This document shows positions 1-64,000 of a stretch of DNA of 64,000 nt, one piece after another. How positions within the stretch are numbered: the stretch's first letter is position 1; every line of letters begins with the position of its first letter. The position numbers and the translations under genes were made by a program. This DNA is from Leptolyngbya sp. CCY15150 (GTDB lineage Bacteria; Cyanobacteriota; Cyanobacteriia; RECH01). The notes beneath the pieces were generated by a model. That model was not told the DNA's origin. It made no database searches and worked only from the letters and a program-made list of their open reading frames with translations. The DNA lies in NCBI RefSeq assembly GCF_016888135.1, contig NZ_JACSWB010000157.1, positions 1 through 64,000 of the forward strand. The letters are read 5' to 3'.

Positions 1-217
1 AATACGGCCTCTGTCAATGCGATGTTGAGTTTGCGTTGTGCCTACCTCAATGGGCAGCTTGCCTGTTGACTATTTTGTCGAAAGTGGGATGCTCCCGGGG
101 GCGTTCGTCTAACCACGCTCCCCGCAGTTGCCAGAACAGCCAGAGTAAGAGAGTTCTCCCCCCTTTGCCGGGCTGGCAATGAACGCATTAACGAAAAATC
201 GATAAATAGTGACGTTC

Positions 218-421
218 CTATTCCCAAAAGCCCGTGAAGGTAAACGCCACCAAGTTTACGGGGTCGGAGTGGGGTTGCATGGTGGCTAGCATGGCCTGAT
301 GCAGGGCTTGGTCTTGGGTTGCCTCTAGCAGCAGGCAGCGATGAAAGACCGCCATCATCTGGGTCGTGGAGGCATCGGGCACCAAGGGCATGACCATCCT
401 GAGGGGCGGCAGGTCTTTGCA
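218..421 (-). pseudogene. CHAT-like C-terminal remnant, in frame after the photoreceptor stop
   Basis: Directly after the TGA of the large photoreceptor gene the same frame stays open for 67 codons (CKDLPPLR, then an ATG at 397) and ends in TAG at 218. The peptide has a coherent composition and the layout of a CHAT-domain (caspase-HetF-associated) C-terminus: a D-x-S-T-T-Q-M-M-x-V-F-H segment like the usual 'D..T..LM..FY', an 'ALHQAML' helix like 'ALR.AQ', and an end reading 'VNLVAFTFTGFW', like 'WAAFVLIG'. No upstream CHAT domain exists, so this is either a truncated remnant or a 59-residue ORF. Another frame overlaps the TGA as TGATG, but its Arg/Pro/His-rich translation looks non-coding. 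The assignment rests on pattern only. Confidence 0.38.
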
Positions 422-3400
422 TCAGTGCATCTCATACTTACCCTCAGCCGTGATCACTTGATTTCGTCCTGCTGCCTTAGCCCGGTATAGGGCCGCATCA
501 GCTGATTGAATCACCGCTCCCCCAGTTGTGCCGTGATCGGGGAAAACGGCTACTCCTAAGGAGACCGTAAGATTTTCCAACGTTCGCCCTCCATAGGACA
601 GGCTGAGGTGATGGATGGCGTCACGAATTTTCTCGGCTTTAGCCAGGGCATCTATGAGGGAGGTTTCAGGGAGGACCAAGGTGAGTTCCTCACCGCCATA
701 GCGGCAAGCAATGTCAGACCCACGGATGTGGTCTCCGATCACCTGGGCAATTGCCTTCAAAACGAAATCTCCGGCATCGTGCCCATGGGTATCATTAAAG
801 ACCTTGAAATGGTCAACATCGATCATGACCACAGCGGTCGGGTATTGATGTCGCTGGGCGCGGGCGATCTCAGCCTGTAGGGATTCTTCTAGGTAACGGC
901 GGTTGAAAAGCCCCGTTAGGGCATCACGAATACTCTGATTTTGTAGAGTTTCGCGCAAGTTCAGGTTAGCGATCGCCAGACCCACCTGCTCTGCTACCGT
1001 GCGGGCTAGTTGCTGTTTGGGTAGGGGCAACCCTTCGGGACGCTTAGTGCTGAGGTAAAACATCCCCAGGGTTTCTCCCTGGGCGATCATGGGGATGCAC
1101 AGGGTAACGAGGTCGGGCGGTGCGTCCTTAATGTGGTTGCAGTACAAACCTTGCCGGTCGGGAGTGATGCTGTGCCACCGGCCCCGTCGTAGAGCCCAGC
1201 AATCGTGGGGCTGAAAATCGGCAAGGGAGTGGAGGCTATCTCCCCAGCGGACTACGGCTTCGACGCGATTGCGAGATGCGCAGGTGATATGGAAACTGCC
1301 GGAGCAATTGGGAAACATAGGCTGTACCAGGGTTGAGATCACCGCACAGGCTTCTTCGAGGGTGCGGCAGGCCTGCAAAAAGTCGCTGGTTTCGCTCAGC
1401 ATCAGCATTTCATCATTGCGCTGACGCAGCTCCCTGAGGTGGACTTCCATGGCACTGTTGACCTGCTGTAGGGCTTGCTCAGAGGCTTTAACCGCCGAGA
1501 TGTCGCGGAAGGTGACGGCAAATCCATCGCCCAGCGGAACGGCAATATTTTCAAACCAGGTATCAAGGCCATCGTGCTGATAGTGAAACTGCCGCCGGAC
1601 GGGGGTTCCCGTTTCAACTACCTGAATATAAAGGTCAAATAGCCCATCGGTGCGGTTGCCGGGTAAAACGTCCAGCATTCGTTGACCGATTAACTCATGC
1701 AGGGGTTTGTTGACAGACTGGCAGGCGGTGGGGTTACTCAACGTCCACGCAAAGTCAACAATCTGGCCCTGGTCATCGCGAAGGGAACGGAAGGCCATAA
1801 CGCCATCGAGGGAGCTATTCAAGATGCCGCTGAGCTGAAGTTCCGACTGTTTTAGGGCCTCTTGGGTGTTAATCAGGGGCGTAATATCTGTTAATAGCCC
1901 AATCACCCCTTGCCATACACCTTCTTGATCAAAGATAGGCGTTCCCGAAATCAGGGTCCACAGATCAGAACCGTCTTGACGGAGAAATTTGAAGGAATGT
2001 TGTTCCTGGATTCCCTCCTGGCGGCGCGCGAAATAGTCTTGGGCCGTGACTTGATCGTCAGGGGTCATGAAATCTAAGAACGACTGGTGCTGCATCGTTT
2101 CGATGTCATAGCCTAACATCTCCGCCATGCGCTGGTTGACAAAGGTGGTCTTACTGTCAGCATCCAGTATCCAGACCCCCTCCAGGGTAGTTTCGATGAT
2201 ATTGCGGTAGCGGGCCTCGCTCTCCTGCAGGGCTAGTTCCTGGCGTTTGTTGTCGGATATATCGAGATGGCTGCCCACCATGCGTACCACCTGGCCATCG
2301 GCATCCTTCAGGTGGATGGCGCGGGACAGAACGAAAACCGTCGAGCCCTCTTTGTGGCGGAACCGCTGCACCGTTTTAAATTGGTCTACTTGGCCGCTGT
2401 TGTAGTCTTCGACCAGTTGTAGGGCCGCGATGCGGTCTGCTTCAAAAATGACCGAATCCCACATCTCAAAGGTATTGTCAAGTTCATGGTCGCCATAGCC
2501 GAGCATCTCTTTCCACCGGGGGGAGAAGTAGACGTCGTTGGTGGTGATATCCCAATCCCAGAAGCCTTCGGAGGAGGCTTGCAGCACCAGTTCTAGCTGG
2601 TCTTTGGCCTGTTTTAGATCCTGGGCAGATTGTTTGATGGAGGTGATATCGAAGTTGACACCAATTAGCCGCTGGGCCTCTCCGTGCTCGTTCCGCTGAA
2701 TTTTGGCACCAGACTGCACCCAATGGACTGAACCGTCAGACCACACAATGCGGTACTGAATGTCGCAACTGTGGTTCTTCGGGTCAGCTAGACATTGTTC
2801 GCTCTGGGCCTGCACCGTGGCGGCATCGTCGGGATGGAGGCGGTTTTTGAAGTCCTGTTGGTGGCCAGAAAAGTCCTCTGGAGCGAGGCCGTAAATCTGG
2901 AGCATACGGTCATCCCAGAGCAGGGTGTCGGTGACAACATCCCACTCCCAGATGCCGATTTGGGCCGACTGTACGGCCAGTGTGAGCCGGGTGGATAGAT
3001 TTTGCAGTTGGATTTCAGCTTGTTTGCGGCTAGTAATGTCCCGCACCATCACCAGCACTTCACTGTCTGAAAGCGGCGAGATGCGGGCTTCTTCGTAGTA
3101 GGTTTGGTGGTTTTGGGTAAAGGAATATTCTTGTTTTTGCGGCTGTCCGGTAGAGATGGCGATTTGTGCCAGATGAATACGTTCCTGGCCGATGTCAGTA
3201 GGCATAATGTCGAGAACGCTGTGCCCCTTAATGGGGTCTTCGTCTTCAAGACCTAAGCAGTGCACATTGCCAGTATTGATGACATCGATCTGCACGCCAT
3301 CCTGCCGCATCCGGACTAAAAAGTCGGGAATGGCCTGAATTAAGGCGCGATTGGTTGCTTCGCTCTGCCGTAGGGATTCTTCGGCCTGTTGACGCTGGGT

Positions 3401-6400
3401 GATATCAATATGGCAGCCAATCATCCGTAGAGGGTTGCCCGCGTCATCCCAGTCGATCACCTGCCCTGAGCAAAGAATCCAAACGGTAGAACCCTCTTTA
3501 TGGCGATAGCGCACCTCGTTGTAGTAAGGCTCTGTGCCGTGGCTCTGGACGTGGCGGTTGAACTGTTCCAGTACCACCGGCAGATCTTCTGGAAAGATCA
3601 GGTCTTGCCAGGTCTGGGGAGAATTAATCAGCTCGTGGTCTGCGTAACCCAGCATTTGCTTAAAGCCAGGACTCAAATATTCCTCATCATCAGCGATATG
3701 CCAGTCCCAGTAACCCGCCAGCACGATGTTTAAAATTTGCTCCAGCAGGCTCAATTCTTGCTCGGTCTGTTGGGCCTGCTGCCGCTCGGTTTCAATCTGT
3801 TTGTGTTCGGTAATATCGGTGATGGTGCCAACATAGCCTAATAGATCGCCAGCGGCGTTGTACTCGGCCACGGCCTGTCCATACACCCATGACACCGTGC
3901 CATCCGTAGACTGGAAACGGTATTCCAGTTCAAACGGTCTTCCCTGCTGGGCTGCTTGGGTCCAGGTACTAAACACGGCTTCCCGATCATCGGGGTAAAG
4001 CGCCTGTGCCCATCCTTCCCCCAGGGCCTCTTGCTGGGTTAACCCGGCAAGCTGTTCCCACCGTTGATTGGTGTAGATGCAGTGGCCATTGGCATCAGTA
4101 CGGAAAATGCCTACGGGCACCGCTGCTACTAAGCTGGCGTAGCGTTGCTCACTATCATGGAGGCGTGTTATGGCTTTGGCTTTTTCGCGCTCCAGCTGCT
4201 TTTTCTCCGTCAGGTCTTGCACGATGTAGGAGCAACGGGGGCGGTCATCGTTGCCCTGACCCACAAAGGACACCGTCACCAGCAGATTGTGTTGATCGGC
4301 CGGCGTGATGTGGGTGTAATCGAACTGTACCGGGCGCTGCTGCTGTTGGCTCTGGCGATAGTGTGTCAGCCAAAGTTGGATCACCTCAGCCGGTAACCCT
4401 ACCTCGCTGGCCCAATGGTTGGCCAAGGCGGCGGCGGTCAGTCCAAAAAAGGAAAGCGCTGCCGGATTGTCGGACAGATGGAGAATGTCATGATCGGAAA
4501 TTTCCACCAGCCCCATCAGCAGCGGCGAGGTGTCGTAAAAAATTCGCAGGGTTTCGGCCTGGTCACGAATCAGGGTTTCGGCCTGTTGCTGGTCAGTAAT
4601 GTCGATGGCGATCCCGCCAACTGCGGTGACTTGCCCCTCGGTATACACCGGGAACTTCCGCACCAGAAAAGTATGGAGGGTGCCATCGGGGGCTGTGCCC
4701 GGTTCGATGGTTTCAACCACCTGCCCAGTGTCTAATACCTGTTGGTTGGCCTGCCGATAGGTCTGGGCAAACTCGGGCGGGAATAGATCGGCAATGACCT
4801 GACCCAGGGCCGCTGTTTTGCTCTGCCCCACAAAGGTAAACCAGGCCTCGTTGCCGTATTCAACCCGCCCCTCGCGGCTGACGATCCAGCTCAGCAGGGG
4901 GGCATTGTCCATAAAGCGCTGAAAACGATCCTGGCTAGCTCTCAGGGCGCTTTCAGCTTGCTGGCGCAGGCGTTCATCGCGCTTTTGGGCGGTAATGTCG
5001 CGGGCAATTTTTGAGGCCCCGACGACTGCACCGTTTTCGCCATAAATCGGCGAGACGGTGAGGGAGACATCCACGAGGTGCCCATCTTGGTGTCGCCGCT
5101 GGGTTTCGTAGGTTTTGACTCGCTGACCCTGGCGAATCCGCGCCAGAATTTGGGCGGCCTCATCCCGATGATCAGGGGGAATGATGGCGGTAATTGGCTG
5201 GCCGATTATCTCTGCGGCGGTGTAGCCAAAGATGGCTTCGGCGGCGTGGTTCCAACTGGTGACGATGCCATCGGACGTTTTGCTGATAATGGCATCTTGC
5301 GACGACGCCACGATCGCCCCAAGCTGTTGCAGCCGAGCCTGGTCTCGTAAGCGGTCGGCGGTGGCCTGCTGGCGCTCGGTTATGTCCAGAATCACGGCTA
5401 AAAAGCGTGACTCAGCCCCGTGATGGGTTAACTGCAGGTGCACATCCACCGGGTAACGGCTGCCGTCTGACCGTTGATGGACGCTTTCGAAGTTCATTTT
5501 GGCGACTTCCTGGCGGCGCAGGGGGGTGATCAGGGTTTCAAACTCTGGCAACGTCAGGTCTGGTTTGATATCAACGGCGGTCATCTGCTGCAGTTGCTCT
5601 AGGCTGTAGCCCAGGTTGCGCAGCCCCCCCTGGTTGACGTACTCAAATTTCAACGTGTCGGCATTGAACAGGTAAATTTCGTTCAGGCTGGCTTCGAGCA
5701 TGTTGAGCAGGCGGGTGCGATCGCCCTCGGCCTGGAGGCGATCGCTAATATCCACCCCAGAGGGAATCAGGTGGGTAATTTCTCCTGTCCTGGGGTGTCG
5801 TAGCGGCTTCAGGGCGAAGTCGATGGTGATGAGCTGACCGCCCTGCATCTGCACCGGAATATCAAAGTGCGTCATGGTTCCCTGGTTCGCAGCTTCAATA
5901 GCCGATCGAATGGTGGCCTGGGCTTCGGAAGAGTAGGCCCACCAGTAGGCGTCGGCAAAGGGTTTACCAATCACATCGTCGCGGGTGAGACCAGCCATGT
6001 CTAGGAGAGCCTGGTTGGATTCCACTAAAATACCGTCGGGGGTCATCACCCCCACAAAGGCAAACAGACTGTTGAGCACCTGTTGTAAAAAGGCTTCACG
6101 CTGAATCACCTCAGCCGCCACCTGATTACGCTCTTGAATCTTGGCAATCAGCTTTTGATTCACCGCTCGCAGGGTACGGTTGGCGTCTTCCAACTTTTGA
6201 TTGGCTGCTTCCAGAGCCTGGTTGACCTGGGCCAGTTCGCGGGTGCGAGCCGCGACGTCGGCTTCTAGGGTGGTGTTTGCAATTTTCAGTTGGTCAATCA
6301 ATGCTGCCTGGTGAATGGCAATGCCCACCTGCATCGCCAGCAGTTGTAGCCCTTCGATCTCCACATCCTGCCAGGGGCGGGGAGCCTGACAGTGGTGGGC

Positions 6401-6874
6401 AATTAGCAGGCCCCAGAGAGTATTCTCCTTTAGGATGGGAATCACCAGATTGGCCTGCACCTGAAAGCTGGCTAAAAACTCGGCATGGCAGGGGGTGAGG
6501 TTGGCTTTAGCAATATCTTCGACAGCGAAATAGCGTTTCTCCTGGTAGGGTTCTAGCCAGCTGGATTCAAAGCAGGGATCGTGAACTACCCGATCAACCA
6601 CCGACCACTGGGGCTCAGAGACAGACTCGACCACCACACGACCGCTCCAATCGGGTTCGAACCGGTAGAGTAAGACGCGATCGCACCCCAGCAGCTGATG
6701 CACTTCATCCACCGTCGTCTGCAGGATTGCCCTCAGCTCTAGGGTCTGACGGATGCGCAGGGCAACCGCGTTAACCAGGTGATCCCAGGAGAGACAGGTC
6801 TCGAAGGTACGAACACACGTAGAGCATCCTGGGCTTGTCGTACAAGGCTTTTGGAACCCGACTGCGTCATTCAT
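422..6874 (-). CDS. DXCF-type cyanobacteriochrome / multi-PAS / GAF diguanylate cyclase
   Basis: This is a 2150-residue signalling protein. An N-terminal bilin-binding-type GAF (about residues 40-195) has the canonical chromophore pair Cys129-His130 ('TPCHAEFL') and a D99-P-C101-F motif, the second-cysteine signature of DXCF cyanobacteriochromes. A coiled coil (about 200-265) follows, then twelve PAS/PAC units recognisable by their 'DIT/DIS' ends, a second GAF, and a C-terminal GGDEF domain. The cyclase domain has DVDHFK metal ligands near 2019, an active-site GGEEL at 2060-2064 and an RxxD inhibitory site (RGSD, 2051-2054), so it should be catalytic. No EAL domain and no membrane segment were seen. 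Inferred role: light- and PAS-ligand-controlled c-di-GMP synthesis. The ATG at 6874 is the only well-placed start. The gene stands alone. Confidence 0.93.
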   Translation of the reverse strand: MNDAVGFQKPCTTSPGCSTCVRTFETCLSWDHLVNAVALRIRQTLELRAILQTTVDEVHQLLGCDRVLLYRFEPDWSGRVVVESVSEPQWSVVDRVVHDPCFESSWLEPYQEKRYFAVEDIAKANLTPCHAEFLASFQVQANLVIPILKENTLWGLLIAHHCQAPRPWQDVEIEGLQLLAMQVGIAIHQAALIDQLKIANTTLEADVAARTRELAQVNQALEAANQKLEDANRTLRAVNQKLIAKIQERNQVAAEVIQREAFLQQVLNSLFAFVGVMTPDGILVESNQALLDMAGLTRDDVIGKPFADAYWWAYSSEAQATIRSAIEAANQGTMTHFDIPVQMQGGQLITIDFALKPLRHPRTGEITHLIPSGVDISDRLQAEGDRTRLLNMLEASLNEIYLFNADTLKFEYVNQGGLRNLGYSLEQLQQMTAVDIKPDLTLPEFETLITPLRRQEVAKMNFESVHQRSDGSRYPVDVHLQLTHHGAESRFLAVILDITERQQATADRLRDQARLQQLGAIVASSQDAIISKTSDGIVTSWNHAAEAIFGYTAAEIIGQPITAIIPPDHRDEAAQILARIRQGQRVKTYETQRRHQDGHLVDVSLTVSPIYGENGAVVGASKIARDITAQKRDERLRQQAESALRASQDRFQRFMDNAPLLSWIVSREGRVEYGNEAWFTFVGQSKTAALGQVIADLFPPEFAQTYRQANQQVLDTGQVVETIEPGTAPDGTLHTFLVRKFPVYTEGQVTAVGGIAIDITDQQQAETLIRDQAETLRIFYDTSPLLMGLVEISDHDILHLSDNPAALSFFGLTAAALANHWASEVGLPAEVIQLWLTHYRQSQQQQRPVQFDYTHITPADQHNLLVTVSFVGQGNDDRPRCSYIVQDLTEKKQLEREKAKAITRLHDSEQRYASLVAAVPVGIFRTDANGHCIYTNQRWEQLAGLTQQEALGEGWAQALYPDDREAVFSTWTQAAQQGRPFELEYRFQSTDGTVSWVYGQAVAEYNAAGDLLGYVGTITDITEHKQIETERQQAQQTEQELSLLEQILNIVLAGYWDWHIADDEEYLSPGFKQMLGYADHELINSPQTWQDLIFPEDLPVVLEQFNRHVQSHGTEPYYNEVRYRHKEGSTVWILCSGQVIDWDDAGNPLRMIGCHIDITQRQQAEESLRQSEATNRALIQAIPDFLVRMRQDGVQIDVINTGNVHCLGLEDEDPIKGHSVLDIMPTDIGQERIHLAQIAISTGQPQKQEYSFTQNHQTYYEEARISPLSDSEVLVMVRDITSRKQAEIQLQNLSTRLTLAVQSAQIGIWEWDVVTDTLLWDDRMLQIYGLAPEDFSGHQQDFKNRLHPDDAATVQAQSEQCLADPKNHSCDIQYRIVWSDGSVHWVQSGAKIQRNEHGEAQRLIGVNFDITSIKQSAQDLKQAKDQLELVLQASSEGFWDWDITTNDVYFSPRWKEMLGYGDHELDNTFEMWDSVIFEADRIAALQLVEDYNSGQVDQFKTVQRFRHKEGSTVFVLSRAIHLKDADGQVVRMVGSHLDISDNKRQELALQESEARYRNIIETTLEGVWILDADSKTTFVNQRMAEMLGYDIETMQHQSFLDFMTPDDQVTAQDYFARRQEGIQEQHSFKFLRQDGSDLWTLISGTPIFDQEGVWQGVIGLLTDITPLINTQEALKQSELQLSGILNSSLDGVMAFRSLRDDQGQIVDFAWTLSNPTACQSVNKPLHELIGQRMLDVLPGNRTDGLFDLYIQVVETGTPVRRQFHYQHDGLDTWFENIAVPLGDGFAVTFRDISAVKASEQALQQVNSAMEVHLRELRQRNDEMLMLSETSDFLQACRTLEEACAVISTLVQPMFPNCSGSFHITCASRNRVEAVVRWGDSLHSLADFQPHDCWALRRGRWHSITPDRQGLYCNHIKDAPPDLVTLCIPMIAQGETLGMFYLSTKRPEGLPLPKQQLARTVAEQVGLAIANLNLRETLQNQSIRDALTGLFNRRYLEESLQAEIARAQRHQYPTAVVMIDVDHFKVFNDTHGHDAGDFVLKAIAQVIGDHIRGSDIACRYGGEELTLVLPETSLIDALAKAEKIRDAIHHLSLSYGGRTLENLTVSLGVAVFPDHGTTGGAVIQSADAALYRAKAAGRNQVITAEGKYEMH

Positions 6875-6991
6875 GATGCTCCCCTTAGATGGTTCATCGT
6901 TAACGGGTGTATCCCGGCTATGTAAGGCTCACCCAAGGGGAACCAAGCTACTCCCCTACCCCACTTCTCCCGTTGTGGAATAAGAGAATCT

Positions 6992-7035
6992 GCCCTCCAT
7001 ATTCCTCTCTCAATCTATGGAGGAATATGGAGGGC
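6992..7035. repeat. 16-bp perfect inverted repeat upstream of the photoreceptor gene
   Basis: GCCCTCCATATTCCTC (6992-7007) and its exact reverse complement (7020-7035) flank a 12-nt spacer. No T-run follows on either side, so it is not an obvious terminator. It lies 118 bp upstream of the photoreceptor ATG, in the 446-bp gap 6875-7320, and may be a transcript hairpin or an operator. The rest of that gap holds no gene that I can support. Confidence 0.6.
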
Positions 7036-7224
7036 GATGGTGACACCAGTGGGATGAGCCCATGGTTAACTGTATGTTATTAGTTCCCTGTAAAGCTTAT
7101 AAAACTTCACTGTAGTAGCAAAACTTTAGGCGTTGCGCAGTAGAGAATGATTTAAGTGACGGTAAGTACCCAGAGAGTCCTAGCCTGCATTGTTCAGGGG
7201 AACAACCAGCGGTGTGGAAAGAGA

Positions 7225-7249
7225 CCTCTCCCTTCAGCGAAGGGAGAGG
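7225..7249. repeat. 11-bp inverted repeat downstream of the membrane protein gene
   Basis: CCTCTCCCTTC and GAAGGGAGAGG pair around a 3-nt loop (AGC). The hairpin lies about 70 bp past the stop of the minus-strand membrane protein gene and could stabilise or end its transcript, but it has no good U-tract. The sequence resembles the CCCTTCTCCC-type small repeats seen elsewhere in this window. Confidence 0.5.
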
Positions 7250-7320
7250 AAAGTGTCATGAAAGAGAAGACATCTGCTCAAAGTACGTTGTCCTCGTTAA
7301 GGCGGTGAACATAGCCCGCC

Positions 7321-7983
7321 CTAGGATGTCATCTCCCCATGGCGTTTGGGTAATCCTAAAAGCGTTGCTAAGACCAGTCCAGACAGGCTGCTAGCGATCG
7401 CTACTCCGGCGAGGAGAGGCATCAGGGTCAAGAGGCGGCTCCCGATCGGTGTCACGTTAGGCAACAGCCGCTCGATGGGCCAGGGCAGGAAGCCCACCGT
7501 CAGCCCCAAGCCCCAAGCCAAGGCTGATCCTGGCACCCATATCCAGCTATGGCGGCAGTGGCGACGCAGCACCCACCACTGGGCCAGGCCCATGACGCCT
7601 CCCACCCATAAACCACTCATCAATCCACTGAACCATTGGACAGCGATCGCTGCTTGAGCCTGGGTCAAAGAAGCAATCAGCATCCAGCCTAAAATCATCC
7701 CGGTGTAGAAACTGATGACTAACCCTAGCGTGGTTGCCCATAGCCACCGATTGCCATGACGCATATGGGGACGCAGCACCCACCCTTGCCCCAGTCCCAC
7801 CATCCAACTGCTCAGCAATAACCCAGCGATGCTGGGCCCTTGGATGGTGATCATCAACCCCATGTTGACCACCAGCATCCACAAAACGCTGGCGATCGTG
7901 ACTAGCGTCCACCGCAGCCAAAATCGTTGATTTGCGACCCAGGGGGCTAGAGAGGGCATAGGGTAAGAGGGTAGCTGAATCAA
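7321..7983 (-). CDS. small multi-pass membrane protein with internal repeat
   Basis: A 220-residue, strongly hydrophobic protein with about six predicted membrane segments. It contains an internal duplication: 'GLGQGWVLRPHMRHGNRWLWATTLG' is echoed by 'GLAQWWVLRRHCRHSWIWVPGSALA', so the fold looks like two related halves. The G-x-x-Q-W-x-V-L-R motif is common in uncharacterised cyanobacterial membrane proteins, and I do not know its function. The first Met (7983) or the Met at residue 9 could be the start; neither has a convincing ribosome binding site. A decayed copy of its 3' part lies just upstream at 8071-8193. Confidence 0.75.
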   Translation of the reverse strand: MIQLPSYPMPSLAPWVANQRFWLRWTLVTIASVLWMLVVNMGLMITIQGPSIAGLLLSSWMVGLGQGWVLRPHMRHGNRWLWATTLGLVISFYTGMILGWMLIASLTQAQAAIAVQWFSGLMSGLWVGGVMGLAQWWVLRRHCRHSWIWVPGSALAWGLGLTVGFLPWPIERLLPNVTPIGSRLLTLMPLLAGVAIASSLSGLVLATLLGLPKRHGEMTS

Positions 7984-8070
7984 TGCGAGCGATCGCTAGG
8001 GTGTGAGATCTTGGATTGGCAGGGATGAGTCATCCAAGGGACAAAAATTTATCTCAGCATAACCGATGGC

Positions 8071-8193
8071 CCTAGAAAGCATTGCCAAGACTAGTCCAGA
8101 CAGAGCGCTAGCGATCGCTACTCCGGCGAGGAACGGCATCAGAGTCTAGAGGCGGCTTCCGATCCATGTCACGTTAGGCAACAGCCGCTCGAT
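8071..8193 (-). pseudogene. decayed duplicate of the 3' part of the membrane protein gene
   Basis: About 122 bp align without large gaps to 7355-7476 inside the membrane protein gene, including identical stretches such as CTAGCGATCGCTACTCC and TCACGTTAGGCAACAGCCG. In the corresponding minus-strand frame, a TTG leucine codon of the intact gene has become TAG, so the fragment cannot encode the same peptide. It starts and ends abruptly. This is a partial tandem duplication, or the stump of a lost second paralog, now decaying. Confidence 0.75.
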
Positions 8194-8291
8194 AGTCACT
8201 ATTCACTCACGCAGTATGAGCAAAATGGGTGGCCCCGGTTGCGATCGCCTGGGTAGACCCTCTAGAATGGGAGACAAGTTCTACTACGGCG

Positions 8292-8319
8292 TTGGTGACT
8301 GCCAATAGTGTTTTATGAT
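8292..8319 (+). promoter_or_regulatory. candidate sigma70-type promoter in the gun4 upstream region
   Basis: TTGGTG (8292-8297) and TATGAT (8314-8319) are separated by 16 bp on the plus strand, close to a consensus SigA promoter. A start near 8326 would give a transcript through the structured region that ends in the terminator-like hairpin at 8482-8525, or continue to gun4. The call rests on sequence match only. Confidence 0.35.
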
Positions 8320-8325
8320 CTATGC

Positions 8326-8525
8326 CTTTTGAATAAGGGAGCTTAATCACGTTCGATGGCAGTAAACCGGGCATGACCCGGAAACTTAAAATCGGGCTTA
8401 CGTTCCCACCTGGATTTTCCAGGTCAAAAACTGAGGTAAGACGGCGTTGTGGGGGACTTACTTAAAATTTTCCCAACCATGGAAGGGGGTGAGGATGAAC
8501 TGCGTTCGTCTCGCCCCCTTCTTTT
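8326..8525 (+). ncRNA. candidate structured ncRNA or gun4 leader
   Basis: Between the candidate promoter and gun4 lies about 200 nt with three strong local hairpins on the plus strand: CCGGG/CCCGG at 8367-8381, ACCTGGA/TCCAGGT at 8408-8424, and a long terminator-like stem at 8482-8521 followed by TTTT. No plausible open reading frame explains the segment. It could be a free-standing small RNA of about 200 nt, or a leader that attenuates transcription into gun4. I do not recognise a known Rfam family: I compared by eye with 6S, Yfr, SRP, tmRNA and glutamine-riboswitch signatures and found no match. Confidence 0.35.
8482..8525 (+). terminator. intrinsic terminator-like hairpin upstream of gun4
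   Basis: GAAGGGGGTGAG (8482-8493) pairs with CTCGCCCCCTTC (8510-8521), with one G-U wobble, around a loop that itself contains GAAC-TGC-GTTC. TTTT follows directly (8522-8525). The stem is unusually stable for this genome, and its polarity fits plus-strand transcription. It would end an upstream RNA about 240 nt before the gun4 ATG. Confidence 0.5.
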
Positions 8526-8658
8526 GTGGTTGCGATCGCATTCTGTCTGGAAATGGGTATCCGAAACCTTAGGTGAGCCGTTAAAGTAGAGAGTTGAGGA
8601 TGAAAATCCTACCTGAGTTTCACACCAAGGGCTACTGCCTTGCCCTACCGACGTTGAG

Positions 8659-8721
8659 TATAGGTTCGGTCTTGGTTGGACACTCCTATGAACCCTAGGC
8701 AACAGTCATGCCGGTTCATAG
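8659..8721 (+). promoter_or_regulatory. mutually exclusive hairpins just upstream of gun4
   Basis: CTATGAACC (8686-8694) can pair perfectly with GGTTCATAG (8713-8721). Overlapping bases GAACCCTA (8690-8697) can instead pair, with one bulge, with TAGGTTC (8661-8667). The two stems share the same strand segment and exclude each other, an arrangement typical of switching leaders. The segment ends 43 nt before the gun4 ATG. Regulation is inferred; only the complementarity is seen. Confidence 0.35.
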
Positions 8722-8763
8722 CCCCACTGTTCCCATATATCCCGTGCCCTAACTCTGTTTTTT

Positions 8764-9486
8764 ATGACTGCTGTGCAAGATCATCTTCCCACCTCCATAG
8801 ACGAACTCCAGGCTCAGCTAGAGTCTTCCAGCCTACCCAAGCAACTGCAACAGCTCAGCGATATTGCCGCCGCCGGTGAGCCAGGGTTGTCGCTGTTTAT
8901 GGACTTTTTGCGCGATCGCCCTCCCAGCGATCGCCCCTCTGAAGTGATCATCCGAGGCACCATGTATCAATACCTGGTGGCCGATCGCCGCGACACCACC
9001 CAAGCTTTCCTTCAGCAGCACTTGCCCGACGGCGTCGTGGCCCTAGAGAGCGATCGCTCCATCGACTACCGTCCTCTGCAACAGCTTCTGGCCCAGCAAG
9101 ACTTTGAAGAAGCCGATCGGGTGACGCTGCAAAAAATGTGTGAACTATCAGGCGAAACAGCGATCGCCCGTAAATGGCTCTATTTCACCGAAGTGGATGG
9201 TTTCCCGATCAGCGATCTTTGCACCATCGATCGCCTGTGGCTGGCCCATTCCCAAGGTAAATTTGGCTTCTCGGTGCAGCGAGAGCTATGGCTGGGCAGC
9301 GGCAAAAACTGGGATGTTCTCTGGTCAAAAATTGGCTGGCGTACGGAGAAACTCTGGACGCGCTATCCCAATGAATTCACCTGGGATCTATCTGCCCCCC
9401 GCGGCCACTTGCCGCTCACGAACCAGTTGCGCGGTGTGCGGGTGATGGCAGCGTTGATGAAACATCCCGCATGGAGCGATCGCTAG
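8764..9486 (+). CDS. gun4: GUN4, Mg-chelatase activator (tetrapyrrole-binding)
   Basis: A 240-residue protein, close to the usual cyanobacterial GUN4 length of about 230. Residues 1-85 form the helical N-terminal domain found in cyanobacterial GUN4; the GUN4 core (about 86-235) carries the 'LQQLLAQQDFEEAD' entry helix and the family-typical 'IDRLWLAHSQGKFGFSVQ' and 'KIGWRT' segments around the porphyrin-binding cavity. GUN4 binds protoporphyrin IX and Mg-protoporphyrin and stimulates the ChlH subunit of Mg-chelatase in chlorophyll synthesis. It stands alone on the plus strand behind a structured leader (8326-8721) that may regulate it. The start is ATG 8764. Confidence 0.95.
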   Translation: MTAVQDHLPTSIDELQAQLESSSLPKQLQQLSDIAAAGEPGLSLFMDFLRDRPPSDRPSEVIIRGTMYQYLVADRRDTTQAFLQQHLPDGVVALESDRSIDYRPLQQLLAQQDFEEADRVTLQKMCELSGETAIARKWLYFTEVDGFPISDLCTIDRLWLAHSQGKFGFSVQRELWLGSGKNWDVLWSKIGWRTEKLWTRYPNEFTWDLSAPRGHLPLTNQLRGVRVMAALMKHPAWSDR

Positions 9487-9494
9487 AGGTTTAA

Positions 9495-9545
9495 CGCGTT
9501 ACGCTGGCGCTTTAGCGAAGCCATGTCGCAGGCTATAGCATCCTA
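9495..9545. repeat. small interspersed repeat after gun4
   Basis: The stretch beginning with GCGTTACGCTGGCGCTTTAG and continuing through GCGAAGCCATGTCGCAGGCTATAGC resembles the GCGTAGCC/GCGAAG-type short repeats common in cyanobacterial spacers. A related element is at 45472-45540. I see no gene in the 152-bp gap before the caspase gene. Confidence 0.35.
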
Positions 9546-9638
9546 CCGATCCATAAGGATTTCTGCTTCATAAAGAATACGGAACACCACCCGTAACCTG
9601 GTTTAAACTAAGGCGGCACCCCTGACGATCGCTGCTCC

Positions 9639-11477
9639 ATGACCAGAAACTGGGCCATCTGCATTGGTATTAACGATTACTACAACCTCCAGCCGCTTCA
9701 GTATGCGGTGCAGGATGCGATCGCTGTGCGAGATTTTTTTCTCACCACGGTCAAGTTCGAGCAGGTCTTTTACTTTGCCGATGATTCGCCGCCCATCCAG
9801 ACGCCTCGGGGAGAGATGCGATCGCTGCCCACGTTTGGCAACCTGAAGCGCTTTTTTCGGGAACGGTTTCAGCAACCGTTTTTGGAGACGGGGGACAATT
9901 TTTGGTTTTTCTTTGCCGGCCATGGCGAACTGCATGAGGGCCACGACTACCTGATGCCCATTGATGTGGATCCGGGCAATATTGCCGAAACGGCTCTGCG
10001 GGTGAGTGATGTGACCGCCTGTCTGCGCAACTGCGGAGCGGATAATACAATTTTGCTGTTGGATGCCTGCCGCAGCCAGGGTCGCCGTCAGGGGACGGGT
10101 CTGGGAACGGAGGAGCAGCAGGGGATGGTGACGATCTATAGCTGTAGCCCTCGGGAAGCGTCCTATGAACTTGAGGCGCTGGGGCACGGTTCCTTTACCC
10201 ATGCGCTGCTAGAGGGACTGACGCTTCAAGGGGCGAACAATTGCGCCACGGTGGAACGGTTGAACCTGCATCTGCGGTATCAGGTGCCGAACCTGAATGC
10301 CCGGCATGGCAAGCCAAAGCAGACGCCCTATACGGCCGTGGAGCCGCTGTCGAAGAATTATCTAATCTTGCTGCCAGAGCAGGCGACGGTGCAGGATGTG
10401 CTGACGCTGAAATCGGAAGCGCAGGATGCGGAGCTGAATAATCAGCTTGACTTGGCGAAACAGCTTTGGATTCGGGTGCTGGGAGCATCAAGGGCAGATC
10501 TTCAAGCTATTACTGCACTAGAGCGAATTGCTCTAAAGCGGGTTCGTGAATTCAGTTCTCCCAAGCCAACTTCCTCAGTAGCCGGACAGCGTAGCCAAGA
10601 GCGTGCTTCTACCCCCGTGGTTGAATTTGAGGTAGCAACGCTCGAAATTGCTCCAGGATTGTTTGGCTTGGGAACTAAGCTAGTCCGCCAGACTCGTCAG
10701 GGTCGCACTGAGTACCGTCAAGAATCGTTAGGTCAAGGGGTGACGCTAGATCTGATGTTGATGCCTAGCGGTACGTTTACTATGGGTTCTCCTGATGGTG
10801 AGGGATACAAGGACGAACAGCCCCAGCATTCAGTCACTATTGCGTCCTTTTGGATGGGCAAATATCCCGTGACCCAGAGTCAATGGCGTACTGTCTCAGC
10901 CCTGCCTAGGATCGAACGTGATCTTGATGTCGATCCAGCCAGCTTTAAGGGGGACAATCGCCCGGTGGAGAAAGTGAGCTGGTATGATGCGGTGGAATTT
11001 TGCCAGAGACTGTCAAAGCATACGGAGCGAGAGTATCGCCTGCCCAGTGAAGCCGAGTGGGAATATGCCTGTCGGGCTGGGACTACAACGCCATTTTATG
11101 TTGGCCCAACGATCACCACAGATTTAGCGAATTATAACGGCAACTATACCTATAGCAATGGTTCGACGGGAATCTATCGAGAAGAAACAACCGAGGTCGG
11201 CAGCTTCCCGGCTAACGCCTTTGGCCTGTACGATATGCATGGCAATGTTTGGGAGTGGTGCCTCGATCACTGGCATGATACGTATCAAGATGCTCCAACT
11301 GACGGCAGTGCTTGGGTGGCGGGTGGCGATAATGCTTTGAGAGTGCTGCGGGGCGGTTCGTGGAGCGGCAATCCGAGGAACTGCCGCTCGGCGAATCGTG
11401 GTTGGTTCGGTCCGGGCGGCAGGTACAACTACGTCGGGTTTCGGGTTGTCGTCTCCTCGGCGTGGGCTCTTTCATAG
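9639..11477 (+). CDS. orthocaspase fused to FGE/CLec-fold domain; likely DGR variable protein
   Basis: A 612-residue fusion. Residues 1-240 are a caspase-like (peptidase C14) domain with the catalytic dyad His95 ('FFAGHGE') and Cys144 ('LLLDACRS'). A helical linker (about 245-330) leads to a formylglycine-generating-enzyme-type, C-type-lectin-fold domain (about 365-605) with family marks 'PSGTFTMGS', 'YRLPSEAEWEYACR', 'GLYDMHGNVWEW' and 'RVLRGGSW'. Such FGE domains usually act as binding modules, and in cyanobacteria they are frequent targets of diversity-generating retroelements. The last 40 codons show that signature (separate entry). Likely role: regulated proteolysis or self-killing triggered by a variable receptor domain. 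A Pepco-like gene follows 173 bp downstream. No signal peptide is present, so it is cytoplasmic. ATG 9639 is a plausible start. Confidence 0.93.
   Translation: MTRNWAICIGINDYYNLQPLQYAVQDAIAVRDFFLTTVKFEQVFYFADDSPPIQTPRGEMRSLPTFGNLKRFFRERFQQPFLETGDNFWFFFAGHGELHEGHDYLMPIDVDPGNIAETALRVSDVTACLRNCGADNTILLLDACRSQGRRQGTGLGTEEQQGMVTIYSCSPREASYELEALGHGSFTHALLEGLTLQGANNCATVERLNLHLRYQVPNLNARHGKPKQTPYTAVEPLSKNYLILLPEQATVQDVLTLKSEAQDAELNNQLDLAKQLWIRVLGASRADLQAITALERIALKRVREFSSPKPTSSVAGQRSQERASTPVVEFEVATLEIAPGLFGLGTKLVRQTRQGRTEYRQESLGQGVTLDLMLMPSGTFTMGSPDGEGYKDEQPQHSVTIASFWMGKYPVTQSQWRTVSALPRIERDLDVDPASFKGDNRPVEKVSWYDAVEFCQRLSKHTEREYRLPSEAEWEYACRAGTTTPFYVGPTITTDLANYNGNYTYSNGSTGIYREETTEVGSFPANAFGLYDMHGNVWEWCLDHWHDTYQDAPTDGSAWVAGGDNALRVLRGGSWSGNPRNCRSANRGWFGPGGRYNYVGFRVVVSSAWALS
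11364..11450 (+). other. candidate DGR variable region (VR) at the 3' end of the caspase-FGE gene
   Basis: Codons 576-598 encode S-G-N-P-R-N-C-R-S-A-N-R-G-W-F-G-P-G-G-R-Y-N-Y, where related proteins typically carry Asn-rich stretches. Every unusual codon can be derived from an A-containing codon by changing adenines only: AGC and GGC from AAC, GGT from AAT, TGG from AGG, TTC from AAC, GGC from GAC, TAC from AAC. The invariant codons between them (CCG, TGC CGC TCG, CGT) contain no A. An A-poor, GC-rich block, GTCGGGTTTCGGGTTGTC (11433-11450), follows at the place of the initiation-of-mutagenic-homing site. No template repeat or reverse transcriptase was found in the window. Confidence 0.65.
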
Positions 11478-11536
11478 CCCTTTACACTTTTTAACTCTTT
11501 CCCTTTACACTTCTTCATGGTTTCGCGCTGTGCGCG
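11478..11536. repeat. pyrimidine-rich direct repeats and hairpin just after the variable region
   Basis: CCCTTTACACTT occurs at 11478-11489, straight after the stop codon, and again at 11501-11512 within a T/C-rich stretch. A perfect CGCGC-TGT-GCGCG hairpin lies at 11524-11536. DGR target genes often have a hairpin shortly after the variable region that aids retrohoming; whether this one serves that purpose is inference. Confidence 0.45.
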
Positions 11537-11650
11537 ATCGATTTTTTTTGCGATTTGGGTGATGTAGAAGAGCGCTACTGCTGACGAGTTAGATTTGATT
11601 GTCCCCGATCGGGATCTGAAATAATGATGGGTAAAACGAGGCGATAGACC

Positions 11651-12028
11651 ATGGCAGACGGCGATCAGCTTTGGATTTTGACCGAGATTGAAGACATCGA
11701 CGAAACCGTGATCATTGAAGGGCAGCGATCGGGTCGGCGGGATACGGGAGGCGGCTTTGATCCAGTCGACACCGTGGAGCAAACCACCACCGTCACGCGC
11801 CGCAAGCGGGTATCGATTGATGCTCAGCTTGTGAAAACTCAGATGGAAAGTATGCTGGCGATCGTCAATGACCTCTTCAGCCAAGCGGAGACCACCACGG
11901 GATTGCGCCTCGATGAAGTGGAATTGTCGGTGGATATTAGTGCCGAGGGTCAGATCAGCATCATCGGCAATGGTGGCAAGCTGGGCAATAGCGGCGGCAT
12001 TAAACTGAAATTCACCCGTCCGGTGTAG
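11651..12028 (+). CDS. small Pepco/Trypco-like effector-associated protein
   Basis: A 125-residue soluble protein starting 'MADGDQLWILTEIEDIDETVIIE'. A short variable loop (about 28-45) precedes a helix 'DAQLVKTQMESMLAIVNDLFSQAE' and a strand-rich end 'LDEVELSVDISAEGQISIIGNGG....GGIKLKFTRP'. This layout resembles the small effector-associated domains (Pepco, Trypco1) that occur next to caspase- and trypsin-like peptidases in bacterial conflict systems. The neighbouring caspase-FGE gene on the same strand, 173 bp upstream, supports that reading. No catalytic motif is visible. Its job may be to link sensor and protease or to scaffold their assembly; this is inference. The assignment is by sequence pattern. 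Confidence 0.6.
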   Translation: MADGDQLWILTEIEDIDETVIIEGQRSGRRDTGGGFDPVDTVEQTTTVTRRKRVSIDAQLVKTQMESMLAIVNDLFSQAETTTGLRLDEVELSVDISAEGQISIIGNGGKLGNSGGIKLKFTRPV

Positions 12029-12032
12029 GGTT

Positions 12033-12253
12033 TTCAAAGCCCCTCTACCGACCTGGGAAAGGAGTTTGGGGTGAGGGTCTTGGAGTTGCGTTTGTTCGGG
12101 AGCGATCGCCCTTGATAAGCTGCGCCACCCTTTCCCCCTCATCCCCCAGCCCCTTCTCCCACAAGGGTAGAAGGGGAGCAAGAGTGCAGAGAATGGGTTG
12201 CTTTCAAAGCCCCTCTACCGTTCTGGGAGATGGGTTTGGGGTGAGGGTCTTCT
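12033..12253. repeat. pair of direct repeats with an embedded REP-like element
   Basis: Two copies of a ~50-bp unit (12031-12081 and about 12207-12252) share TTTCAAAGCCCCTCTACCG, then TGGGA, and end in TTTGGGGTGAGGGTCTT. Between them, at 12121-12178, lies CCCTCATCCCCCAGCCCCTT continuing into a CTTCTCCC/GGTAGAAGGGG hairpin. The same family appears in the spacer at 19999-20110. These are small dispersed, non-coding repeats of the kind common in cyanobacterial spacers. This spacer (12029-12325) holds no gene. Confidence 0.6.
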
Positions 12254-12325
12254 GCTCTCTCATCCTGATCATGAGCTGCATGGAATGTAGGAAGGAAGCA
12301 GCTTGCATCGGAGATAGACGAGGAT

Positions 12326-15250
12326 ATGCGTGCTTCACAGGTTACGGCTTGCACGTTGACCGCGATCGCTTGGGGCGTAGGACAAGGGGCAACGGCCCAC
12401 GGTCAGAGCGTACCAGAGGCTCCCCCAGAGCCCGTTCCCGTTTATCCGGGGCAGACATCAGAGTTCGAGTCGATGGGAACGGGGATCGTGCCCCCTGAGG
12501 GAGAGGTGTATCAAGAATTTTCCCCCGTGGAGAAGCTGGAGGCGGAGGTTCAGGAGCAGGCTGAGGAGCCGGCGGTTGAGGTAGAGGATCCTGTGGAGGA
12601 TGAGCCCATCCAGGATCGGCAGGAGCGATCGCCCCTCCCGACTGTTGAGGAACCCAAGGAACCGCCGGCCCCGTTGCCGGTCTCGGAACCCGCTCCGGTT
12701 GTTTCATCCTACGATCGCCCTGTGGCCATGCCTGCAACCCAACCGGTGGATCAGTGGCGGCAGGGCAGTGGTTTGGCTAAGGTTGTGGCCCATGGGGGCG
12801 ATCGCGTCCCCGACTCGGAACCCATGGTGCGCACCCAAAATACCTGCGGGCGATCGCCTCAGGCGGTACCCATTCCTAGCCTGGCCCAGCGCATGGCGGA
12901 ACGTCTGCAGCGCAATCGGCGGGATAACGGTTCGGCAGCCGATTGCCCTTTTCCCAAATTCACCACTACCAAAGTTCTCTATCCCGCTGCTAAGGCCAAT
13001 GGATCAGGAGCGATCGCCCCCACCTCTCCCCTTGGGCGTCTGGCGGCAGGAACCTGGCGATTTCCCTTGTCCATCGACGCGCCGGTTACCTCGTCGTTTG
13101 GTTGGCGGATTCACCCCATCTCGGGCGATCGCCGCTTCCATGACGGCGTAGACTTTGGCGCACCGGAGGGTACACCCGTGTTAGCTGCGGCAGCCGGACA
13201 GGTGCAGTCGGCGGGCTGGATGGGAGGCTATGGGCTGACGGTGGTGGTAGACCACGGCTCTTCCCAGCAGACGCTCTATGCCCACTTGTCTAAGATTGTG
13301 GTGGAGCCAGGGCAGCGCGTTGAGGGTGGTGCCTTGCTGGGGCAGGTGGGCAGTACGGGTAATTCCACTGGGCCCCACCTGCATTTTGAGCAGCGTCGCT
13401 TGTTGGATCACCAGTGGGTGGCGGTGGAGCCTTTGGGGGCCGATAGTGCCGATGGTGTAGAACTACCAGGGTCGGAAACCGTGGTCTTGGCTGCGGCTAC
13501 GTCGGGTATGGATGCAGCGGTGCAGGCCCTGCCCACCGTGCGGGTCGCCGCTACGCCCACGAGCCTAGCTCCTTGCAAAGACTCCTGCGGAGAAGCGCCC
13601 ACCTTGCAGGCCGTTGCCCTGCCCAGTTTGCCACCCCTGCCGGAGGTGCCCGATGGGCCTTTCCTGCCCTCCACTACGCCGGTAGTGGAACTCTCCCAAG
13701 CGCCCCAGCCCTTGGCAGATCGGGATTCCCAATCTTTTGTCGGCTGGCTAGAGGACTGTCAGGCCTTGATCGATCAGGGTGACTATGGTCAGGCCTTGGC
13801 CACCTGCGATCGCGCCATCTCCATCAATCCGCGCAATGCCGAAGCCTGGCTGAGTCGCGGGCGACTGCTGATGTCCTTGGGGCGTTATCCAGAAGCGATC
13901 GCTGCCCTCACCTATGTGCTGCACCATGAGCCGAACTCGTCTCAGGTGCTCACCGATCGCTGCAGTGCCTATGCCCGCCATGGCAATGTGATCAGCGCTG
14001 TGCGGGACTGCGATCGCGCTTTGGAACTGAATCAAGAGTGGGGCGATCGCTCCCCAGCGTTGGCCTACCAACATCGAGGTTTACTCTATTTACAAGCAGG
14101 CGATTACGACCAAGCGATCGCCGACTTTAATCAGATCCTGGCCCAAGACCCCGACCATTCCCTAGCCTTGACCTATCGCTGTCGAGGGGAGCTGGGGCTG
14201 GGGCAAACCGAAACGGCCTTAGCCTCCTGCGATCGCGCCCTGGAGCTGGATCGCCAGTGGGGCGATACCTCCCCCGCCTTGGCTTGGTACCATCGCGGGT
14301 TGGTGCTCACTCAGCTTGAACGTCCCACCGATGCCCTTGCCGCCTACGACCAAGCGATCGCCCTCGAACCCGGTCAGGCGTCGTTATGGACGCATCGCGG
14401 CTTGCTCCTAGAACGCTTGGATCGGTTCGATGCGGCCCTCATCTCTCTCCAGCAAGCCACCCAGCTAGCTCCCAAGTCTTCCCTGGCCTGGCTGCATCAG
14501 GCCACGGTGCTGAATCGTCTCGACCAGCCGCAGTCCGCCTTGGTGGCCGTTGAGCAGTCCCTGCAGGGCGATGGGCAATGGGGTGATCAGGACATCACCG
14601 AGGCCTGGACGGCCCAGGCCCAAGCCTATGTCGGTCTGCAGCGCTACGAGGAAGCGATCGCTGCTGCCGATCAGGTGATCAGCCACCAGCCCAGCCATGG
14701 GCCAGCCTGGGGCCATCGAGCCGTGGCTCTGGGGCAGTTGGGGCGGACGGGAGAGGCCCTAGCGGCCATCAGCCAAGCCCTAGAGGTTCAGCCCCAATCC
14801 CCCGATCTTTGGTTACAGCAGGGGCAGATTCTTAGCCTGACCGGGCAGGAAGCAGAAGCGATCGCTGCCTATGACCAAGCGCTCAGCCACAACCCGTCCC
14901 GTTCCCTGAAACTGGATCTGTTGACCCAACGCAGTCGCGTCCTGTGGCGCTTGGGTCAGTTCGACGCAGCCCTAGCCACAACCCAGGAGGTGCTCAACCT
15001 CGATCCCACGTCCCTTGAGGGATGGCACATTCAGGGCATGGTGTTGCTATCCCTCAACCGTCATGCCGAGGCGATCGCTGCCTATGACTACGCGATCGCT
15101 CTGGATCCCAAGAGCATTCAAGCCTGGACAGGCCGCGGCTCTGCCCTGCGCTTTGCCGGTCAGGAAGATGCCGCCCAGCAGGCCTTCCGGCAAGCCGACG
15201 ATCTCCGGCAAGCCCTGCGGCCAAACGCTCCAGCGCCGTCGCCCTCCTGA
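12326..15250 (+). CDS. secreted M23 metallopeptidase fused to a TPR array
   Basis: A 974-residue protein. Residues 1-26 look like a signal peptide ending 'ATAHGQS'. A Pro/Glu-rich region follows (about 30-130), then an M23/LytM endopeptidase domain (about 245-365) with zinc ligands in H272-x3-D276 ('FHDGVDFG') and H351-L-H353-F. The C-terminal half (about 460-960) is an array of roughly a dozen tetratricopeptide repeats with 'A..YDQAIALEP'-type helices. M23 enzymes cut peptidoglycan cross-bridges or act as LytM regulators in the periplasm; the TPRs would recruit partners. The TPR DNA carries many HIP1 octamers because 'EAIAA' codons often read GCGATCGC. It may cooperate with the FHA-PBP in wall remodelling (inference). 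Confidence 0.88.
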   Translation: MRASQVTACTLTAIAWGVGQGATAHGQSVPEAPPEPVPVYPGQTSEFESMGTGIVPPEGEVYQEFSPVEKLEAEVQEQAEEPAVEVEDPVEDEPIQDRQERSPLPTVEEPKEPPAPLPVSEPAPVVSSYDRPVAMPATQPVDQWRQGSGLAKVVAHGGDRVPDSEPMVRTQNTCGRSPQAVPIPSLAQRMAERLQRNRRDNGSAADCPFPKFTTTKVLYPAAKANGSGAIAPTSPLGRLAAGTWRFPLSIDAPVTSSFGWRIHPISGDRRFHDGVDFGAPEGTPVLAAAAGQVQSAGWMGGYGLTVVVDHGSSQQTLYAHLSKIVVEPGQRVEGGALLGQVGSTGNSTGPHLHFEQRRLLDHQWVAVEPLGADSADGVELPGSETVVLAAATSGMDAAVQALPTVRVAATPTSLAPCKDSCGEAPTLQAVALPSLPPLPEVPDGPFLPSTTPVVELSQAPQPLADRDSQSFVGWLEDCQALIDQGDYGQALATCDRAISINPRNAEAWLSRGRLLMSLGRYPEAIAALTYVLHHEPNSSQVLTDRCSAYARHGNVISAVRDCDRALELNQEWGDRSPALAYQHRGLLYLQAGDYDQAIADFNQILAQDPDHSLALTYRCRGELGLGQTETALASCDRALELDRQWGDTSPALAWYHRGLVLTQLERPTDALAAYDQAIALEPGQASLWTHRGLLLERLDRFDAALISLQQATQLAPKSSLAWLHQATVLNRLDQPQSALVAVEQSLQGDGQWGDQDITEAWTAQAQAYVGLQRYEEAIAAADQVISHQPSHGPAWGHRAVALGQLGRTGEALAAISQALEVQPQSPDLWLQQGQILSLTGQEAEAIAAYDQALSHNPSRSLKLDLLTQRSRVLWRLGQFDAALATTQEVLNLDPTSLEGWHIQGMVLLSLNRHAEAIAAYDYAIALDPKSIQAWTGRGSALRFAGQEDAAQQAFRQADDLRQALRPNAPAPSPS

Positions 15251-15419
15251 GTGGCGAGTTCATACGATAGGATAGACATAGGGTGAGGGCGATCGCTCCC
15301 CAGATGCTCCTGAACGTTGGCAGGAATCCTCGTCTCGTATGCAGGGCTACAGTTGGGGTAAGGTGCGATCGTTATGATGCACACCGAACCCGGTTATCTC
15401 ATAGTCGAAGGTTAGGTAT

Positions 15420-16067
15420 ATGACCTCATTTGCCAGTTCCACTGCCCGGTCAGATCTAAGCGAGTTACGTCGCCTCAAAGGCCTCCTCCCCCCTGAGCTG
15501 CGGAGTTGGGTCACCGTTGAAGCCGCCATTGATGTGACACCACCGCTGATCACCTCCGAAGAAATTGGTAAAGATCAGGTTGAGGTGCAGATCGACTTAG
15601 AAAAGTGGGATGCCCTAGCCATTGATCAGCGTAATTTACTGTTTTGGCATGAAGTTGCCCGCATCCAAAACGACACCATTCCTCGGGATGGCTGGGAAAT
15701 GGCGGCCCTTGCCATTGGTCTTGGGGGTGCGGTGGGAGAACTGTGGGTGCAGGATGGCCTCCTCCTTGTCCTAGCCCTAGCGCTCTGCGGCTTCTCAGGA
15801 TTCCGTCTCTATCAACGCAACAACGGCAGTAAGGTGTTGCGGGAAGCCATTGATGCCGATGAAAAAGCGATCGCCCTGGCCACTCGGTTTGGCTATACCC
15901 TGCCCAATGCCTACAAGAGCCTGGGAAGCGCCCTCAAGGTGTTGGTGGAGCAAACGCCGAAAAAACGCGCTCGCCGTAAATATCAATCTCGCCTAGATGC
16001 CCTGAAAAAGAGCGCCGCTCGGGCGAAATCCAAGGCCAAGTCCATGCGCAGCGAACCTGCCTATTAA
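15420..16067 (+). CDS. DUF3318 family membrane protein
   Basis: A 215-residue protein matching the cyanobacterial DUF3318 pattern: a soluble N-terminus 'LRRLKGLLPPELRSWVTVEAAIDV' and 'LLFWHEVARIQNDTIPRDGWE', two membrane segments (about 96-130), and a Lys/Arg-rich basic tail (about 180-215). The HEVAR motif recalls a degenerate HExxH peptidase motif but lacks the second histidine. The function is unknown. It is followed 111 bp downstream by the TIGR04168 phosphoesterase on the same strand, possibly as one transcription unit. Confidence 0.8.
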   Translation: MTSFASSTARSDLSELRRLKGLLPPELRSWVTVEAAIDVTPPLITSEEIGKDQVEVQIDLEKWDALAIDQRNLLFWHEVARIQNDTIPRDGWEMAALAIGLGGAVGELWVQDGLLLVLALALCGFSGFRLYQRNNGSKVLREAIDADEKAIALATRFGYTLPNAYKSLGSALKVLVEQTPKKRARRKYQSRLDALKKSAARAKSKAKSMRSEPAY

Positions 16068-16178
16068 GGCAAGACTGCCTGAGATGCCAAGGGGGAAGGT
16101 TAGGATAGGAATGGCGCAGTTCTCTAGCCCGCGCGGCGGTGAGGGAATGCCGCCATGCCCACTGTGCTAAGCAAGTGA

Positions 16179-17126
16179 ATGACTGACTCTCTAACGCCTC
16201 CCCTCTCCCGATCGCCCTTGCCGAATAAGGGGCGATCGCTCACCCTCGCGGTCATTGGCGATGTCCATGATCAATGGGACATCCACGACGAACAAGCCCT
16301 GCGCCACCTCGGGGTTGATCTGGTGCTGCTGGTCGGCGACTTTGGCAACGAAGCTGTATCTGTGGTGCGGTCGGTGGCGGAGATGGCCTTGCCCAAGGCG
16401 GTCATTTTGGGGAACCATGATGCTTGGCATACGGCCACAGCTTGGGGGCGGCGCAAATGTCCCTACGATCGCAAGCTTGAAGATCGGGTGCAGCAACAGC
16501 TTGATCTTTTAGGCGCGGCCCACGTGGGCTATGGCAAGCTCGACTTTCCAGACTTAGGGCTGAGCATTGTCGGTAGCCGACCCTTTAGCTGGGGTGGCCC
16601 AGACTGGCGCAACAAGTCTTTCTATCGCGATCGCTACGGCGTGGAAAGTTTTGCCGCTTCCATCGAAAAAATTGGAGCGGCCACCCAGCAAACCAGTGAA
16701 GAGGTGGTCATTTTTATAGGTCACTGCGGCCCAGCAGGATTAGGCGATCGCCCTGAATCGCCCTGTGGTCGTGATTGGCTGCCCATGGGCGGCGACTATG
16801 GTGACCCGGATTTTACCGGAGCGATCGCCCAGGCTAAGCAATGGGGTAAATCTGTTCCCCTGGTCACCTTTGGGCATATGCACCACAGCCTACGCCATAC
16901 CAAAAAACGGTTGCGCGAACGGTTGGTGCAGCAGGACAACACCGTTTATCTCAATGCCGCCAGCGTGCCCCGGATCGTTGCCACAGACTCGGGCTGGCTA
17001 CGCAATATGTCGTTGGTAACCCTGGAGAACGGAGTGGTGACCAGGGCAGCGATCGCCTGGGTCGATCCCACCTATACGATCCAGCAAGAAGACGTACTCT
17101 ATGCGGCCGATCCAGTCCTGCCCTAG
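16179..17126 (+). CDS. TIGR04168-type calcineurin-like metallophosphoesterase
   Basis: A 315-residue phosphoesterase with the dimetal motifs in order: 'VIGDVHDQWD' (about 27-36), 'LLVGDFGNE' (GDxxxE), 'ILGNHDAWH' (GNHD), 'IFIGHCGPAG' and 'VTFGHMHHSL' (GHxH). It belongs to the cyanobacterial/plastid TIGR04168 group, whose substrate is not established. The stop overlaps by 4 bp the stop region of the convergent ADP-ribosylglycohydrolase gene (17123-17126). The start at ATG 16179 has no strong ribosome binding site. Confidence 0.88.
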   Translation: MTDSLTPPLSRSPLPNKGRSLTLAVIGDVHDQWDIHDEQALRHLGVDLVLLVGDFGNEAVSVVRSVAEMALPKAVILGNHDAWHTATAWGRRKCPYDRKLEDRVQQQLDLLGAAHVGYGKLDFPDLGLSIVGSRPFSWGGPDWRNKSFYRDRYGVESFAASIEKIGAATQQTSEEVVIFIGHCGPAGLGDRPESPCGRDWLPMGGDYGDPDFTGAIAQAKQWGKSVPLVTFGHMHHSLRHTKKRLRERLVQQDNTVYLNAASVPRIVATDSGWLRNMSLVTLENGVVTRAAIAWVDPTYTIQQEDVLYAADPVLP

Positions 17127-18073
17127 CCTCCAACAGGCCAAGCTTGCTCCAGCCGCTTCGCCAAATCCACAATATCGTCATAGCGAGCGATCGCCCCCAG
17201 CCACTCCCTAGGCAATCCCGCCAGACCATAGGCCAACCCTGCCAGTCCGCCGGTCACCGCCGCTGTCGTATCCGTATCGCCCCCCAAATTCACCGCCTTC
17301 AGCACCGCATCCCGATAGGATTGAGTGGTTAATAGACACCAGAGAGATGCTTCCAGGGTGTGAATGACATAGCCTCCAGAGGTGATGGCATCTTCAGGCA
17401 ACTGGTCAATCTGACCCGTCGCGATCCGGGCAAACTCTGGCCACTCTGCCACAAAGGGCGGCACTTGGTAGAACGACGTCACCTGCTGCACGCCCGTCTG
17501 GTAGGCCGTCGCTAGATCATCGCCCTGTAGCAGCCGCACCGCAATGCTGATGTATAGGCCACAGGCGATTTGCGATCGCGGATGGGCATGGGTAATACAA
17601 GACACCGCATGGGTCTGCTGAATCACCTGCGCTAATTCCCACCGTGAGGCACAGAAGGCCATCGGCAAAATGCGCATCAACGAGCCATTGCCATTGTTGC
17701 TCTCACTCTTGCCCCCAGCCTCAACTGCCGGTACACCGCGCTGCAGCTGAGCGATCGCTTGCTGAGTGGTACCACCAATATCAAAAACATTGCCGTGGGG
17801 CGTCCAGTAGGCATCTTCATACCAACGCCGAAAGCGATCGCCGATATCCTCCGGATCAAACCCAGTGCATAGGCTTTCTGCCAAGCACAGCATCAGCGAA
17901 CTATCGTCTGACCAGGTGCCCGGTGGCTGGTTCCAGGTGCCATAGCCGCGCATATCGGTCACTGGATCCTGTCGCCGCTCTGCCCGACTGGTGAACTCCA
18001 CGGGGACGCCGAGGGCATCAGCCACACAAACGCCGAGTAACCCGGCCATCACTGGGGATTCTCTATCAACCAT
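17123..18073 (-). CDS. ADP-ribosylglycohydrolase family protein (DraG-like)
   Basis: A 316-residue ADP-ribosylhydrolase-fold protein. The N-terminal 'GLLGVCVADALGVPVEF' and 'PPGTWSDDSSLMLCLAES' supply the T/S-D-D metal-binding motif, and the C-terminal 'GGDTDTTAAVTGGLAGLAYG' provides the second D-x-D-T metal motif. Both Mg/Mn sites therefore appear intact, and removal of ADP-ribose from protein or small-molecule substrates is likely. The partner is unknown; no ADP-ribosyltransferase or NAD-modifying gene is next to it. It is convergent with and overlaps the phosphoesterase gene by 4 bp. Confidence 0.9.
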   Translation of the reverse strand: MVDRESPVMAGLLGVCVADALGVPVEFTSRAERRQDPVTDMRGYGTWNQPPGTWSDDSSLMLCLAESLCTGFDPEDIGDRFRRWYEDAYWTPHGNVFDIGGTTQQAIAQLQRGVPAVEAGGKSESNNGNGSLMRILPMAFCASRWELAQVIQQTHAVSCITHAHPRSQIACGLYISIAVRLLQGDDLATAYQTGVQQVTSFYQVPPFVAEWPEFARIATGQIDQLPEDAITSGGYVIHTLEASLWCLLTTQSYRDAVLKAVNLGGDTDTTAAVTGGLAGLAYGLAGLPREWLGAIARYDDIVDLAKRLEQAWPVGG

Positions 18074-18226
18074 GGAACTCTCTGATTGTAGGGGTAGTAG
18101 GTGTCAGTAGGAGGACGTACCTGTGGGTGAGCATTTCGACGGTGCTCTATGCTCACATCCGGATGAGACGAGGGGTGAGCGGAGTTGAAACCCGGTACCT
18201 TCGCTTCATGGAATGGCGTCCACCGG

Positions 18227-19306
18227 TTAGGTAGCCTGGCTCATGACATCCGATAAATGATCCGCCGCCGCTTCCACCAAGGCGATCGCATCTTCGTAGA
18301 CCATGCGCGTGGGCCCCAACATGCCAACACTGCCCACGGGCACATTATCCCGTTGATAGGTCGCAGAAACCAAGGCACAGGCATTCATGGGCTTAATGGG
18401 ATTTTCTGAACCAATGCGCACCACCACCCGTTTGCGCGGCGTTCCCGGATCCGTCGTTTCAAAAATCAGCGGCCAAAGCTGATCTTGCTCCTCTTCTAAA
18501 AGCTGCATCAACGTCTGCACTTGTTGCAACTCAGAAAATTCTGGCTGTCGCCGCAGCACTTCCGCCACGCCGCTGACCAAAATCTGGGTGGGTATGGGAG
18601 TTTGGCTACGACGGCTGAGCTGGTTTAGGGATTGTTGCAACAGGCTGGCATACTGTTCAAACTCCCGTCCCAGTTCTGTCCAGTCTAGGGTAGACAAGTC
18701 ACTCAGCGATCGCTCTCGCAGTTGCTGGGTCAGGAAATTGGAGAGAATTTGCAACTCCCGGTCAAGGCTTTCTGGATCGGTGGGCGTGTCTAACTGCGGC
18801 AGGGTGATCAACACCGACTGGGTTTCGTAGCAATCGAGCACCACCACCAGCATGATCCGCCGCGTATCCACCTGCACGAGCTGCACGTGGCGCAGATGGG
18901 CCGTGCGCGACTGGGGTAGGGTAACCAGGGCAATGTAGCCACTGATGTTCGACAAAATCTGGGCCGCATGGCGCAGTAGGACATCCACGCTGTAGGTTTC
19001 TGCCTGTAGCTGATCGGACAGGAGTTGATCTACCTGACGGGCGATCGTGTCGGATGGCTTAATCAAATGATCGACATAGATGCGATAGCCGGAATCCGAC
19101 GGCACCCGGCCGGCAGAGGTGTGGGGTTGATAAAGCAAACCTGCCTTCTCCAACCGCCCCATGGCATTGCGCACCGTCGCCGAACTGACGTTGAGATTAA
19201 ATTCTTCAATTAACGCCCCAGATCCAACCGGCTTGGCCGTTGCCACATAGTGACGCACGGTGGCCCAAAGAACCTGCTGTTGGCGATCGCTTAGCTTAAT
19301 ATGCAT
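18227..19306 (-). CDS. hrcA: HrcA heat-inducible transcription repressor
   Basis: A 359-residue HrcA. The N-terminal winged helix begins '[32 protein letters not shown]', the recognition helix region reads '[31 protein letters not shown]', and the C-terminal domain ends with the family-typical '[18 protein letters not shown]'. HrcA binds CIRCE operators in front of groESL-type genes. I chose ATG 19306 because the upstream extension begins at TTG and adds a non-conserved '[11 protein letters not shown]'. No CIRCE element was seen in this window, so its targets lie elsewhere. A rhodanese gene lies upstream on the same strand (gap 123 bp). Confidence 0.95.
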
Positions 19307-19429
19307 AGCCGATAAAATCTTAAAGCTAAGTGAAAACAAAAATGGATAGAGATGCTACGTAAGACTGTAGCGTTCTCAATGACACCGCGATCGTAGCAAG
19401 AACTACGGGGGATCCTAAATTCCATCAGG

Positions 19430-19804
19430 TTAATACTGGGGAATACTGGGATCGACGCGGATCGCGTAGGCGGCAATGCCCCCTGCTAGGTTCTTGACGT
19501 GCGTGAAGCCTTGATGTGCCAACCACTGACACATATGTGCCGATCGTATCCCGTGATGACACATGACAATGGTCTCTGTGTCTGGGTCAAGCTGCGCTAG
19601 AACTTGGCCAGACCAAGCTTCAAACTGACTCAAGGGTAAATTCACAAAGCCCTCTAGATGAGCGATCGCTACCTCTTGAGGCTCCCGCACGTCAAGTAAC
19701 TGGAGGGGCGCGACGACCCCTGGATGGTCTTGCCGCTGGGCGAGATACTCCGCAAAGTCTTCTACGCTGATCTGAGGCAAGGGCTCGTAGGATTGGGCAA
19801 ACAT
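19430..19804 (-). CDS. single-domain rhodanese
   Basis: A 124-residue rhodanese-fold protein. 'LQLLDVREPQEVAIAHLEGFVNLPLSQF' is the CH2A-like region, and 'VMCHHGIRSAHMCQWLAHQGF' contains the persulfide cysteine in a six-residue active-site loop (C-H-H-G-I-R). It likely transfers or carries sulfane sulfur in the cytoplasm; the acceptor is unknown. It lies upstream of hrcA on the same strand, with a gap that could carry a separate promoter. The ATG at 19804 is the natural start. Confidence 0.9.
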   Translation of the reverse strand: MFAQSYEPLPQISVEDFAEYLAQRQDHPGVVAPLQLLDVREPQEVAIAHLEGFVNLPLSQFEAWSGQVLAQLDPDTETIVMCHHGIRSAHMCQWLAHQGFTHVKNLAGGIAAYAIRVDPSIPQY

Positions 19805-19998
19805 GAATCGTTAACGTGAGTTGTTATGAAAATCTAAAATCTCTTACCCATTAACCTAGCAAAGTTTGGCAAAATCCGTGATCAATGATCCATAACGAGG
19901 ATTCATATCGAGCATCTTATCGATTCAGATCTCAAACGCCAACAGCGGCATCCCAGAGGACACCGCTGCACCAAATGTTCTATGCACTTAGCCTGAAG

Positions 19999-20110
19999 AC
20001 CCTCATCCCAACCGTCTTCCAGGGCGCTAGAGAATCTGTGAAAGCACCTAATACCACACTCTCTGACTCCCCTTCTCCCCTTGTGGGAGAAGGGGTTGGG
20101 GGATGAGGGG
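19999..20110. repeat. REP-like palindromic repeat
   Basis: GACCCTCATCCCAACC near 20000 and its near-complement GGTTGGGGGATGAGGG near 20094-20109 bracket a perfect CCCCTTCTCCC/GGGAGAAGGGG hairpin. It is the same family as the element in the 12-kb spacer. It occupies most of the 330-bp gap 19805-20134, in which I see no gene. Confidence 0.6.
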
Positions 20111-20134
20111 AAACGATGGGGCAGCTAACCAGGG

Positions 20135-20656
20135 CTAGAAGGGAATGTCGTCGTAGTTAGGTTCGGGGTCAGCGGGAGGCTGATAGGCCGGGGGTTGATA
20201 GGCCGGGGCTGGCGGAGCCGCAGGGGGCGCGTAGGGAGCTGGGGCTGTATGGGCAACGGGGGGCGCGGCAACGGGGCGAGGGGCCGGTGTCGCAGGCGAT
20301 GAGCTGGATGCTGCGTCGGAACTCGTTTGGATCGAGGTGGTTAGTAGGGTATCCGCGCCGAGGGGGTAAATGCGCTGAATGGTCATCTCGGCCAGCTTTT
20401 CCTTAAAACCTTCAGGACGCTCGACGGTATTCATGCCCAACCGTCCTTCGAGGACAACGCGATCGCCCTGGTGATATTGAGCCTGGATGCTCTGAGCCAA
20501 GTTGCCCCAGCCCACAGCCTTAATGGTTTCCATGGGGTCGTTATCGCGGAGCCCCGGAAATTGCACGACCAATTCTGCGATCGCGGTTTGCCCGTCTGGG
20601 GTATAGCGCAATTCAGGATCTTTGACAATTTCCGCCATCAAAATAAAGTTATTCAT
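20135..20656 (-). CDS. ssb: single-stranded DNA-binding protein, Ycf41-like
   Basis: A 173-residue OB-fold protein. Residues 1-105 ('MNNFILMAEIVKDPELRYTPDGQTAIAELVVQFPG' through 'GDRVVLEGRLGMNT') form the SSB domain. The tail (about 118-165) is Pro/Ala/Tyr-rich with 'PAYQPPAYQPP' repeats and ends in the acidic 'DDIPF', the SSB C-terminal protein-interaction tip. The opening is closer to the cyanobacterial/plastid Ycf41 type than to the essential replication SSB, so it may be the second, thylakoid-associated paralog. It lies 73 bp downstream of the sugar-nucleotide gene's start side but has its own start; it is alone otherwise. Confidence 0.88.
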   Translation of the reverse strand: MNNFILMAEIVKDPELRYTPDGQTAIAELVVQFPGLRDNDPMETIKAVGWGNLAQSIQAQYHQGDRVVLEGRLGMNTVERPEGFKEKLAEMTIQRIYPLGADTLLTTSIQTSSDAASSSSPATPAPRPVAAPPVAHTAPAPYAPPAAPPAPAYQPPAYQPPADPEPNYDDIPF

Positions 20657-20729
20657 TCCTTCGTCCTCAAGATTACAAGCACCCTGCTGAAGCAGTGAGT
20701 GGCGATCGCTTCTAGGTTTCCCTCAGCAG

Positions 20730-23288
20730 CTACAGTAATACACTTTCTAAACTTTGATCGTGATCTAATTCTTCCATGCCCAACTCATGATTAACAAAAT
20801 CTTGGACATAGGAGCGATACTCCCGCAAGGTTTCGTCTACCCAGCCGCGATCGTTGCTGTTGGCTGCCAGGTGTACGAGGGGTTCCCCAGCGTCAGGCAA
20901 GATGAGAATCCAGCTATCGGGCTGCTGGGAATTGAGAATTTTCACGCCATCGGTTAAATCTAAAGTCTCTGCAGGATGGCTTTCGACTAAGCGACGCATC
21001 AGAGCTCCCTTCACCGTCCAAGGGCAGCGCACGGTAATCGATCGATGGCAGACGCGGGGGAGGTCGGCGCGGATTTGCCCGAGGGAGCGATCCTGGAGGG
21101 TGAGCATTTCCATGAGTTTAGCAATGCAGAACATGGCGTCAAACCCAGGGTGAAGCTGGGGAAAGATGAAGCCCATCTCACCGCTGCCGCCGACCACCAC
21201 ATTACGGTTAGAATGGCAGGCTTCCATGAGGGCGGTGGGGTTAGCCTTAGTACGCACAACGGTACTATCGTGGCGGCGGGCAATCTGCTCCACGGCGCTG
21301 GAGGCATTCACGGGCACCACCACGGTACTGCGAGGATTATCGGTGAGCAGCATGTGAATAATCAAGGCGGTGAGCTGTTCGCCCCGGATGGCGCTGCCAG
21401 ACTCGTCTACCAGAATGAGCTGTTCACCATTGGCGGAAACCTGCACGCCCAAATTGGCCTTGAGGGCTTCTACCACGTGGCCTAGCTGATCCAACAGGAC
21501 TTCGCGATCGGCGGTGGAGGGAGCTAGCTGACTGAGGCTGGCATTGAGCACCACGGCATCGCAGCCGAACTTGGCCAGAAGCTGGGGTAGGATAGCGCCC
21601 GATACGGCGTAGGCGTAGTCGATCACCACCTTGGAGTTGCTGGTGCGGATGGTGTTGATGTCGAGATGGCGTTCAAAGACAATGCTGTAGAGGTCAACCA
21701 CCTGGGTGGGATAGACCACCTGACCGATCTCGGCGACCTGGGCCCGACGGAAGTCTTCCTTGAAATAAGCGCCTTCAATTTTCTTTTCGTGGGCCTTGGA
21801 GAGGTTGATGCCATGTTCATCAAAAAACTCGATGAGCATGTGATCGCAGCGTTCGGGATGTAGGCGGATGTGCAGCCCCCCAACCACAGCTAGGGTGGGC
21901 ACCACGGCCCGGGCTAGGGGAATGGCGGTGGCTTCTAGGTTTTGCACATTGATGCCGACGGACATCAGCCCCGCAATCAGCGATCGCGACACCATGCGCG
22001 AAATACTGCGCTGGTCGCGGGAGACGGTGACGTGGGAGCCGGGTTTTAGGGTAGAACCATAGGCTGCCCCAAGGCGCACAGCAAATTCTGGCGTGATGTC
22101 AATATTGGCTAGGCCGGATACCCCACGCTGGCCAAAGAGGTTGCGATGGGCCACATGTCCCCAGATCAGGTTCATGTTGAGAATGGCACCGGGTTCGATG
22201 ATTTTGCTGGGCCAGATGCGCACACTTTGGTTGACCTGCGCTTCTTCACCCACGCTGGAGAGCGACCCCACCACGGCTCCTTCCAGCACATGGGCACGGC
22301 GATCGACCCGTACACCCCGAGCCGCAACACAGGCTAAAAGCCGAGATTCTTCGCCCAAAATAGCGCCATTCCAAATGATGGAACGCTTAATCTCGGCATC
22401 AGCTCCGATGGTGACGTTGTCGCCAATAATAGTGCCGGAGCCGATCGATACCCGGGGACCGATGCGGCAGTTGGTGCCAATCATCACGGGAGTTTGAATC
22501 TTGGCGCTGGGGTCAATGCGGGTATTTTGTCCTATCCACAGACCGGGCGATCGCTCTTCATAGCCATACTCCACATACACTCGCCGGTAGAGAGCATCAT
22601 ACTGAGCTTCGCGGTAGGCTTCCAAATGACCGACGTCACACCAATAGCCCTCAGCGATGTAGCCATACATGGGTTCACCTTGCTCCAGCAAGGTGGGAAA
22701 GAGGTCTTTGGAGAAATCAGCCTCTTGATTGGCGGGTAAGTAGCGCAGCACCTCGGGTTCTAGGATATAAATGCCGGTGTTGACCGTGTCGGAAAAAATT
22801 TCGCTGCTGGAGGGTTTTTCTAAAAAGCGGCGGATACGCTGCTGGTCATCGGTAATCACCACGCCAAAATCTACCGGATTTGGGACATGGGTGAGCACCA
22901 GCGTGGCTTTAGCGCGACGAGCTTTGTGGAAGGCGATCGCTGCACTGAGGTCGAAGTCGGTAATGCTATCGCCGCTGATCACCACGAAGGTTTCATCCAG
23001 CAATTCCGACACATTTTTGACACAGCCGGCAGTCCCAAGGGGCTGATCTTCCTCCACGGCATAGGTCATCTGCACCCCGAAATCACTACCGTCTTGGAAG
23101 TAATCGCGCATAACATCGGGAAGATAGTGAAGCGTCGCGATAATTTCGGTGATGTCGTGGCGCTTGAGCAGGTTGACGATATGTTCGGCAATAGGACGAT
23201 TGAGAATCGGCACCATTGGTTTGGGAACATCGCTGGTCAGCGGCCGTAACCGCGTTCCTGATCCGCCAGCCATGAGCACTGCTCGCAT
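20730..23288 (-). CDS. mannose-1-phosphate guanylyltransferase / phosphomannomutase-like fusion
   Basis: An 852-residue protein with three parts. Residues 1-235 are a nucleotidyltransferase with the signature 'MRAVLMAGGSGTRLRPLT'; 250-370 are left-handed beta-helix hexapeptide repeats ('IGTNCRIGPRVSIGSGTIIG'); 380-840 are a phosphoglucomutase/phosphomannomutase-like domain. In that last part the usual active-site serine loop reads 'PGSHVTVSRDQRSISRM', where the phosphoserine motif TASHNP is not evident, so mutase activity is uncertain. The family is common in cyanobacteria and supplies GDP-mannose-type precursors for exopolysaccharide or LPS. ATG 23288 has a strong AAGGAGGG ribosome binding site. 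Confidence 0.9.
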   Translation of the reverse strand: MRAVLMAGGSGTRLRPLTSDVPKPMVPILNRPIAEHIVNLLKRHDITEIIATLHYLPDVMRDYFQDGSDFGVQMTYAVEEDQPLGTAGCVKNVSELLDETFVVISGDSITDFDLSAAIAFHKARRAKATLVLTHVPNPVDFGVVITDDQQRIRRFLEKPSSSEIFSDTVNTGIYILEPEVLRYLPANQEADFSKDLFPTLLEQGEPMYGYIAEGYWCDVGHLEAYREAQYDALYRRVYVEYGYEERSPGLWIGQNTRIDPSAKIQTPVMIGTNCRIGPRVSIGSGTIIGDNVTIGADAEIKRSIIWNGAILGEESRLLACVAARGVRVDRRAHVLEGAVVGSLSSVGEEAQVNQSVRIWPSKIIEPGAILNMNLIWGHVAHRNLFGQRGVSGLANIDITPEFAVRLGAAYGSTLKPGSHVTVSRDQRSISRMVSRSLIAGLMSVGINVQNLEATAIPLARAVVPTLAVVGGLHIRLHPERCDHMLIEFFDEHGINLSKAHEKKIEGAYFKEDFRRAQVAEIGQVVYPTQVVDLYSIVFERHLDINTIRTSNSKVVIDYAYAVSGAILPQLLAKFGCDAVVLNASLSQLAPSTADREVLLDQLGHVVEALKANLGVQVSANGEQLILVDESGSAIRGEQLTALIIHMLLTDNPRSTVVVPVNASSAVEQIARRHDSTVVRTKANPTALMEACHSNRNVVVGGSGEMGFIFPQLHPGFDAMFCIAKLMEMLTLQDRSLGQIRADLPRVCHRSITVRCPWTVKGALMRRLVESHPAETLDLTDGVKILNSQQPDSWILILPDAGEPLVHLAANSNDRGWVDETLREYRSYVQDFVNHELGMEELDHDQSLESVLL

Positions 23289-23901
23289 ATACCCTCCTTA
23301 ATTCGCTACACCATGCTGCTTCAGCACTGCTTACATCCAAGACCAGCCTCTAAGGTGACACATCTCGAACCTTCCATCCAATGGAGCGATCGCTTACTAC
23401 GCAGCCCTAGGGAAGACGATGGGTCCTGAGTCTGCCTTGTTGGATATGCCAAGCAATCTGATTTGCAGGTAGGCAAGATTGGTCATATCCATTTGTTATT
23501 ACATTTTGTAAATAACAATTAAAAAATATTGATTTTACTATCGTTGCATCACCTTGAGCATAGCGAAGAATTCAGCATTTACGGCATTTTTCTCTAGGAT
23601 GGTCGTCTGTTGATCGCTCGATCGAGACCAATAGATGTACCAATAGATGGATTGAGAACAGGGCATGTTCTGGCTGATTTATTTCCTAGCTATTCCATTC
23701 TGTTTGGGATGCTGAGCATGGTGAAAGCGGGCTTATCTTGCTCAGCATATCGTGAAGAGACGCTAGAATTTTGTTGGCTGTCCTACACTCTCCGCTCTCC
23801 TGACTTGGCTGTTCTGCCGCCGATTCAGGGCAAAATGATAGAGTTAAGAGGTATGCCTGCGTCTAGTCTCAAGTTTTAGTTGGAATTGTTGAGTGGTACC
23901 T
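23289..23901. other. 613-bp spacer without a supported gene
   Basis: The left part reads away from the sugar-nucleotide gene. An AT-rich block at about 23485-23545 could hold promoters. An 89-codon frame at 23610-23879 lacks a ribosome binding site and any family resemblance, so I leave it out. Confidence 0.5.
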
Positions 23902-24084
23902 ATGGTAAACCTTCTGATTGTTGCGCTAGCCGTTGTTTATGTAGGCGGCATCTGGAAATTCTGGGCTGGGTTTAACCGCACCAACTTTAGCGGTGGCCGT
24001 CTCTACCTATCCCTGATGTGGCCAGTGCTGGTGGTGGCCAACAAGTCCTATCGCCAAAATTTTACAAAGGCTCTCAAAGGCTAA
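23902..24084 (+). CDS. small conserved cyanobacterial membrane protein
   Basis: A 60-residue protein 'MVNLLIVALAVVYVGGIWKFWAGFNRTNF' followed by 'LYLSLMWPVLVVANKSYRQNFTKALKG'. There is one clear transmembrane segment (about 4-22), a second hydrophobic stretch (about 37-47) and a basic C-terminus. I chose the ATG at 23902 over the GTG at 23893. Proteins with this layout recur in cyanobacteria; the function is unknown. It may associate with photosynthetic or envelope membranes (inference from size and layout only). Confidence 0.6.
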   Translation: MVNLLIVALAVVYVGGIWKFWAGFNRTNFSGGRLYLSLMWPVLVVANKSYRQNFTKALKG

Positions 24085-24243
24085 GCCCTGATTGGCACTG
24101 GTGCCTTGGCCTAGGGCTGGTCATCCTAGACCTCCCGAAACCAACGGGCAGGGGCAGACGTGCTGCTTGTTCCAAGACAACCAAGCTCAAGGTCTTGGAT
24201 TGTGGCAGAGCTTGAATTTTCTTACTGAGGTGGAAGCAGCAGG

Positions 24244-24972
24244 ATGCCCTGGGATGATTCTTCATTGGCCGGCGCGTTGGGGGATATGGGCGATCGCTCG
24301 TCCTGGTATAACCAAATTGATGCGGTGGCGGAGCGGTTCAATCGCGAATATCAAGGTCAGCCCTTTGAGCTACCGGACGAAGTAGAGGCGATGCCCATTT
24401 TTCGCGACTGGACGTCTGGAGGGCTCACGTCTCGAATTGCTGCCCCTTTTTGGAAGCTGGCGCAGCCCAAGAAAAGTCAGCGTTGCCTCGATGTGGGCTG
24501 TGGCGTCAGTTTTTTAATCTACCCATGGCGCGACTGGAATGCTTTTTTCTATGGGCAAGATATCAGCGACATCGCTTGCGATAGCCTAAACTCCCGCGCT
24601 CCCCAGCTGAATTCCAAGCTGTTTAAGGGGGCGGCTAAAGGGCCGGCCCATCAGTTGCAATACGAGGATCAGCAGTTTGATCTCGCGATCGCCACTGGCT
24701 TCAGTTGCTACTACCCCTTGGACTATTGGGAAGCGGTTTTAACCGAGATGCGGCGAGTGCTGAAGCCCGGCGGCACCCTGGTGTTTGATGTGGTGAACCC
24801 AGAATCGGCCCTGGCAGAAAATTGGGCTATTTTGGAAACCTACTTGGGGGCGGAGGTGCTGTTAACAGAGCTAGGGGAGTGGCAGGCGCTGCTGAAGCGA
24901 TCGAACACCAAGGTGCTCAAAACCTTAGACCATGAGCTATCGCGGCTCTACAGTCTACAGTTTCTACCCTAG
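24244..24972 (+). CDS. class I SAM-dependent methyltransferase
   Basis: A 242-residue methyltransferase. Motif I is 'CLDVGCGVSFLIYPWRDW' (residues about 82-99), motif post-I 'YGQDIS', motif II 'QFDLAIATGFSCYYPLDYWEA' and motif III 'MRRVLKPGGTLVFDVVNP'. The N-terminal extension (about 1-75) and the short region after motif III are not typical of any named subfamily, so the substrate is unknown. Its stop overlaps the convergent hydrolase gene by 4 bp (24969-24972). Confidence 0.85.
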   Translation: MPWDDSSLAGALGDMGDRSSWYNQIDAVAERFNREYQGQPFELPDEVEAMPIFRDWTSGGLTSRIAAPFWKLAQPKKSQRCLDVGCGVSFLIYPWRDWNAFFYGQDISDIACDSLNSRAPQLNSKLFKGAAKGPAHQLQYEDQQFDLAIATGFSCYYPLDYWEAVLTEMRRVLKPGGTLVFDVVNPESALAENWAILETYLGAEVLLTELGEWQALLKRSNTKVLKTLDHELSRLYSLQFLP

Positions 24973-25796
24973 ATCATTCCTCGATCATCCCTAGATTCAT
25001 CCGGGTGCTCACCGGTTTCCCCAGCGATCATGGCGCAGATGGCGTCGGCTAAGTCGCTGATCTCGGCAGGCTTGGGCTGGAGATAGGCCTGGGGAGCCGT
25101 GGCGTAGCGCTGGGCCATCTCCTGTTGGGCAGCGCTGGCTGTTGGACTCTGCACCACCAACAGGGGCTGCTTCAGCCAGGGAAGCCGCTCGGTGAGCAGT
25201 TCTGCCTGCAGTTCTGCCCAGCGGCGCTGGAACAGGAGGCGACAGGCGGCGGGCGATCGCTTCAGTTTTTGGTAGGTTCGGTGGTGCGATCGCCATTGCG
25301 ACTGCTTGCCTAGCAGCCAAGCCAAGGGACGCAGCAGCCATAGGAGCAACGTCCAGATGGGAAAGGAACCGACCCATCCCCGGGCTCGTCGCCAGGGATA
25401 GCCATGATTGTCTAGCTCAACGCCTTCGGGGTCAATCAGCACCAAGCCGCTCACCTGATGGGCATACTGCAGGGCATAATTAGCCGCAACCCATGCCCCA
25501 ATGGAATGACCGACGAGATAGACCTGGGAGATGCGCAGGGTATCCAGATAGTCGGCCAAGCATTCAGTTTCTAAAGCAATGGAGTAGTTACCTAGCCGTT
25601 CTGATTCACCAAATCCCAATAGGTCAGGCGCAATACAGTGGAAGCGATCGCCCAAGCGATCCAGCAAAGGAGTCCATTCACCACTATCGCTCCAGGCTCC
25701 ATGTAGAAATATGATGGTGGGGCCCGTGCCCACTTCCTTCCAAAAGAGCTGGCCTTGGGGCAGGCGAATACGAGCGTTGCGGATTGGTAGAGTCAT
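24969..25796 (-). CDS. alpha/beta hydrolase with atypical catalytic triad
   Basis: A 275-residue alpha/beta-hydrolase. 'IIFLHGAWSDSGEW' gives the oxyanion loop, and 'VYLVGHSIGAWVAANYAL' the nucleophile elbow with serine. The catalytic acid 'GxxD' and the 'GH' histidine that should follow near the C-terminus are not visible: the region reads 'LLVVQSPTASAAQQEMAQRYATAPQAYLQPKPAEISDLADAI'. The protein may be a pseudo-hydrolase or use a displaced histidine. I start at ATG 25796 because the longer frame adds 35 residues without resemblance to the family. It sits next to the TPR gene on the same strand. Confidence 0.78.
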   Translation of the reverse strand: MTLPIRNARIRLPQGQLFWKEVGTGPTIIFLHGAWSDSGEWTPLLDRLGDRFHCIAPDLLGFGESERLGNYSIALETECLADYLDTLRISQVYLVGHSIGAWVAANYALQYAHQVSGLVLIDPEGVELDNHGYPWRRARGWVGSFPIWTLLLWLLRPLAWLLGKQSQWRSHHRTYQKLKRSPAACRLLFQRRWAELQAELLTERLPWLKQPLLVVQSPTASAAQQEMAQRYATAPQAYLQPKPAEISDLADAICAMIAGETGEHPDESRDDRGMI

Positions 25797-25879
25797 CCTA
25801 GCTGAGTGAAAGGGTCGGTCACTATCCTGTGACCATCCATTATGCCAGGCTGAATGCCCAGACGGGAGGGTGGATACCC

Positions 25880-26350
25880 CTAGCTCAGCTTGGCAGTGCA
25901 TTCTAGAATCAGCTTTTGGTTGATGAGGGCATAGGGCTGCACCGCTAGGGCCTGGCGAAAGGCCTGAATGGCGGCGATGTAGTTACCCAAGGCCATATGA
26001 CTTAGACCTTTGCCATGCAGTGCGCCAAAGTGGACGGGCATGAGTTCTATGACGCGATCGCAGTCGAGGAGCGATTTCTGATAGTCGCCGATCACGTAGT
26101 AGAGCACAGCCCGCCGGTTCCAGGCTTCCACAAAGTCAGGCTGGGCCGTGATAATTTCGGTGAGCATGGCTTCCGCCTGCTGATGCTTGCCGGCAATCAA
26201 CAGCCCCTGGCTTTCTTCGAGCTGCTGCAGCCCTTGGATTCCCTTTTGGCGAAACCAACATTGCCACAGCGATTGCGTAGCGCGGGTGCGGGTGGCTTCC
26301 TGGGTGCTTTTTAGGTCGTCCAGAAAGGTCTTAATATCTTGGTGATTCAT
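25880..26350 (-). CDS. TPR-repeat protein
   Basis: A 156-residue soluble protein. A helical N-terminus (1-50) is followed by three tetratricopeptide-like repeats (about 50-150), e.g. 'EAWNRRAVLYYVIGDYQKSLLDCDRVIELMP' and 'GALHGKGLSHMALGNYIAAIQAFRQALAVQP'. Similar short TPR proteins recur in cyanobacteria; the partner is unknown. It lies upstream of the alpha/beta hydrolase gene on the same strand and may be co-transcribed with it. Confidence 0.82.
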   Translation of the reverse strand: MNHQDIKTFLDDLKSTQEATRTRATQSLWQCWFRQKGIQGLQQLEESQGLLIAGKHQQAEAMLTEIITAQPDFVEAWNRRAVLYYVIGDYQKSLLDCDRVIELMPVHFGALHGKGLSHMALGNYIAAIQAFRQALAVQPYALINQKLILECTAKLS

Positions 26351-26451
26351 GGCACATCCAGTCCCAAGGTAGGGTGTGAGTTGAGTCCATAGCGGGCACT
26401 AGTTTCTGTCATGCCACTAGGTGCCCCATGCGATCGGTTGATCAACCCACC

Positions 26452-27540
26452 CTAGGCGGGGATGGCTGGTTCTAATCCGAGGGTTTGAATCAAGCGATCG
26501 ACGTCGAAGTGCTTGTCCATCAGGTCGAAGACACATTTCACCTTGATGGTTTCATGGAGGCGCACTTGCCCAAATGCATGATCGATGATTTCCACCGTGG
26601 TGAGGGTATCAAGGTCTACCGATAGGATCGGAATCTCTAGATCTTCTGCGCGGCTGAGGATGCTGGGGGCGGGTGGGAGATGACCGGTCAAGATCAGGCA
26701 TTGGGTGGAGGTTTCTAGGGCGGCAAGCTGGAGATCGGTGCGATCGCCCCCGGTGACAACGGCCATATTCCGCGCTTTACGGAAGTACTTGAGGGCGGAG
26801 TTGACGTTCATCGCTCCGATGGTCAGACTTTCTACCATGAGGTCAAGGCGATCGCGGCAGCACAGCACCTCCGCATTCAGGCGATGGGTAAGTTCTCCCA
26901 CGCTGACGCTGCGCAGGAGTTCGCTGTGGGGCAAGATGCCAAACACAGCAATGCCATTGGCTTCTAGAAAAGGCTTAACTTGGCTGTCTACCATCTCGAT
27001 TTGATCCGCAGGCACATCGTTGAGAATCACGCCTGCTAGGGCCTCGCCTAGATGCTGCTGGGCCGCGAGGATGGCATCGATGGCCAGCACCGAATGAAAG
27101 CGCGCGGTCAAAACAACGGCGGCACCGAGAACTTGGGCCGTTTGGGCTAGGGATACATCAAACAAGTGTCCTTCATGCAGGCTGCCGGCTCCCTCCAAGA
27201 GCACTAGATCGCCCACGGCAGCTTGCGTGTAGTGTTTGAGGTCCTGCTGATAATCCTTGGCATCATGGCCATGCAAGCGCTGGGTAATGCTGGCATCATC
27301 CAACCGCAATAGGGTGGGCAGGAGGCGATCGCTGGGTAGCTGGAGAGCCTCGCCAATAAACCGCACATCTTCGTCGATTTGATCCATGCTAGATTCGCTG
27401 GGGCAGGTGCCAAGAGGCTTGCCGTAGCTGATGTCTAGCCCCTTATGACGAAGCTGATGGGCAATGCCTAGGGTGGCGGCAGATTTTCCGCTATAGGCTT
27501 CGGTAGACCCAATGAGTAAATACTTTGCGGACTTCGGCAC
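26452..27540 (-). CDS. phosphotransacetylase-family (BioD-like/DRTGG) protein
   Basis: A 362-residue protein from a GTG start at 27540, chosen because GAGGAG lies 7 nt upstream and the family starts 'xPKSAKYLLIGSTEAYSGKSA'. The N-terminal P-loop ('GSTEAYSGKSA') and 'LLEGAGSLHEG' resemble dethiobiotin-synthetase-like P-loop NTPases; a DRTGG-type domain (about 210-330) follows. The same two domains form the N-terminus of long phosphate acetyltransferases, here without the catalytic PTA domain. Annotations often say 'phosphotransacetylase family', but activity is unproven; a nucleotide-sensing regulatory role is more likely. Confidence 0.82.
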   Translation of the reverse strand: MPKSAKYLLIGSTEAYSGKSAATLGIAHQLRHKGLDISYGKPLGTCPSESSMDQIDEDVRFIGEALQLPSDRLLPTLLRLDDASITQRLHGHDAKDYQQDLKHYTQAAVGDLVLLEGAGSLHEGHLFDVSLAQTAQVLGAAVVLTARFHSVLAIDAILAAQQHLGEALAGVILNDVPADQIEMVDSQVKPFLEANGIAVFGILPHSELLRSVSVGELTHRLNAEVLCCRDRLDLMVESLTIGAMNVNSALKYFRKARNMAVVTGGDRTDLQLAALETSTQCLILTGHLPPAPSILSRAEDLEIPILSVDLDTLTTVEIIDHAFGQVRLHETIKVKCVFDLMDKHFDVDRLIQTLGLEPAIPA

Positions 27541-27661
27541 GTCCAACTCCTCACATAATGCGTGGCAATACAGCAGTTTTGAACTCCTATTGTAAGGGGA
27601 GAGGCTCTCTTGCTTCATCACTAATTGCGCCGAAGATCGACAAATTCTTACGAAACTAGAC

Positions 27662-27697
27662 AGCGATCGCCTTTCAAAAGGGGAGAGGGCGATCGCT
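27662..27697. repeat. HIP1-based inverted repeat
   Basis: AGCGATCGCC (27662-27671) and GGCGATCGCT (27688-27697) form a perfect 10-bp inverted repeat around 16 nt. The surrounding gap 27541-27919 contains a 61-codon frame without a ribosome binding site that I do not accept as a gene. This is one of several spacer hairpins in this window made from paired HIP1 octamers. Confidence 0.6.
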
Positions 27698-27919
27698 ATC
27701 TAGATCGTCGTTGCTCAAGAATGCCACGCAGTTATCTGAAAATCCTTGACACCCCAGCCAGCAGTTCTGTATTGATCCAAACAGAACCCCGGCTAGTCAA
27801 GAAATCGTGACTTAACTGGGCAGGATAGGGAAGACGTTTACGAGATGCGTGACGTGGGGGCTGCCCAAGGGTGAGATTGGGACGCCTGCGCTGACTCATC
27901 GGGGCAGCGTGGGAGGATG

Positions 27920-29650
27920 TTACGCCACCCAGCCGACGGCTGAGGTGCTGATGACCGTGCGCAGATCGCGGGTTAGTTCCACGGTGTAGTCGTGGGGCGA
28001 ACCACCGGAGCCGGTTTGGGTCATGGCCGATCCATCGGGATTGCGGGGCGAAAACCAGGAATCTGCCCGCACCACCAGGTTATTGTTGCTGTTGATGAAC
28101 ATGTCTTTAATCACCAAGCTGTTGGAGTTGCCATTGCCAAGCCGGGCAGATAGATGGGCCGCGGTGGTCATCTCGCCCGTGGTAGGGTTGATTCTCGCCA
28201 ACACGCCAATTTTTGCGCCGCCGCCCTGCCCATAGCTGCGCAGCCAAGCTTGGGTGGCCGTATTGGCGACACGCCGGAAGTCTTCGCTGGGGGTGCCTTG
28301 GGTGCCGTCTACGCTGAAAACGCCGTAGAGATAGGTGCCATCCCAAAAGAGACCATAGCCGCGCCCATCGGCCCCGGTGCTTTCATAGTTGGTGCGCACC
28401 CAGTTGTTGGCAGAGTTGGCGCTGTCAAAGCTGGCGATGATCGGGTCTTGGTTGATGCTGGTGCGCTGCCAGGTGCCCATGTAGATGGTTTGGGTGCCGA
28501 GGGTGACGGAGGGGCCATTGAGGGCAGCGATCGCCGCTTGGCTGCTGGTGGGCGAAAATTTGGTGACATCGCTGGTTTGAATCGAGACCGCAGGCGGGAT
28601 GCTGCCCGCCACGTCGTCATCCAAGATGGTGAGAGTCGCCACCTTGGTGCCCAATTCTGCGCCTTCGCTGGGGTTGATGAGTTCAATGCGAACCGTTTCA
28701 TTGGGCTCGTCTAGGTTGTCGTCGAGGATTTGCAGGGTAAATCGGCGGTTGGTTTGTCCATCTGCGAACGAGAGGACACCGGAGGCGACATTGTAGTCTT
28801 CCCCGGGTGTGGCGGTGCCTCGACCAATGGTGCGATAGGCAACTTGGGCTGGGCCGGTGCTGCCGCCGGTGCGGGTGACGGTGATGGTGACGGTGCCAGC
28901 GCCTTCATTCACCGTATAGCGAGGCGTGGTGAAGCTAAAGCGCCCAGGAAACCCCGGCAAGGAAGACCTCTGCAGGGCAGCATCTCTGGTTTGCAACTGT
29001 TTCGCGGTCACGCCTGTGAGGATGGCCAGGTAATTGCCGCTGTTTTTGTGGCGCACCAGGGTGCTGCCGGTGTAGTTGCCCCGACCGTTGATCAATTCAA
29101 GGTCTTCAAACTGCAGCCGTCCTTGGAGTTTGAGGCGATCGCTGCCGGGGGAGAAGTCTGTAATTTCATCGGCTTGCCTGAGGGAACCGCTATGGTTCAG
29201 GGACAGCACGAAGGTATCGCGACCCGCACCGCCGGTGAGGATATTTTTGCCCGCACCGCCGGTGAGGATGTCATTGCCCGCACCGCCGAGGAGCCGATCG
29301 TTACCGTTGTCTCCATTGAGGCGATCGCTGCCCCGTCCACCGTTGAGCAGATCATTGCCGGCCCCGCCGTTGAGGATATCGTTGCCGTTGCCGCCCAACA
29401 CCCGATCGTTGCCGCCTTGACCATGGATCAGGGTATCGCGATGGGGGGCAACCAAGCGATCGCTTCCCCCGGTACCGACGATGCGATGCATGGTTTGGCT
29501 GGTGCGCACCCCTAGGACGCGAGGGCTTGATGAGGCGATCGCTGTTTCAGGAACTGGAGGGCGATCGGGTTGTAGCGGATCGAAGCTGCTGGATTCAACG
29601 GAAAACGGAGCGGCGATCGCCCCATGGGACAAATTCTGACTAGATAGCAT
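27920..29650 (-). CDS. RTX / Calx-beta extracellular protein
   Basis: A 576-residue protein without a Sec signal. Residues about 55-150 contain eight or nine glycine-rich RTX nonapeptides ('GGNGNDILNGGAGNDLLNGG'), and 150-215 the 'GRDTFVLS...D.I.DF..GSDRLKL' module that often caps such repeats. Residues 235-355 form a Calx-beta domain ('YTVNEGAGTVTITVTRTGGSTG', 'VATLTILDDD'). The last 210 residues are a separate domain ('TIYMGTWQRTSINQDPI', 'GLFWDGTYLYGVFSVDGTQG') that I do not recognise. RTX proteins usually leave the cell by type I secretion and bind calcium. ATG 29650 has an AGGAG ribosome binding site. No TolC or type I transporter is adjacent. Confidence 0.85.
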   Translation of the reverse strand: MLSSQNLSHGAIAAPFSVESSSFDPLQPDRPPVPETAIASSSPRVLGVRTSQTMHRIVGTGGSDRLVAPHRDTLIHGQGGNDRVLGGNGNDILNGGAGNDLLNGGRGSDRLNGDNGNDRLLGGAGNDILTGGAGKNILTGGAGRDTFVLSLNHSGSLRQADEITDFSPGSDRLKLQGRLQFEDLELINGRGNYTGSTLVRHKNSGNYLAILTGVTAKQLQTRDAALQRSSLPGFPGRFSFTTPRYTVNEGAGTVTITVTRTGGSTGPAQVAYRTIGRGTATPGEDYNVASGVLSFADGQTNRRFTLQILDDNLDEPNETVRIELINPSEGAELGTKVATLTILDDDVAGSIPPAVSIQTSDVTKFSPTSSQAAIAALNGPSVTLGTQTIYMGTWQRTSINQDPIIASFDSANSANNWVRTNYESTGADGRGYGLFWDGTYLYGVFSVDGTQGTPSEDFRRVANTATQAWLRSYGQGGGAKIGVLARINPTTGEMTTAAHLSARLGNGNSNSLVIKDMFINSNNNLVVRADSWFSPRNPDGSAMTQTGSGGSPHDYTVELTRDLRTVISTSAVGWVA

Positions 29651-29801
29651 TCACATGTCTCCTAACAGACGCGGAAAAGGGATGGATCAGTCTGGTAGAA
29701 CCCTGTGAATTGAAGCTGGCAAGCACAACTCGCTATCTAGTTGTAACGAACGATGGAAGACCTATCCCTCAGGGGTTTTCCTGAACTTTGTTTGACAGTG
29801 G

Positions 29802-29846
29802 CTACTCAGTCCTAGGTTTGCCGCGGGAACTTCTAGGAGTGAGTAG
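29802..29846. promoter_or_regulatory. 14-bp inverted repeat in a divergent promoter region
   Basis: CTACTCAGTCCTAG (29802-29815) pairs with CTAGGAGTGAGTAG (29833-29846) with a single mismatch. It lies between the divergent RTX and FHA-PBP genes (gap 29651-30003). It may be an operator or a transcript hairpin; nothing else in the gap suggests a gene. Confidence 0.45.
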
Positions 29847-30003
29847 ACTATCATCAGAACTGATACCCTATCGAGCAGGATCCTTGCCATCGGCTTTCCC
29901 AGGGCGTGGCTTGTCAGCCCTTGTCTCAGATTACCCGCGCGGACTATGCGGAATCGTAGACTCCTGTTCTGATTTCTCTCTATGCCGAGCGCGATATTGA
30001 CGC

Positions 30004-32265
30004 ATGACTTCTCCCCAAAAACCCCCAACGCCATCTAAAACTCTTTTGGGAACGATCACCAATCTGGTGCAGACGGTACATGCGCGTATCGATTTTTCCA
30101 AACTGGCGGTAGATCCTAAGGCGCGGGTGCCAAAACTGCGGGTGCATAACCTGGAGACGGATGAAGTCAATATCTATCCGCTGATTGGCGATCGCTACAT
30201 TTTGGGCCGCAGTTCTAAGGGCTGCGACATTGTGGTGCGCAACCCTGTGGTCAGCCAAACCCATTTAACCCTGTCTCGCGATAGCCGCAGTCCCCATGCC
30301 GCCTTTGTCGCCAAAGATGAGCGATCGACCAACGGTACTTATATCGGCCGCCGCCGGATTGAACGAGCTACGCTTTACCATGGCGATCGCTTCACCCTCG
30401 GGCCGCCAGAGCTGGCCTCGGCGGTGCAGGTAGATTTTCAAAACCCGCCACCTTGGTACATCACCGCCTTGCGCTATGGGATCTATGGCATGACTGGGGT
30501 GTCTGCCTTGGTAGCCCTGTGGATTGGTCTAGAGTGGCAAAAGTTCAATGTGCGCCCTTTTCCCGGATCCGTAGACGGCCCGGTTATTGTCTATTCCCAG
30601 GATGGACGTACGCCGCTCCGCCAACCCCGCAGCCAGGCCCATCGCGAGTTGCGGCGGCTGTCGGACTATTCGCCCCATTTGCCTAATGCGGTGATGGCGT
30701 CAGAGGATTCACGGTTTTATTGGCACTTGGGCGTCGATCCCATTGGTACCATTCGCGCCCTGTGGGTGAACGTTAGCGGTGGTGAACTGCGGGAGGGCGG
30801 CAGCAGTATTACCCAACAGCTTGCCCGCAGTGTCTTTCGCAGCTATGTTGGCACGGATGATTCCCTAGGGCGGAAGATCCGAGAAGCGGTTGTATCGCTG
30901 AAGCTGGAGCTGGTCTACAGCAAAGATGACCTGATGTTGATGTACCTCAACCGGGTCTATCTAGGCAGTGGTTTATCAGGATTTGAGGATGCCTCCCAGT
31001 TTTACTTTGCTAAACCAGCTCAAGAGTTGACGATTTCGGAAGCCGCAACCTTGGTGGGCATCTTGCCAGCGCCCAACAGCTTCAACCCCGTGCAAAGCTA
31101 CGATACGGCGGTTGAGCTGCGCAACCGAGTCATCAACCGCATGGCAGCCCTTGGCATGATTACCTCGGAAGAGGCGCAGCGGGCCCGGCGATCGCGCATT
31201 GAGCTCAATCCGGCTGCGGTGGAAGAGTTGCAAAGCACCCTCGCGCCCTATTTCTATGGGCAGGTTTTTTTTGAGCTGGAGGACTTGCTAGGGGCCGAGC
31301 TAGCCCGAGAGGGCAACTTTGTCATCGAAAGTACGGTGGATTTGGCAACCCAAACCCAGGCTGAATCATCCCTACAGAGCGCGGTTGCTTCCGATGGCGT
31401 TACCTATGGTTATACCCAAGGGGCGATCGTCACCCTGGATTCGGCAACGGGAGAGATCTTGGCCCTCGTCGGCGGCACAGACTACCAAGCCAGCCAGTTC
31501 AACCGCGCTACCCAGGCCCTGCGTCAACCCGGATCGACCTTTAAGGTGTTTGCCTATGCGGCAGCTTTGGAATTGGGCATCTCGCCGGGCACCTCCTACT
31601 CCTGTGCGCCGCTGACCTGGCAGGGGCAATCCTTTGATGGCTGTCGGTCGGGGGGCGGCAGCATGGATATGTATACCGGCATGGCCCTGTCGGAAAATGT
31701 GGTGGCGCTGCGGATTGCCCAGGAAGCGGGGCTAGACCGAGTGGTGCGCAATGCCCAGCGGCTGGGGATTGAATCTGAGCTCAATCCAGTGCCTGGGCTG
31801 ATCCTTGGCCAGAGCGAAGTGACCTTGGTGGAGCTGACCGGTGCTTTTGGCGTTTTTGCCAATGAAGGTGTACGCAATCCGCCCCACACGATTCGCCGCA
31901 TTTTAGACAGCAGCGATTGTGAAGACAATGCTGATTTACAGACCTGTCGCGTGATTTTTGATTATCGTCAAGATGCCCAGGCTAATATACAGGTTCTTGA
32001 TCCAGCGATCGCCACTACCATGACTGGAATGCTGCAAAGTGTGGTGCAAAGCGGCACTGGACGAGCAGCCTACCTAGGGGCAGGAGAAGCGGGTAAAACC
32101 GGTACCACCAATGACAACGTGGACCTATGGTTTGTGGGCTATGTGCCCCGCCAAAACCTCGTCAGCGGCGTATGGTTGGGCAATGATGACAATGCCGCAA
32201 CCTTCGGCAGCAGTTCCCAGGCAGCCCAAGTGTGGGGTGATTATATGGAACGGGTTCTGCGCTAG
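30004..32265 (+). CDS. class A penicillin-binding protein with N-terminal FHA domain
   Basis: A 753-residue bifunctional peptidoglycan synthase. An FHA domain (about 50-140: 'DRYILGRSSKGCDIVVRNPVVSQTHLTLSRD', 'STNGTYIG') is followed by a membrane segment (about 155-178). A GT51 transglycosylase (about 225-400) has 'ASEDSRFYWHLGVD' with the catalytic Glu and 'GGSSITQQLARSVF', and the transpeptidase has SxxK ('GSTFKVFAY'), SxN ('LSENVVA') and KTG ('GKTGTTND'). All catalytic motifs are intact. FHA domains bind phosphothreonine, so the enzyme is probably controlled by Ser/Thr phosphorylation; a kinase gene lies 1.2 kb downstream on the same strand. Cyanobacteria commonly carry this fusion. Confidence 0.95.
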   Translation: MTSPQKPPTPSKTLLGTITNLVQTVHARIDFSKLAVDPKARVPKLRVHNLETDEVNIYPLIGDRYILGRSSKGCDIVVRNPVVSQTHLTLSRDSRSPHAAFVAKDERSTNGTYIGRRRIERATLYHGDRFTLGPPELASAVQVDFQNPPPWYITALRYGIYGMTGVSALVALWIGLEWQKFNVRPFPGSVDGPVIVYSQDGRTPLRQPRSQAHRELRRLSDYSPHLPNAVMASEDSRFYWHLGVDPIGTIRALWVNVSGGELREGGSSITQQLARSVFRSYVGTDDSLGRKIREAVVSLKLELVYSKDDLMLMYLNRVYLGSGLSGFEDASQFYFAKPAQELTISEAATLVGILPAPNSFNPVQSYDTAVELRNRVINRMAALGMITSEEAQRARRSRIELNPAAVEELQSTLAPYFYGQVFFELEDLLGAELAREGNFVIESTVDLATQTQAESSLQSAVASDGVTYGYTQGAIVTLDSATGEILALVGGTDYQASQFNRATQALRQPGSTFKVFAYAAALELGISPGTSYSCAPLTWQGQSFDGCRSGGGSMDMYTGMALSENVVALRIAQEAGLDRVVRNAQRLGIESELNPVPGLILGQSEVTLVELTGAFGVFANEGVRNPPHTIRRILDSSDCEDNADLQTCRVIFDYRQDAQANIQVLDPAIATTMTGMLQSVVQSGTGRAAYLGAGEAGKTGTTNDNVDLWFVGYVPRQNLVSGVWLGNDDNAATFGSSSQAAQVWGDYMERVLR

Positions 32266-32365
32266 ACCTAAGGATCTTTGTCCTGATGTGAGGTCTAAAA
32301 GGTGGAACACTGCTGAGCTTTAGGGCATGATATCTGTGATCTTGATGCTAGTGAAATTCTGAAGT

Positions 32366-32971
32366 ATGTCGTCTTGCGATCGCCACCATTCATCTCGTGC
32401 ATCTCGTCGGGGAGTTGGGTCGTTGGTTTGGCTACTCCTGTTCGTCCTTTTGGGCGCTTGGGGGTATCAACGGCTCACGGCATCGTTCCATTCACCGGAG
32501 GCGGTTCTAGTCTTGGGTGGCTCCTTAGATCGTGAGCAATTTGCGGCAGATTTTGCCCATACCTACCCGGATCTACCCATTTGGGTTTCGTCGGGCAGCA
32601 ATCCGGAATATGCCCAGTGGGTATTTGAGGAAGCCAATATTGACCTAGAGCGCGTGCATCTAGACTACCGAGCCGTGGATACGGTCAGCAACTTTACCAC
32701 CTTGGTGGATGATTTCAAGTCCCAGGGCATTGATCGCATTTACCTGATCACCTCGGACTATCACATGCGACGAGCGCGCATTATTGGCGAGATTGTGTTG
32801 GGTAGTCGGGGTATTTCCTTTGAAGCGATCGCTGTTCCGTCGGATCAATCGCCAGAATCGATCGACAAGGTCTTGCGCGATGCGGCCCGCTCCATTTTGT
32901 GGGTGACGACGGGCTACAGTGGTTCTTCCCTGCGCCAGGTGCAACAAGCTGCCTACCGCCGCTTCAAGTAG
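32366..32971 (+). CDS. YdcF/DUF218 family protein
   Basis: A 201-residue protein. One N-terminal membrane anchor (about 22-38, 'LVWLLLFVLLGAWGYQRL') is followed by a DUF218 domain: 'AVLVLGGSLDREQFAADF', 'IWVSSGSN', 'DTVSNFTTLVDD', 'YLITSDYHMRRARIIGEI'. DUF218 members include ElyC/SanA, linked to envelope integrity and the undecaprenyl cycle. Position right after the FHA-PBP (100-bp gap, same strand) fits an envelope role. The exact reaction is unknown. Confidence 0.85.
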   Translation: MSSCDRHHSSRASRRGVGSLVWLLLFVLLGAWGYQRLTASFHSPEAVLVLGGSLDREQFAADFAHTYPDLPIWVSSGSNPEYAQWVFEEANIDLERVHLDYRAVDTVSNFTTLVDDFKSQGIDRIYLITSDYHMRRARIIGEIVLGSRGISFEAIAVPSDQSPESIDKVLRDAARSILWVTTGYSGSSLRQVQQAAYRRFK

Positions 32972-33484
32972 CCGACGGTAAAGATTGGTTCATGTTCAAG
33001 GCATAGGGAAATTACGGAGGTCACTCTGTCCCAGGGCAGCATTCAGCTCGCTGTTGCCCCGCTTTCTCCGTGGTTATCATGAGAACTACGGATGCGATTT
33101 CTGGTATCACCCTGGAAAATGAAGATAGTTTGAACTGAGTGGGCGATCGCTCCCGTCCGGCGGATGAACGTCTTCATGGATCCCCATTCAACTTAGAGCA
33201 AACGATAGATTTCAACCCTACCCCTGTGATGAACGATACGAACGGCTCCATGAGAACCGCTTAGTCTAATGACTAGTCATCCAAGGGTGCTACGGTGTTG
33301 GTTTTAACGTCTCTAAGGTTCATCATCTGTTCATGAACATGTCCATAGGGTAGGCGATCGCCCTCCCTGAGCCAGCAAGTTTCAACGATCTTGTTCACTG
33401 ACGTAGCTCCCTACCGTTAGGATAGGGGTGAGCATCTAGCACTAGTTTGTTCTGATTCTTATGCGTGCATAGGCCTCCACATTG
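32972..33484. other. 513-bp spacer before the kinase gene
   Basis: No open frame looks coding. There is a perfect 12-bp palindrome, TGTTCATGAACA, at 33328-33339. The region probably contains the kinase promoter, but I cannot place it reliably. Confidence 0.4.
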
Positions 33485-34573
33485 ATGGATTCTACGATTC
33501 CCACCTTGTCCACACGACGCGCTTCTCCGCAGCATCAAACACGGCTGGGGCAGTTTTGTGGCTCAAAACATTTATTTCGCGATCGCTATAAGGTTTTGAA
33601 GACATTGGGTCGTGGCGGGTTTGGCGTGACGTTTTTGGCCAAAGATATGGCCCTGCCCGGCTATCCTCCCTGTGTGATCAAGCAGCTTTGCCCTAAGGTG
33701 AACAATCCTGTGGCCCTGAGTAAAGCCAGTGAGCGCTTTGAACGGGAAGCCACTACCCTCAGCCAGTTGGGCAGCCATTCCCAAATACCGCGCCTTTTAG
33801 ACTATTTCCAGATCAATGGAGAGTTTTACCTCGTCCAAGAGTATGTGCGTGGGTCAACCTTGGTGAAAGAGGTGCGGAAAAACGGCCCCCTTTCAGAAGA
33901 AAAGGTGCGCAAGTTTTTGGTGGAAATCCTGCCAGTGCTCAGCTATATCCACAGCCGCCAGGTCATCCACCGCGACATCAAGCCGCCGAATATCATTCGC
34001 TGTGACGATGACGGGCGTTTGGTGTTGATTGACTTTGGGGCCGTCAAAGAAGGAATCGCCGAAATCACGGATGAGGATACCCAAAAAGCGCCCAGCACCA
34101 GCTTTGTGGGCACCGTAGGCTTTGCGCCCCCCGAACAGTTGGCCCTGCGTCCTAGCTACGCCAGCGATATCTACGCCATCGGCGTCACCTGTCTCTTTTT
34201 GCTCACCGGGCATCCGCCCCTGGCCTTTGACTACGATACCCACACCGGCGATATCAACTGGCGGGAGATGGTGGATCTCAGTGAACATTTCGGCAAAATT
34301 CTCGACAAGATGCTGAAAATCTCACCCCGCGATCGCTATCAGTCTGCCGATGATGTGCTGCGGGCGCTGGATCTAGAATCCCACTTCGATCAACTGTCCC
34401 ACTGTATGACCATGAGTTCCCGCTTGCCGAAGCCGACGGAACCAGAGCCAGAACCCACGGGCTACCAATCGCCCATTGCCCGCAAAGCCGCCGCTATTCG
34501 CAACTGGCGGGCTCGACGGCTGCAGGAAGGTCATTCTTCCTCCTTCCAGCAAAATGATCATCCCGTTGCTTAG
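33485..34573 (+). CDS. cytoplasmic Ser/Thr protein kinase
   Basis: A 362-residue Hanks-type kinase without transmembrane or sensor domain. The glycine loop is 'TLGRGGFGVTFLAKD', the ATP-anchoring lysine sits in 'PPCVIKQLCP', the catalytic loop is 'VIHRDIKPPNII' and the magnesium loop 'LIDFGAVKE' (DFG). The activation region 'SFVGTVGFAPPEQ' is intact, so the kinase should be active. I use ATG 33485 rather than the TTG one codon earlier. Its proximity to the FHA-PBP suggests that a cell-wall synthase may be a substrate or partner (inference). Confidence 0.93.
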   Translation: MDSTIPTLSTRRASPQHQTRLGQFCGSKHLFRDRYKVLKTLGRGGFGVTFLAKDMALPGYPPCVIKQLCPKVNNPVALSKASERFEREATTLSQLGSHSQIPRLLDYFQINGEFYLVQEYVRGSTLVKEVRKNGPLSEEKVRKFLVEILPVLSYIHSRQVIHRDIKPPNIIRCDDDGRLVLIDFGAVKEGIAEITDEDTQKAPSTSFVGTVGFAPPEQLALRPSYASDIYAIGVTCLFLLTGHPPLAFDYDTHTGDINWREMVDLSEHFGKILDKMLKISPRDRYQSADDVLRALDLESHFDQLSHCMTMSSRLPKPTEPEPEPTGYQSPIARKAAAIRNWRARRLQEGHSSSFQQNDHPVA

Positions 34574-35487
34574 TCTGTCGCTGAGGTGCCGACCTGAACT
34601 GCCCACTGCAGCAGTTCGTGATTGACGCGATCGGGCTGTTCTTCATAGGCACAGTGCCCTGCTTGGGGAAGTTCGATCAGGTTGAGGGAGGGATGCTGCT
34701 GCACCAGTTGCCGCCCGCGTTTGAGGGGAATTACCCGATCCTGCTGCCCCCACAGGAGCAAGGTCGGACAGCGAAGCTGGCTGATCAACGAATGGCTATC
34801 GGGGGCATAGTCGTAATGGGTAGAAGCGCTGGAAAGCCGGCAAAGGGTTTGCCCTGCGCCGCGATCGCGGGTGGGGGCAACGTAACTTTCAATTAAGTCT
34901 TGGGTAATACAGGCTTTTTGGGCATAGGCTAGCCCCAGACCAGCACGGATGAACCCAGGGCGACGGGCTAGCTCAAATAGCGGCAGCACCACCAAGGGAT
35001 TGGCAAACAGGCGTTCGAGGGTACCGGCAATGGGCTGCACCCAAGGCGGAATAAGCTCTTGGCGGGAGGCGGGCAGGGTCATCAACGTCAGCCCTTGCAC
35101 CATCTCGGGATGTTGGGCAGCGGCGCTCAGGGCCACCAAGGCTCCTAGGGAATGCCCCACCAGTAGAACCGGACGCCCCAGGAGCGATCGCCACAGGTCA
35201 TAGACTTGATCAACCCAGAGCTGCACCTTATAGGGAGCGGCCGCCTTGCGCGATGCCCCAAAACCCAGCATATCTACGGCATAGACGGGGTGATGCTCCG
35301 CTAGAGGCATGATATTGCAGTGCCATTGGGTGAGGGAGGAGCCGAAGCCGTGGATCAGCAGAATGGGGAGAGCGTTGGCTTGAGCCGAGGGGGCATAGGT
35401 GTAGCGCACTTGCCAACCGCGCCAGATCCAATCGCGCTGGCGACCGAGGCGAGGCATCCAAGAGGCGGGGGGAGAGGGCATGGGCAT
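34570..35487 (-). CDS. alpha/beta hydrolase
   Basis: A 305-residue alpha/beta hydrolase with a complete triad: 'LLIHGFGSSLTQW' (oxyanion loop), 'VLLVGHSLGALVALS' (nucleophile Ser), 'LLWGQQDRVIP' (acid) and 'LPQAGHCAYEEQPDRVN' (His). It resembles the cyanobacterial/plastid hydrolases near pheophytinase and epoxide-hydrolase-like enzymes; the substrate is unknown. It is convergent with the kinase gene, and the two coding regions overlap by 4 bp. Confidence 0.9.
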   Translation of the reverse strand: MPMPSPPASWMPRLGRQRDWIWRGWQVRYTYAPSAQANALPILLIHGFGSSLTQWHCNIMPLAEHHPVYAVDMLGFGASRKAAAPYKVQLWVDQVYDLWRSLLGRPVLLVGHSLGALVALSAAAQHPEMVQGLTLMTLPASRQELIPPWVQPIAGTLERLFANPLVVLPLFELARRPGFIRAGLGLAYAQKACITQDLIESYVAPTRDRGAGQTLCRLSSASTHYDYAPDSHSLISQLRCPTLLLWGQQDRVIPLKRGRQLVQQHPSLNLIELPQAGHCAYEEQPDRVNHELLQWAVQVGTSATD

Positions 35488-35675
35488 AATGTAAAGATGT
35501 CTAACATCAGGGCAGGGTGGCGGAGCGGAAAGCTTAGGATGGGCGTCGATTTCAGCAGTCTAATTCATCGTACATGGGGCATGGAGCAACATCATTATTT
35601 GAGTCTAGGGTCGATTCTAGTCAAAGGTTTTGAACGAGATCCCATCACCATTCCCTTAGATTGGGTGATTCGGAT

Positions 35676-36578
35676 ATGAGTCCATCATCGTTACAGCGCT
35701 GGCGGCAGTATCGGCAGCAGTATCCCGTCGTGCCCCATATCAGCTTAAGCGGAGTGATGGGGTTAGCCGCCGTGGGCTATGCGGCCCTTCTGCGATCGCG
35801 GATTGAGGTGGCAGACCTCCAGGTCGCCGCTTTTATTATGGCGGGGATATCCACGGTGCTGCTGTTCCTTCAAGGCCAGATTGCCACCGATCTGCGGGAG
35901 AAGCGCTGGCGGCCCGAGGGGGTGCTAACTCGGCGGGAACTGGAAATGCTGGGGGTGGGTAGCGGCTGCATTCAGCTCGGGCTGGCGATCGCTTCTGGCG
36001 GCCCGATGGTTGGGTTTCTCATCGGCATTTGGGTCTATTTAGGACTGATGCGCTACGACTTTTTTGCGCCTCAATGGTTGGGCGATCGCCCCCTACTGCA
36101 GCTTGGCAGCCATCAGATGATCATGCCGTTGATGGTGGCCTATGGGGCAGCATTTGAGGGATGGCGACCCTTCACAGCGGCATCCGAGCCGCTGCACTGG
36201 TTGCTATTTATGAGTTTCTTTGCTGGCATGGTGCTAGAACTTGGGCAACTTCTTGGCATTCCGGAGGGCGATCGCTCTGCCATCGACGCGCCCACTGAAT
36301 CGATCTGGACAGGACAATCAGGGGCGATCGCTTGGTTGACGGTGCTGTGGCTGACGGCCTTCAGTGGCTTGATGGCCGCAAGGGCGATCGCCTTTGTCTC
36401 CCCGGTGGCGCTGGTGGTAGCCCTGGGTTTGCTGGGGGCAGTCGGCATGGCATGGCGATTTTTGGCGCATCCAGGCGTAGCACGATGGCTAGAACCCGCC
36501 GCCCAGGTTTGGTTGATCGGTCTTTACGGATGTTTGGGCTTAGTACCCTGGGGTATCGCCTTGATCGATATGGGGTAA
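35676..36578 (+). CDS. multi-pass membrane protein, possibly UbiA-like
   Basis: A 300-residue protein from ATG 35676 with about eight membrane segments. A loop 'QGQIATDLREKRWRPEGVLTRRELEMLG' sits where UbiA prenyltransferases carry 'ND..D...D....RP...G', and 'ELGQLLGIPEGDR' sits where the second aspartate motif would be. The aspartates are mostly replaced, so if it has the UbiA fold it is diverged and may lack prenyltransferase activity. I do not recognise a named family. It stands alone on the plus strand. Confidence 0.6.
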   Translation: MSPSSLQRWRQYRQQYPVVPHISLSGVMGLAAVGYAALLRSRIEVADLQVAAFIMAGISTVLLFLQGQIATDLREKRWRPEGVLTRRELEMLGVGSGCIQLGLAIASGGPMVGFLIGIWVYLGLMRYDFFAPQWLGDRPLLQLGSHQMIMPLMVAYGAAFEGWRPFTAASEPLHWLLFMSFFAGMVLELGQLLGIPEGDRSAIDAPTESIWTGQSGAIAWLTVLWLTAFSGLMAARAIAFVSPVALVVALGLLGAVGMAWRFLAHPGVARWLEPAAQVWLIGLYGCLGLVPWGIALIDMG

Positions 36579-36925
36579 TCTCGGACGCTTTTTGGTCTGG
36601 AGTAAGACATCCTGGCTATGGGGGCGATCGCATAACGTTCCGTAACGACATGGGAGCGATCGCATAACGTGACACCCATCAGACCGAATAGATCTTGAGC
36701 CCATCATCTTGAACCCATAGAGATCTTGAGTCGTCTAGTTCTGAATTGCGACTCACAACGTTGTATTTGTATAAAGCCATTCAGGGTTAGCACAGGGCAT
36801 CCATCAGGGATCGGTGGGCCATCCATTTTCTACCCATGTACTCTACATTGACCACATTGACCTTGCCCTTCAGCTCATCCACGACGGCGAGAGCGATCGC
36901 CGCTTCACTGTAAAGGACAACTGCA
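36579..36925. repeat. spacer with two short tandem repeats
   Basis: GCGATCGCATAACGT occurs twice with a 32-bp period (36618-36670). A little further on, GATCTTGAG/ATCTTGAACCCAT units repeat (about 36690-36735). No gene is evident in this 347-bp gap upstream of the first CAP protein. Confidence 0.5.
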
Positions 36926-37696
36926 ATGACAGACTTTGGCAATACCTTAAACTCTGCTACTCGGGTTAGAGTGCGCAATGGATCCAATACGTTTTCCAAT
37001 AGTATTGGTGGCACAGATAGCGATGACTTTCTAAGAATCAACCTCAGGAATCCCCAGCGCATGATCCTGAGCCTCAATCGCTCTCGGGCAGATGTGGAGA
37101 TTATTCAAGATAAGAACAACAACAGGCGTCTGGATCCAGGCGAAATTTTGGCCAGCTCTCGGGCAACAGGGCTCACTGCAGAGCGGATCCAGCTCAATCG
37201 CCTTAATGCAGGTGTCTACTATCTTCGGGTGACCTCAGACGGTACGGGTTCCTCAAACTATCGGCTGACCGCATCGGTGGCTCAGGCAAGACGGCTCACT
37301 CAGGCGGAGCAGATTTGGAACATTGTCAATCAGCGACGGCAGGGGCAGGGCTTGCCTGCACTGGCTCTCAACACGCAGCTCAATTCCTCTGCTCAGCTTC
37401 ATTCCAACAATATGGCCGTTCAGGACTTTTTTGATCACACCGATCACCTTGGTCGTGGGTCGCGCGATCGCATTGAAGCGGCGCGCTATAGTCCCTGGTA
37501 TTCGGGCGAGAACATTGCGGCGGGCAATTCAACGGCGCTGGATACGATGAATCAATGGATGAATAGCTCTGGGCACCGGGCTAATATTCTAAGCGTGAAC
37601 TACACCGAAATTGGGGTAGGTTATCGCTATCTCAGCAGTGACACGGGCTCTGTGAACTATAGCCACTACTGGACACAGAACTTCGGAAGCTATTAG
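36926..37696 (+). CDS. CAP (SCP/PR-1) domain protein with PPC-like N-domain, copy 1
   Basis: A 256-residue protein. Residues 1-115 are a PPC-like beta domain ('DDFLRINLRNPQRMILSLNRSRADVEIIQD', 'LDPGEILASSRATG', 'LNAGVYYLRVTSDG'). Residues 125-256 form a CAP domain with 'QLHSNNMAVQDFFDHTDHLGRGSRDRI', 'YSGENIAAG', 'WMNSSGHRANILSVNYTEIGVGY'. The CAP cavity residues (H, E, E/H) look present. No classical signal peptide is visible, as with other PPC/RTX-type exported proteins in cyanobacteria. A paralog of the same layout lies at 40414-41235 on the other strand. Confidence 0.88.
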   Translation: MTDFGNTLNSATRVRVRNGSNTFSNSIGGTDSDDFLRINLRNPQRMILSLNRSRADVEIIQDKNNNRRLDPGEILASSRATGLTAERIQLNRLNAGVYYLRVTSDGTGSSNYRLTASVAQARRLTQAEQIWNIVNQRRQGQGLPALALNTQLNSSAQLHSNNMAVQDFFDHTDHLGRGSRDRIEAARYSPWYSGENIAAGNSTALDTMNQWMNSSGHRANILSVNYTEIGVGYRYLSSDTGSVNYSHYWTQNFGSY

Positions 37697-37856
37697 ACTT
37701 AATCGGAATCAGGAAAGGAAATCAAGTCTTAGCCTGAAACCGATTGATCGTATGGTTATCACATCCCTTTGGCTGTCGAGCAACTCATGACCGATAAGGT
37801 CTATGAAAATCACGGCTCCACCGTCAACCTTGCCCTTCGCTGACCATGGTTAGGGA

Positions 37857-37987
37857 CGTTGCTGAATCGCAAGATGATTGGTGCTAAGGAACCCTGAGTG
37901 AGATGCTCACACGACCTTGATGGTAACTGAGTTGGGGGTGTGAGCATCTTGCTCCCGTTCTGATTTCATGGACTCATTCAGCAACGC
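37857..37987. mobile_element. MITE-like element, copy 1
   Basis: About 130 bp bounded by CGTTGCTGAAT (left) and ATTCAGCAACG (right), i.e. perfect 11-bp terminal inverted repeats. It holds an internal GTGAGCATCTTGCTCCC that recurs in copies 2 and 3, and no coding capacity. It lies in the 426-bp gap 37697-38122, which has no gene that I can support. Confidence 0.6.
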
Positions 37988-38122
37988 ACCTCCTCTCTTG
38001 GAGACTCACGTTCCTATGGACGTTTGCGGTATGCATCGCCTTCAGACGTAGGCATAAAAATGGGTTGTTTCTCCCGCGCCGCAGCCCGATCAAAACAACC
38101 CGATCGCTTACCTCAAGGCTAT

Positions 38123-38608
38123 TTACCCTTGGGCATAATCCTCTAGGTGGCGAGTGATGCCATCCACCATGCTTTCATCAGCATTGAAGGTTTGATCTAC
38201 GGCTGCTTCAACCCGCTTCACGGTTTCATCCGACACTCCCAATAACTCGACCAATTTTTGATAGGCGATCGCCTCTGCTTCATTGATCTTGTCTTCCCCA
38301 GGCGATCGGGAACTGCAGCGAATCACCTCATAGCCCAACCGCAGCACCAGTTCTTTATCCTCATCGGTCTGGATTTTGGGCGTTAATTCAGCCAAGGGAA
38401 TATTTTGGGTGACATATTCCTGGAGTTCTTGGCGAAGCTGGCGCTGCTGGGGCGCATCATCAGCAAAAATACCGCTGAGTTGATCCAGCATGATCTCCAC
38501 TTCCTCCTGGGCCAAGCTGCCATCAGACCAAGCCATGGATGCCGCAATGCGGAGAATATTCATTTGACGAGGCGTAATGGGCGGCGGTGGTGGGGGTTGT
38601 AAAGGCAT
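38123..38608 (-). CDS. TerB-like tellurite-resistance-family protein
   Basis: A 161-residue helical protein from ATG 38608, where GGGAGAAT supplies a ribosome binding site; the longer frame adds 16 unrelated residues. A proline-rich start 'MPLQPPPPPPITPRQ' leads to a TerB-like helical domain: 'MNILRIAASMAWSDGSLAQEEVEIMLDQL' contains the acidic D-G-x-L-x-x-E-E metal motif, with a second half 'EVIRCSSRSPGEDKINEAEAIAYQKLVELL'. TerB-like domains bind metal and occur in membrane-linked stress complexes. Tellurite resistance itself is not implied. Confidence 0.85.
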   Translation of the reverse strand: MPLQPPPPPPITPRQMNILRIAASMAWSDGSLAQEEVEIMLDQLSGIFADDAPQQRQLRQELQEYVTQNIPLAELTPKIQTDEDKELVLRLGYEVIRCSSRSPGEDKINEAEAIAYQKLVELLGVSDETVKRVEAAVDQTFNADESMVDGITRHLEDYAQG

Positions 38609-38785
38609 AGGTATTCTCCCAAATGTATGATCGACATCCCAATGATCTATGGACAACGATCCAATATCTCAATCCCCTAAACAGGGGTCAGCATGGCTGC
38701 CATAGACCTATGGGCCTAGGCTATCACGGGAATTTAAGGCAGAGACAATTGCTTAAGCTTCTTATTGATCGCGCTGATCTGGTCA

Positions 38786-39727
38786 TTAACGATGGGGGCG
38801 CAGATCCGCATAGGCAGAGTACACGCCTTGGACGTTGTACCAGTTGAGAAAAATCCGCGCAATTTCTAAAGCGAGCTGGGACTTGCCTCGACGGATCAGC
38901 CACGACAGCAGCGGAGCCAGGGTGCGTTCATTCAATAAACCGCCGAGGGACAGTAATCCCCACAGAATCCGATGTAAAAGGGTCATCTGGATCATCATGC
39001 GCACATTCCAGGTGGGATGCTTGCGATAAAACACCACCCCCATGCGTCCGCGCTGAATTTCTCGATCAATCAACGCCGGTACCTCTTCCAGGGAGAAGGG
39101 AGGGTGCCAGTGATAGCCCACCGCATCCGGACATTTGATCAGCCGCAGACCAAGCTTTTTCAGCCGCACTCCTAGTTCTAGGTCTTCCCAGCCATAGAGC
39201 TGAAACTCGGTATCAAATAGCCCTGCGGTTTCTAACCAATGGCGGGCGATCGCCACGTTGCCGGTGGCAAAGTAGGCATTGGAAAAGTCTGTGACCTTAT
39301 AGGAGGCTGAGGTGGGCTGCTCAAAGTTGCAGGTATTAATCACCGCGCCGTAGGTAAACAGGCGATCGCTGCCCAGATCTCGATAGCCTTGCTGCAATCC
39401 CCGAGCGTGAGCTAGCAAAAAGCGATCGGTGACCACTAAATCACTATCAATAAAAATAATCGTATCGCCCTTGGCATGGGCAACGCCTAGGTTGCGAGCG
39501 GCGGCCGGCCCTTGGTGCTGCTGCTGCACTAAGCGCACATGGGGCAGTTGATCCGATTGCTGGGTCATCCAATCAATCGTTGCATCCGTTGATCCATCAT
39601 CTACCACCACCACCTCATAGCCCTGAATACCAGATTCAGGCGTTAGCCGTTGGCTTTCCAGCGCCAAGAGACACTTGGCAAGAATGGGCTGGCGGTTATA
39701 GGTGGGAATTACGATGCTAAAAAACAC
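38786..39727 (-). CDS. family 2 glycosyltransferase
   Basis: About 313 residues from the likely GTG start at 39727 (V-F-F-S-I-V-I-P-T-Y-N-R). The GT-A fold motifs are 'VVVDDGSTDATIDW', 'AAARNLGVAHAKGDTIIFIDSDLVV' (DxD), and a glycosyltransferase-family-7C-like segment 'LFDTEFQLYGWEDLELGVRLKKLG' with the acidic W-E-D-x-E catalytic loop. The donor and acceptor are unknown; it may act in surface polysaccharide synthesis. The frame remains open for 35 codons further upstream without resemblance to the family. Confidence 0.88.
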   Translation of the reverse strand: MFFSIVIPTYNRQPILAKCLLALESQRLTPESGIQGYEVVVVDDGSTDATIDWMTQQSDQLPHVRLVQQQHQGPAAARNLGVAHAKGDTIIFIDSDLVVTDRFLLAHARGLQQGYRDLGSDRLFTYGAVINTCNFEQPTSASYKVTDFSNAYFATGNVAIARHWLETAGLFDTEFQLYGWEDLELGVRLKKLGLRLIKCPDAVGYHWHPPFSLEEVPALIDREIQRGRMGVVFYRKHPTWNVRMMIQMTLLHRILWGLLSLGGLLNERTLAPLLSWLIRRGKSQLALEIARIFLNWYNVQGVYSAYADLRPHR

Positions 39728-40008
39728 GGCGTCTCTACTTGTACAACTGAACTTGGTTAACTCAACGACACAATCTTTCCAGCTTAACTTTAGTATGCCT
39801 TGCCCAGCATCAAGCGATCGCCTAGGTTGCAATCAGCGATCGCCTACCCCTAGGGGTTTTAGGGTCTACAGGAAAACGCTGCTAGCCTGCTACAGTGCAA
39901 CAGGGCAGATTTAAATCGTCTAATCCATACCCTGGGAGTACATCAACAGGGTCATTGGTGGGATGAAGCGATCGCCCCCATCCACTTGCCATGGTCAATG
40001 AGAGATCT

Positions 40009-40410
40009 ATGCTCGAATTCATCACGCTTCCCGATCATCAACTGCCGCCACCCGCTCCCTACTCCCACGCCGTTCGCGCCGGCGATTTTTTGTTTGTGAC
40101 CGGACAGTTAGCCGAAGATCCGGTCAGCGGCGACATCAGCCGTGGGCCCATTGAAGATCAAACCCGCCGGGTCATGGAAAACCTGAAGCTGGTGTTGACC
40201 CATGCCCAAACCGGATTTGATCGCGTGGTCTCGGCGCGTATTTTTCTCACCGACATGCGCGACTATCCGATTGTCAACGAGATCTACGCCTCCTACTTCA
40301 AGAGCGATCGCCTTCCCTGCCGCACCACCGTAGGGGTTTTAGGGCTAGCAGGTCAGGGCAGCGTGGAGATTGACCTAATTGTTTACTGTGCCGACGAACC
40401 AGATGCGTAA
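40009..40410 (+). CDS. RidA (YjgF/YER057c) family enamine/imine deaminase
   Basis: A 133-residue RidA protein from ATG 40009 (an ATG at 39991 is an alternative). '[26 protein letters not shown]' and 'CRTTVGVLGLAGQGSVEIDLIVYC' are family signatures. The active-site arginine (R in 'CRTTVGV') and the acidic residue in 'VEIDLI' are present, so hydrolysis of reactive 2-aminoacrylate or imine intermediates is likely. RidA proteins usually form trimers. Confidence 0.9.
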   Translation: MLEFITLPDHQLPPPAPYSHAVRAGDFLFVTGQLAEDPVSGDISRGPIEDQTRRVMENLKLVLTHAQTGFDRVVSARIFLTDMRDYPIVNEIYASYFKSDRLPCRTTVGVLGLAGQGSVEIDLIVYCADEPDA

Positions 40411-40413
40411 CAC

Positions 40414-41235
40414 TTAGCGTTCGGGGTATCGGGATGAAGGAATGGAGGGATTGACCGAAACGCTGGCTGGGGTACCAAAGGATTGAGACCAGTAATGCTG
40501 GAAGGTATAACGCCCTGGATCATTGCGTTGGTAAATGTAGCCTACGCCAATTTCCTGCACCTGATAGGCCAATAAATTCGCCCGATGCCCTGGGCTACTA
40601 ATCCACCCTTGTAAAGCCCCAGCGGCAGTGTTGTAGCCGCCAGCCAGATTTTCCGCTGCCTCAGAATAGTCATAATCCGCTGCCCGAATGCGATCCCAGG
40701 GGGAAGAACCATCCGCGCCTTCGTGACTAAATACATCGTTGACGGCCATGTGGCGGGCATACTGCTGGGCCGCTCTGCTGAGTTGAGTATTCACGGCTAA
40801 GGGAAGCTGTCCCTGCTGAATTCGATAGGCATTGGTCTTTTGTACGACCTGGTACTGCTGGCTGGTGCGGTTCGTGGCTTGAGCCGAGAGCAGCAGGCGA
40901 TAGCGCGTACGTTGACCATCCGGCACCACCCTCAGGTAGTAAACTCCGGGCTCTAGTCCAACAATCGTGATTCGATCGACTTGGCGACCTGTAGCTCGGG
41001 AACTAGCGACTACTTCCCCTGGATCGATACTGCCATTGCGGTTGCGATCGCGAATGAGTTCCAAATCAGCATTGGCCTGCAGCCCTCCCAAGCTTGCCCG
41101 AAAGCGAGTTTTAGGCAACCGAAAACGGTAGAGATCATGGGATGCATTCGGCCGCAGCACGCTCCGCACATCTTGATTTTGCCTAGCCAGTGGGACGAGC
41201 TGAGATGGATTGAGAGATTGATGAGCGTCGGTCAT
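40414..41235 (-). CDS. CAP (SCP/PR-1) domain protein with PPC-like N-domain, copy 2
   Basis: A 273-residue paralog of the 36926 gene. Shared signatures: 'LELIRDRNRNGSIDPGEVVASSRATGRQVDRI' (PPC-like, about 50-110) and the CAP domain (about 125-255) with 'QYARHMAVNDVFSHEGADGSSPWDRI', 'EAAENLAGGYNTAAGALQGWISSPGHRANLL', 'EIGVGYIY'. A short basic tail follows. The coding stop lies 3 bp after the RidA stop on the opposite strand. The pair probably arose by duplication, with later divergence. Confidence 0.88.
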   Translation of the reverse strand: MTDAHQSLNPSQLVPLARQNQDVRSVLRPNASHDLYRFRLPKTRFRASLGGLQANADLELIRDRNRNGSIDPGEVVASSRATGRQVDRITIVGLEPGVYYLRVVPDGQRTRYRLLLSAQATNRTSQQYQVVQKTNAYRIQQGQLPLAVNTQLSRAAQQYARHMAVNDVFSHEGADGSSPWDRIRAADYDYSEAAENLAGGYNTAAGALQGWISSPGHRANLLAYQVQEIGVGYIYQRNDPGRYTFQHYWSQSFGTPASVSVNPSIPSSRYPER

Positions 41236-41352
41236 CGTGATTTACCTTTAAACTCAACCGATTCTGTGAACACAACCAACCGTGATGCCTTCAGTCTTTT
41301 ATTCCTGCCGTTAACCGAACGATCAGCGTCTGGCAGGAACTAGTCATGATCG

Positions 41353-41374
41353 GGCTTCAATCTACCTTGAAGCC
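41353..41374. repeat. 8-bp inverted repeat between the second CAP gene and the methyltransferase gene
   Basis: GGCTTCAA and TTGAAGCC pair around a 6-nt loop. The gap 41236-41529 is a divergent intergenic region with no other feature that I can support. Confidence 0.4.
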
Positions 41375-41529
41375 AATGGTGATGATAGATGATGTTCCAG
41401 GCTCCTAAACTCATTGATGAAGAAAGCATGAATTGAGTTCCAAGGGTTTGCGATCGCCCCCTTTATATTTTGTAATTTTCTGTAGACTGGAGAAAATAAT
41501 TCTTAACTCCTTACACCCACACCTGAACC

Positions 41530-42177
41530 ATGCTGCTCAATACCGATCAGCGAGCCAAGCTCGATCCATCCGACGACAGGCTGTTTTACGAACAACCCCG
41601 CCTAGTCACCCATGTTGACGAAGGGTTTATCCAGCAACTGACGGATCTATATCGCGATCGCCTTCAGCCCAACACCCGCATTTTGGATTTGATGAGCAGT
41701 TGGGTCTCCCATCTGCCGGATGAGATGCAGTTCGAGCATGTGGAAGGGCATGGCATGAATGCCCAAGAACTCGATCGCAATCCTCGCCTCAACCATTACT
41801 TCCTGCAAAATCTCAACCAAAATCAACACCTGCCGCTGCCCGACCAGTCGTTTGACGCCGTTTTGAACACCGTCTCCGTGCAGTATTTGCAATACCCCGA
41901 AGCCATCTTTGCGGACATCTACCGCATTCTCAAACCCGGCGGGCTATGCATCATCAGTTTTTCTAACCGCATGTTCTACCAAAAAGCTATCCAGGCCTGG
42001 CGCGATGGCACCGAAGAAAGTCGGGTTGACCTCGTGCAGCACTACGTGAACGCTATTCCTGGCTTTAGCCCCCCAGAGGTGATCACCCGTTCGTCCAACT
42101 TGCCCATGCTGCTGCAACTGTTGGGAATGCCGGGAGGCGATCCGTTCTATGCCATCATCACCTCTCGTATTGCTTAA
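41530..42177 (+). CDS. class I SAM-dependent methyltransferase
   Basis: A 215-residue methyltransferase. The SAM motif I region reads 'TRILDLMSSWVSHLPDEMQF', where the usual GxGxG glycines are replaced by 'LMSSW'. Motif II is 'QSFDAVLNTVSVQYLQYPEAIFADI' and motif III 'YRILKPGGLCIISFSNRMFYQKAIQAW'. The M-S-S-W pattern is characteristic of a cyanobacterial/plant group of uncharacterised methyltransferases. The function is unknown. An Hlip gene follows on the same strand, 175 bp later. Confidence 0.82.
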   Translation: MLLNTDQRAKLDPSDDRLFYEQPRLVTHVDEGFIQQLTDLYRDRLQPNTRILDLMSSWVSHLPDEMQFEHVEGHGMNAQELDRNPRLNHYFLQNLNQNQHLPLPDQSFDAVLNTVSVQYLQYPEAIFADIYRILKPGGLCIISFSNRMFYQKAIQAWRDGTEESRVDLVQHYVNAIPGFSPPEVITRSSNLPMLLQLLGMPGGDPFYAIITSRIA

Positions 42178-42352
42178 GCAAACCAAGGGTATCTGGCAGG
42201 ATCACCACGTCACTCTTTGTCTACCCCCCATCCTGGGGACGCTCTATGATTGCCCAAGGAATTCATAGAGCAAAAAGATTCCTCAAATCCCCCCCAAAAA
42301 TGTAAATAGACTGTAATATTAAGATACAAAGCTTTACAGAGGGGTACCCGCA

Positions 42353-42496
42353 ATGGAAAACCAAGAACCAAAGTTTGGCTTCACCACGTTCGCAGAAACC
42401 TGGAATGGTCGTCTGGCTATGTTGGGTTTTGTTCTCGCTATTGCAGGCGAGTTGCTAACGGGGCAAGGTCTTCTCGCTCAAATGGGCTTGCTATAA
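42353..42496 (+). CDS. hli: high-light-inducible protein (Hlip/Scp)
   Basis: A 47-residue protein that begins '[29 protein letters not shown]'. The single transmembrane helix carries the chlorophyll-a/b-binding-family motif E-x-x-N-G-R-x-A-M-x-G-F, with E15, N18 and R20 as pigment ligands. Hlips protect photosystem II assembly intermediates and newly made chlorophyll during light stress, in thylakoids. GAGGGG about 10 nt upstream is the ribosome binding site, and a terminator follows at 42557-42583. The length and motif are typical of the family. Confidence 0.93.
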
Positions 42497-42556
42497 GCTC
42501 GTTATTTTGAACTAAATTCAACCTCATCGTGAAGGTGAAATCTCCCTAAATATTGA

Positions 42557-42583
42557 CCCTCAGTCGCAAGGCTGGGGTTTTTT
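42557..42583 (+). terminator. intrinsic terminator after the Hlip gene
   Basis: CCTCAG (42558-42563, with a wobble) pairs with CTGGGG (42572-42577), followed by six T residues (42578-42583). It lies 60 nt after the Hlip stop with the right polarity. Confidence 0.65.
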
Positions 42584-42588
42584 ATTGG

Positions 42589-42703
42589 GCGTTGCTGAAT
42601 TGCAAAAGGATGGGTGCTAACGCACCAGGAGCGAGACGCACCCACTCACGGCAGGATGAGCATCTTGCTCCCAGTTCGGTGTCATAGCGTCATTCAGCAC
42701 CGC
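42589..42703. mobile_element. MITE-like element, copy 2
   Basis: About 115 bp from GCGTTGCTGAATT to ATTCAGCACCGC, with near-perfect terminal inverted repeats. It shares GATGAGCATCTTGCTCCC and the end TCATAGCGTCATTCAGCA with copies 1 and 3. It sits just behind the Hlip terminator and has no coding capacity. Confidence 0.6.
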
Positions 42704-42796
42704 TTTTTTGGGATGCTTGCTGTTGGCTAATCAGCAGGGTCTCGGCTCCAGCAGGGGGCGGCTGCCCCCATGGCGATCCTGAAGGCCTGCCAAAGA

Positions 42797-44149
42797 TTAG
42801 GAGTCTGACTGGTCTAGGCGCTTTTGCCACTCCGCATCCAGCTTGGCACTGTTGTCTGCCTCTTGATCAAGCAAGTCTTGCTCTGTGGTGTAGGCCAGGT
42901 TATCGCGGCTGACAATGCTCTGGGCTGCAAACTGGCGGGCGTAGTCCATCTTTTGCTGCAGCTCACCACCACCTTGGTTGAGGGCGATCGCTTGCTGTTG
43001 CCGGCGTTCATTACGGGCTTCAACCTTGCTATTTCTCCCCTTGAGCCACAAGTAGCGAATCAGAGGAATGCCCAGAAACGCCGTTCCGTAGGCAAACAAG
43101 AAGGGAAAGAGGCCATTCACCAGCACCACCAATCCCCCCAGTTCTGCCACTAGGGCCTGATCTTGCAGCAGGACTGCCAGCACGATGGCCAACACAAAGT
43201 TCAGTCCACCCAATCCAGCCGCCATGGTCAGTTGCCCTTGGGTGGCAGCACTAAACTTCCAGGGCAATTCCTTTAGGTAGGCAGGGACAGCTTTTGAGCT
43301 GCGCTTTTCTGCACTCACCTGTAGATCGGGGAAGTGGTAGACGATATGCCCTTCAGGACTCACCTGAGGTCTGCCGTTATAGCGGGTGAGGACAGGCAGC
43401 ATGTAGCTTTCATACTCGCGATCGTAGCCCTCGCCCACGTCATCTAGGTAGGGCGCAATTTGCTCCGCAACCACAGCCCCTTGGTTGTTGCGAATCACGG
43501 TGGCGATCGCCTGCCAGCGACGTTCCTCCAAGTCTGCATTGGGATCTCCATCGCCAAACAAGAAGGAAAACACCGACTCCAGAAAGTTCATCTCGGAGTC
43601 TGACTTGGGCGATCGCGATCGCCCCGGTTGCGATAGTTGGGTCTGGCGATAATGACGCTGCCGGCCATAGCCAGGACTGAAGACCCAAAATAGATCGGGG
43701 AAATAGAACAGTCGGAAGGGTAGAAAGAGCAGCCCTCCACCGGATCCGCCACGGCGGCTGTTGTTGTTTTCGCCCTCACGATTGGAGAAGGTGATTGCCA
43801 GCACGATGACCAAGATGGTCAACGCAATTAAGACAATCGAAACGATGAGTAAGACGCCAAAGGAAATACGAATTAGGTAGAACAAGACACCCCAAATCTT
43901 GTCCCAGAGTTCTTGAACCCGCAGCCGCCAGTATTTGTTTCGCAAAACGGTGCGAAAGTTTTTAGGAAACTGATAGGCCACCTCTCCCGCATCGGATACT
44001 TGCAGGTGCCCCCCCGTTTCTGAGGCCAGAGCCAACAGACCGCGCTCTGCCGTTGAAATATTAATCCCAGCCTGAGAGGCGATATCTCCCACCGTGGCGC
44101 GATATTCCAGTTTTTCAACTGCCTGCATGACAGCAGAATCTAAGGCCAT
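42797..44149 (-). CDS. conserved cyanobacterial/plastid-type membrane protein
   Basis: A 450-residue protein. A winged-helix-like N-terminus (1-65: 'VGDIASQAGINISTAERGLLALASETGGHLQVSDAGEVAYQFP') precedes a long hydrophobic region (about 85-118), a Gly/Ser/Arg-rich linker, a second cytoplasmic segment ('RRWQAIATVIRNNQGAVVAEQIAPYLDD' then another 'PEGHIVYHFPDL'), and two or three membrane spans (about 305-370) before a charged tail. The 'VSxxGxxxYxFP' motif appears twice, so the soluble domain is duplicated. The layout resembles the uncharacterised chloroplast protein At5g03900, but this comparison is from memory and the function is unknown. Confidence 0.72.
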   Translation of the reverse strand: MALDSAVMQAVEKLEYRATVGDIASQAGINISTAERGLLALASETGGHLQVSDAGEVAYQFPKNFRTVLRNKYWRLRVQELWDKIWGVLFYLIRISFGVLLIVSIVLIALTILVIVLAITFSNREGENNNSRRGGSGGGLLFLPFRLFYFPDLFWVFSPGYGRQRHYRQTQLSQPGRSRSPKSDSEMNFLESVFSFLFGDGDPNADLEERRWQAIATVIRNNQGAVVAEQIAPYLDDVGEGYDREYESYMLPVLTRYNGRPQVSPEGHIVYHFPDLQVSAEKRSSKAVPAYLKELPWKFSAATQGQLTMAAGLGGLNFVLAIVLAVLLQDQALVAELGGLVVLVNGLFPFLFAYGTAFLGIPLIRYLWLKGRNSKVEARNERRQQQAIALNQGGGELQQKMDYARQFAAQSIVSRDNLAYTTEQDLLDQEADNSAKLDAEWQKRLDQSDS

Positions 44150-44643
44150 GCGCGTTCCCCTTGCTATAGTCTATGGATGTTGCTGACAACTGCCGGAAAA
44201 CCTGTACTGTTTTTCACCGAAAACGCAGTTATTCAGCACAACTACTTCTAGTATAGGAGTGTGACTTTGGGATGCAGGAGAGAAATAGTAGGCTATTCTT
44301 TGGAGAGAAACCCGGCCTATCCAAACTAGCTCTGGTCTAAGTCAGAGAATTCTTCACTCACAGCGCCGCAATCTATGCCGATATCAAGCGTTGGAAGGTG
44401 AAAAACAAAGCAGCTTCTGGGGCCAAAACTCTACCTCCTCTATGCCATTCATCATGCCATTCATTAAATAATCTAGCGATCGCCTTTCAAACTACGCTAG
44501 TCTAGCCTTCAATAGGGAGGGGGGCATAGATGAGCCGCCAACTCTACCTGTAGGGTTTAACCGGGTGCTCTAGTTGACGACCTTCACATCTTTCTGCTTG
44601 AGTTGTCTCATTCGCGTACAATCCGCCTATCAAGAGTAACGTT
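44150..44643. other. 494-bp spacer before ftsE
   Basis: Near the left end, GTTGCTGA (about 44178) and TCAGCACAAC (about 44233) recall the ends of the MITE-like elements. AGCGATCGCCTTTCAAA at about 44475 also occurs at 27662. I see no gene. Confidence 0.35.
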
Positions 44644-45423
44644 ATGGTTCATGTCTCTGTTGAGCGTCCTAGTGCGGCACCGATTCCAACCGCGACACCT
44701 CATGCTTCCGCCTCTCCAGTGACCCCACCTCCACGGCAAGCTCCCAACCGAGCTAAGCCGTTGGTAGAACTACAGCAAGTGACCAAGGTCTACGCCAACG
44801 GTAGCCGCGCCCTGCGAGATGTGAGCTTACAGATTCGCCCCGGCGATTTCCTGTTTGTCACCGGCCCTTCAGGGTCTGGGAAATCTACACTCCTCAAATT
44901 GCTCTACGGGGCAGAGCGTCCATCGAGTGGACAAGTCTTTGTCGAGAACCATAACTTGCTCAACGTCCATGGCAATCATCTCTCTCAACTGCGGCGGCGC
45001 ATTGGGGTGGTTTTCCAAGACTACAAGCTGATTCCTCGACGCACCGTATCGGAAAATGTTGCCTTCGTGCTGTGGGCGCAGGGGTTCACCCGCAAAGAGA
45101 TCCACCGGCGACTCATCCCCACTCTTAAGATGGTAGGACTGCAGGACAAGGCTCAATGTTTCCCAGACGAACTCTCGGGAGGCGAGCAGCAGCGGGTGAG
45201 TATTGCCCGCGCCATTGTTGGCACGCCACCGCTGCTCCTAGCCGATGAACCCACGGGAAATCTTGATCCAGATAATTCTTGGCAAGTGATCAAGATCTTG
45301 AAAAAGTTGAATTCCATCGGCATTACCGTCGTCGTAACTACTCACAACGAACAGTTGGTGAGAATGTCGAACCATCCGGTGGTGCAACTGCGGGATGGGC
45401 ACCTGTACTCCGTGCGTTCCTAG
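44644..45423 (+). CDS. ftsE: cell division ATP-binding protein FtsE
   Basis: A 259-residue ABC ATPase. An N-terminal Pro/Ala-rich extension (1-38) precedes Walker A '[14 protein letters not shown]', the Q-loop '[15 protein letters not shown]', the signature '[15 protein letters not shown]', Walker B '[12 protein letters not shown]' and H-loop 'VVTTHNE'. These match FtsE, the ATPase of the FtsEX complex that controls peptidoglycan hydrolases at the division site. FtsX is not adjacent on either side, as is common in cyanobacteria. The divisome may draw on the M23-TPR hydrolase of this window (inference only). Confidence 0.9.
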
Positions 45424-45471
45424 GGTTCTGCAGCAAAAATTTACCCTGAGTGGGTCACCCGTGGTTCCTTA

Positions 45472-45540
45472 GCGTTCCCTGCACTGGCGTTCCTTGAGCG
45501 AAGTCCTTGGCGTAGCCGCCCCAAAGGGGCTAGGGAACGC
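45472..45540. repeat. nested palindromic repeat after ftsE
   Basis: GCGTTCCCT (45472-45480) and AGGGAACGC (45532-45540) form the outer 9-bp inverted repeat; GCCCC-AAA-GGGGC (45518-45530) is an inner hairpin. 'GGCGTAGCC' and 'GAGCGAAG' motifs are typical of small cyanobacterial interspersed repeats. The 253-bp gap has no gene. Confidence 0.6.
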
Positions 45541-45676
45541 GCGGGTGGGGTTATGGCTTTCTTCCGAAGGAGACGTTTCCCGTTGGCGCAGCCTGTCCTC
45601 AAGACAAACGACTTCGCTCAGCCAGCTTAGATCCTGGAATACGGGTTAGATTTTGGGCTAATTATGTCTTTGGAGA

Positions 45677-46249
45677 CTAACTGGCCTGCTCATCATGCAT
45701 GAGGCGATCGCAAATCCCTTGCAGATGGTCGTGATTATTGACGGGACGCCGAGGGGCAGGAATCTCGGTGTTTGGCCGCATCGGTAGATCGTTATGCATG
45801 AGGCGATCGCAGATTCCTTGCAGATGATTGTGATTATTAATGGGATGCCGGGGGGCAGGAATCTCGGTGTTTGGCCACATCGGTAGATCGTTGCAGGGGC
45901 AGGACAGATCGGCGGTCGTGCCTACTGCGGCCATGGGAACCGGCATCTGACAACGGGCACAGGGTACGATATCCCAGCGATCGCTCAAGAGTTGATGGAT
46001 CGTTTGCGTGGTGCCATCGAGATAGCAGTCGCCGCTATCGGCAGCCATGATCCGCTGCCAGCATTGTTCAAAATCATCGCTGTAGCGATCGCCCTGGATC
46101 ACCGACACAGGCAGTACAGATTCCTGTCCATTACGGATCCAGACCTTTTTGCCTAGTTGGAACCAATAGGCCAAATATTGACGAACATCGTGCTGGGATG
46201 CCATGTCTAACACTGTTTGAGATGACCTGTCGCTGGAGTGAACCATCAT
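45677..46249 (-). CDS. uncharacterised protein with zinc-ribbon-like motif and in-frame duplication
   Basis: A 190-residue protein. Residues 1-95 ('QYLAYWFQLGKKVWIRNGQESVLPVSVIQGDRYSDDFEQCWQRI') form a small alpha/beta domain. 'PCARCQMPVPMAAVGTTADLSCPC' has C-x2-C and C-x-C pairs that could bind zinc. The C-terminus contains two copies of a 33-residue unit beginning 'NDLPMxPNTEIPAPRxPxNN', encoded by a 99-bp tandem duplication (45695-45892). I do not recognise the family. It is alone on the minus strand. Confidence 0.75.
   Translation of the reverse strand: MMVHSSDRSSQTVLDMASQHDVRQYLAYWFQLGKKVWIRNGQESVLPVSVIQGDRYSDDFEQCWQRIMAADSGDCYLDGTTQTIHQLLSDRWDIVPCARCQMPVPMAAVGTTADLSCPCNDLPMWPNTEIPAPRHPINNHNHLQGICDRLMHNDLPMRPNTEIPAPRRPVNNHDHLQGICDRLMHDEQAS
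45695..45892. repeat. 99-bp tandem duplication inside the coding region
   Basis: Copy 1 (45695-45793) and copy 2 (45794-45892) are exactly adjacent, each 99 bp (33 codons), and differ at only a handful of positions. The length keeps the reading frame. Each copy contains one HIP1-type GCGATCGC. The few differences suggest a recent event. Confidence 0.9.
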
Positions 46250-46587
46250 ACATTCCTAGGTGAGGACTAGCTTTGGCTGAACAATCAGAGCGATACACCA
46301 AATCCGCCATTGTGGGGGGCGGGAGTCTCAACATGGTGGCAGAAGCGCCGCCCAATCTCCATGATTGACCTCATACTGTTGACACACTGAGACGTTCCTG
46401 TCTTGGCTGAGCCACGGAAACGTTCATCAATGTAGGTCAACCGACTAGTTTCATCCTAGCGGCGATCGCTCTTGATCAACGGGCTAGAATCCTTAGCTAA
46501 CATTAAGACTTAGAAGATGCGATTGAGGAAAGCGATCGCCCCTTCCTGCCCATCCCTCCGGCAAACAACGCTACTTAAGGAACATCC
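46250..46587. other. 338-bp spacer before allA
   Basis: I see no gene or convincing repeat here. It is a divergent promoter region for the minus-strand zinc-ribbon-like gene and the plus-strand ureidoglycolate lyase. Confidence 0.4.
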
Positions 46588-47088
46588 ATGCCTCAGTCCT
46601 CGAATCTGGTACAGCTACCCGTCCAGACCATTACGTCCGACAACTTTGCCCCCTTTGGCCAACTCATTTTGCCCACTGAAGACGGTAAACCCTTTGATGC
46701 AGATGATGCGCAACTGCACCTCAGCAACGGCATTCCCCGGTTTTATATCATGCGGCTAGAGCATCGGGGGCTCACGTTTTCGCGCATCACTCGCCACCAA
46801 GGCTGCACGCAATGTTTGGGATCCCTCGAAGGGAAATCCTGGATGATGGCAGTGGCTCCTCCTGGAGCGGCCCAGCGCCCAGCGATCGCTGATATCCAAG
46901 CCTTTCAAATTCCAGGCAACTGTTTTATCAAGCTGCATGTGGGTACGTGGCATGCGGGGCCCTATTTCCAAGCGCCGACGGTGGATTTCTACAACCTAGA
47001 ACTCAGCGACACCAATATTGTTGACCACGAAACCTGCAACCTCACCAGCAGCTACGGCGTGGAATGTCAGCTAGCGATCGCGGGATAA
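46588..47088 (+). CDS. allA: ureidoglycolate lyase-family protein
   Basis: A 166-residue cupin-fold protein. 'DNFAPFGQLILPTEDGKPF' and 'PRFYIMRLEHRGLTFSRITRHQGCTQCLGSL' fit the AllA family, with the active-site region 'FIKLHVGTWHAGPYF' and the late 'DTNIVDHETCNL'. AllA releases urea or glyoxylate from ureidoglycolate in purine breakdown. No other allantoin-pathway gene is nearby; in cyanobacteria this homolog often stands alone, and its substrate there is not certain. Confidence 0.85.
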   Translation: MPQSSNLVQLPVQTITSDNFAPFGQLILPTEDGKPFDADDAQLHLSNGIPRFYIMRLEHRGLTFSRITRHQGCTQCLGSLEGKSWMMAVAPPGAAQRPAIADIQAFQIPGNCFIKLHVGTWHAGPYFQAPTVDFYNLELSDTNIVDHETCNLTSSYGVECQLAIAG

Positions 47089-47153
47089 GGTTCCCGCCAC
47101 TCACCCTAGTCTGAGGGTGTGGATGGCTCTAGATCGTCACAACCAGCGCAATT

Positions 47154-47188
47154 AAAAGGGGAGTAGGCCCATGGCCCGCTCCCCTTTT
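47154..47188. terminator. bidirectional terminator between allA and ndhD
   Basis: AAAAGGGGAG (47154-47163) and CTCCCCTTTT (47179-47188) form a perfect 10-bp stem, with an inner GGCC/GGCC pair around CAT. Stem and T/A tracts are symmetrical, so it can end both the plus-strand allA transcript and the minus-strand ndhD transcript, which converge here. Confidence 0.85.
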
Positions 47189-47264
47189 GATGATCTTTAG
47201 TTGAATGCGTATCCGGGCAGATAGTATCGAGAACCCAGATAGTTGGAGAGTCTATCCCAGAGCC

Positions 47265-48869
47265 CTAGCGGCTGAGGGTTGCTAACTCTTTGGTTTCTGC
47301 ACCAAAGATGGGCGGAGCCACAAACCGAGGTGCTTGCAACTGGAAGGGTTGTTCCGCAACGGTGGGCAGATTGCCACGCAGTTGAGCCATCACAGCTTCC
47401 GTTTTCACGTCATAGGTTTGGGTTGCCAGCTTAGGATAGACGCCAATACCAATGATGGGCACCAGCAAACAAGCGGCGATGAAGGCTTCCCGAGGCTTGA
47501 TGTCAAACAGCTTCATATCTGCCAGCTTGACGCTTTCCTCACCGTAGAACACCTGACGCAGCATGGAGAGCAGGTAGATGGGAGACAGAATCACGCCTAC
47601 TGCAGCTAGGAGGACGATCGCTGCCTTAAAGGTGACGCCATAGGCATCGCTGGTGGTGAAACCTAGGAACACGGTCAGTTCTCCCACAAATCCACTCATA
47701 CCCGGTAGGGCAAGGGAAGCTAGAGAACCAGCGGTGAACAGGGCAAAGACGGTGGGCATTTGCTTGGCCATGCCACCCATTTCGTCCATTGCCAAGGTGT
47801 GGGTGCGATCGTAGGCAACACCCGACAGGAAGAAGAGGGTCGCAGCAATCAAACCATGGGACACCATTTGCAGAACCGCACCGCTCAAGCCCAAGGTGTT
47901 GAAGGAGGCGATACCAATCAAGACAAATCCCATGTGAGCGATGGATGAGTAAGCCATGCGGCGCTTGAGATTGGTCTGAGCAAAGGCGGTGAGTGAGGCG
48001 TAGATGATGCTAATGACGCCTAAGATGGCTAGGAAGGGAGCGAAGTAGGTGTGGGCATTGGGCAACATCTCCATGTTCATGCGGATGAGACCATAGCCAG
48101 CCATTTTCAATAAGACCCCAGCCAGAATCATCGAAACGGGTGCAGGTGCTTCACTGTGAGCATCGGGCAACCAGGTGTGGAAGGGGAAGATCGGTAGCTT
48201 GACGCCAAAGGCAATCAGCAAGGCGGCATAGAGCGAGAGCTCAAAGGGTAGGGAGTAGTCCTTTGCCGCTAGGGTTTGCAGATCGAAGCTGGTGACATCA
48301 CCGTAGAAGGCCATGGCGAACGCTGCCATGAGAATGAATAGAGAGCCGACAGCGGTGTAAAGAATAAACTTGGTAGCGGCGTAGAGGCGACGCTTTCCAC
48401 CCCAAATTGCAATCAGCAAATAGACCGGCACCAGTTCCAGCTCCCACATGATGAAGAACATCAACATGTCTTGAGCCACGAACACCCCAATCTGGGCGCT
48501 AAAAACCACTAATAAGGAAACAAAATATAAACGAGGTTTGTGGGTCACATTCCATGACGCCAGGATAGCTAGCGTCGTCACCAAACCCGACAAAATAACC
48601 AGAGGCATGGATAAACCATCCACCGCCACAGACCAGTTCAGACCCACTTGGGAAACCCAGGTGTAGCTTTCCACCAGTTGGTACTCGGGATTGTGCAGGT
48701 CGTAGTGTGCCCAAAAGGTGTAGAGCATGAGGGCGAACTCGGCCAGACCAACGCCTAGCGTGTACCAACGCAGAGTTTTACCATTTTGATCCGGGATGAT
48801 AGGAATCGGCAGGGCCGCTATCAGCGGAAAGAGAATTAAGGCAGTTAGCCAGGGAAATTGTGTCGTCAT
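47265..48869 (-). CDS. ndhD: NDH-1 subunit NdhD
   Basis: A 534-residue proton-pumping subunit with about 14 membrane helices. Family marks: '[23 protein letters not shown]', '[21 protein letters not shown]' (the key Glu), '[37 protein letters not shown]' (conserved Lys and His), and '[16 protein letters not shown]'. The sequence looks like the respiratory/cyclic-flow type (NdhD1/D2) rather than the CO2-uptake types D3/D4. It sits in the thylakoid membrane. No ndhF is adjacent, and the gene is monocistronic, ending at a strong bidirectional terminator. Confidence 0.96.
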
Positions 48870-49275
48870 TGTGAGAGCGTCCCTAAAAGCAGTTGAATGG
48901 ACTTGTCGCGCAACGTTCTATGTTGAACCATCACAGAAGAGGCGGTTTCTCAAGCTGCAAGACTCTGGGGTGTAGCTGCGATCGCGGGCTTTCCAGGTTG
49001 GGAAGCTCTACGGGGCTGGTAAATACCAATATCAGAGCCTTGTAAGCAGTGCCTAGATAGAAGGTTGGCTAGGTGGACTGGGCAGTCCGTAGCAGGCATC
49101 TCGCTAAGTTGAAGAGTGAGAATTTCTACCTATCGATATAATACCCTTTTTTGTTAAGTTAATTAAACTTGAATGTTGGAATATTTAGAGTTTTCTATTG
49201 TCTTTCCGTAGATCTGGACGATTCTTTCTGGAAATGGTGTATGGTGTAGCTCGCAAATTGCTTGTTATATCAAGA

Positions 49276-49321
49276 TTTGAGGGCGATCGCCCCTGATATA
49301 CCCTCAGCGATCGCCCTCAAA
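49276..49321. repeat. 15-bp inverted repeat containing paired HIP1 octamers
   Basis: TTTGAGGGCGATCGC (49276-49290) and GCGATCGCCCTCAAA (49307-49321) are exact reverse complements around 16 nt. The outer TTT/AAA gives terminator-like symmetry, though no gene ends here on the plus strand. Confidence 0.65.
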
Positions 49322-49410
49322 AATGTCATGACTTCATGGAATGAGTAGCTACTTGCTCGACATCACGGAACGTAACGTCATGGTGGATAGGGGGCACGAT
49401 CCAGGCAGGC

Positions 49411-49438
49411 AAAAAAAATCAGGAGCGATCGCTCCTGA
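49411..49438 (-). terminator. intrinsic terminator downstream of the COP23 gene
   Basis: TCAGGAGCGATCGCTCCTGA (49419-49438) is a perfect 20-bp palindrome centred on HIP1. On the minus strand it is followed by eight T residues (complement of 49411-49418). It lies about 140 nt after the stop of the COP23-domain gene, with the right polarity. Confidence 0.75.
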
Positions 49439-49579
49439 TAGGTGAACTTGGTCTTGGATGGTGCATCTGTTCAAAAAAATTCAAAAAGAAGCAGGTAGCA
49501 CCAAGGACAATCGTGACGTTATGGCTAGCAACGTATCGGTCAAGCTAGGACTCTTGCCCTAGGCCTTGGACTACGCAAT

Positions 49580-50290
49580 CTAGCGAAACTGATCGGGGTT
49601 TAGGCTAGGGGCGTTGCTAGGCACCAATTGGTTGCCGGTGCCGCCATCCGAGGGATCCAAGAAAGGACGCAGGTTAATGGCATCCGAGGAGCGCCGAGAT
49701 GGCATATTGATGCCAGGGATCGATGGCAGATTCAGCTCATTGGCCAGATCGCCCAGCACATCAAGGTCGTTGCCGGTGAACGTCGTCACGGCATCGGTTT
49801 GTTGACCGCTATCGGCTACCGTCAAGCTCTCAAACACGCGATCGCGGGTGACCCGAGCATCCTGCCCAGGGGGCACCGTCAGCACAATCCGACAGTCGGA
49901 ATTTTGCTGCGTGGTGACGCAGACGATGTCGTAGTCATTTTCAACGCTGGTGCGCATTTCCAGCAAACCATCGGGACGGTAGGACTCTAGCCGACGGCTG
50001 ATTTCGGTGCAGCGGCGTTCGGGCGTCCAGCCACCGCCCAGGGTGGTTGGCTTTGCCCAGGGATATGCTTCACCCGGCTGGCTTTGGGGGTAATACATGA
50101 CCACATATTCCCCGTCTATATATTGACAGGCGAAGCGGGCATCGGCGGGGGCGGGGGAAACAGTCTCTGTCTGAGCGACAGTCGGTAGGGCCATAGCTCC
50201 ACCTAGGGATAACACGGCTCCCATGACAACGGCACCCGCGCGGATGCCCATACGGCGTTGGCTAGATTCTTGAGAGGTTGGCGGTAGCAT
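49580..50290 (-). CDS. COP23-domain secreted protein
   Basis: A 236-residue protein. A basic N-terminus and hydrophobic stretch (about 17-38) end in 'ALPTVAQTE', a likely signal peptide. The COP23-like domain (about 52-160) has 'FACQYIDGEYVVMYYP', 'LGGGWTPERRCTEISRRLESY', 'VCVTTQQNSDCRIVLTVPPGQD', with paired cysteines that may form disulfides. A low-complexity tail (about 175-236) follows. COP23 was named as a circadian-oscillating protein in cyanobacteria; the molecular role is unknown. Probably periplasmic or envelope-bound. Confidence 0.82.
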   Translation of the reverse strand: MLPPTSQESSQRRMGIRAGAVVMGAVLSLGGAMALPTVAQTETVSPAPADARFACQYIDGEYVVMYYPQSQPGEAYPWAKPTTLGGGWTPERRCTEISRRLESYRPDGLLEMRTSVENDYDIVCVTTQQNSDCRIVLTVPPGQDARVTRDRVFESLTVADSGQQTDAVTTFTGNDLDVLGDLANELNLPSIPGINMPSRRSSDAINLRPFLDPSDGGTGNQLVPSNAPSLNPDQFR

Positions 50291-50465
50291 GACAGGTGAT
50301 TTCTCCAGCGGATATAAACAGTGTGAGGTATGGTTGGTTACGCACAGCCCAAGAGGTTCATGGTTGGACGACGAACGCTCTAAAATAGCTTGGGTCTATT
50401 CCTATAGGTGGTTTGACGTGTCATCAGGATAAAAGTTTCAGAAAAAATTTCCGCCATCTATCTCG

Positions 50466-50493
50466 TTATCGGTTGAGTTGCTCAACGGGATAA
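50466..50493. promoter_or_regulatory. inverted repeat in a divergent promoter region
   Basis: TTATC-G-GTTGAG (from 50466) mirrors CTCAAC-GG-GATAA (to 50493) around TTG. It lies between the divergent COP23 and HAD-like genes, in the 298-bp gap 50291-50588, and could be an operator or hairpin. Confidence 0.4.
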
Positions 50494-50588
50494 TGTTACA
50501 TGTAACCTTGGGTGTACGCGCCTTGTTTAGGGTTCTAAATCTCCCTTGAGCTATCCATACCACCATTGTTACGACCCAATCACGCCTG

Positions 50589-51134
50589 ATGCTAGCCGAA
50601 CAAACATTATTATTTCTTGACATTCAAGGAGTTCTGAGCATTCCAAACCAGCCCGTAGCGCAGCCCTATGCCCAGGATGTAGCGGCTCCCTGGGGGGCAG
50701 TGCGTGGATCAAAGGAACTCATTTCAGCGATCGCTTGGGCTGAGTGGATTGCCCCCCTGTGGATTTCATCCTTTGGTTCCCAGGCGCTGCTGTGGAATGA
50801 TTGGGCCAAAACCCAGCGGTGGGCGATCGCCTATCCCCTCTCGGATCAGCAATCAGCCCAAGCCGCCGCGGCCTTTCCCAGCGCGAAACAGGACGCCAAA
50901 TGCTTGGCGGCCCGCTGGTGTAGCCGTCGATGGCCCCATCGGATTGTGTGGATTGAAGATGGCTTCTCGGCGATCGCTAAGGCTTGGGCCGCAGAAAATC
51001 CTAAGCTGCAGTTGGTGAGCACCTGCCCTTTTGAAGCACGCTCCAGCAGCGATCGTACGGGATTAGCTGAATGGAATATTGAAAAAATCCGCGCGGCGCT
51101 CTCTCTAGATGCGCTCATCCCCGTGGATCCATAA
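50589..51134 (+). CDS. HAD-like protein (SAK-HAD type) with altered DxD motif
   Basis: A 181-residue protein. 'LLFLDIQGVLSIPN' matches HAD motif I, where the usual D-x-D-G-V-L reads D-x-Q-G-V-L. 'PLWISSFG' fits motif II (Ser/Thr), a lysine in 'SAKQDAKCLAARW' may be motif III, and 'IVWIEDGFS' fits motif IV (E-D). The small size and order resemble the HAD domains grouped with 'Swiss Army Knife' RNA-repair proteins. The missing general-acid aspartate suggests weak or altered phosphatase activity. The substrate is unknown. Confidence 0.72.
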   Translation: MLAEQTLLFLDIQGVLSIPNQPVAQPYAQDVAAPWGAVRGSKELISAIAWAEWIAPLWISSFGSQALLWNDWAKTQRWAIAYPLSDQQSAQAAAAFPSAKQDAKCLAARWCSRRWPHRIVWIEDGFSAIAKAWAAENPKLQLVSTCPFEARSSSDRTGLAEWNIEKIRAALSLDALIPVDP

Positions 51135-51162
51135 ACCCAGCTTTCCATGGAGGTTAGACAGG

Positions 51163-51252
51163 GGTGCTGCGGAATTAAGGGGGAACCTCTAGCGACAAGA
51201 TCTGAAACGCCAAGCGAAAGGTTGCGGAACCATGCCGATATTCAGCAACGCT
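51163..51252. repeat. small element ending in ATTCAGCAACGC
   Basis: The spacer between the HAD-like gene and fur runs from GGTGCTGCGGAATT (about 51163) to TATTCAGCAACGC (to 51251), close to inverted repeats of the MITE-like family. GAACCTCTAGC followed by GATCTGAAA (51183-51207) occurs again at 51974-52000. This looks like a diverged relative of the MITE-like elements. Confidence 0.4.
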
Positions 51253-51701
51253 TAGACAGGAATGAGCGATCGCTGGCAAGCGGGACAAATGGCGTGAATC
51301 GTGAGTTGGCAGTCTAGCAGGTGGTAGCCGTTTTTATCAGCCGTTTTCACCCCCGACCGCAGGATGGAGTCGTTTTTAAACTCAATGGTTTGATTGCAGC
51401 GTACGCAGATCAGGTGGTGGTGGTGGTAGGGAGCGGGCTGGTTGAGTTCGTAGTGCTTATGCCCTTCAGCTAGCTCTAACTCTCGCAAAATACCCATGCG
51501 GGCCATCAGCTTCAGCGTGCGATAAATCGTCGCTAGGCTAATATTTTCGCCCTGAGCGTGCAAACGATTGTAAAGATCTTCTGCACTAAGGTGTTTTCCC
51601 TTGGCCAGATTTTGAAAGGCTTGGAGGATGGTCTCCCGCTGGGGAGTCATGCGCCATCCTCGGTGATTGAGTTCGGCCTTGAGTGAGGATGCAGTATACA
51701 T
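51252..51701 (-). CDS. fur: ferric uptake regulator FurA
   Basis: A 149-residue Fur. The winged helix 'RGWRMTPQRETILQAFQNLAKGKHLSAEDLYNRL', recognition helix 'SLATIYRTLKLMARMGILREL', regulatory metal site 'HHHHLICVRCNQTIEF' and C-terminal C-x2-C 'CPACQ' are all present. The 'GHKHYELNQP' and 'GYHLLDCQLTIHAICP' segments match cyanobacterial FurA rather than PerR or Zur. It represses iron-uptake and photosynthesis-linked genes when loaded with Fe(II)/haem. ATG 51701 is the natural start. Candidate autoregulatory boxes lie upstream (next entry). Confidence 0.93.
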   Translation of the reverse strand: MYTASSLKAELNHRGWRMTPQRETILQAFQNLAKGKHLSAEDLYNRLHAQGENISLATIYRTLKLMARMGILRELELAEGHKHYELNQPAPYHHHHLICVRCNQTIEFKNDSILRSGVKTADKNGYHLLDCQLTIHAICPACQRSLIPV

Positions 51702-51722
51702 AGGACTTAGAGTACCTGAAAA

Positions 51723-51810
51723 TTCTCAATAGCATAGCCTTAATGTGAATCTTAAACGATCCTGACAATATTTGCAACAACCCGACGCTATTGAGAACAA
51801 TTCTCTATTT
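51723..51810. promoter_or_regulatory. candidate Fur-box region upstream of fur
   Basis: The sequence TTCTCAATAGC (51723-51733) is the exact reverse complement of GCTATTGAGAA (51787-51797). The second half-site extends into GAGAA-CAA-TTCTC (51793-51805), an AT-flanked 13-bp inverted repeat. These resemble Fur-type operators, and they lie 22-105 bp upstream of the fur ATG, suiting autoregulation. Binding is inferred. Confidence 0.45.
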
Positions 51811-52005
51811 AGCATAAAACCGTTGCTTCTGCACGAGTTTGACCGTTAAAAAGCGGCTTGGGAAAGGGCTTTCAGCGCGTGATCTGGAATGCCCAACCGG
51901 GGCTGATGCGAATGGTGGGCGTAGGCAATCAAACCTGAGACCAAGTTCATTGGTACCCGATGAACCAGAAGCTGAACCTCTAGCAAGGGGATCTGAAATT
52001 TGGCG

Positions 52006-52146
52006 GTGCTGAACCGATGATATGCGCTAGCGAGCCGTGGGCGAGGCGATGACACTCACACTTCAGCAGCATCCAAGCTATTCATCATCAAGGTACGGTG
52101 AGCAGCTTGCTTTCATTTCAATGGCATAGCGTCATGCAGCAACGTC
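52006..52146. mobile_element. MITE-like element, copy 3 (diverged)
   Basis: From GGTGCTGAACC (about 52008) to ATGCAGCAACGTC (to 52146). The right half shares GTGAGCA-CTTGCT and CATAGCGTCATNCAGCA with copies 1 and 2; the left end is degraded. It lies in the 612-bp gap between fur and the histidine kinase gene, where I see no gene I can support. Confidence 0.4.
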
Positions 52147-52313
52147 TGATGTTCCATGCACGATGGTGCGCCATCGTGCCGCTAGTCGCCGTTCATCAGA
52201 CGATGGAAGGGGCTGCGGTGCCGCGAATGTTCGATTTGACACAAGTGTTCAACCTGCTCATGCTCAGGCCATAAAAGAATGAGGGTCTTAGCTTATCTCG
52301 AACGTAGGGTCGA

Positions 52314-54605
52314 TTAGGAGGGCGATCGCGGTTGAATCACAGGGATCTCAATGATAAATTCCGTTCCCTGATTGGGTTCCGACAAGCAGCGTAGCTGACC
52401 GCTATGGCGATCGGTGATGATTTGATAGCAGATCGACAGCCCCAGACCCGTACCTTTGCCAGGCTCTTTAGTGGTGAAAAATGGATCGAAGATACGATGG
52501 TGGAGATTGGCGGCAATGCCGGGGCCATTGTCCCGAATCTGAATTTGAATAAGATTGTCATGAACCTGCTGGGTGGTGATATAGATGGTAGGCTCTGTAT
52601 CAGGAAGCGATCGAATGTCATCGAGGGCATCAATGGCATTCGATAAGATATTCATAAAAACCTGGTTTAGAGGGCCAGGAAAACATTCCACCCACGGCAA
52701 TGTTCCGTAGGTTTTTTTGATGGTAATTCCAGCCTGATGGACTTTTGGCTTCAGCCGACTCTGTAAAATCATCAGCGTACTTTCCATACCTTCATGGATG
52801 TCTGCCTGTTTTAAAGCAGCTTCATCTAGGCGCGAGAAGTTACGCAAACTGCTGATAATCTGACGAATACGCTCCGTGCCGACCTGCATAGAATCTAAGG
52901 TTTTTGGAAAATCCTCAATCAGGTAATCTAATTCCACATGATCGATCGCTGCCTGCACTGGAGCAACTGGCTCTGGATAATGCAAACGATAGAGATTGAG
53001 AACCTCTATCATATCTGCTAGATACCGATGGGCATGGTTGAGATTGCCATAGATAAAATTCACGGGATTATTGACCTCATGGGCTACCCCCGCCACGAGC
53101 TGCCCGAGGCTAGACATTTTCTCACTTTGTACCAGTTGCATCTGAGTACGTTTTAGTTCATTGATGGTGCATTCTAGCTGCTGAGCTTGAACCCGCAGGG
53201 CGGCTTCCGACTGCCGTAAAGCATATTCAGCATGTTTGCGCTGGGTAATATCGATGGCGAGGGAGGCAATGCCCACGAGGTTGCCATGTTCGTCCACTAA
53301 GCGCACATCGTGCCATTCACAAAGAATGTAGTCTCCTGACTTAGTAACGTTGGTATTTTCACTCTGGTAACTGGTGCCACTATCCATAAGCGACAGCAGA
53401 ACATCTTCCACAAACTGATGCTCGTTAGAGGGCACAATCAGGTCTTGAATCAACTGGCCCACGGCTTCGCTGGCACTATAGCCAAAGACGCGCTCCGCCG
53501 CTCGGTTCCAGGCCGTGACCCGTAGTTGGCGGTCTAGCTCGACAACGGCAATGGGGGTTTGTTCAAACAGGAGCGATCGCCGCTGTTCTGACCGACGCAG
53601 GGCCGCCTCTTTAGAGAAGCGATCGGCCATGGCTTGTTCTAGGGTCATCTCTTGTTCTGCAAGCTGCTGTTGCTGTTGCTGATATAGCTCGGCCTGCTGG
53701 ATGGCGATCCCCACATGGGTGGCCAGTTGCTCCACGAGGTTCATTTCAATGGGTTGCCACGCTCGGGCAGCCTGGCACTCATGAACGCAAATTAATCCCC
53801 AGAGAATGCCGTTGCAGATGATGGGAGCAACGAGATTCGCCTGCACCTGAAATTGCTTGAGGAAATCAACGTAGCAGGGCACTAGGTTGGCGTGTTGCAC
53901 ATTGTTCACCACATGGATGCGGCCGTGGCGATAGGGCTCGATGTATTTCTCGGAAAAACAGGGATCGTGCAGGGATGTTCCTAAGACGGACGGGCATTCC
54001 TCGACCACCGATTCCACCACAATGGTGCCGCTCCAGTCTGGGGCAAATTGATAGATCAAGACCCGATCTGTATCTAGGAATTGCCGTACTTCTTTAACGG
54101 TGGTCTGTAAGATTTGCTGCAAGTCAAGAAGTTGATGAATTTGCGATGATAGTGAATGAATAATCTGCTCCTTTTGGATCTGGCGGGGCGATCGCCCCTG
54201 AGGCAAAGGACAGAAGGTCACCTCATCCGCCATCAGCAAGAGACCGGCTGGACGATCGAGTAGAACTGCTGAGCCTGCTCCATCGCTCCAAGCGCGCGCT
54301 GTCCAGCATAGACCTCCCTGGGTGAAGCCAGGTTGATCGTCTTGCCATTGATAGGAACCATCCGTCTGACAGGTCGCCAAAATCTGCTCCCAGCGCTTGG
54401 CATGGTCTGGGAAATACCGCCTGTGGGACTGCCCCACCCAATCGTTCTTGACCTCAGGGGCGATCGCCACCAGCCGTAGCCAATGTCGATTGACCGCTAG
54501 GTAGTTCATCTCAATGTCTAGCAGGGCCGCCGCTGTGGGCAAGCTATTGAGCAAGGTGGACAGCAGTGATGCCTGATCCGAAACCAGCGTTTGATGTGCA
54601 GACAT
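52314..54605 (-). CDS. DXCF-type cyanobacteriochrome histidine kinase (PAS-GAF-PAS-HK)
   Basis: About 763 residues from ATG 54605. The order is PAS (about 15-125), a cyanobacteriochrome-type GAF (about 160-310), PAS (about 345-465), then HisKA and HATPase. The GAF carries D-P-C-F ('HDPCFSEKY') and the bilin-type 'LVPCYVDFL', where the canonical Cys is followed by Tyr instead of His. The kinase has the H-box '[12 protein letters not shown]', N-box '[10 protein letters not shown]', and G-boxes 'RDNGPGI' and '[10 protein letters not shown]'. It should be an active light-sensing kinase with no receiver nearby. An alternative ATG at 54641 adds an unusual 'MHWALLLLLHVA' and was not chosen. Its GAF closely resembles that of the 422-6874 protein. 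Confidence 0.9.
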
Positions 54606-55139
54606 AGCAACGTGGAGGAGTAATAGAAGAGCCCAGTGCATCCCTGAGACGCAATCCCAGCACCGTTGGATGAACTCAAATAGCGTTTGATGGCAAATCT
54701 TAAGAGAGGCAAGGGGCGAACTTCCCTAGTGTTCCCAATGGAACATCCCAAGTGTATCAATGCCATTCTGATTAAACATCCGCCAAATGTGATACATCTC
54801 ACAGCCTAGTTATAGTTTAGATCACATCTTTCTGCCTAGATGGCTCACCCGTTGAACGTCGATCCGTCACGATACTGCTCTAGAAGAATCACCTAGAACC
54901 ACCGCCGCGATCACGGGTTCAACGGCTGGAACACGACATACTAAATGCAGCCCTACCCTATGCATTCCCCCGTTTAGAGGCATGGGCACATCGCGACCTA
55001 CAACGGGTCGCCCTAGCCATTTCACGACCCTCCCCAGTGGTGACTTGACATAGCCCCTTGGATACCAAGATTCAGCGATCGCTGAATTGGGGCACCCATC
55101 TATATCCATTGAGATTAGGACATCAGGACGGAGGATCAT
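54606..55139. other. 534-bp spacer upstream of the kinase and the small ORF
   Basis: I see no convincing gene or repeat here. A 12-residue extension of the kinase frame (54606-54641) is possible. Confidence 0.4.
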
Positions 55140-55301
55140 ATGCCATCCACTCAGCAGCAACAAGTTGCTCTAGCCCATGCCGCCATGGAGCAGGCGCTCT
55201 ATTTTTTAGACCGTCATGCTCCGCAGCGAGCGCTTCCCTATCTTGAATTTGCGTCTCGGCAATTCCGTGCTCTTGAGGGCAGCCGCGAAACTCTACGATA
55301 A
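55140..55301 (+). CDS. small uncharacterised protein (53 residues)
   Basis: The ORF begins 'MPSTQQQQVALAHAAMEQALYFLDRHAP' and ends 'QRALPYLEFASRQFRALEGSRETLR'. A clear GGAGG ribosome binding site (55130-55134) lies 5 nt before the ATG, and the composition (amphipathic helices, no low-complexity) looks like a real protein. It probably forms two or three helices. Function unknown. Confidence 0.6.
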   Translation: MPSTQQQQVALAHAAMEQALYFLDRHAPQRALPYLEFASRQFRALEGSRETLR

Positions 55302-55864
55302 GAAAATTTGAAGTCCGAGCCAGCATCAAACGGCCGTTTAGCGCAAGCCTAGGTGCAGACTTAAGATCGGTCATTCCTCTCAGATTTGATCCGCCATGTT
55401 CAGCCAGTTGACGGAGTAAGAGCCTGTTGGATCCTAGCGATCGCACAGTATAATCTGTACCAGGTAACTGAGTTTAAACGCTAAGGTTACAAGCCAGTGA
55501 CCCATTGCCATCTCACTACCCCAGTTATTGATGCTGGACTGTGCTCAACTCTAGCCTAACCAGCGCCTCTAGGTTCCATGTATTTATAAAACGCTAAAGC
55601 TGTTCTTAAATAATCTCGTGAAAACCCTATTTCGTGCCATTCCTTAGGAATGGTAGGCTTGCATAGCCTAACCTCAAATGCCATCAGGACAGTCACTGTT
55701 CACTCTGGCACTCGTAAGCCTATCCACAGCCCAAGCGGCTAGATGCCCCAAGTATGGGACATGCCGCTGAGATCCAACGCGGTGGGGGCGGCGATCGCTG
55801 ACTGCGGCCCTCCCCATCTCCAACGTACTGTCCTGCACTGACTCTGACACTTCGAGGGCTCATC
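55302..55864. other. 563-bp spacer upstream of prs
   Basis: Two hairpins lie in tandem: CCATTCC-TTA-GGAATGG (55637-55653) and TAGGCT-TGCAT-AGCCTA (55654-55670), about 200 nt before prs. They may be part of the prs leader. I see no gene. Confidence 0.45.
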
Positions 55865-56857
55865 GTGATTCACTCTGCTACTCTTCCCCTTCAGACCTCG
55901 TTGCACACCTTCTCTGAGAACAGCCGACTGCGTCTGTTTGCTGGCTCATCGAATGTGCTGCTTGCCGAAGAAGTTGCCCGCTATCTGGGCATGGACTTAG
56001 GCCCCATGGTGAGAAAACAGTTTGCCGATGGCGAACTGTATGTCCAAATTCAGGAATCGATCCGAGGGTGTGATGTCTATCTGATCCAGCCCACCTGCCA
56101 TCCGGTCAATGACCATTTGATGGAGCTGTTGATCATGATTGACGCCTGCCGTCGGGCATCCGCCCGGCAAATTACCGCCGTGATCCCCTACTATGGCTAT
56201 GCCCGCGCCGACCGCAAAACCGCCGGACGAGAATCGATTACCGCGAAGCTCGTCGCCAACTTGATTACCAAGGCGGGAGCAGGGCGCATTTTGGCCATGG
56301 ATCTACACTCTGCCCAGATCCAAGGCTACTTTGATATTCCCTTTGACCATGTCTATGGTTCTCCGGTGATCTTGGAGTATCTGGCTCGGAAAGATCTGTC
56401 CGATGTGGTGGTGGTCTCGCCCGATGTGGGTGGGGTGGCTCGGGCTCGGGCTTTTGCCAAGAAGCTCAATGATGCTCCCCTTGCCATCGTCGATAAACGC
56501 CGGCAGGCCCATAACGTGGCGGAGGTGATGAATATCATTGGTGATGTGGCGGGCAAAACGGCCATTTTGGTGGATGACATGATCGACACCGCTGGCACCA
56601 TCTGTGAAGCTGGTCGGATGTTGCGCCATGAGGGAGCGCGTCGGGTCTACGCCTGCGCCACCCATGCGGTGTTTTCCCCACCAGCGGTTCAGCGGCTCTC
56701 CAGCGGAATTTTTGAAGAGGTGATTGTCACCAACACCATTCCAGTGTCTCCAGAGCGCTACTTCGAGCAGCTTACGGTGCTGTCGGTGGCCAACCTCTTG
56801 GGAGAGACGGTGTGGCGGATTCATGAAGATACGTCGGTGAGCAGCATGTTCCGCTAG
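55865..56857 (+). CDS. prs: ribose-phosphate pyrophosphokinase
   Basis: A 330-residue PRPP synthetase from a GTG start at 55865. Family marks: 'LFAGSSNVLLAEEVARYLG', the ATP loop 'RADRKTAGRESITAKLVANL', 'DLHSAQIQGYFDIPFDH' and the PRPP-binding loop 'ILVDDMIDTAGTICEAG'. The enzyme makes PRPP from ribose-5-phosphate and ATP, feeding purine, pyrimidine, His and Trp synthesis. It stands alone. Confidence 0.96.
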   Translation: MIHSATLPLQTSLHTFSENSRLRLFAGSSNVLLAEEVARYLGMDLGPMVRKQFADGELYVQIQESIRGCDVYLIQPTCHPVNDHLMELLIMIDACRRASARQITAVIPYYGYARADRKTAGRESITAKLVANLITKAGAGRILAMDLHSAQIQGYFDIPFDHVYGSPVILEYLARKDLSDVVVVSPDVGGVARARAFAKKLNDAPLAIVDKRRQAHNVAEVMNIIGDVAGKTAILVDDMIDTAGTICEAGRMLRHEGARRVYACATHAVFSPPAVQRLSSGIFEEVIVTNTIPVSPERYFEQLTVLSVANLLGETVWRIHEDTSVSSMFR

Positions 56858-56977
56858 GGATCGCTCTCTGGTGCCCTAGTTTCTAGTTGCTGCAGGCTTA
56901 GACACCGAGGCGGTCTTGCCGTAGTCGTAGATCAGGGTGGGCGATCGCTCACCCTAGTCTCACCATGATCCTAAGGC

Positions 56978-57001
56978 AAAAAAAACGGGGACTGTGCCCC
57001 G
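56978..57001 (-). terminator. intrinsic terminator of psaC
   Basis: CGGGG (56986-56990) pairs with CCCCG (56997-57001) on either side of ACTGTG, and eight A residues precede it on the plus strand (56978-56985). Read on the minus strand, this is a GC stem followed by T8, about 70 nt after the psaC stop. Confidence 0.75.
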
Positions 57002-57070
57002 CATTCGTTATAGGTTGAGTGATAAAACCTCAAAACGGATGAACCATCCGCCCGAGTTAAGATGTACAAA

Positions 57071-57400
<330 letters not shown>

Positions 57401-57482
57401 TTACAATCGAGTTTCAGTGTACAGCAGGGCTCTAGGCGGAATCTGCAAAACCCTACAAAACTTCAAAGAATGTAATATCCTA

Positions 57483-57509
57483 GGGCGATCGCGCCCCTTG
57501 CGATCGCCC
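57483..57509. repeat. HIP1-based inverted repeat between psaC and the FKBP gene
   Basis: GGGCGATCGC (57483-57492) and GCGATCGCCC (57500-57509) form a perfect 10-bp inverted repeat around 7 nt. It lies 22 bp past the FKBP stop (minus strand) and could end its transcript, though no U-tract follows. Confidence 0.6.
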
Positions 57510-57530
57510 CATTCTAGTAGGATGATCAGC

Positions 57531-58112
57531 CTAGCTAATCCGCAATAATTCCACATCAAACACTAGGGTTGCATTGGGCGGAATGACGCCACCAGCACCC
57601 CGAGCTCCATAGCCTAAGTCTGAAGGAATAATCAACTGCCGACGTCCGCCAACCCTCATGGTGGAAAGACCTTCATCCCAGCCACGAATGACCTGACCGG
57701 TGCCTAGCCGAAAAGAGAAGGGACGGTTGCGATCGCGGGAGCTATCAAACTGGGTACCGTCTTCTAGGGTGCCAACGTAGTGTACGACCACGGTTTGACC
57801 CGTTTGGGGAATAGCACCGGTGCCTTCCACTAGTTCAACGTACTGTAGACCAGATTCAGTGGTAACTAGGTTATCTGCCACAGGGGCGACCTCTGAGGGG
57901 GATTCTGCTGGATTCATCAAGTCACTAGCTTCGGTGCTAGGAGCTTGGGCGATGTTAAGTTCAGCCGGAACGGATGGGCTGCTATCGGCAACGGTCACCT
58001 CTGGTGTGGGAGATGGAGCAGCGATCGCATCCCCTGTGCCTCGAATCTGGGCAACCAAAAGCACGAGGCAGCAGGCCACGATGACTCCAAAGCTAATTAG
58101 TATCTCGCGCAA
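57531..58112 (-). CDS. FKBP-type peptidyl-prolyl cis-trans isomerase, exported
   Basis: A 193-residue protein. An N-terminal hydrophobic segment (about 5-24, '[19 protein letters not shown]') serves as signal or anchor, followed by an Ala/Pro/Ser-rich linker. The FKBP domain (about 85-193) has '[14 protein letters not shown]', '[47 protein letters not shown]' and '[29 protein letters not shown]', with the catalytic cavity residues intact. It likely helps fold proteins of the periplasm or thylakoid lumen. Confidence 0.93.
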
Positions 58113-58185
58113 AAGAGTTTCCTCCGTTTTAAGTCGTTCAACGTGTTGAGGGTGAGCGGCGCAGTCCGGCCAACCTGATGAACCA

Positions 58186-58509
58186 TCAACGCCACAGCTT
58201 ATTTTCTAGATCCCGCACCTGGCGCTCTAAGCGATCGAGGCGGCCGCGCAGTTCGTCCATCTCTGCCTGCCGGGGGACGCCCAAGTCTTGTAGAACATTG
58301 CGAAGCTGCCGCTCAAACTGGGCTTCGACATTGGTCTGCTCCGAACGAAGCTGCTGCATGAGGTCATTGACAAAACTAGACGCCTGCTCGGGGTCTAGCT
58401 TACCGTCTTTTACCCATTGATTGCTGACATCTCGAAGCTTTTCAGCAACTAAGGACGTCGTCCCGATGCCGATCATTAAAAGCTGCTGAATCAGATTATT
58501 GTTGTCCAT
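58186..58509 (-). CDS. phasin-family-like coiled-coil protein
   Basis: A 107-residue protein: a hydrophobic start '[23 protein letters not shown]', then a long amphipathic coiled coil ending '[25 protein letters not shown]'. This matches the cyanobacterial proteins annotated as phasin family or PhaF-like. Whether it binds polyhydroxybutyrate granules is not shown by the sequence; no PHB gene is nearby. Confidence 0.75.
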
Positions 58510-58708
58510 GCTAGGGTCCTCTCAACCAACCGTGCGCTCTGCTGATGTGATGAGATAGCGGTTAGCGATCGCTGGGGCGATGGCTGACCTATCCCACTTC
58601 ATACTAGCCCTCGCCTCTATCTCTGTATCCAAGAATCCCAAATAATCCTGATTCCTCACCCCTGATTGCTATCGTACTATTGTCTAGTACATAGGAAGGA
58701 TCAACTGC

Positions 58709-59032
58709 GTGAGCATGGAGATTGAATGGTTACGCTTCCGGGTCAACGATAGTGAACGAGAACGATTTGTACAGCAAGATCATGCCATCTGGACGCGTAC
58801 CCTGGCTCAGTATCCTGGTTTTTTAGGGAAAGACGTCTTGATCAACCCCAATGACGTCACTGAGGTGGTGACTATCATTCGCTGGAATAGCTTTGACGAA
58901 TGGCAGGCTATTCCTGAGGCTGTGCTTACGGGAGTCGAGGCAGAGTTTTCCCAGGCGATGGGCTCGACCTATGAACTGCTCGAATCTCGCCACTATCAAG
59001 TGCGGAAGTTTGCCCAAGAGCATTGCGGGTAA
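58709..59032 (+). CDS. TIGR03792 family protein
   Basis: A 107-residue ferredoxin-fold (dimeric alpha+beta barrel-like) protein from GTG 58709 with an AGGAAGGA ribosome binding site. 'MEIEWLRFRVNDSERERFVQQDHAIWTRTLAQYPGFLGKDVLINPND' and 'VVTIIRWNSFDEWQAIP' fit the cyanobacterial TIGR03792 group, related to antibiotic biosynthesis monooxygenase domains. The function is unknown. Confidence 0.8.
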   Translation: MSMEIEWLRFRVNDSERERFVQQDHAIWTRTLAQYPGFLGKDVLINPNDVTEVVTIIRWNSFDEWQAIPEAVLTGVEAEFSQAMGSTYELLESRHYQVRKFAQEHCG

Positions 59033-59068
59033 ACCGAAGCAGTCCGCTAGACTCATCACCCATCAGGG

Positions 59069-60709
59069 TCAATTAGGGTTGGGTTCCGTGGTAGAAATTT
59101 GGGCATCGCCTTCTGAAGGAAGGGCTTGACCGCCCTGGGTGGCTTCGGTTTGGGAATCAAGATTGATGGTGGTCTGGGGCGATCGCGTTAGGTACTCATA
59201 GATCGATCCATTGATCAACCGAATCAGTTCCTGGGCACGACTATCGTTGTGGGGACGGCTCATCATGACGGCAACGCCATAGCGAGTACCACGGGGCGTG
59301 TCTACCGTACCCACATCTCCAACCATGGCACCAATATCACCCGTTTTGTGGGCAATGGTGGCACTGGGATCGTTTACTCCAGCAGGAATGAGGGTGTCGG
59401 TGTAGGTACGGCGCATGATGTCAAACAGGCGATCGCGCGATCGCAGGGACAGCAATTCGCCTCGGCTCAGGCGGGTCATGAGTTCCACCATTTCGTAGGG
59501 GGTGGTGGTATTGGTGCCCTCTAGATCCGGTAACCAGTCGCGCAGGATAGTATTTTCTAGCCCCCAGGATTGGAAGCGTTGGTTGAGGGCTTCTGCGCCA
59601 CCCATGCGACGAATCAGCATATTGGTGGCGGTATTGTCGCTAATCACAATCATCAAAGAGGCCGTTTCCAGGGCGCTGTACTCGGAACCTACGCTGTGAA
59701 ATTGTAGATCCCCTGATCCCTCAGCTACGTCTGCTTCTGTCAGCGTCAGGGTTTCCGTCATCTGAATGGTGCCAGCATCCACATCTTGGAAGAAAGCAAC
59801 CAGGATAGGTATTTTAATGATGCTAGCGGCCGGAATGACTTGGCGTCCGTTGATATCTAGGTAGTTGCCGGTCTCGAAGTCTAGAACAAACACACCGGGG
59901 GTGAGGTCTGGGTAGGGGGTCGTTAGGTCACGCACTTGCTGCTCTAGATCCATCATCGATTGATTGAGATCAAGGGGCATGAGGGTCGAGGCTAGATTGG
60001 TTGCCCCCAGACTAGTGCTCGATGCATCCGCAGGATCGGCCATGGCTGCTGGGGTGTCCTGTCCCTCGGCATAGTTCACCGTGGGGTTAAACACAGACAG
60101 CAGCGTGCCGACAATTGCGCCAATGCCTACCACGAGAATCAACAGCCGCACGAGGTAAAGCAGGACAGGATTGGGCCGGCTTCGCCGCCGCACAGGGCGA
60201 CCCGGTTGGGGCGATCGCCCTCCTGCTGTTCGAGCCATGGCTTGAGGAGCCGGCACCCGCCGCATACGTGGATCGGTGGTGGGGTTGCGGTCTGGAGACC
60301 CTGGCCGGGGCGATCGCGGCGGCGCTGTCCGGGAAGCTGAGCGGGAGGATGCCTGAGGAGAGGTTGTTCGAGGGGACGATGTCCGAGAAGATGCTGTTCG
60401 AGAAGACGCTGTTCGAGAAGACATGGCCTGGGACGAGGATGGCTGAGGAGAGGATGCTCCGCCTAACAAACGCCATAACCATCCCCTGGATCGTCGCTTG
60501 GGGGGCGCGGTGCGGGAGCGGGCAGAGTCTGGCATCCGACGGGTTCCAGCAGGAGCAGCAGCTCGCCGGGTCGAGCTGGGTTCAGAGGGGCGCGGGCGAC
60601 GTAGCGGCACCACTGTTCCCGATCCGGCCGCTGGGGCAGAACGTTGTCCTGATGGCGGCGCGACCCGACGGCGGCGGGATGAACGGGATTGATGACCAGA
60701 CTCCACCAT
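59069..60709 (-). CDS. class A beta-lactamase-like serine hydrolase with long Ser/Arg-rich N-terminus
   Basis: A 546-residue protein. The first 180 residues are Ser/Arg/Pro-rich and disordered, including repeated 'SSRTASSRTASSRT' units. One transmembrane segment (about 185-207) follows. The C-terminal domain (about 255-515) has the beta-lactamase/DD-peptidase motifs SxxK ('AASIIKIPI'), SDN ('VISDNTATN') and KTG ('IAHKTGDIG'). The omega-loop Glu of true class A enzymes could be that in 'DLEGTNTTT', but this is uncertain. It probably acts on peptidoglycan or is a beta-lactamase homolog in the periplasm. The cytoplasmic tail is unusual for the family. Confidence 0.85.
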   Translation of the reverse strand: MVESGHQSRSSRRRRVAPPSGQRSAPAAGSGTVVPLRRPRPSEPSSTRRAAAPAGTRRMPDSARSRTAPPKRRSRGWLWRLLGGASSPQPSSSQAMSSRTASSRTASSRTSSPRTTSPQASSRSASRTAPPRSPRPGSPDRNPTTDPRMRRVPAPQAMARTAGGRSPQPGRPVRRRSRPNPVLLYLVRLLILVVGIGAIVGTLLSVFNPTVNYAEGQDTPAAMADPADASSTSLGATNLASTLMPLDLNQSMMDLEQQVRDLTTPYPDLTPGVFVLDFETGNYLDINGRQVIPAASIIKIPILVAFFQDVDAGTIQMTETLTLTEADVAEGSGDLQFHSVGSEYSALETASLMIVISDNTATNMLIRRMGGAEALNQRFQSWGLENTILRDWLPDLEGTNTTTPYEMVELMTRLSRGELLSLRSRDRLFDIMRRTYTDTLIPAGVNDPSATIAHKTGDIGAMVGDVGTVDTPRGTRYGVAVMMSRPHNDSRAQELIRLINGSIYEYLTRSPQTTINLDSQTEATQGGQALPSEGDAQISTTEPNPN

Positions 60710-60821
60710 GAATATCTCCTCGATCGCAGGGATTAGATAGCGCTATAGACAGGGTACAGGATCACCCATCCTTAGCGTTTCGCTCTCATAAGAATAAGGG
60801 GTGACACTAGAAATGCGATCG

Positions 60822-61616
60822 CTAGTCTGACTTTTTTTCTGCAGATTGTATTGCCGCTTGGGCGATCGCCCAGTGAACTTGTCGCAGGACGCCATGCAGC
60901 ATGGAAACCTCGTGGCTGGATGGATAGGCACGGTTTAACAAGCGCCGCACTTTGGCCATGCGGCTTTCGGCGGTGTGGGGATAGAGATAGCCAATCCGTA
61001 ACAGCAGATCTTCTAAGGTTTGGTAATAGCGTTCGAGGGCATCCAGGGAGGCAGCCGGTTCAGCGATCGCTTCCCTAGAACCCAGCGAGGTTTCCGGTGA
61101 GCCCGCCAGTTGATACAGCTCATAGCAACAGACCGCCACGGACTGAGCTAGGTTCAAGGATCGGTAGCGATCGCTAGAGGGAATTTGCACCCATCGCTGG
61201 GCGTAGTTGAGTTCGGTATTGCTCAGACCTCGATCCTCCGGCCCAAAAATTAACGCCGACTGTACCGGCGGCATCTGGTCTGCGCCCTCTAGCAGCCAAG
61301 GCAAGGCCTGGCGCGGATGTTCTAAGCGGCTGACATCGGTATAGTCATCTCGTCCCGTGGTGGCGATCGCCCGCTGGCATCCCACCAAGGCTTCTGGCAA
61401 CGTGGCAACCACCTGTAGTTGATCGAGCAGATCCCAGGCATGAACCGCCATCCGTTGGGCATCCTCGCCCCGAACGTCACAATGGGGCTGCACCACCACC
61501 CACTGCGACAAACCCATATTTTTCATCACGCGGGCGATCGAGCCGATATTCAGCGCTCCCGATGGTTCCACCAGCACAAGACGGATCGCCGCTAAGCGAT
61601 CTTCCGGCTCTTTCAT
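60822..61616 (-). CDS. TrmH/SpoU-family RNA methyltransferase, TrmJ-like
   Basis: A 264-residue SPOUT methyltransferase. 'IRLVLVEPSGALNIGSIARVMKNMGLSQWVVVQP' (motif 1), 'SALIFGPEDRGLSNTELN' (motif 2) and 'RYRSLNLAQSVAVCCYELY' (motif 3) make the knotted SAM site. The C-terminal extension (about 180-260) is typical of TrmJ, which 2'-O-methylates position 32 of tRNAs. Substrate choice is inferred from family only. Confidence 0.9.
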   Translation of the reverse strand: MKEPEDRLAAIRLVLVEPSGALNIGSIARVMKNMGLSQWVVVQPHCDVRGEDAQRMAVHAWDLLDQLQVVATLPEALVGCQRAIATTGRDDYTDVSRLEHPRQALPWLLEGADQMPPVQSALIFGPEDRGLSNTELNYAQRWVQIPSSDRYRSLNLAQSVAVCCYELYQLAGSPETSLGSREAIAEPAASLDALERYYQTLEDLLLRIGYLYPHTAESRMAKVRRLLNRAYPSSHEVSMLHGVLRQVHWAIAQAAIQSAEKKSD

Positions 61617-61768
61617 GGTAAGTCTAGAGTCTCTGCAATGTTAGGATTTAAACTGGCGTCCTGCATGGTCTAAGGCTAGACAGCTCGGTAACAAGAGATG
61701 ATATCAAGCTAGGATCATGACGTCAGCTCTTTCCACCCTATCTCGATCTAGATCGCTGTACAACGCTG

Positions 61769-61936
61769 ATGGGACGCAACCGTGCCAAGTCAGACCTCCC
61801 CACCAAAGTATGTCCGGTGTGCCAACGCCCCTTCACCTGGCGCAAGAAGTGGGCAGACTGTTGGGATGAGGTGAAGTATTGCTCCGAACGCTGCCGCCGT
61901 CGTCGGTCTACCCTAGAGACGCCGCCTGATAGCTAG
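61769..61936 (+). CDS. DUF2256 zinc-binding small protein
   Basis: The 55-residue ORF begins '[28 protein letters not shown]' and continues '[19 protein letters not shown]'. Four cysteines in C-x2-C...C-x3-C layout with 'RPFxWRKKW' match DUF2256, a small zinc-finger-like family often found near photolyase genes. No photolyase is nearby. Short but clearly conserved. Confidence 0.85.
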
Positions 61937-62021
61937 ACTGAGAAGAGGGTACCCAGGAACGCCTAGGGTACGGTTGGGCGATCGCGCCCCAATTCATTGC
62001 AACCGAACAAGGGAGAGATTG

Positions 62022-62963
62022 ATGGGATTGATTCTCGGGATCATTATCGGACTGCTGGTGGGAGCCGGTCTTGTCTATCTGTGGCTGAAGGCCCAGCTCG
62101 ATCGCAAAACCAAGGAATTGCAGCAAAGCCACCGGGTGCTTGAGGAAGTGTCCCGCGAGCAGGAGGCCCGTCGCCAAGATTTGGTGCGATCGCTGCAGGC
62201 CGACTATCAAAAGCAGTTGGATGCCCAGGCGCAAACGCTCACCCAAGGCCATCAAGCCAAGGTCAATGCCCTCGCGGTCGAATCCCAAAAACAGCGAGAT
62301 GACCAGATCCAAGCGCTTACCCAGACCCACGACGCCCAGGTGCGATCGCTGCAGGCAGAAATTGCCCACCTCACGGCTCAACTAGAAAACCTATCAGCTG
62401 CACCTCCCGCCGCGCCAGCACCTCCTGAGGCACTTCCCGAGGCACCGTCCGAGGCAACCTCCGAGGCTCCGTCCGAAGCGATCGCCAACGGTGATAGTCC
62501 GCCACCGGAGCTAGCTAACCCACCGGTCGATAGGGTACCGACGCCACCCCCTGTTTCCCCAGCGGTCGATCTGCAACAGCGGCTCGTAGCCCTTGGTCAG
62601 TCGGGACAGCTTGCCAATAGTTCCTCGATCGCTTGCCATGCTAGTTCACCGGATCCTGCTATTCGTGAGCAAGTAGCGGTCTCTCTGGGACAATTGGTGG
62701 CCTCGCGCATGGTAGGCACCGATGTCCGTCGCATCATTCCTGTTTTAGACCGGCTCAGTCGCGATCCTCAGGTTCATGTGCGCTGTGCTGCCGTCGAATC
62801 GCTGGGGCAAATTCGCTCAGAACAGGTAATTCCTATCCTGGAGCGATCGCGTCGGGATTCTCACCCGCAAGTGGTCAAAGCCGCAAGCTGGGCGATCGCG
62901 AAATTCAAATTCTTCCGCCAAGCTCCCCCGCCGTCTCCCCCACCTGCTCCCGACCAACCCTAA
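62022..62963 (+). CDS. membrane-anchored HEAT-repeat protein with coiled coil
   Basis: A 313-residue protein from ATG 62022, where AAGGGAGAG supplies a ribosome binding site. One transmembrane segment (2-22) is followed by a coiled coil (about 25-115, with 'KTKELQQSHRVLEEVSREQEARRQDLVRS'), a Pro/Ala/Glu-rich linker (about 125-185), and three HEAT-like repeats (about 185-300) such as 'DPAIREQVAVSLGQLVASRM' and 'DPQVHVRCAAVESLGQI'. Related proteins act as chaperones or lyases for phycobilins, but no catalytic motif is seen here. It is probably a scaffold. Confidence 0.8.
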   Translation: MGLILGIIIGLLVGAGLVYLWLKAQLDRKTKELQQSHRVLEEVSREQEARRQDLVRSLQADYQKQLDAQAQTLTQGHQAKVNALAVESQKQRDDQIQALTQTHDAQVRSLQAEIAHLTAQLENLSAAPPAAPAPPEALPEAPSEATSEAPSEAIANGDSPPPELANPPVDRVPTPPPVSPAVDLQQRLVALGQSGQLANSSSIACHASSPDPAIREQVAVSLGQLVASRMVGTDVRRIIPVLDRLSRDPQVHVRCAAVESLGQIRSEQVIPILERSRRDSHPQVVKAASWAIAKFKFFRQAPPPSPPPAPDQP

Positions 62964-63000
62964 GTCAACCCATCAGCGTATCTAATTAACGTATCTAGTT

Positions 63001-63951
63001 ATGTCAAACCATCCGGTGCAGCCCAAACTGATTATCCATGGCGGAGCGGGCAGTTCTCTCAAGGGCAAGGGCGGCGCTGAAGCTGTCCGTAAATCCCTCT
63101 ATCACATTGTCGAAACCGTTTATGACCAGTTGCTGCGAGGAAGCAGCGCCAAGGACGCCGTGATCCTAGGCTGTCAGCTTCTAGAAGATGAACCACGGTT
63201 TAATGCTGGCACCGGCTCGGTGCTGCAGTCGGATGGGCAGGTAAGGATGAGTGCGTCCTTGATGGATGGCGCAAGCCAAAGCTTTAGCGGCGTCATCAAC
63301 GTTTCGCGGCTGAAAAATCCGATTTATCTAGCTCAATTTTTGCAAGATTCTGCCGATCGCGTTCTGTCTGACTATGGCGCTGCTCAACTGTTGCGGGAGC
63401 TGAATATTCCTACCCATGATCCGCTCACCGATCTGCGCCTTCAGGAATGGATTCAGGAACGAGCAGGTAACTTTAATAGAGATATGGCTGGGGTGATTGC
63501 CGAAGCAGATCTGGAAGATTCTGCTGGACGAGGCACCATCGGTGTAGTGGCCCTTGACCAAGATGGACATGTTGCAGCAGGTACATCTACGGGTGGGAAA
63601 GGCTTTGAGCGCATTGGTCGGGTGAGTGATTCGGCTATGCCTGCGGGCAACTATGCCAACGCCTGGGCTGGCATTAGCTGCACGGGGATCGGCGAAGATA
63701 TTATTGACGAATGCTTAGCGGCGCGCATTGTGGTGCGGGTCACCGACGGGGCGTCTTTGGAGGATGCGTTCCATCGTTCGTTTGTGGAATCTCAGCAGCA
63801 TCAGCGTGACCTCGGTGCGATTGGGGTAGCGCAATCAGGGGCGATCGCTTGGGGAAAAACCAGCGAAATTCTCCTAGCGGCCTACCATAACGGCGATGCG
63901 ATCGGCGATACCCTAGAGCTGCCCGAAGGAATGCAGACGGGGAGCTGTTGA
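63001..63951 (+). CDS. isoaspartyl peptidase / L-asparaginase (Ntn hydrolase)
   Basis: A 316-residue plant-type asparaginase. 'KLIIHGGAGSSL' and 'LEDEPRFNAGTGSVLQSDGQVRMSASLMDG' precede the autoproteolytic site 'AGRGTIGVVALDQDGHVAAGTSTGG', where Thr becomes the new N-terminal nucleophile after self-cleavage between Gly and Thr. The 'RIGRVSDSAMPAGNYA' segment contacts the substrate. It cleaves isoaspartyl dipeptides or asparagine; cyanobacteria may use it in cyanophycin or peptide turnover. It is followed by 49 bp of unassigned sequence to the window end. Confidence 0.92.
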   Translation: MSNHPVQPKLIIHGGAGSSLKGKGGAEAVRKSLYHIVETVYDQLLRGSSAKDAVILGCQLLEDEPRFNAGTGSVLQSDGQVRMSASLMDGASQSFSGVINVSRLKNPIYLAQFLQDSADRVLSDYGAAQLLRELNIPTHDPLTDLRLQEWIQERAGNFNRDMAGVIAEADLEDSAGRGTIGVVALDQDGHVAAGTSTGGKGFERIGRVSDSAMPAGNYANAWAGISCTGIGEDIIDECLAARIVVRVTDGASLEDAFHRSFVESQQHQRDLGAIGVAQSGAIAWGKTSEILLAAYHNGDAIGDTLELPEGMQTGSC

Positions 63952-64000
63952 TAGAGCCTGCTATAAAATAGGCGATCGCTCCTTGAATAAGATAAGGAGC

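Follow-up and report, generated by a model that had tools for sequence, protein, structure and literature searches.

The window analysed here is a stretch of 64,000 nt from Leptolyngbya sp. CCY15150 (GCF_016888135.1, contig NZ_JACSWB010000157.1, positions 1-64,000, forward strand). On its forward strand lies gun4 (8764-9486; PF05419, E 1.4e-64; PF16416, GUN4_N, E 4.4e-16), preceded by a spacer of 238 bases (8526-8763) that we refer to as the gun4 leader. Further upstream on the same strand we find a 6S (SsrS/SsaA) RNA gene (8278-8459), with a probable promoter before it (8239-8268) and an intrinsic terminator behind it (8481-8525). A preliminary description of this DNA had singled out 8292-8763 as a structured stretch upstream of gun4 in which nothing codes for protein. 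The structure is real, and Pfam, even at a threshold of E 1, matched none of the three chance open reading frames that overlap the stretch; the reading of the structure was wrong in part, as most of it is 6S RNA. Judging from the sequence, we are nearly certain that the stretch represents the single 6S RNA gene of the genome, with a promoter and a terminator of its own, on the same strand upstream of gun4.

The Rfam model RF00013 matches 8278-8459 (+) over model positions 1-187 of 187 with 91.4 bits (E 7.1e-17), about twice the gathering score of 46.4 bits. It is the sole Rfam match in the entire 64 kb window, and it corrects the earlier statement that no known Rfam family could be recognised between 8292 and 8763. 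Moreover, the region 8275-8462 folds on its own at -61.5 kcal/mol (z -3.1) and thereby beats 200 of 200 dinucleotide shuffles. When the window copy was aligned with 30 homologues (31 sequences), the consensus comprised a closing stem of 13 pairs and a short second stem, a long 5' region left unpaired, an inner stem and two hairpins, one terminal and one, of small size, on the bubble's 3' side. In the window, the 5' strand of the closing stem (8282-8294) pairs with 8442-8454, and the 5' side of the central region, unpaired in the consensus, spans 8304-8351. Two clean hairpins had been noted previously; both are present and both belong to the 6S RNA. One is the terminal hairpin (8367-8381), in which five of five pairs are kept in the 31 sequences, four of them with two-sided changes, and the other (8409-8423) is the small hairpin on the central bubble's 3' side, which is part of the consensus structure.

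Paired cells make up 96.1% of 1232 in the alignment, and two-sided (compensatory) changes are found in 23 of the 40 base pairs across the 31 sequences, a number reached by no shuffle. The covariation score was 0.364 versus 0.159 after shuffling (0 of 500 shuffles as high) and 0.05-0.07 with the pairing partner slid, although these controls lean toward the 6S structure because it was derived from that same alignment. The RF00013 match is independent of our 31 sequences. The RNA has the form of one long hairpin, with closing stem, central bubble and terminal stem-loop, and with covariation; by sequence, structure and covariation, 8278-8459 is a 6S homologue.

The comparison also bears on the promoter. 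A near-consensus promoter had been placed at 8292-8319 (TTGGTG-16-TATGAT), which falls inside the 6S RNA: the TTGGTG is part of the conserved GTTGGTG strand of the closing stem, and the TATGAT, contained in 8304-8351 and mistaken for a -10 box, belongs to the bubble's 5' side, likewise conserved. What comparison supports is a site upstream, at 8239-8268, composed of TTGCGA (8239-8244), 18 nt and TAGAAT (8263-8268). The TAGAAT box lies 9 nt ahead of the first RF00013 model position, and every one of the 31 aligned 6S genes has a -10-like hexamer at most 18 nt upstream, compared with 16% of control positions. TTGCGA makes a weak -35 box, and the promoter scan, taken on its own, did not rise above chance. 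At the other end, the very stable terminator-like stem with TTTT that had been described earlier is confirmed and is the terminator of the 6S gene. It combines a 19-bp stem (8481-8522) with a T-run (8522-8525); the fold amounts to -30.6 kcal/mol for 8478-8524, with z -5.9 against shuffles for 8463-8530. By a loose rule, and as a count without shuffle control, terminator-like hairpins lie downstream of 28 of the 31 6S genes. The promoter-like and terminator-like elements bracket about 185 nt, a predicted discrete 6S RNA with its start at approximately 8275.

In a search with Escherichia coli and Bacillus subtilis as positive controls, the genome (5.75 Mb, 99.96% complete) gave a single copy of 6S. 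Exactly one 6S gene was found in 93 of the 96 genomes searched, Leptolyngbya sp. CCY15150 included. The genomic position is where this gene departs from its relatives. No 6S RNA was detected by a model built from our own 6S alignment in 109 other gun4 loci, for which flanks of 1.5 to 5 kb were covered as far as contig ends permitted and in which a few genomes, drawn from two collections, are counted twice. Having 6S next to gun4 appears to be a peculiarity of this lineage. The upstream neighbour of 6S belongs to one gene cluster, of the purK type, in 17 of 30 relatives, and one member of that cluster was identified as purK by NCBIfam; in the remaining 13, purK is not directly upstream. A purK neighbourhood of 6S has been reported for several cyanobacteria (PMC1242208). 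Cyanobacterial 6S usually lies downstream of purK, though this is not a defining property; here it does not, and the best purK-type match in Leptolyngbya sp. CCY15150 is on a different contig from 6S. No paper came up in a literature search combining 6S RNA with gun4. Two same-genus assemblies (listed as 95% and 99% complete) contain neither 6S nor a close gun4 homologue. These absences are probably assembly gaps; a linked block absent from the two drafts would fit, as would, equally, chance or real loss.

It could be hypothesized that the hairpins of 8292-8763 form a single long leader or attenuator and act jointly on gun4 transcription. Every element is on the gun4 strand and the terminator sits between the 6S promoter and gun4, as such a leader would have it. 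However, its first 180 bases are the 6S RNA that is present in 93 of 96 genomes, 6S is not beside gun4 in the 109 other gun4 loci, and a terminator-like hairpin ends most other 6S genes too. We regard a joint leader as highly improbable.

The position could also be taken to mean that 8278-8459 is a decayed, non-functional copy left behind by a rearrangement. The gene is away from purK, and a decayed partial copy of the neighbouring gene 7321-7983 lies just upstream; against this, there is no other 6S copy in a nearly complete genome, and neither the sequence and its pairs nor the -10 box and terminator show any damage, leaving this explanation with next to no probability. The upstream copy deserves a description in its own right. 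The 123 bases at 8071-8193 have 88.6% identity to 7355-7476, the 3' end of a gene for 220 aa on the reverse strand (7321-7983), and are a decayed partial duplicate of that gene. In a same-genus genome, the homologue of the 7321-7983 gene has different DNA on the side that faces 6S here.

According to the preliminary description the stretch could be a free small RNA plus a switching leader, or an attenuator that adjusts GUN4. The small RNA was rightly seen, and it is the known, near-universal 6S RNA. The switching leader found no support. The hypothesis would be that a separate leader at 8526-8763 follows the 6S RNA, with the stems 8661-8697 and 8686-8721 competing and so adjusting gun4 expression. 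The two stems are indeed mutually exclusive, through their shared bases 8686-8697. The 9-bp perfect stem 8686-8721 is mildly unusual, being matched by 2.8% of shuffles of the region, and the final 120 nt before gun4 are somewhat stabler than shuffles (z -2.1). The competing stem 8661-8697, however, is at chance level, with 49% of shuffles folding as well, and has a predicted pair probability of 0.0 versus 1.0 for 8686-8721. A T-run follows neither stem, both leave the start codon uncovered, and 8686-8721 stops 42 nt short of the gun4 ATG. The region 8530-8763 as a whole has no fold excess (z -0.45; 69 of 200 shuffles fold as well), and the leader has no Rfam match. Nor did it resemble the 108 other, more distant gun4 upstream regions with which it was compared, where one 23-base match (E 0.53) is noise. 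We think it very unlikely, from these points taken together, that a switch of this kind operates on gun4.

Among closer relatives, the leader was matched by none of the three further genomes of the order (four in total), the stretch being absent from their assemblies; in the same-family genome the contig with gun4 breaks off where the match starts and so carries no upstream DNA. Of 108 gun4 leaders, six, that of Leptolyngbya sp. CCY15150 among them, have a perfect stem of at least 9 bp in their final 120 nt. Perfect stems of 13-24 bp, which may represent repeats or terminate the gene before, lie within 120 nt upstream of gun4 in three genomes from a single other genus. The Leptolyngbya leader resembles riboswitches and transcription attenuators in having overlapping stems upstream of a gene. 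It differs from them in that no conserved core emerged from the comparison with the 108 more distant leaders, its alternative stems lack a terminator tail and its start codon is unmasked, and a pair of alternative structures of which one is a terminator or a mask of the start site was not found in it. The claim of an attenuator adjusting GUN4 finds no support in family match, overall fold, similarity to the other gun4 leaders or the two stems themselves. In our view there are no good grounds for placing an RNA switch of its own before gun4, and nothing positive hints at a metabolite or light switch.

Two further readings of the leader were rejected. It is not a dispersed repeat, as it is single copy in its own genome. 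A gun4 promoter in 8525-8763 was likewise dismissed: none reaches at least 9 of 12 positions, the best having 8 of 12 and a poor -10 box. Since the gap holds no convincing gun4 promoter, some dependence of gun4 on readthrough is conceivable.

What the RNA does may be read from its family. 6S RNA acts as a mimic of an open promoter, binding to RNA polymerase holoenzyme until synthesis of a product RNA frees it, and in vitro work indicates that open-promoter mimicry, holoenzyme binding and product-RNA release are conserved in cyanobacteria (PMC5721685). Synechocystis 6803 without 6S recovers more slowly from nitrogen starvation and is slower in recruiting SigA (PMC5721685). By analogy, we infer that the RNA from 8278-8459 would mimic an open promoter and bind RNA polymerase holoenzyme, would act as template for a short product RNA, and may aid the change of sigma factors upon nutrient shifts. 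With the cyanobacterial 6S RNA (SsaA, 6Sa or Yfr7; RF00013) it shares closing stem, central bubble, terminal hairpin, motifs, single copy, -10 box and terminator, and it differs in location, upstream of gun4 here rather than directly downstream of purK as in several cyanobacteria (PMC1242208). The 6S RNAs of Escherichia coli and Bacillus subtilis (SsrS, 6S-1) belong to the same Rfam family and have the same overall architecture, whereas the cyanobacterial mode of action may differ partly from theirs, as suggested by Synechocystis 6803, in which 6S promotes SigA recruitment while cells recover from nitrogen starvation (PMC5721685).

The structured stretch is thereby settled as one of the standard global regulators of RNA polymerase rather than a new leader; it is an ordinary cyanobacterial gene of an already-known RNA family in an unusual place. 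The sole new fact is its position beside gun4, which adds evidence that 6S does not always adjoin purK in cyanobacteria. This unusual position has no demonstrated meaning. The strong terminator would largely uncouple 6S from gun4, which may be transcribed from a start of its own in the gap or via slight readthrough. A more far-reaching hypothesis is that, in the Leptolyngbya lineage, incomplete termination couples 6S transcription, and hence nutrient state, to gun4 and chlorophyll synthesis; we give it little credence, and the adjacency would carry physiological weight only if readthrough into gun4 were demonstrated.

The neighbourhood holds several other elements. Upstream, 422-6874 on the reverse strand encodes a protein of 2150 aa that carries many PAS domains and, at its C-terminus, a GGDEF domain. 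Just downstream of gun4, 9487-9600 is a short repeat with six further matches in the genome, and 12020-12260 is a dispersed repeat with 45 matches in its own genome and many in two same-genus genomes. Between these repeats, 9639-11477 encodes a caspase-like protein with an FGE-sulfatase domain and is followed by a Pepco-domain protein (11651-12028). The caspase part gave a weak PADLOC match, and the two genes are possibly a conflict or defence pair.

Follow-up and report, generated by a model that had tools for sequence, protein, structure and literature searches.

The 64,000-nucleotide stretch of Leptolyngbya sp. CCY15150 DNA analyzed here (the window) comes from contig C157 of the source genome, G000. 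Its forward strand carries a caspase-FGE gene (positions 9639-11477) that encodes a variable protein of 612 residues, with a Peptidase_C14 (caspase) domain at residues 3-239 and an FGE-sulfatase/CLec-type domain at residues 372-604. The predicted protein has His95 within AGHG and Cys144 within DACR, which are the motifs expected for a caspase dyad. The FGE domain aligned with TvpA, the Treponema variable protein (PDB 2y3c), at E = 4.6e-26, and this alignment runs through the variable region (VR) at the end of the protein. In the alignment with human SUMF1, one cysteine of the CxxxxC motif is matched by Cys and the other by Ser. The domain thus appears to lack one member of the catalytic cysteine pair found in true FGE, in a part of the SUMF1 alignment that is gapped. 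The next gene downstream, also on the forward strand (11651-12028), encodes a Pepco domain (PF24393). This gene adjoins the caspase-FGE gene, as in other Pepco/caspase pairs, and its product is presumed to act as a partner or adaptor of the caspase. Elsewhere in the window, positions 422-6874 of the reverse strand encode a signaling protein of 2150 residues, which we read as comprising GAF, many PAS repeats and GGDEF. Another contig of the same genome (G000:C170:165622-165984) shares 83% identity with residues 1-122 of the window caspase and contains two in-frame TAA codons, and we read it as a degenerate duplicate of the caspase portion.

The preliminary description proposed that the gene ends in the VR of a diversity-generating retroelement (DGR). 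The sequence in question sits at the 3' end of a CLec/FGE-type gene, as DGR variable regions require. Its variable codons, 576-599, extend from AGC (11364-11366) to GTC (11433-11435) on the forward strand, so the start originally placed at 11364 is exact. They are followed by an A-free constant segment from 11436 to about 11467 that is nearly identical to the tail of a VR-type FGE gene in a same-genus genome (G001:C188). We placed the breakpoints of the whole template-copied block, comprising the VR and its constant 3' flank, by three-way comparison of the window, the syntenic orthologue from another genome of the genus (G002) and G001:C188. Relative to the orthologue, the block spans about 11343-11467 of the forward strand, and its constant 3' part, GGGTTTCGGGTTGTCGTCTCCTCGGCGTGG, reaches about 11467. 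The A-free segment is a candidate homing (IMH-type) region. A homing boundary had been suggested near the A-poor motif GTCGGGTTTCGGGTTGTC; the A-free 3' block is indeed present, but the presumed boundary lies about 15-18 nt farther on.

To examine the adenine pattern, we built an inferred template, placing A at each odd position, and searched 390 genomes of the class with it. It matched in 73 genomes, where most of the top-ranking loci adjoin a DGR reverse transcriptase (RT) and Avd. The best of these templates (L067), located beside bAvd and RT in a genome outside the genus (G029) that belongs to another family of the class, provides a heterologous reference. Comparison of this template with the window VR showed that 20/33 adenines but only 6/60 other bases are altered (p = 3.9e-7), and no non-A base of the template is replaced by A in the VR. 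The match is specific to this site: positions 11358-11450 have 6 non-A mismatches to the template, compared to 27 for the next best 93-mer on either strand of the window and a median of 44. We also compared the window VR with G001:C188, which carries the same type of tail. The two genes differ at 21/33 template-A columns and at 5/60 others (p = 2.6e-8), and this test is independent because the template columns were taken from a third genome outside the genus. Differences between these genes at codon positions 1, 2 and 3 number 12, 11 and 3 within the VR, but 12, 11 and 17 just upstream. As a positive control, the template of G001 was compared with its two cis VRs, which have changes at 13/30 and 15/30 adenines and at 0/72 non-A positions. 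The pattern against both L067 and G001:C188 therefore bears out the identification of the gene's 3' end as a DGR variable region, and changes at other bases as frequent as those at A, which the preliminary description had named as evidence to the contrary, are clearly not what we found. The earlier account of the codons, in which adenine changes alone explain every odd one, needs correction: measured against the nearest template identified, a heterologous one, non-A changes are required for two of the GGT codons and for one CCG. These sequence comparisons strongly support the view that a DGR wrote the 3' block of the caspase-FGE gene.

The VR of the window gene is one of six in the genome. G000 contains FGE genes with VR-type tails on C157 (the window gene), C123 (two genes), C214 (two genes) and C270, and their tails group into three template lineages. 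The three VRs of lineage C have a near-identical backbone and differ almost exclusively at codon positions 1 and 2, in genes that are strongly diverged upstream. We considered whether ordinary positive selection, acting on a loop of the FGE domain that binds ligand, could have produced such differences with no DGR involved. Binding loops do diversify, and the lack of a template in G000 fits this explanation. However, the differences are confined to the A columns of an independent template (p between about 1e-7 and 1e-8), the block shows almost no synonymous change between paralogues although the upstream sequence is strongly diverged, and homologues in other genomes own perfect cis templates. 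We regard selection without a DGR as extremely improbable.

A comparison of the same locus in a sister genome, which had been suggested at the outset, showed that the VR of the G002 orthologue differs entirely from the window VR. The contig G002:C778 carries the syntenic caspase-FGE orthologue, the Pepco gene and the next gene with 91.8% DNA identity over 3.35 kb, but identity to the window falls to 58-68% in two 60-base bins over the VR block. Mosaic sites tell the same story: the window sides with G002 over G001:C188 by 40:7 upstream of the block and by 15:1 downstream, whereas within 11364-11467 it sides with G001:C188 over G002 by 26:7. Because backbone codons changed along with the variable codons, the window and G002 orthologues were last written from different templates. 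A tract of roughly 100-125 bp with conserved flanks could also be made by homologous recombination or horizontal transfer from a VR-bearing FGE gene that had been diversified elsewhere, with no local retrohoming, and the match between the block tail and G001:C188 is in keeping with such an origin. However, plain tract transfer from G001:C188 is ruled out by its different variable bases. We found no donor sharing the variable bases of the window VR, and the sole gene with the same backbone differs at 21 of the 33 template-A columns, such that further DGR action would still be needed. We consider arrival of the block by recombination improbable, and simple gene conversion, like ordinary positive selection, was ranked low.

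The preliminary description further proposed that the DGR acts in trans from elsewhere in the genome. The G000 assembly (304 contigs, 99.96% complete) does not support this proposal. It contains no DGR RT, and the RT of G001 used as a query matched nothing in it. The sole RT found is an AbiA-type defense RT of 647 residues (G000:C143:29359-29868). No cognate template or template-like sequence was detected in the assembly by a pattern search that does detect the template of G001: with one mismatch allowed, GGNTCNTGGAAYAAYAAY occurs at two places in G001 and nowhere in G000 or G002. G002, an independent assembly, is likewise without a DGR RT and without a template. No cognate template was found in the genus, family or order (four genomes) or in the 390 genomes of the class, where all matches are heterologous, and a search of viral contigs with the exact pattern gave no match. 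Thus, the A-substituted template copy that had been anticipated is formally missing from the G000 assembly. This absence counts against current action in trans, which is not supported, and leaves past DGR authorship standing. Under a published definition (PMC7517822), a remote variable protein must share at least 50% identity in its VR with a DGR gene of its own organism; the window gene has no such counterpart because the G000 assembly has no DGR.

Three other candidates were rejected. An RT at G002:C606 was read from its sequence as a fusion with a Cas1-like domain. The long RT open frame at G002:C1154 (L049) is similar to eukaryotic LINEs and probably reflects contamination of the G002 assembly. 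A 21-bp match at G000:C167 to sequence upstream of the template proved to be ordinary coding-like sequence. Separately, genome G003 contains an intergenic FGE C-terminal remnant with template-like sequence (G003:C280:20574-20680), and no RT match was found in that genome.

The third genome of the genus retains the machinery. G001:C128 (L051) carries a complete DGR in the order FGE, Avd, RT, template, FGE; its Avd was confirmed by NF033474 and bAvd, and its targets differ at adenines alone. The corresponding loci, G000:C214 and G002:C1048, keep the two FGE genes and an FHA gene, but the Avd, RT and template are absent and about 80-130 bp stand in their place. This difference could reflect either loss in the G000/G002 lineage or gain in G001. 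It could be argued that the window gene is an active remote target whose RT and cognate template are unassembled or on an unsampled plasmid, and which is still being rewritten in trans. Cyanobacteria commonly carry remote variable proteins served by a DGR at another site in the genome (PMC7517822), DGRs of the same clade, which is common in this group and consists of bAvd, RT and template, also occur on cyanobacterial plasmids, the VR is fully different from that of the syntenic orthologue, and an assembly in 304 contigs leaves room for a missing locus. Set against this, a nearly complete genome has no RT, no template pattern and no Avd-RT cassette at the locus used in G001, the same searches do detect RT, cassette and template in G001, and G002 is also without RT and template. 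We therefore judge an active remote system to be unlikely.

Our favored explanation is that the window VR, although genuinely the product of a DGR, is now an orphan, its writer and template having been lost or left unassembled, and we hold this to be probable. A past DGR with bAvd, RT and template would have copied template RNA with adenine-specific errors, and the cDNA would have been pasted over about 11343-11467, which would have renewed the binding face of the FGE/C-type-lectin-like domain. The preliminary description envisaged a caspase with a variable ligand-binding face, and this too is strongly supported, as the variable positions match DGR templates and the predicted domain is related to TvpA. 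The protein probably serves as the sensor-effector of a Pepco-associated conflict (defense) module, in which binding of ligand to the variable FGE face would control the caspase effector, the VR would set specificity and Pepco would be the partner. What the data show directly is the adenine pattern, the mosaic block, the lack of RT and template in the assembly and the cis DGRs next to homologues; from these we infer loss of the writer, as opposed to an assembly gap, as well as ligand sensing, control of the protease and a role for the caspase-FGE protein in defense. Without a writer, the present specificity would be passed on as it is, and the present variant has most likely become fixed, barring the re-entry of a DGR. 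The orphan reading has its limits, in that the closest template is heterologous with 6 non-A mismatches and an assembly of 304 contigs could miss an RT locus. In addition, the VR of the G002 orthologue is wholly different while the lineage-C backbone is shared, which places rewriting around or after the split between G000 and G002 and thus requires either recent loss of the writer or a writer that has escaped view.

Caspase-FGE homologues of full length occur widely among cyanobacteria. In Fischerella sp. PCC 9431 (L109), Avd, RT and a template come after the caspase-FGE gene, and this template departs from the VR at 20 adenines and at no other base. Three Nostocaceae loci (L128-L130) have a template just downstream of the caspase-FGE gene, with 11-15 adenine changes and no non-A changes. 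A Pepco-like gene lies near 43 of the 62 retrieved loci that encode a caspase-like N-terminus. In other genomes, members of this family thus lie immediately beside such a DGR, and the window locus looks like the same module without its writer. The Fischerella locus resembles it in gene architecture, in the Pepco-like gene nearby and in an adenine-derived VR that ends the FGE domain, but has writer and template adjacent, whereas the window locus has neither. Comparison of the lists of matches showed that, of the 73 genomes containing a template- or VR-like match, 16 gave none for the RT. Orphan VRs may therefore not be rare among cyanobacteria, though some of the 16 will be drafts or plain FGE genes.

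Treponema denticola, the source of TvpA, belongs to a bacterial phylum other than that of the window organism. TvpA shares with the window protein an FGE-related fold and a C-terminal VR, but the matched chain has no caspase domain. Orthocaspase-CLec variable proteins and remote targets were already described in 2020 (PMC7517822). Like the window gene, these combine a caspase-type peptidase with a C-terminal CLec/FGE domain and a 3'-terminal VR, and their paralogues are dispersed from the DGR; the remote targets were assigned to a DGR in the same genome, whereas the window genome has neither DGR RT nor template. The DGR-diversified conflict systems of Dore et al. 2024 (PMC10907252) share the idea of an FGE/CLec antigen sensor, peptidase effectors and adaptor domains. 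Unlike those systems, the window holds a two-gene caspase-FGE and Pepco unit with no MoxR or vWA neighbors. Adenine hypermutation has been observed in a cultured cyanobacterium (PMC12691664), and decay of DGR loci by transposons has been reported (PMC10907252). Thus, the mechanism is already known, and what is added here is a well-resolved orphan case together with template switching between orthologues.

The second FGE gene on C214 (FGE2) behaves differently from the window gene. Between G000 and G002, its VR has 0 nonsynonymous and 2 synonymous differences in 34 codons, compared to 18 nonsynonymous and 29 synonymous differences in the 247 codons upstream. This VR is frozen between the two genomes. 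The genus thus offers a natural before-and-after experiment, in which one species keeps a DGR with perfect adenine signatures and two keep the targets with no writer; of these targets, one has stayed frozen across species, and a different template has overwritten another. Whether receptors made by a DGR stay useful after loss of the mutator can now be tested, as can caspase-FGE proteins as diversifiable sensors in cyanobacterial defense. More tentatively, and with somewhat less than even confidence, we suggest that receptors were kept while the mutator was dropped: six VR genes from at least three template lineages would be fixed on protease and conflict genes and could be rewritten whenever horizontal transfer brought a DGR back, a given VR being overwritten from different templates in sister species. 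The neighbors of the FGE genes on C123 and C214 include VMAP, trypsin- or caspase-type peptidase, Trypco1 and MoxR-like AAA genes, a setting that has been proposed for diversifiable antigen sensors (PMC10907252). The loci on C214 (L056, 1896-8325) and C123 (L055, 140-7389) are VMAP-type conflict-system loci with two VR-tailed FGE genes each, and both contain a peptidase-VMAP gene and an AAA ATPase gene that we read as MoxR-like.
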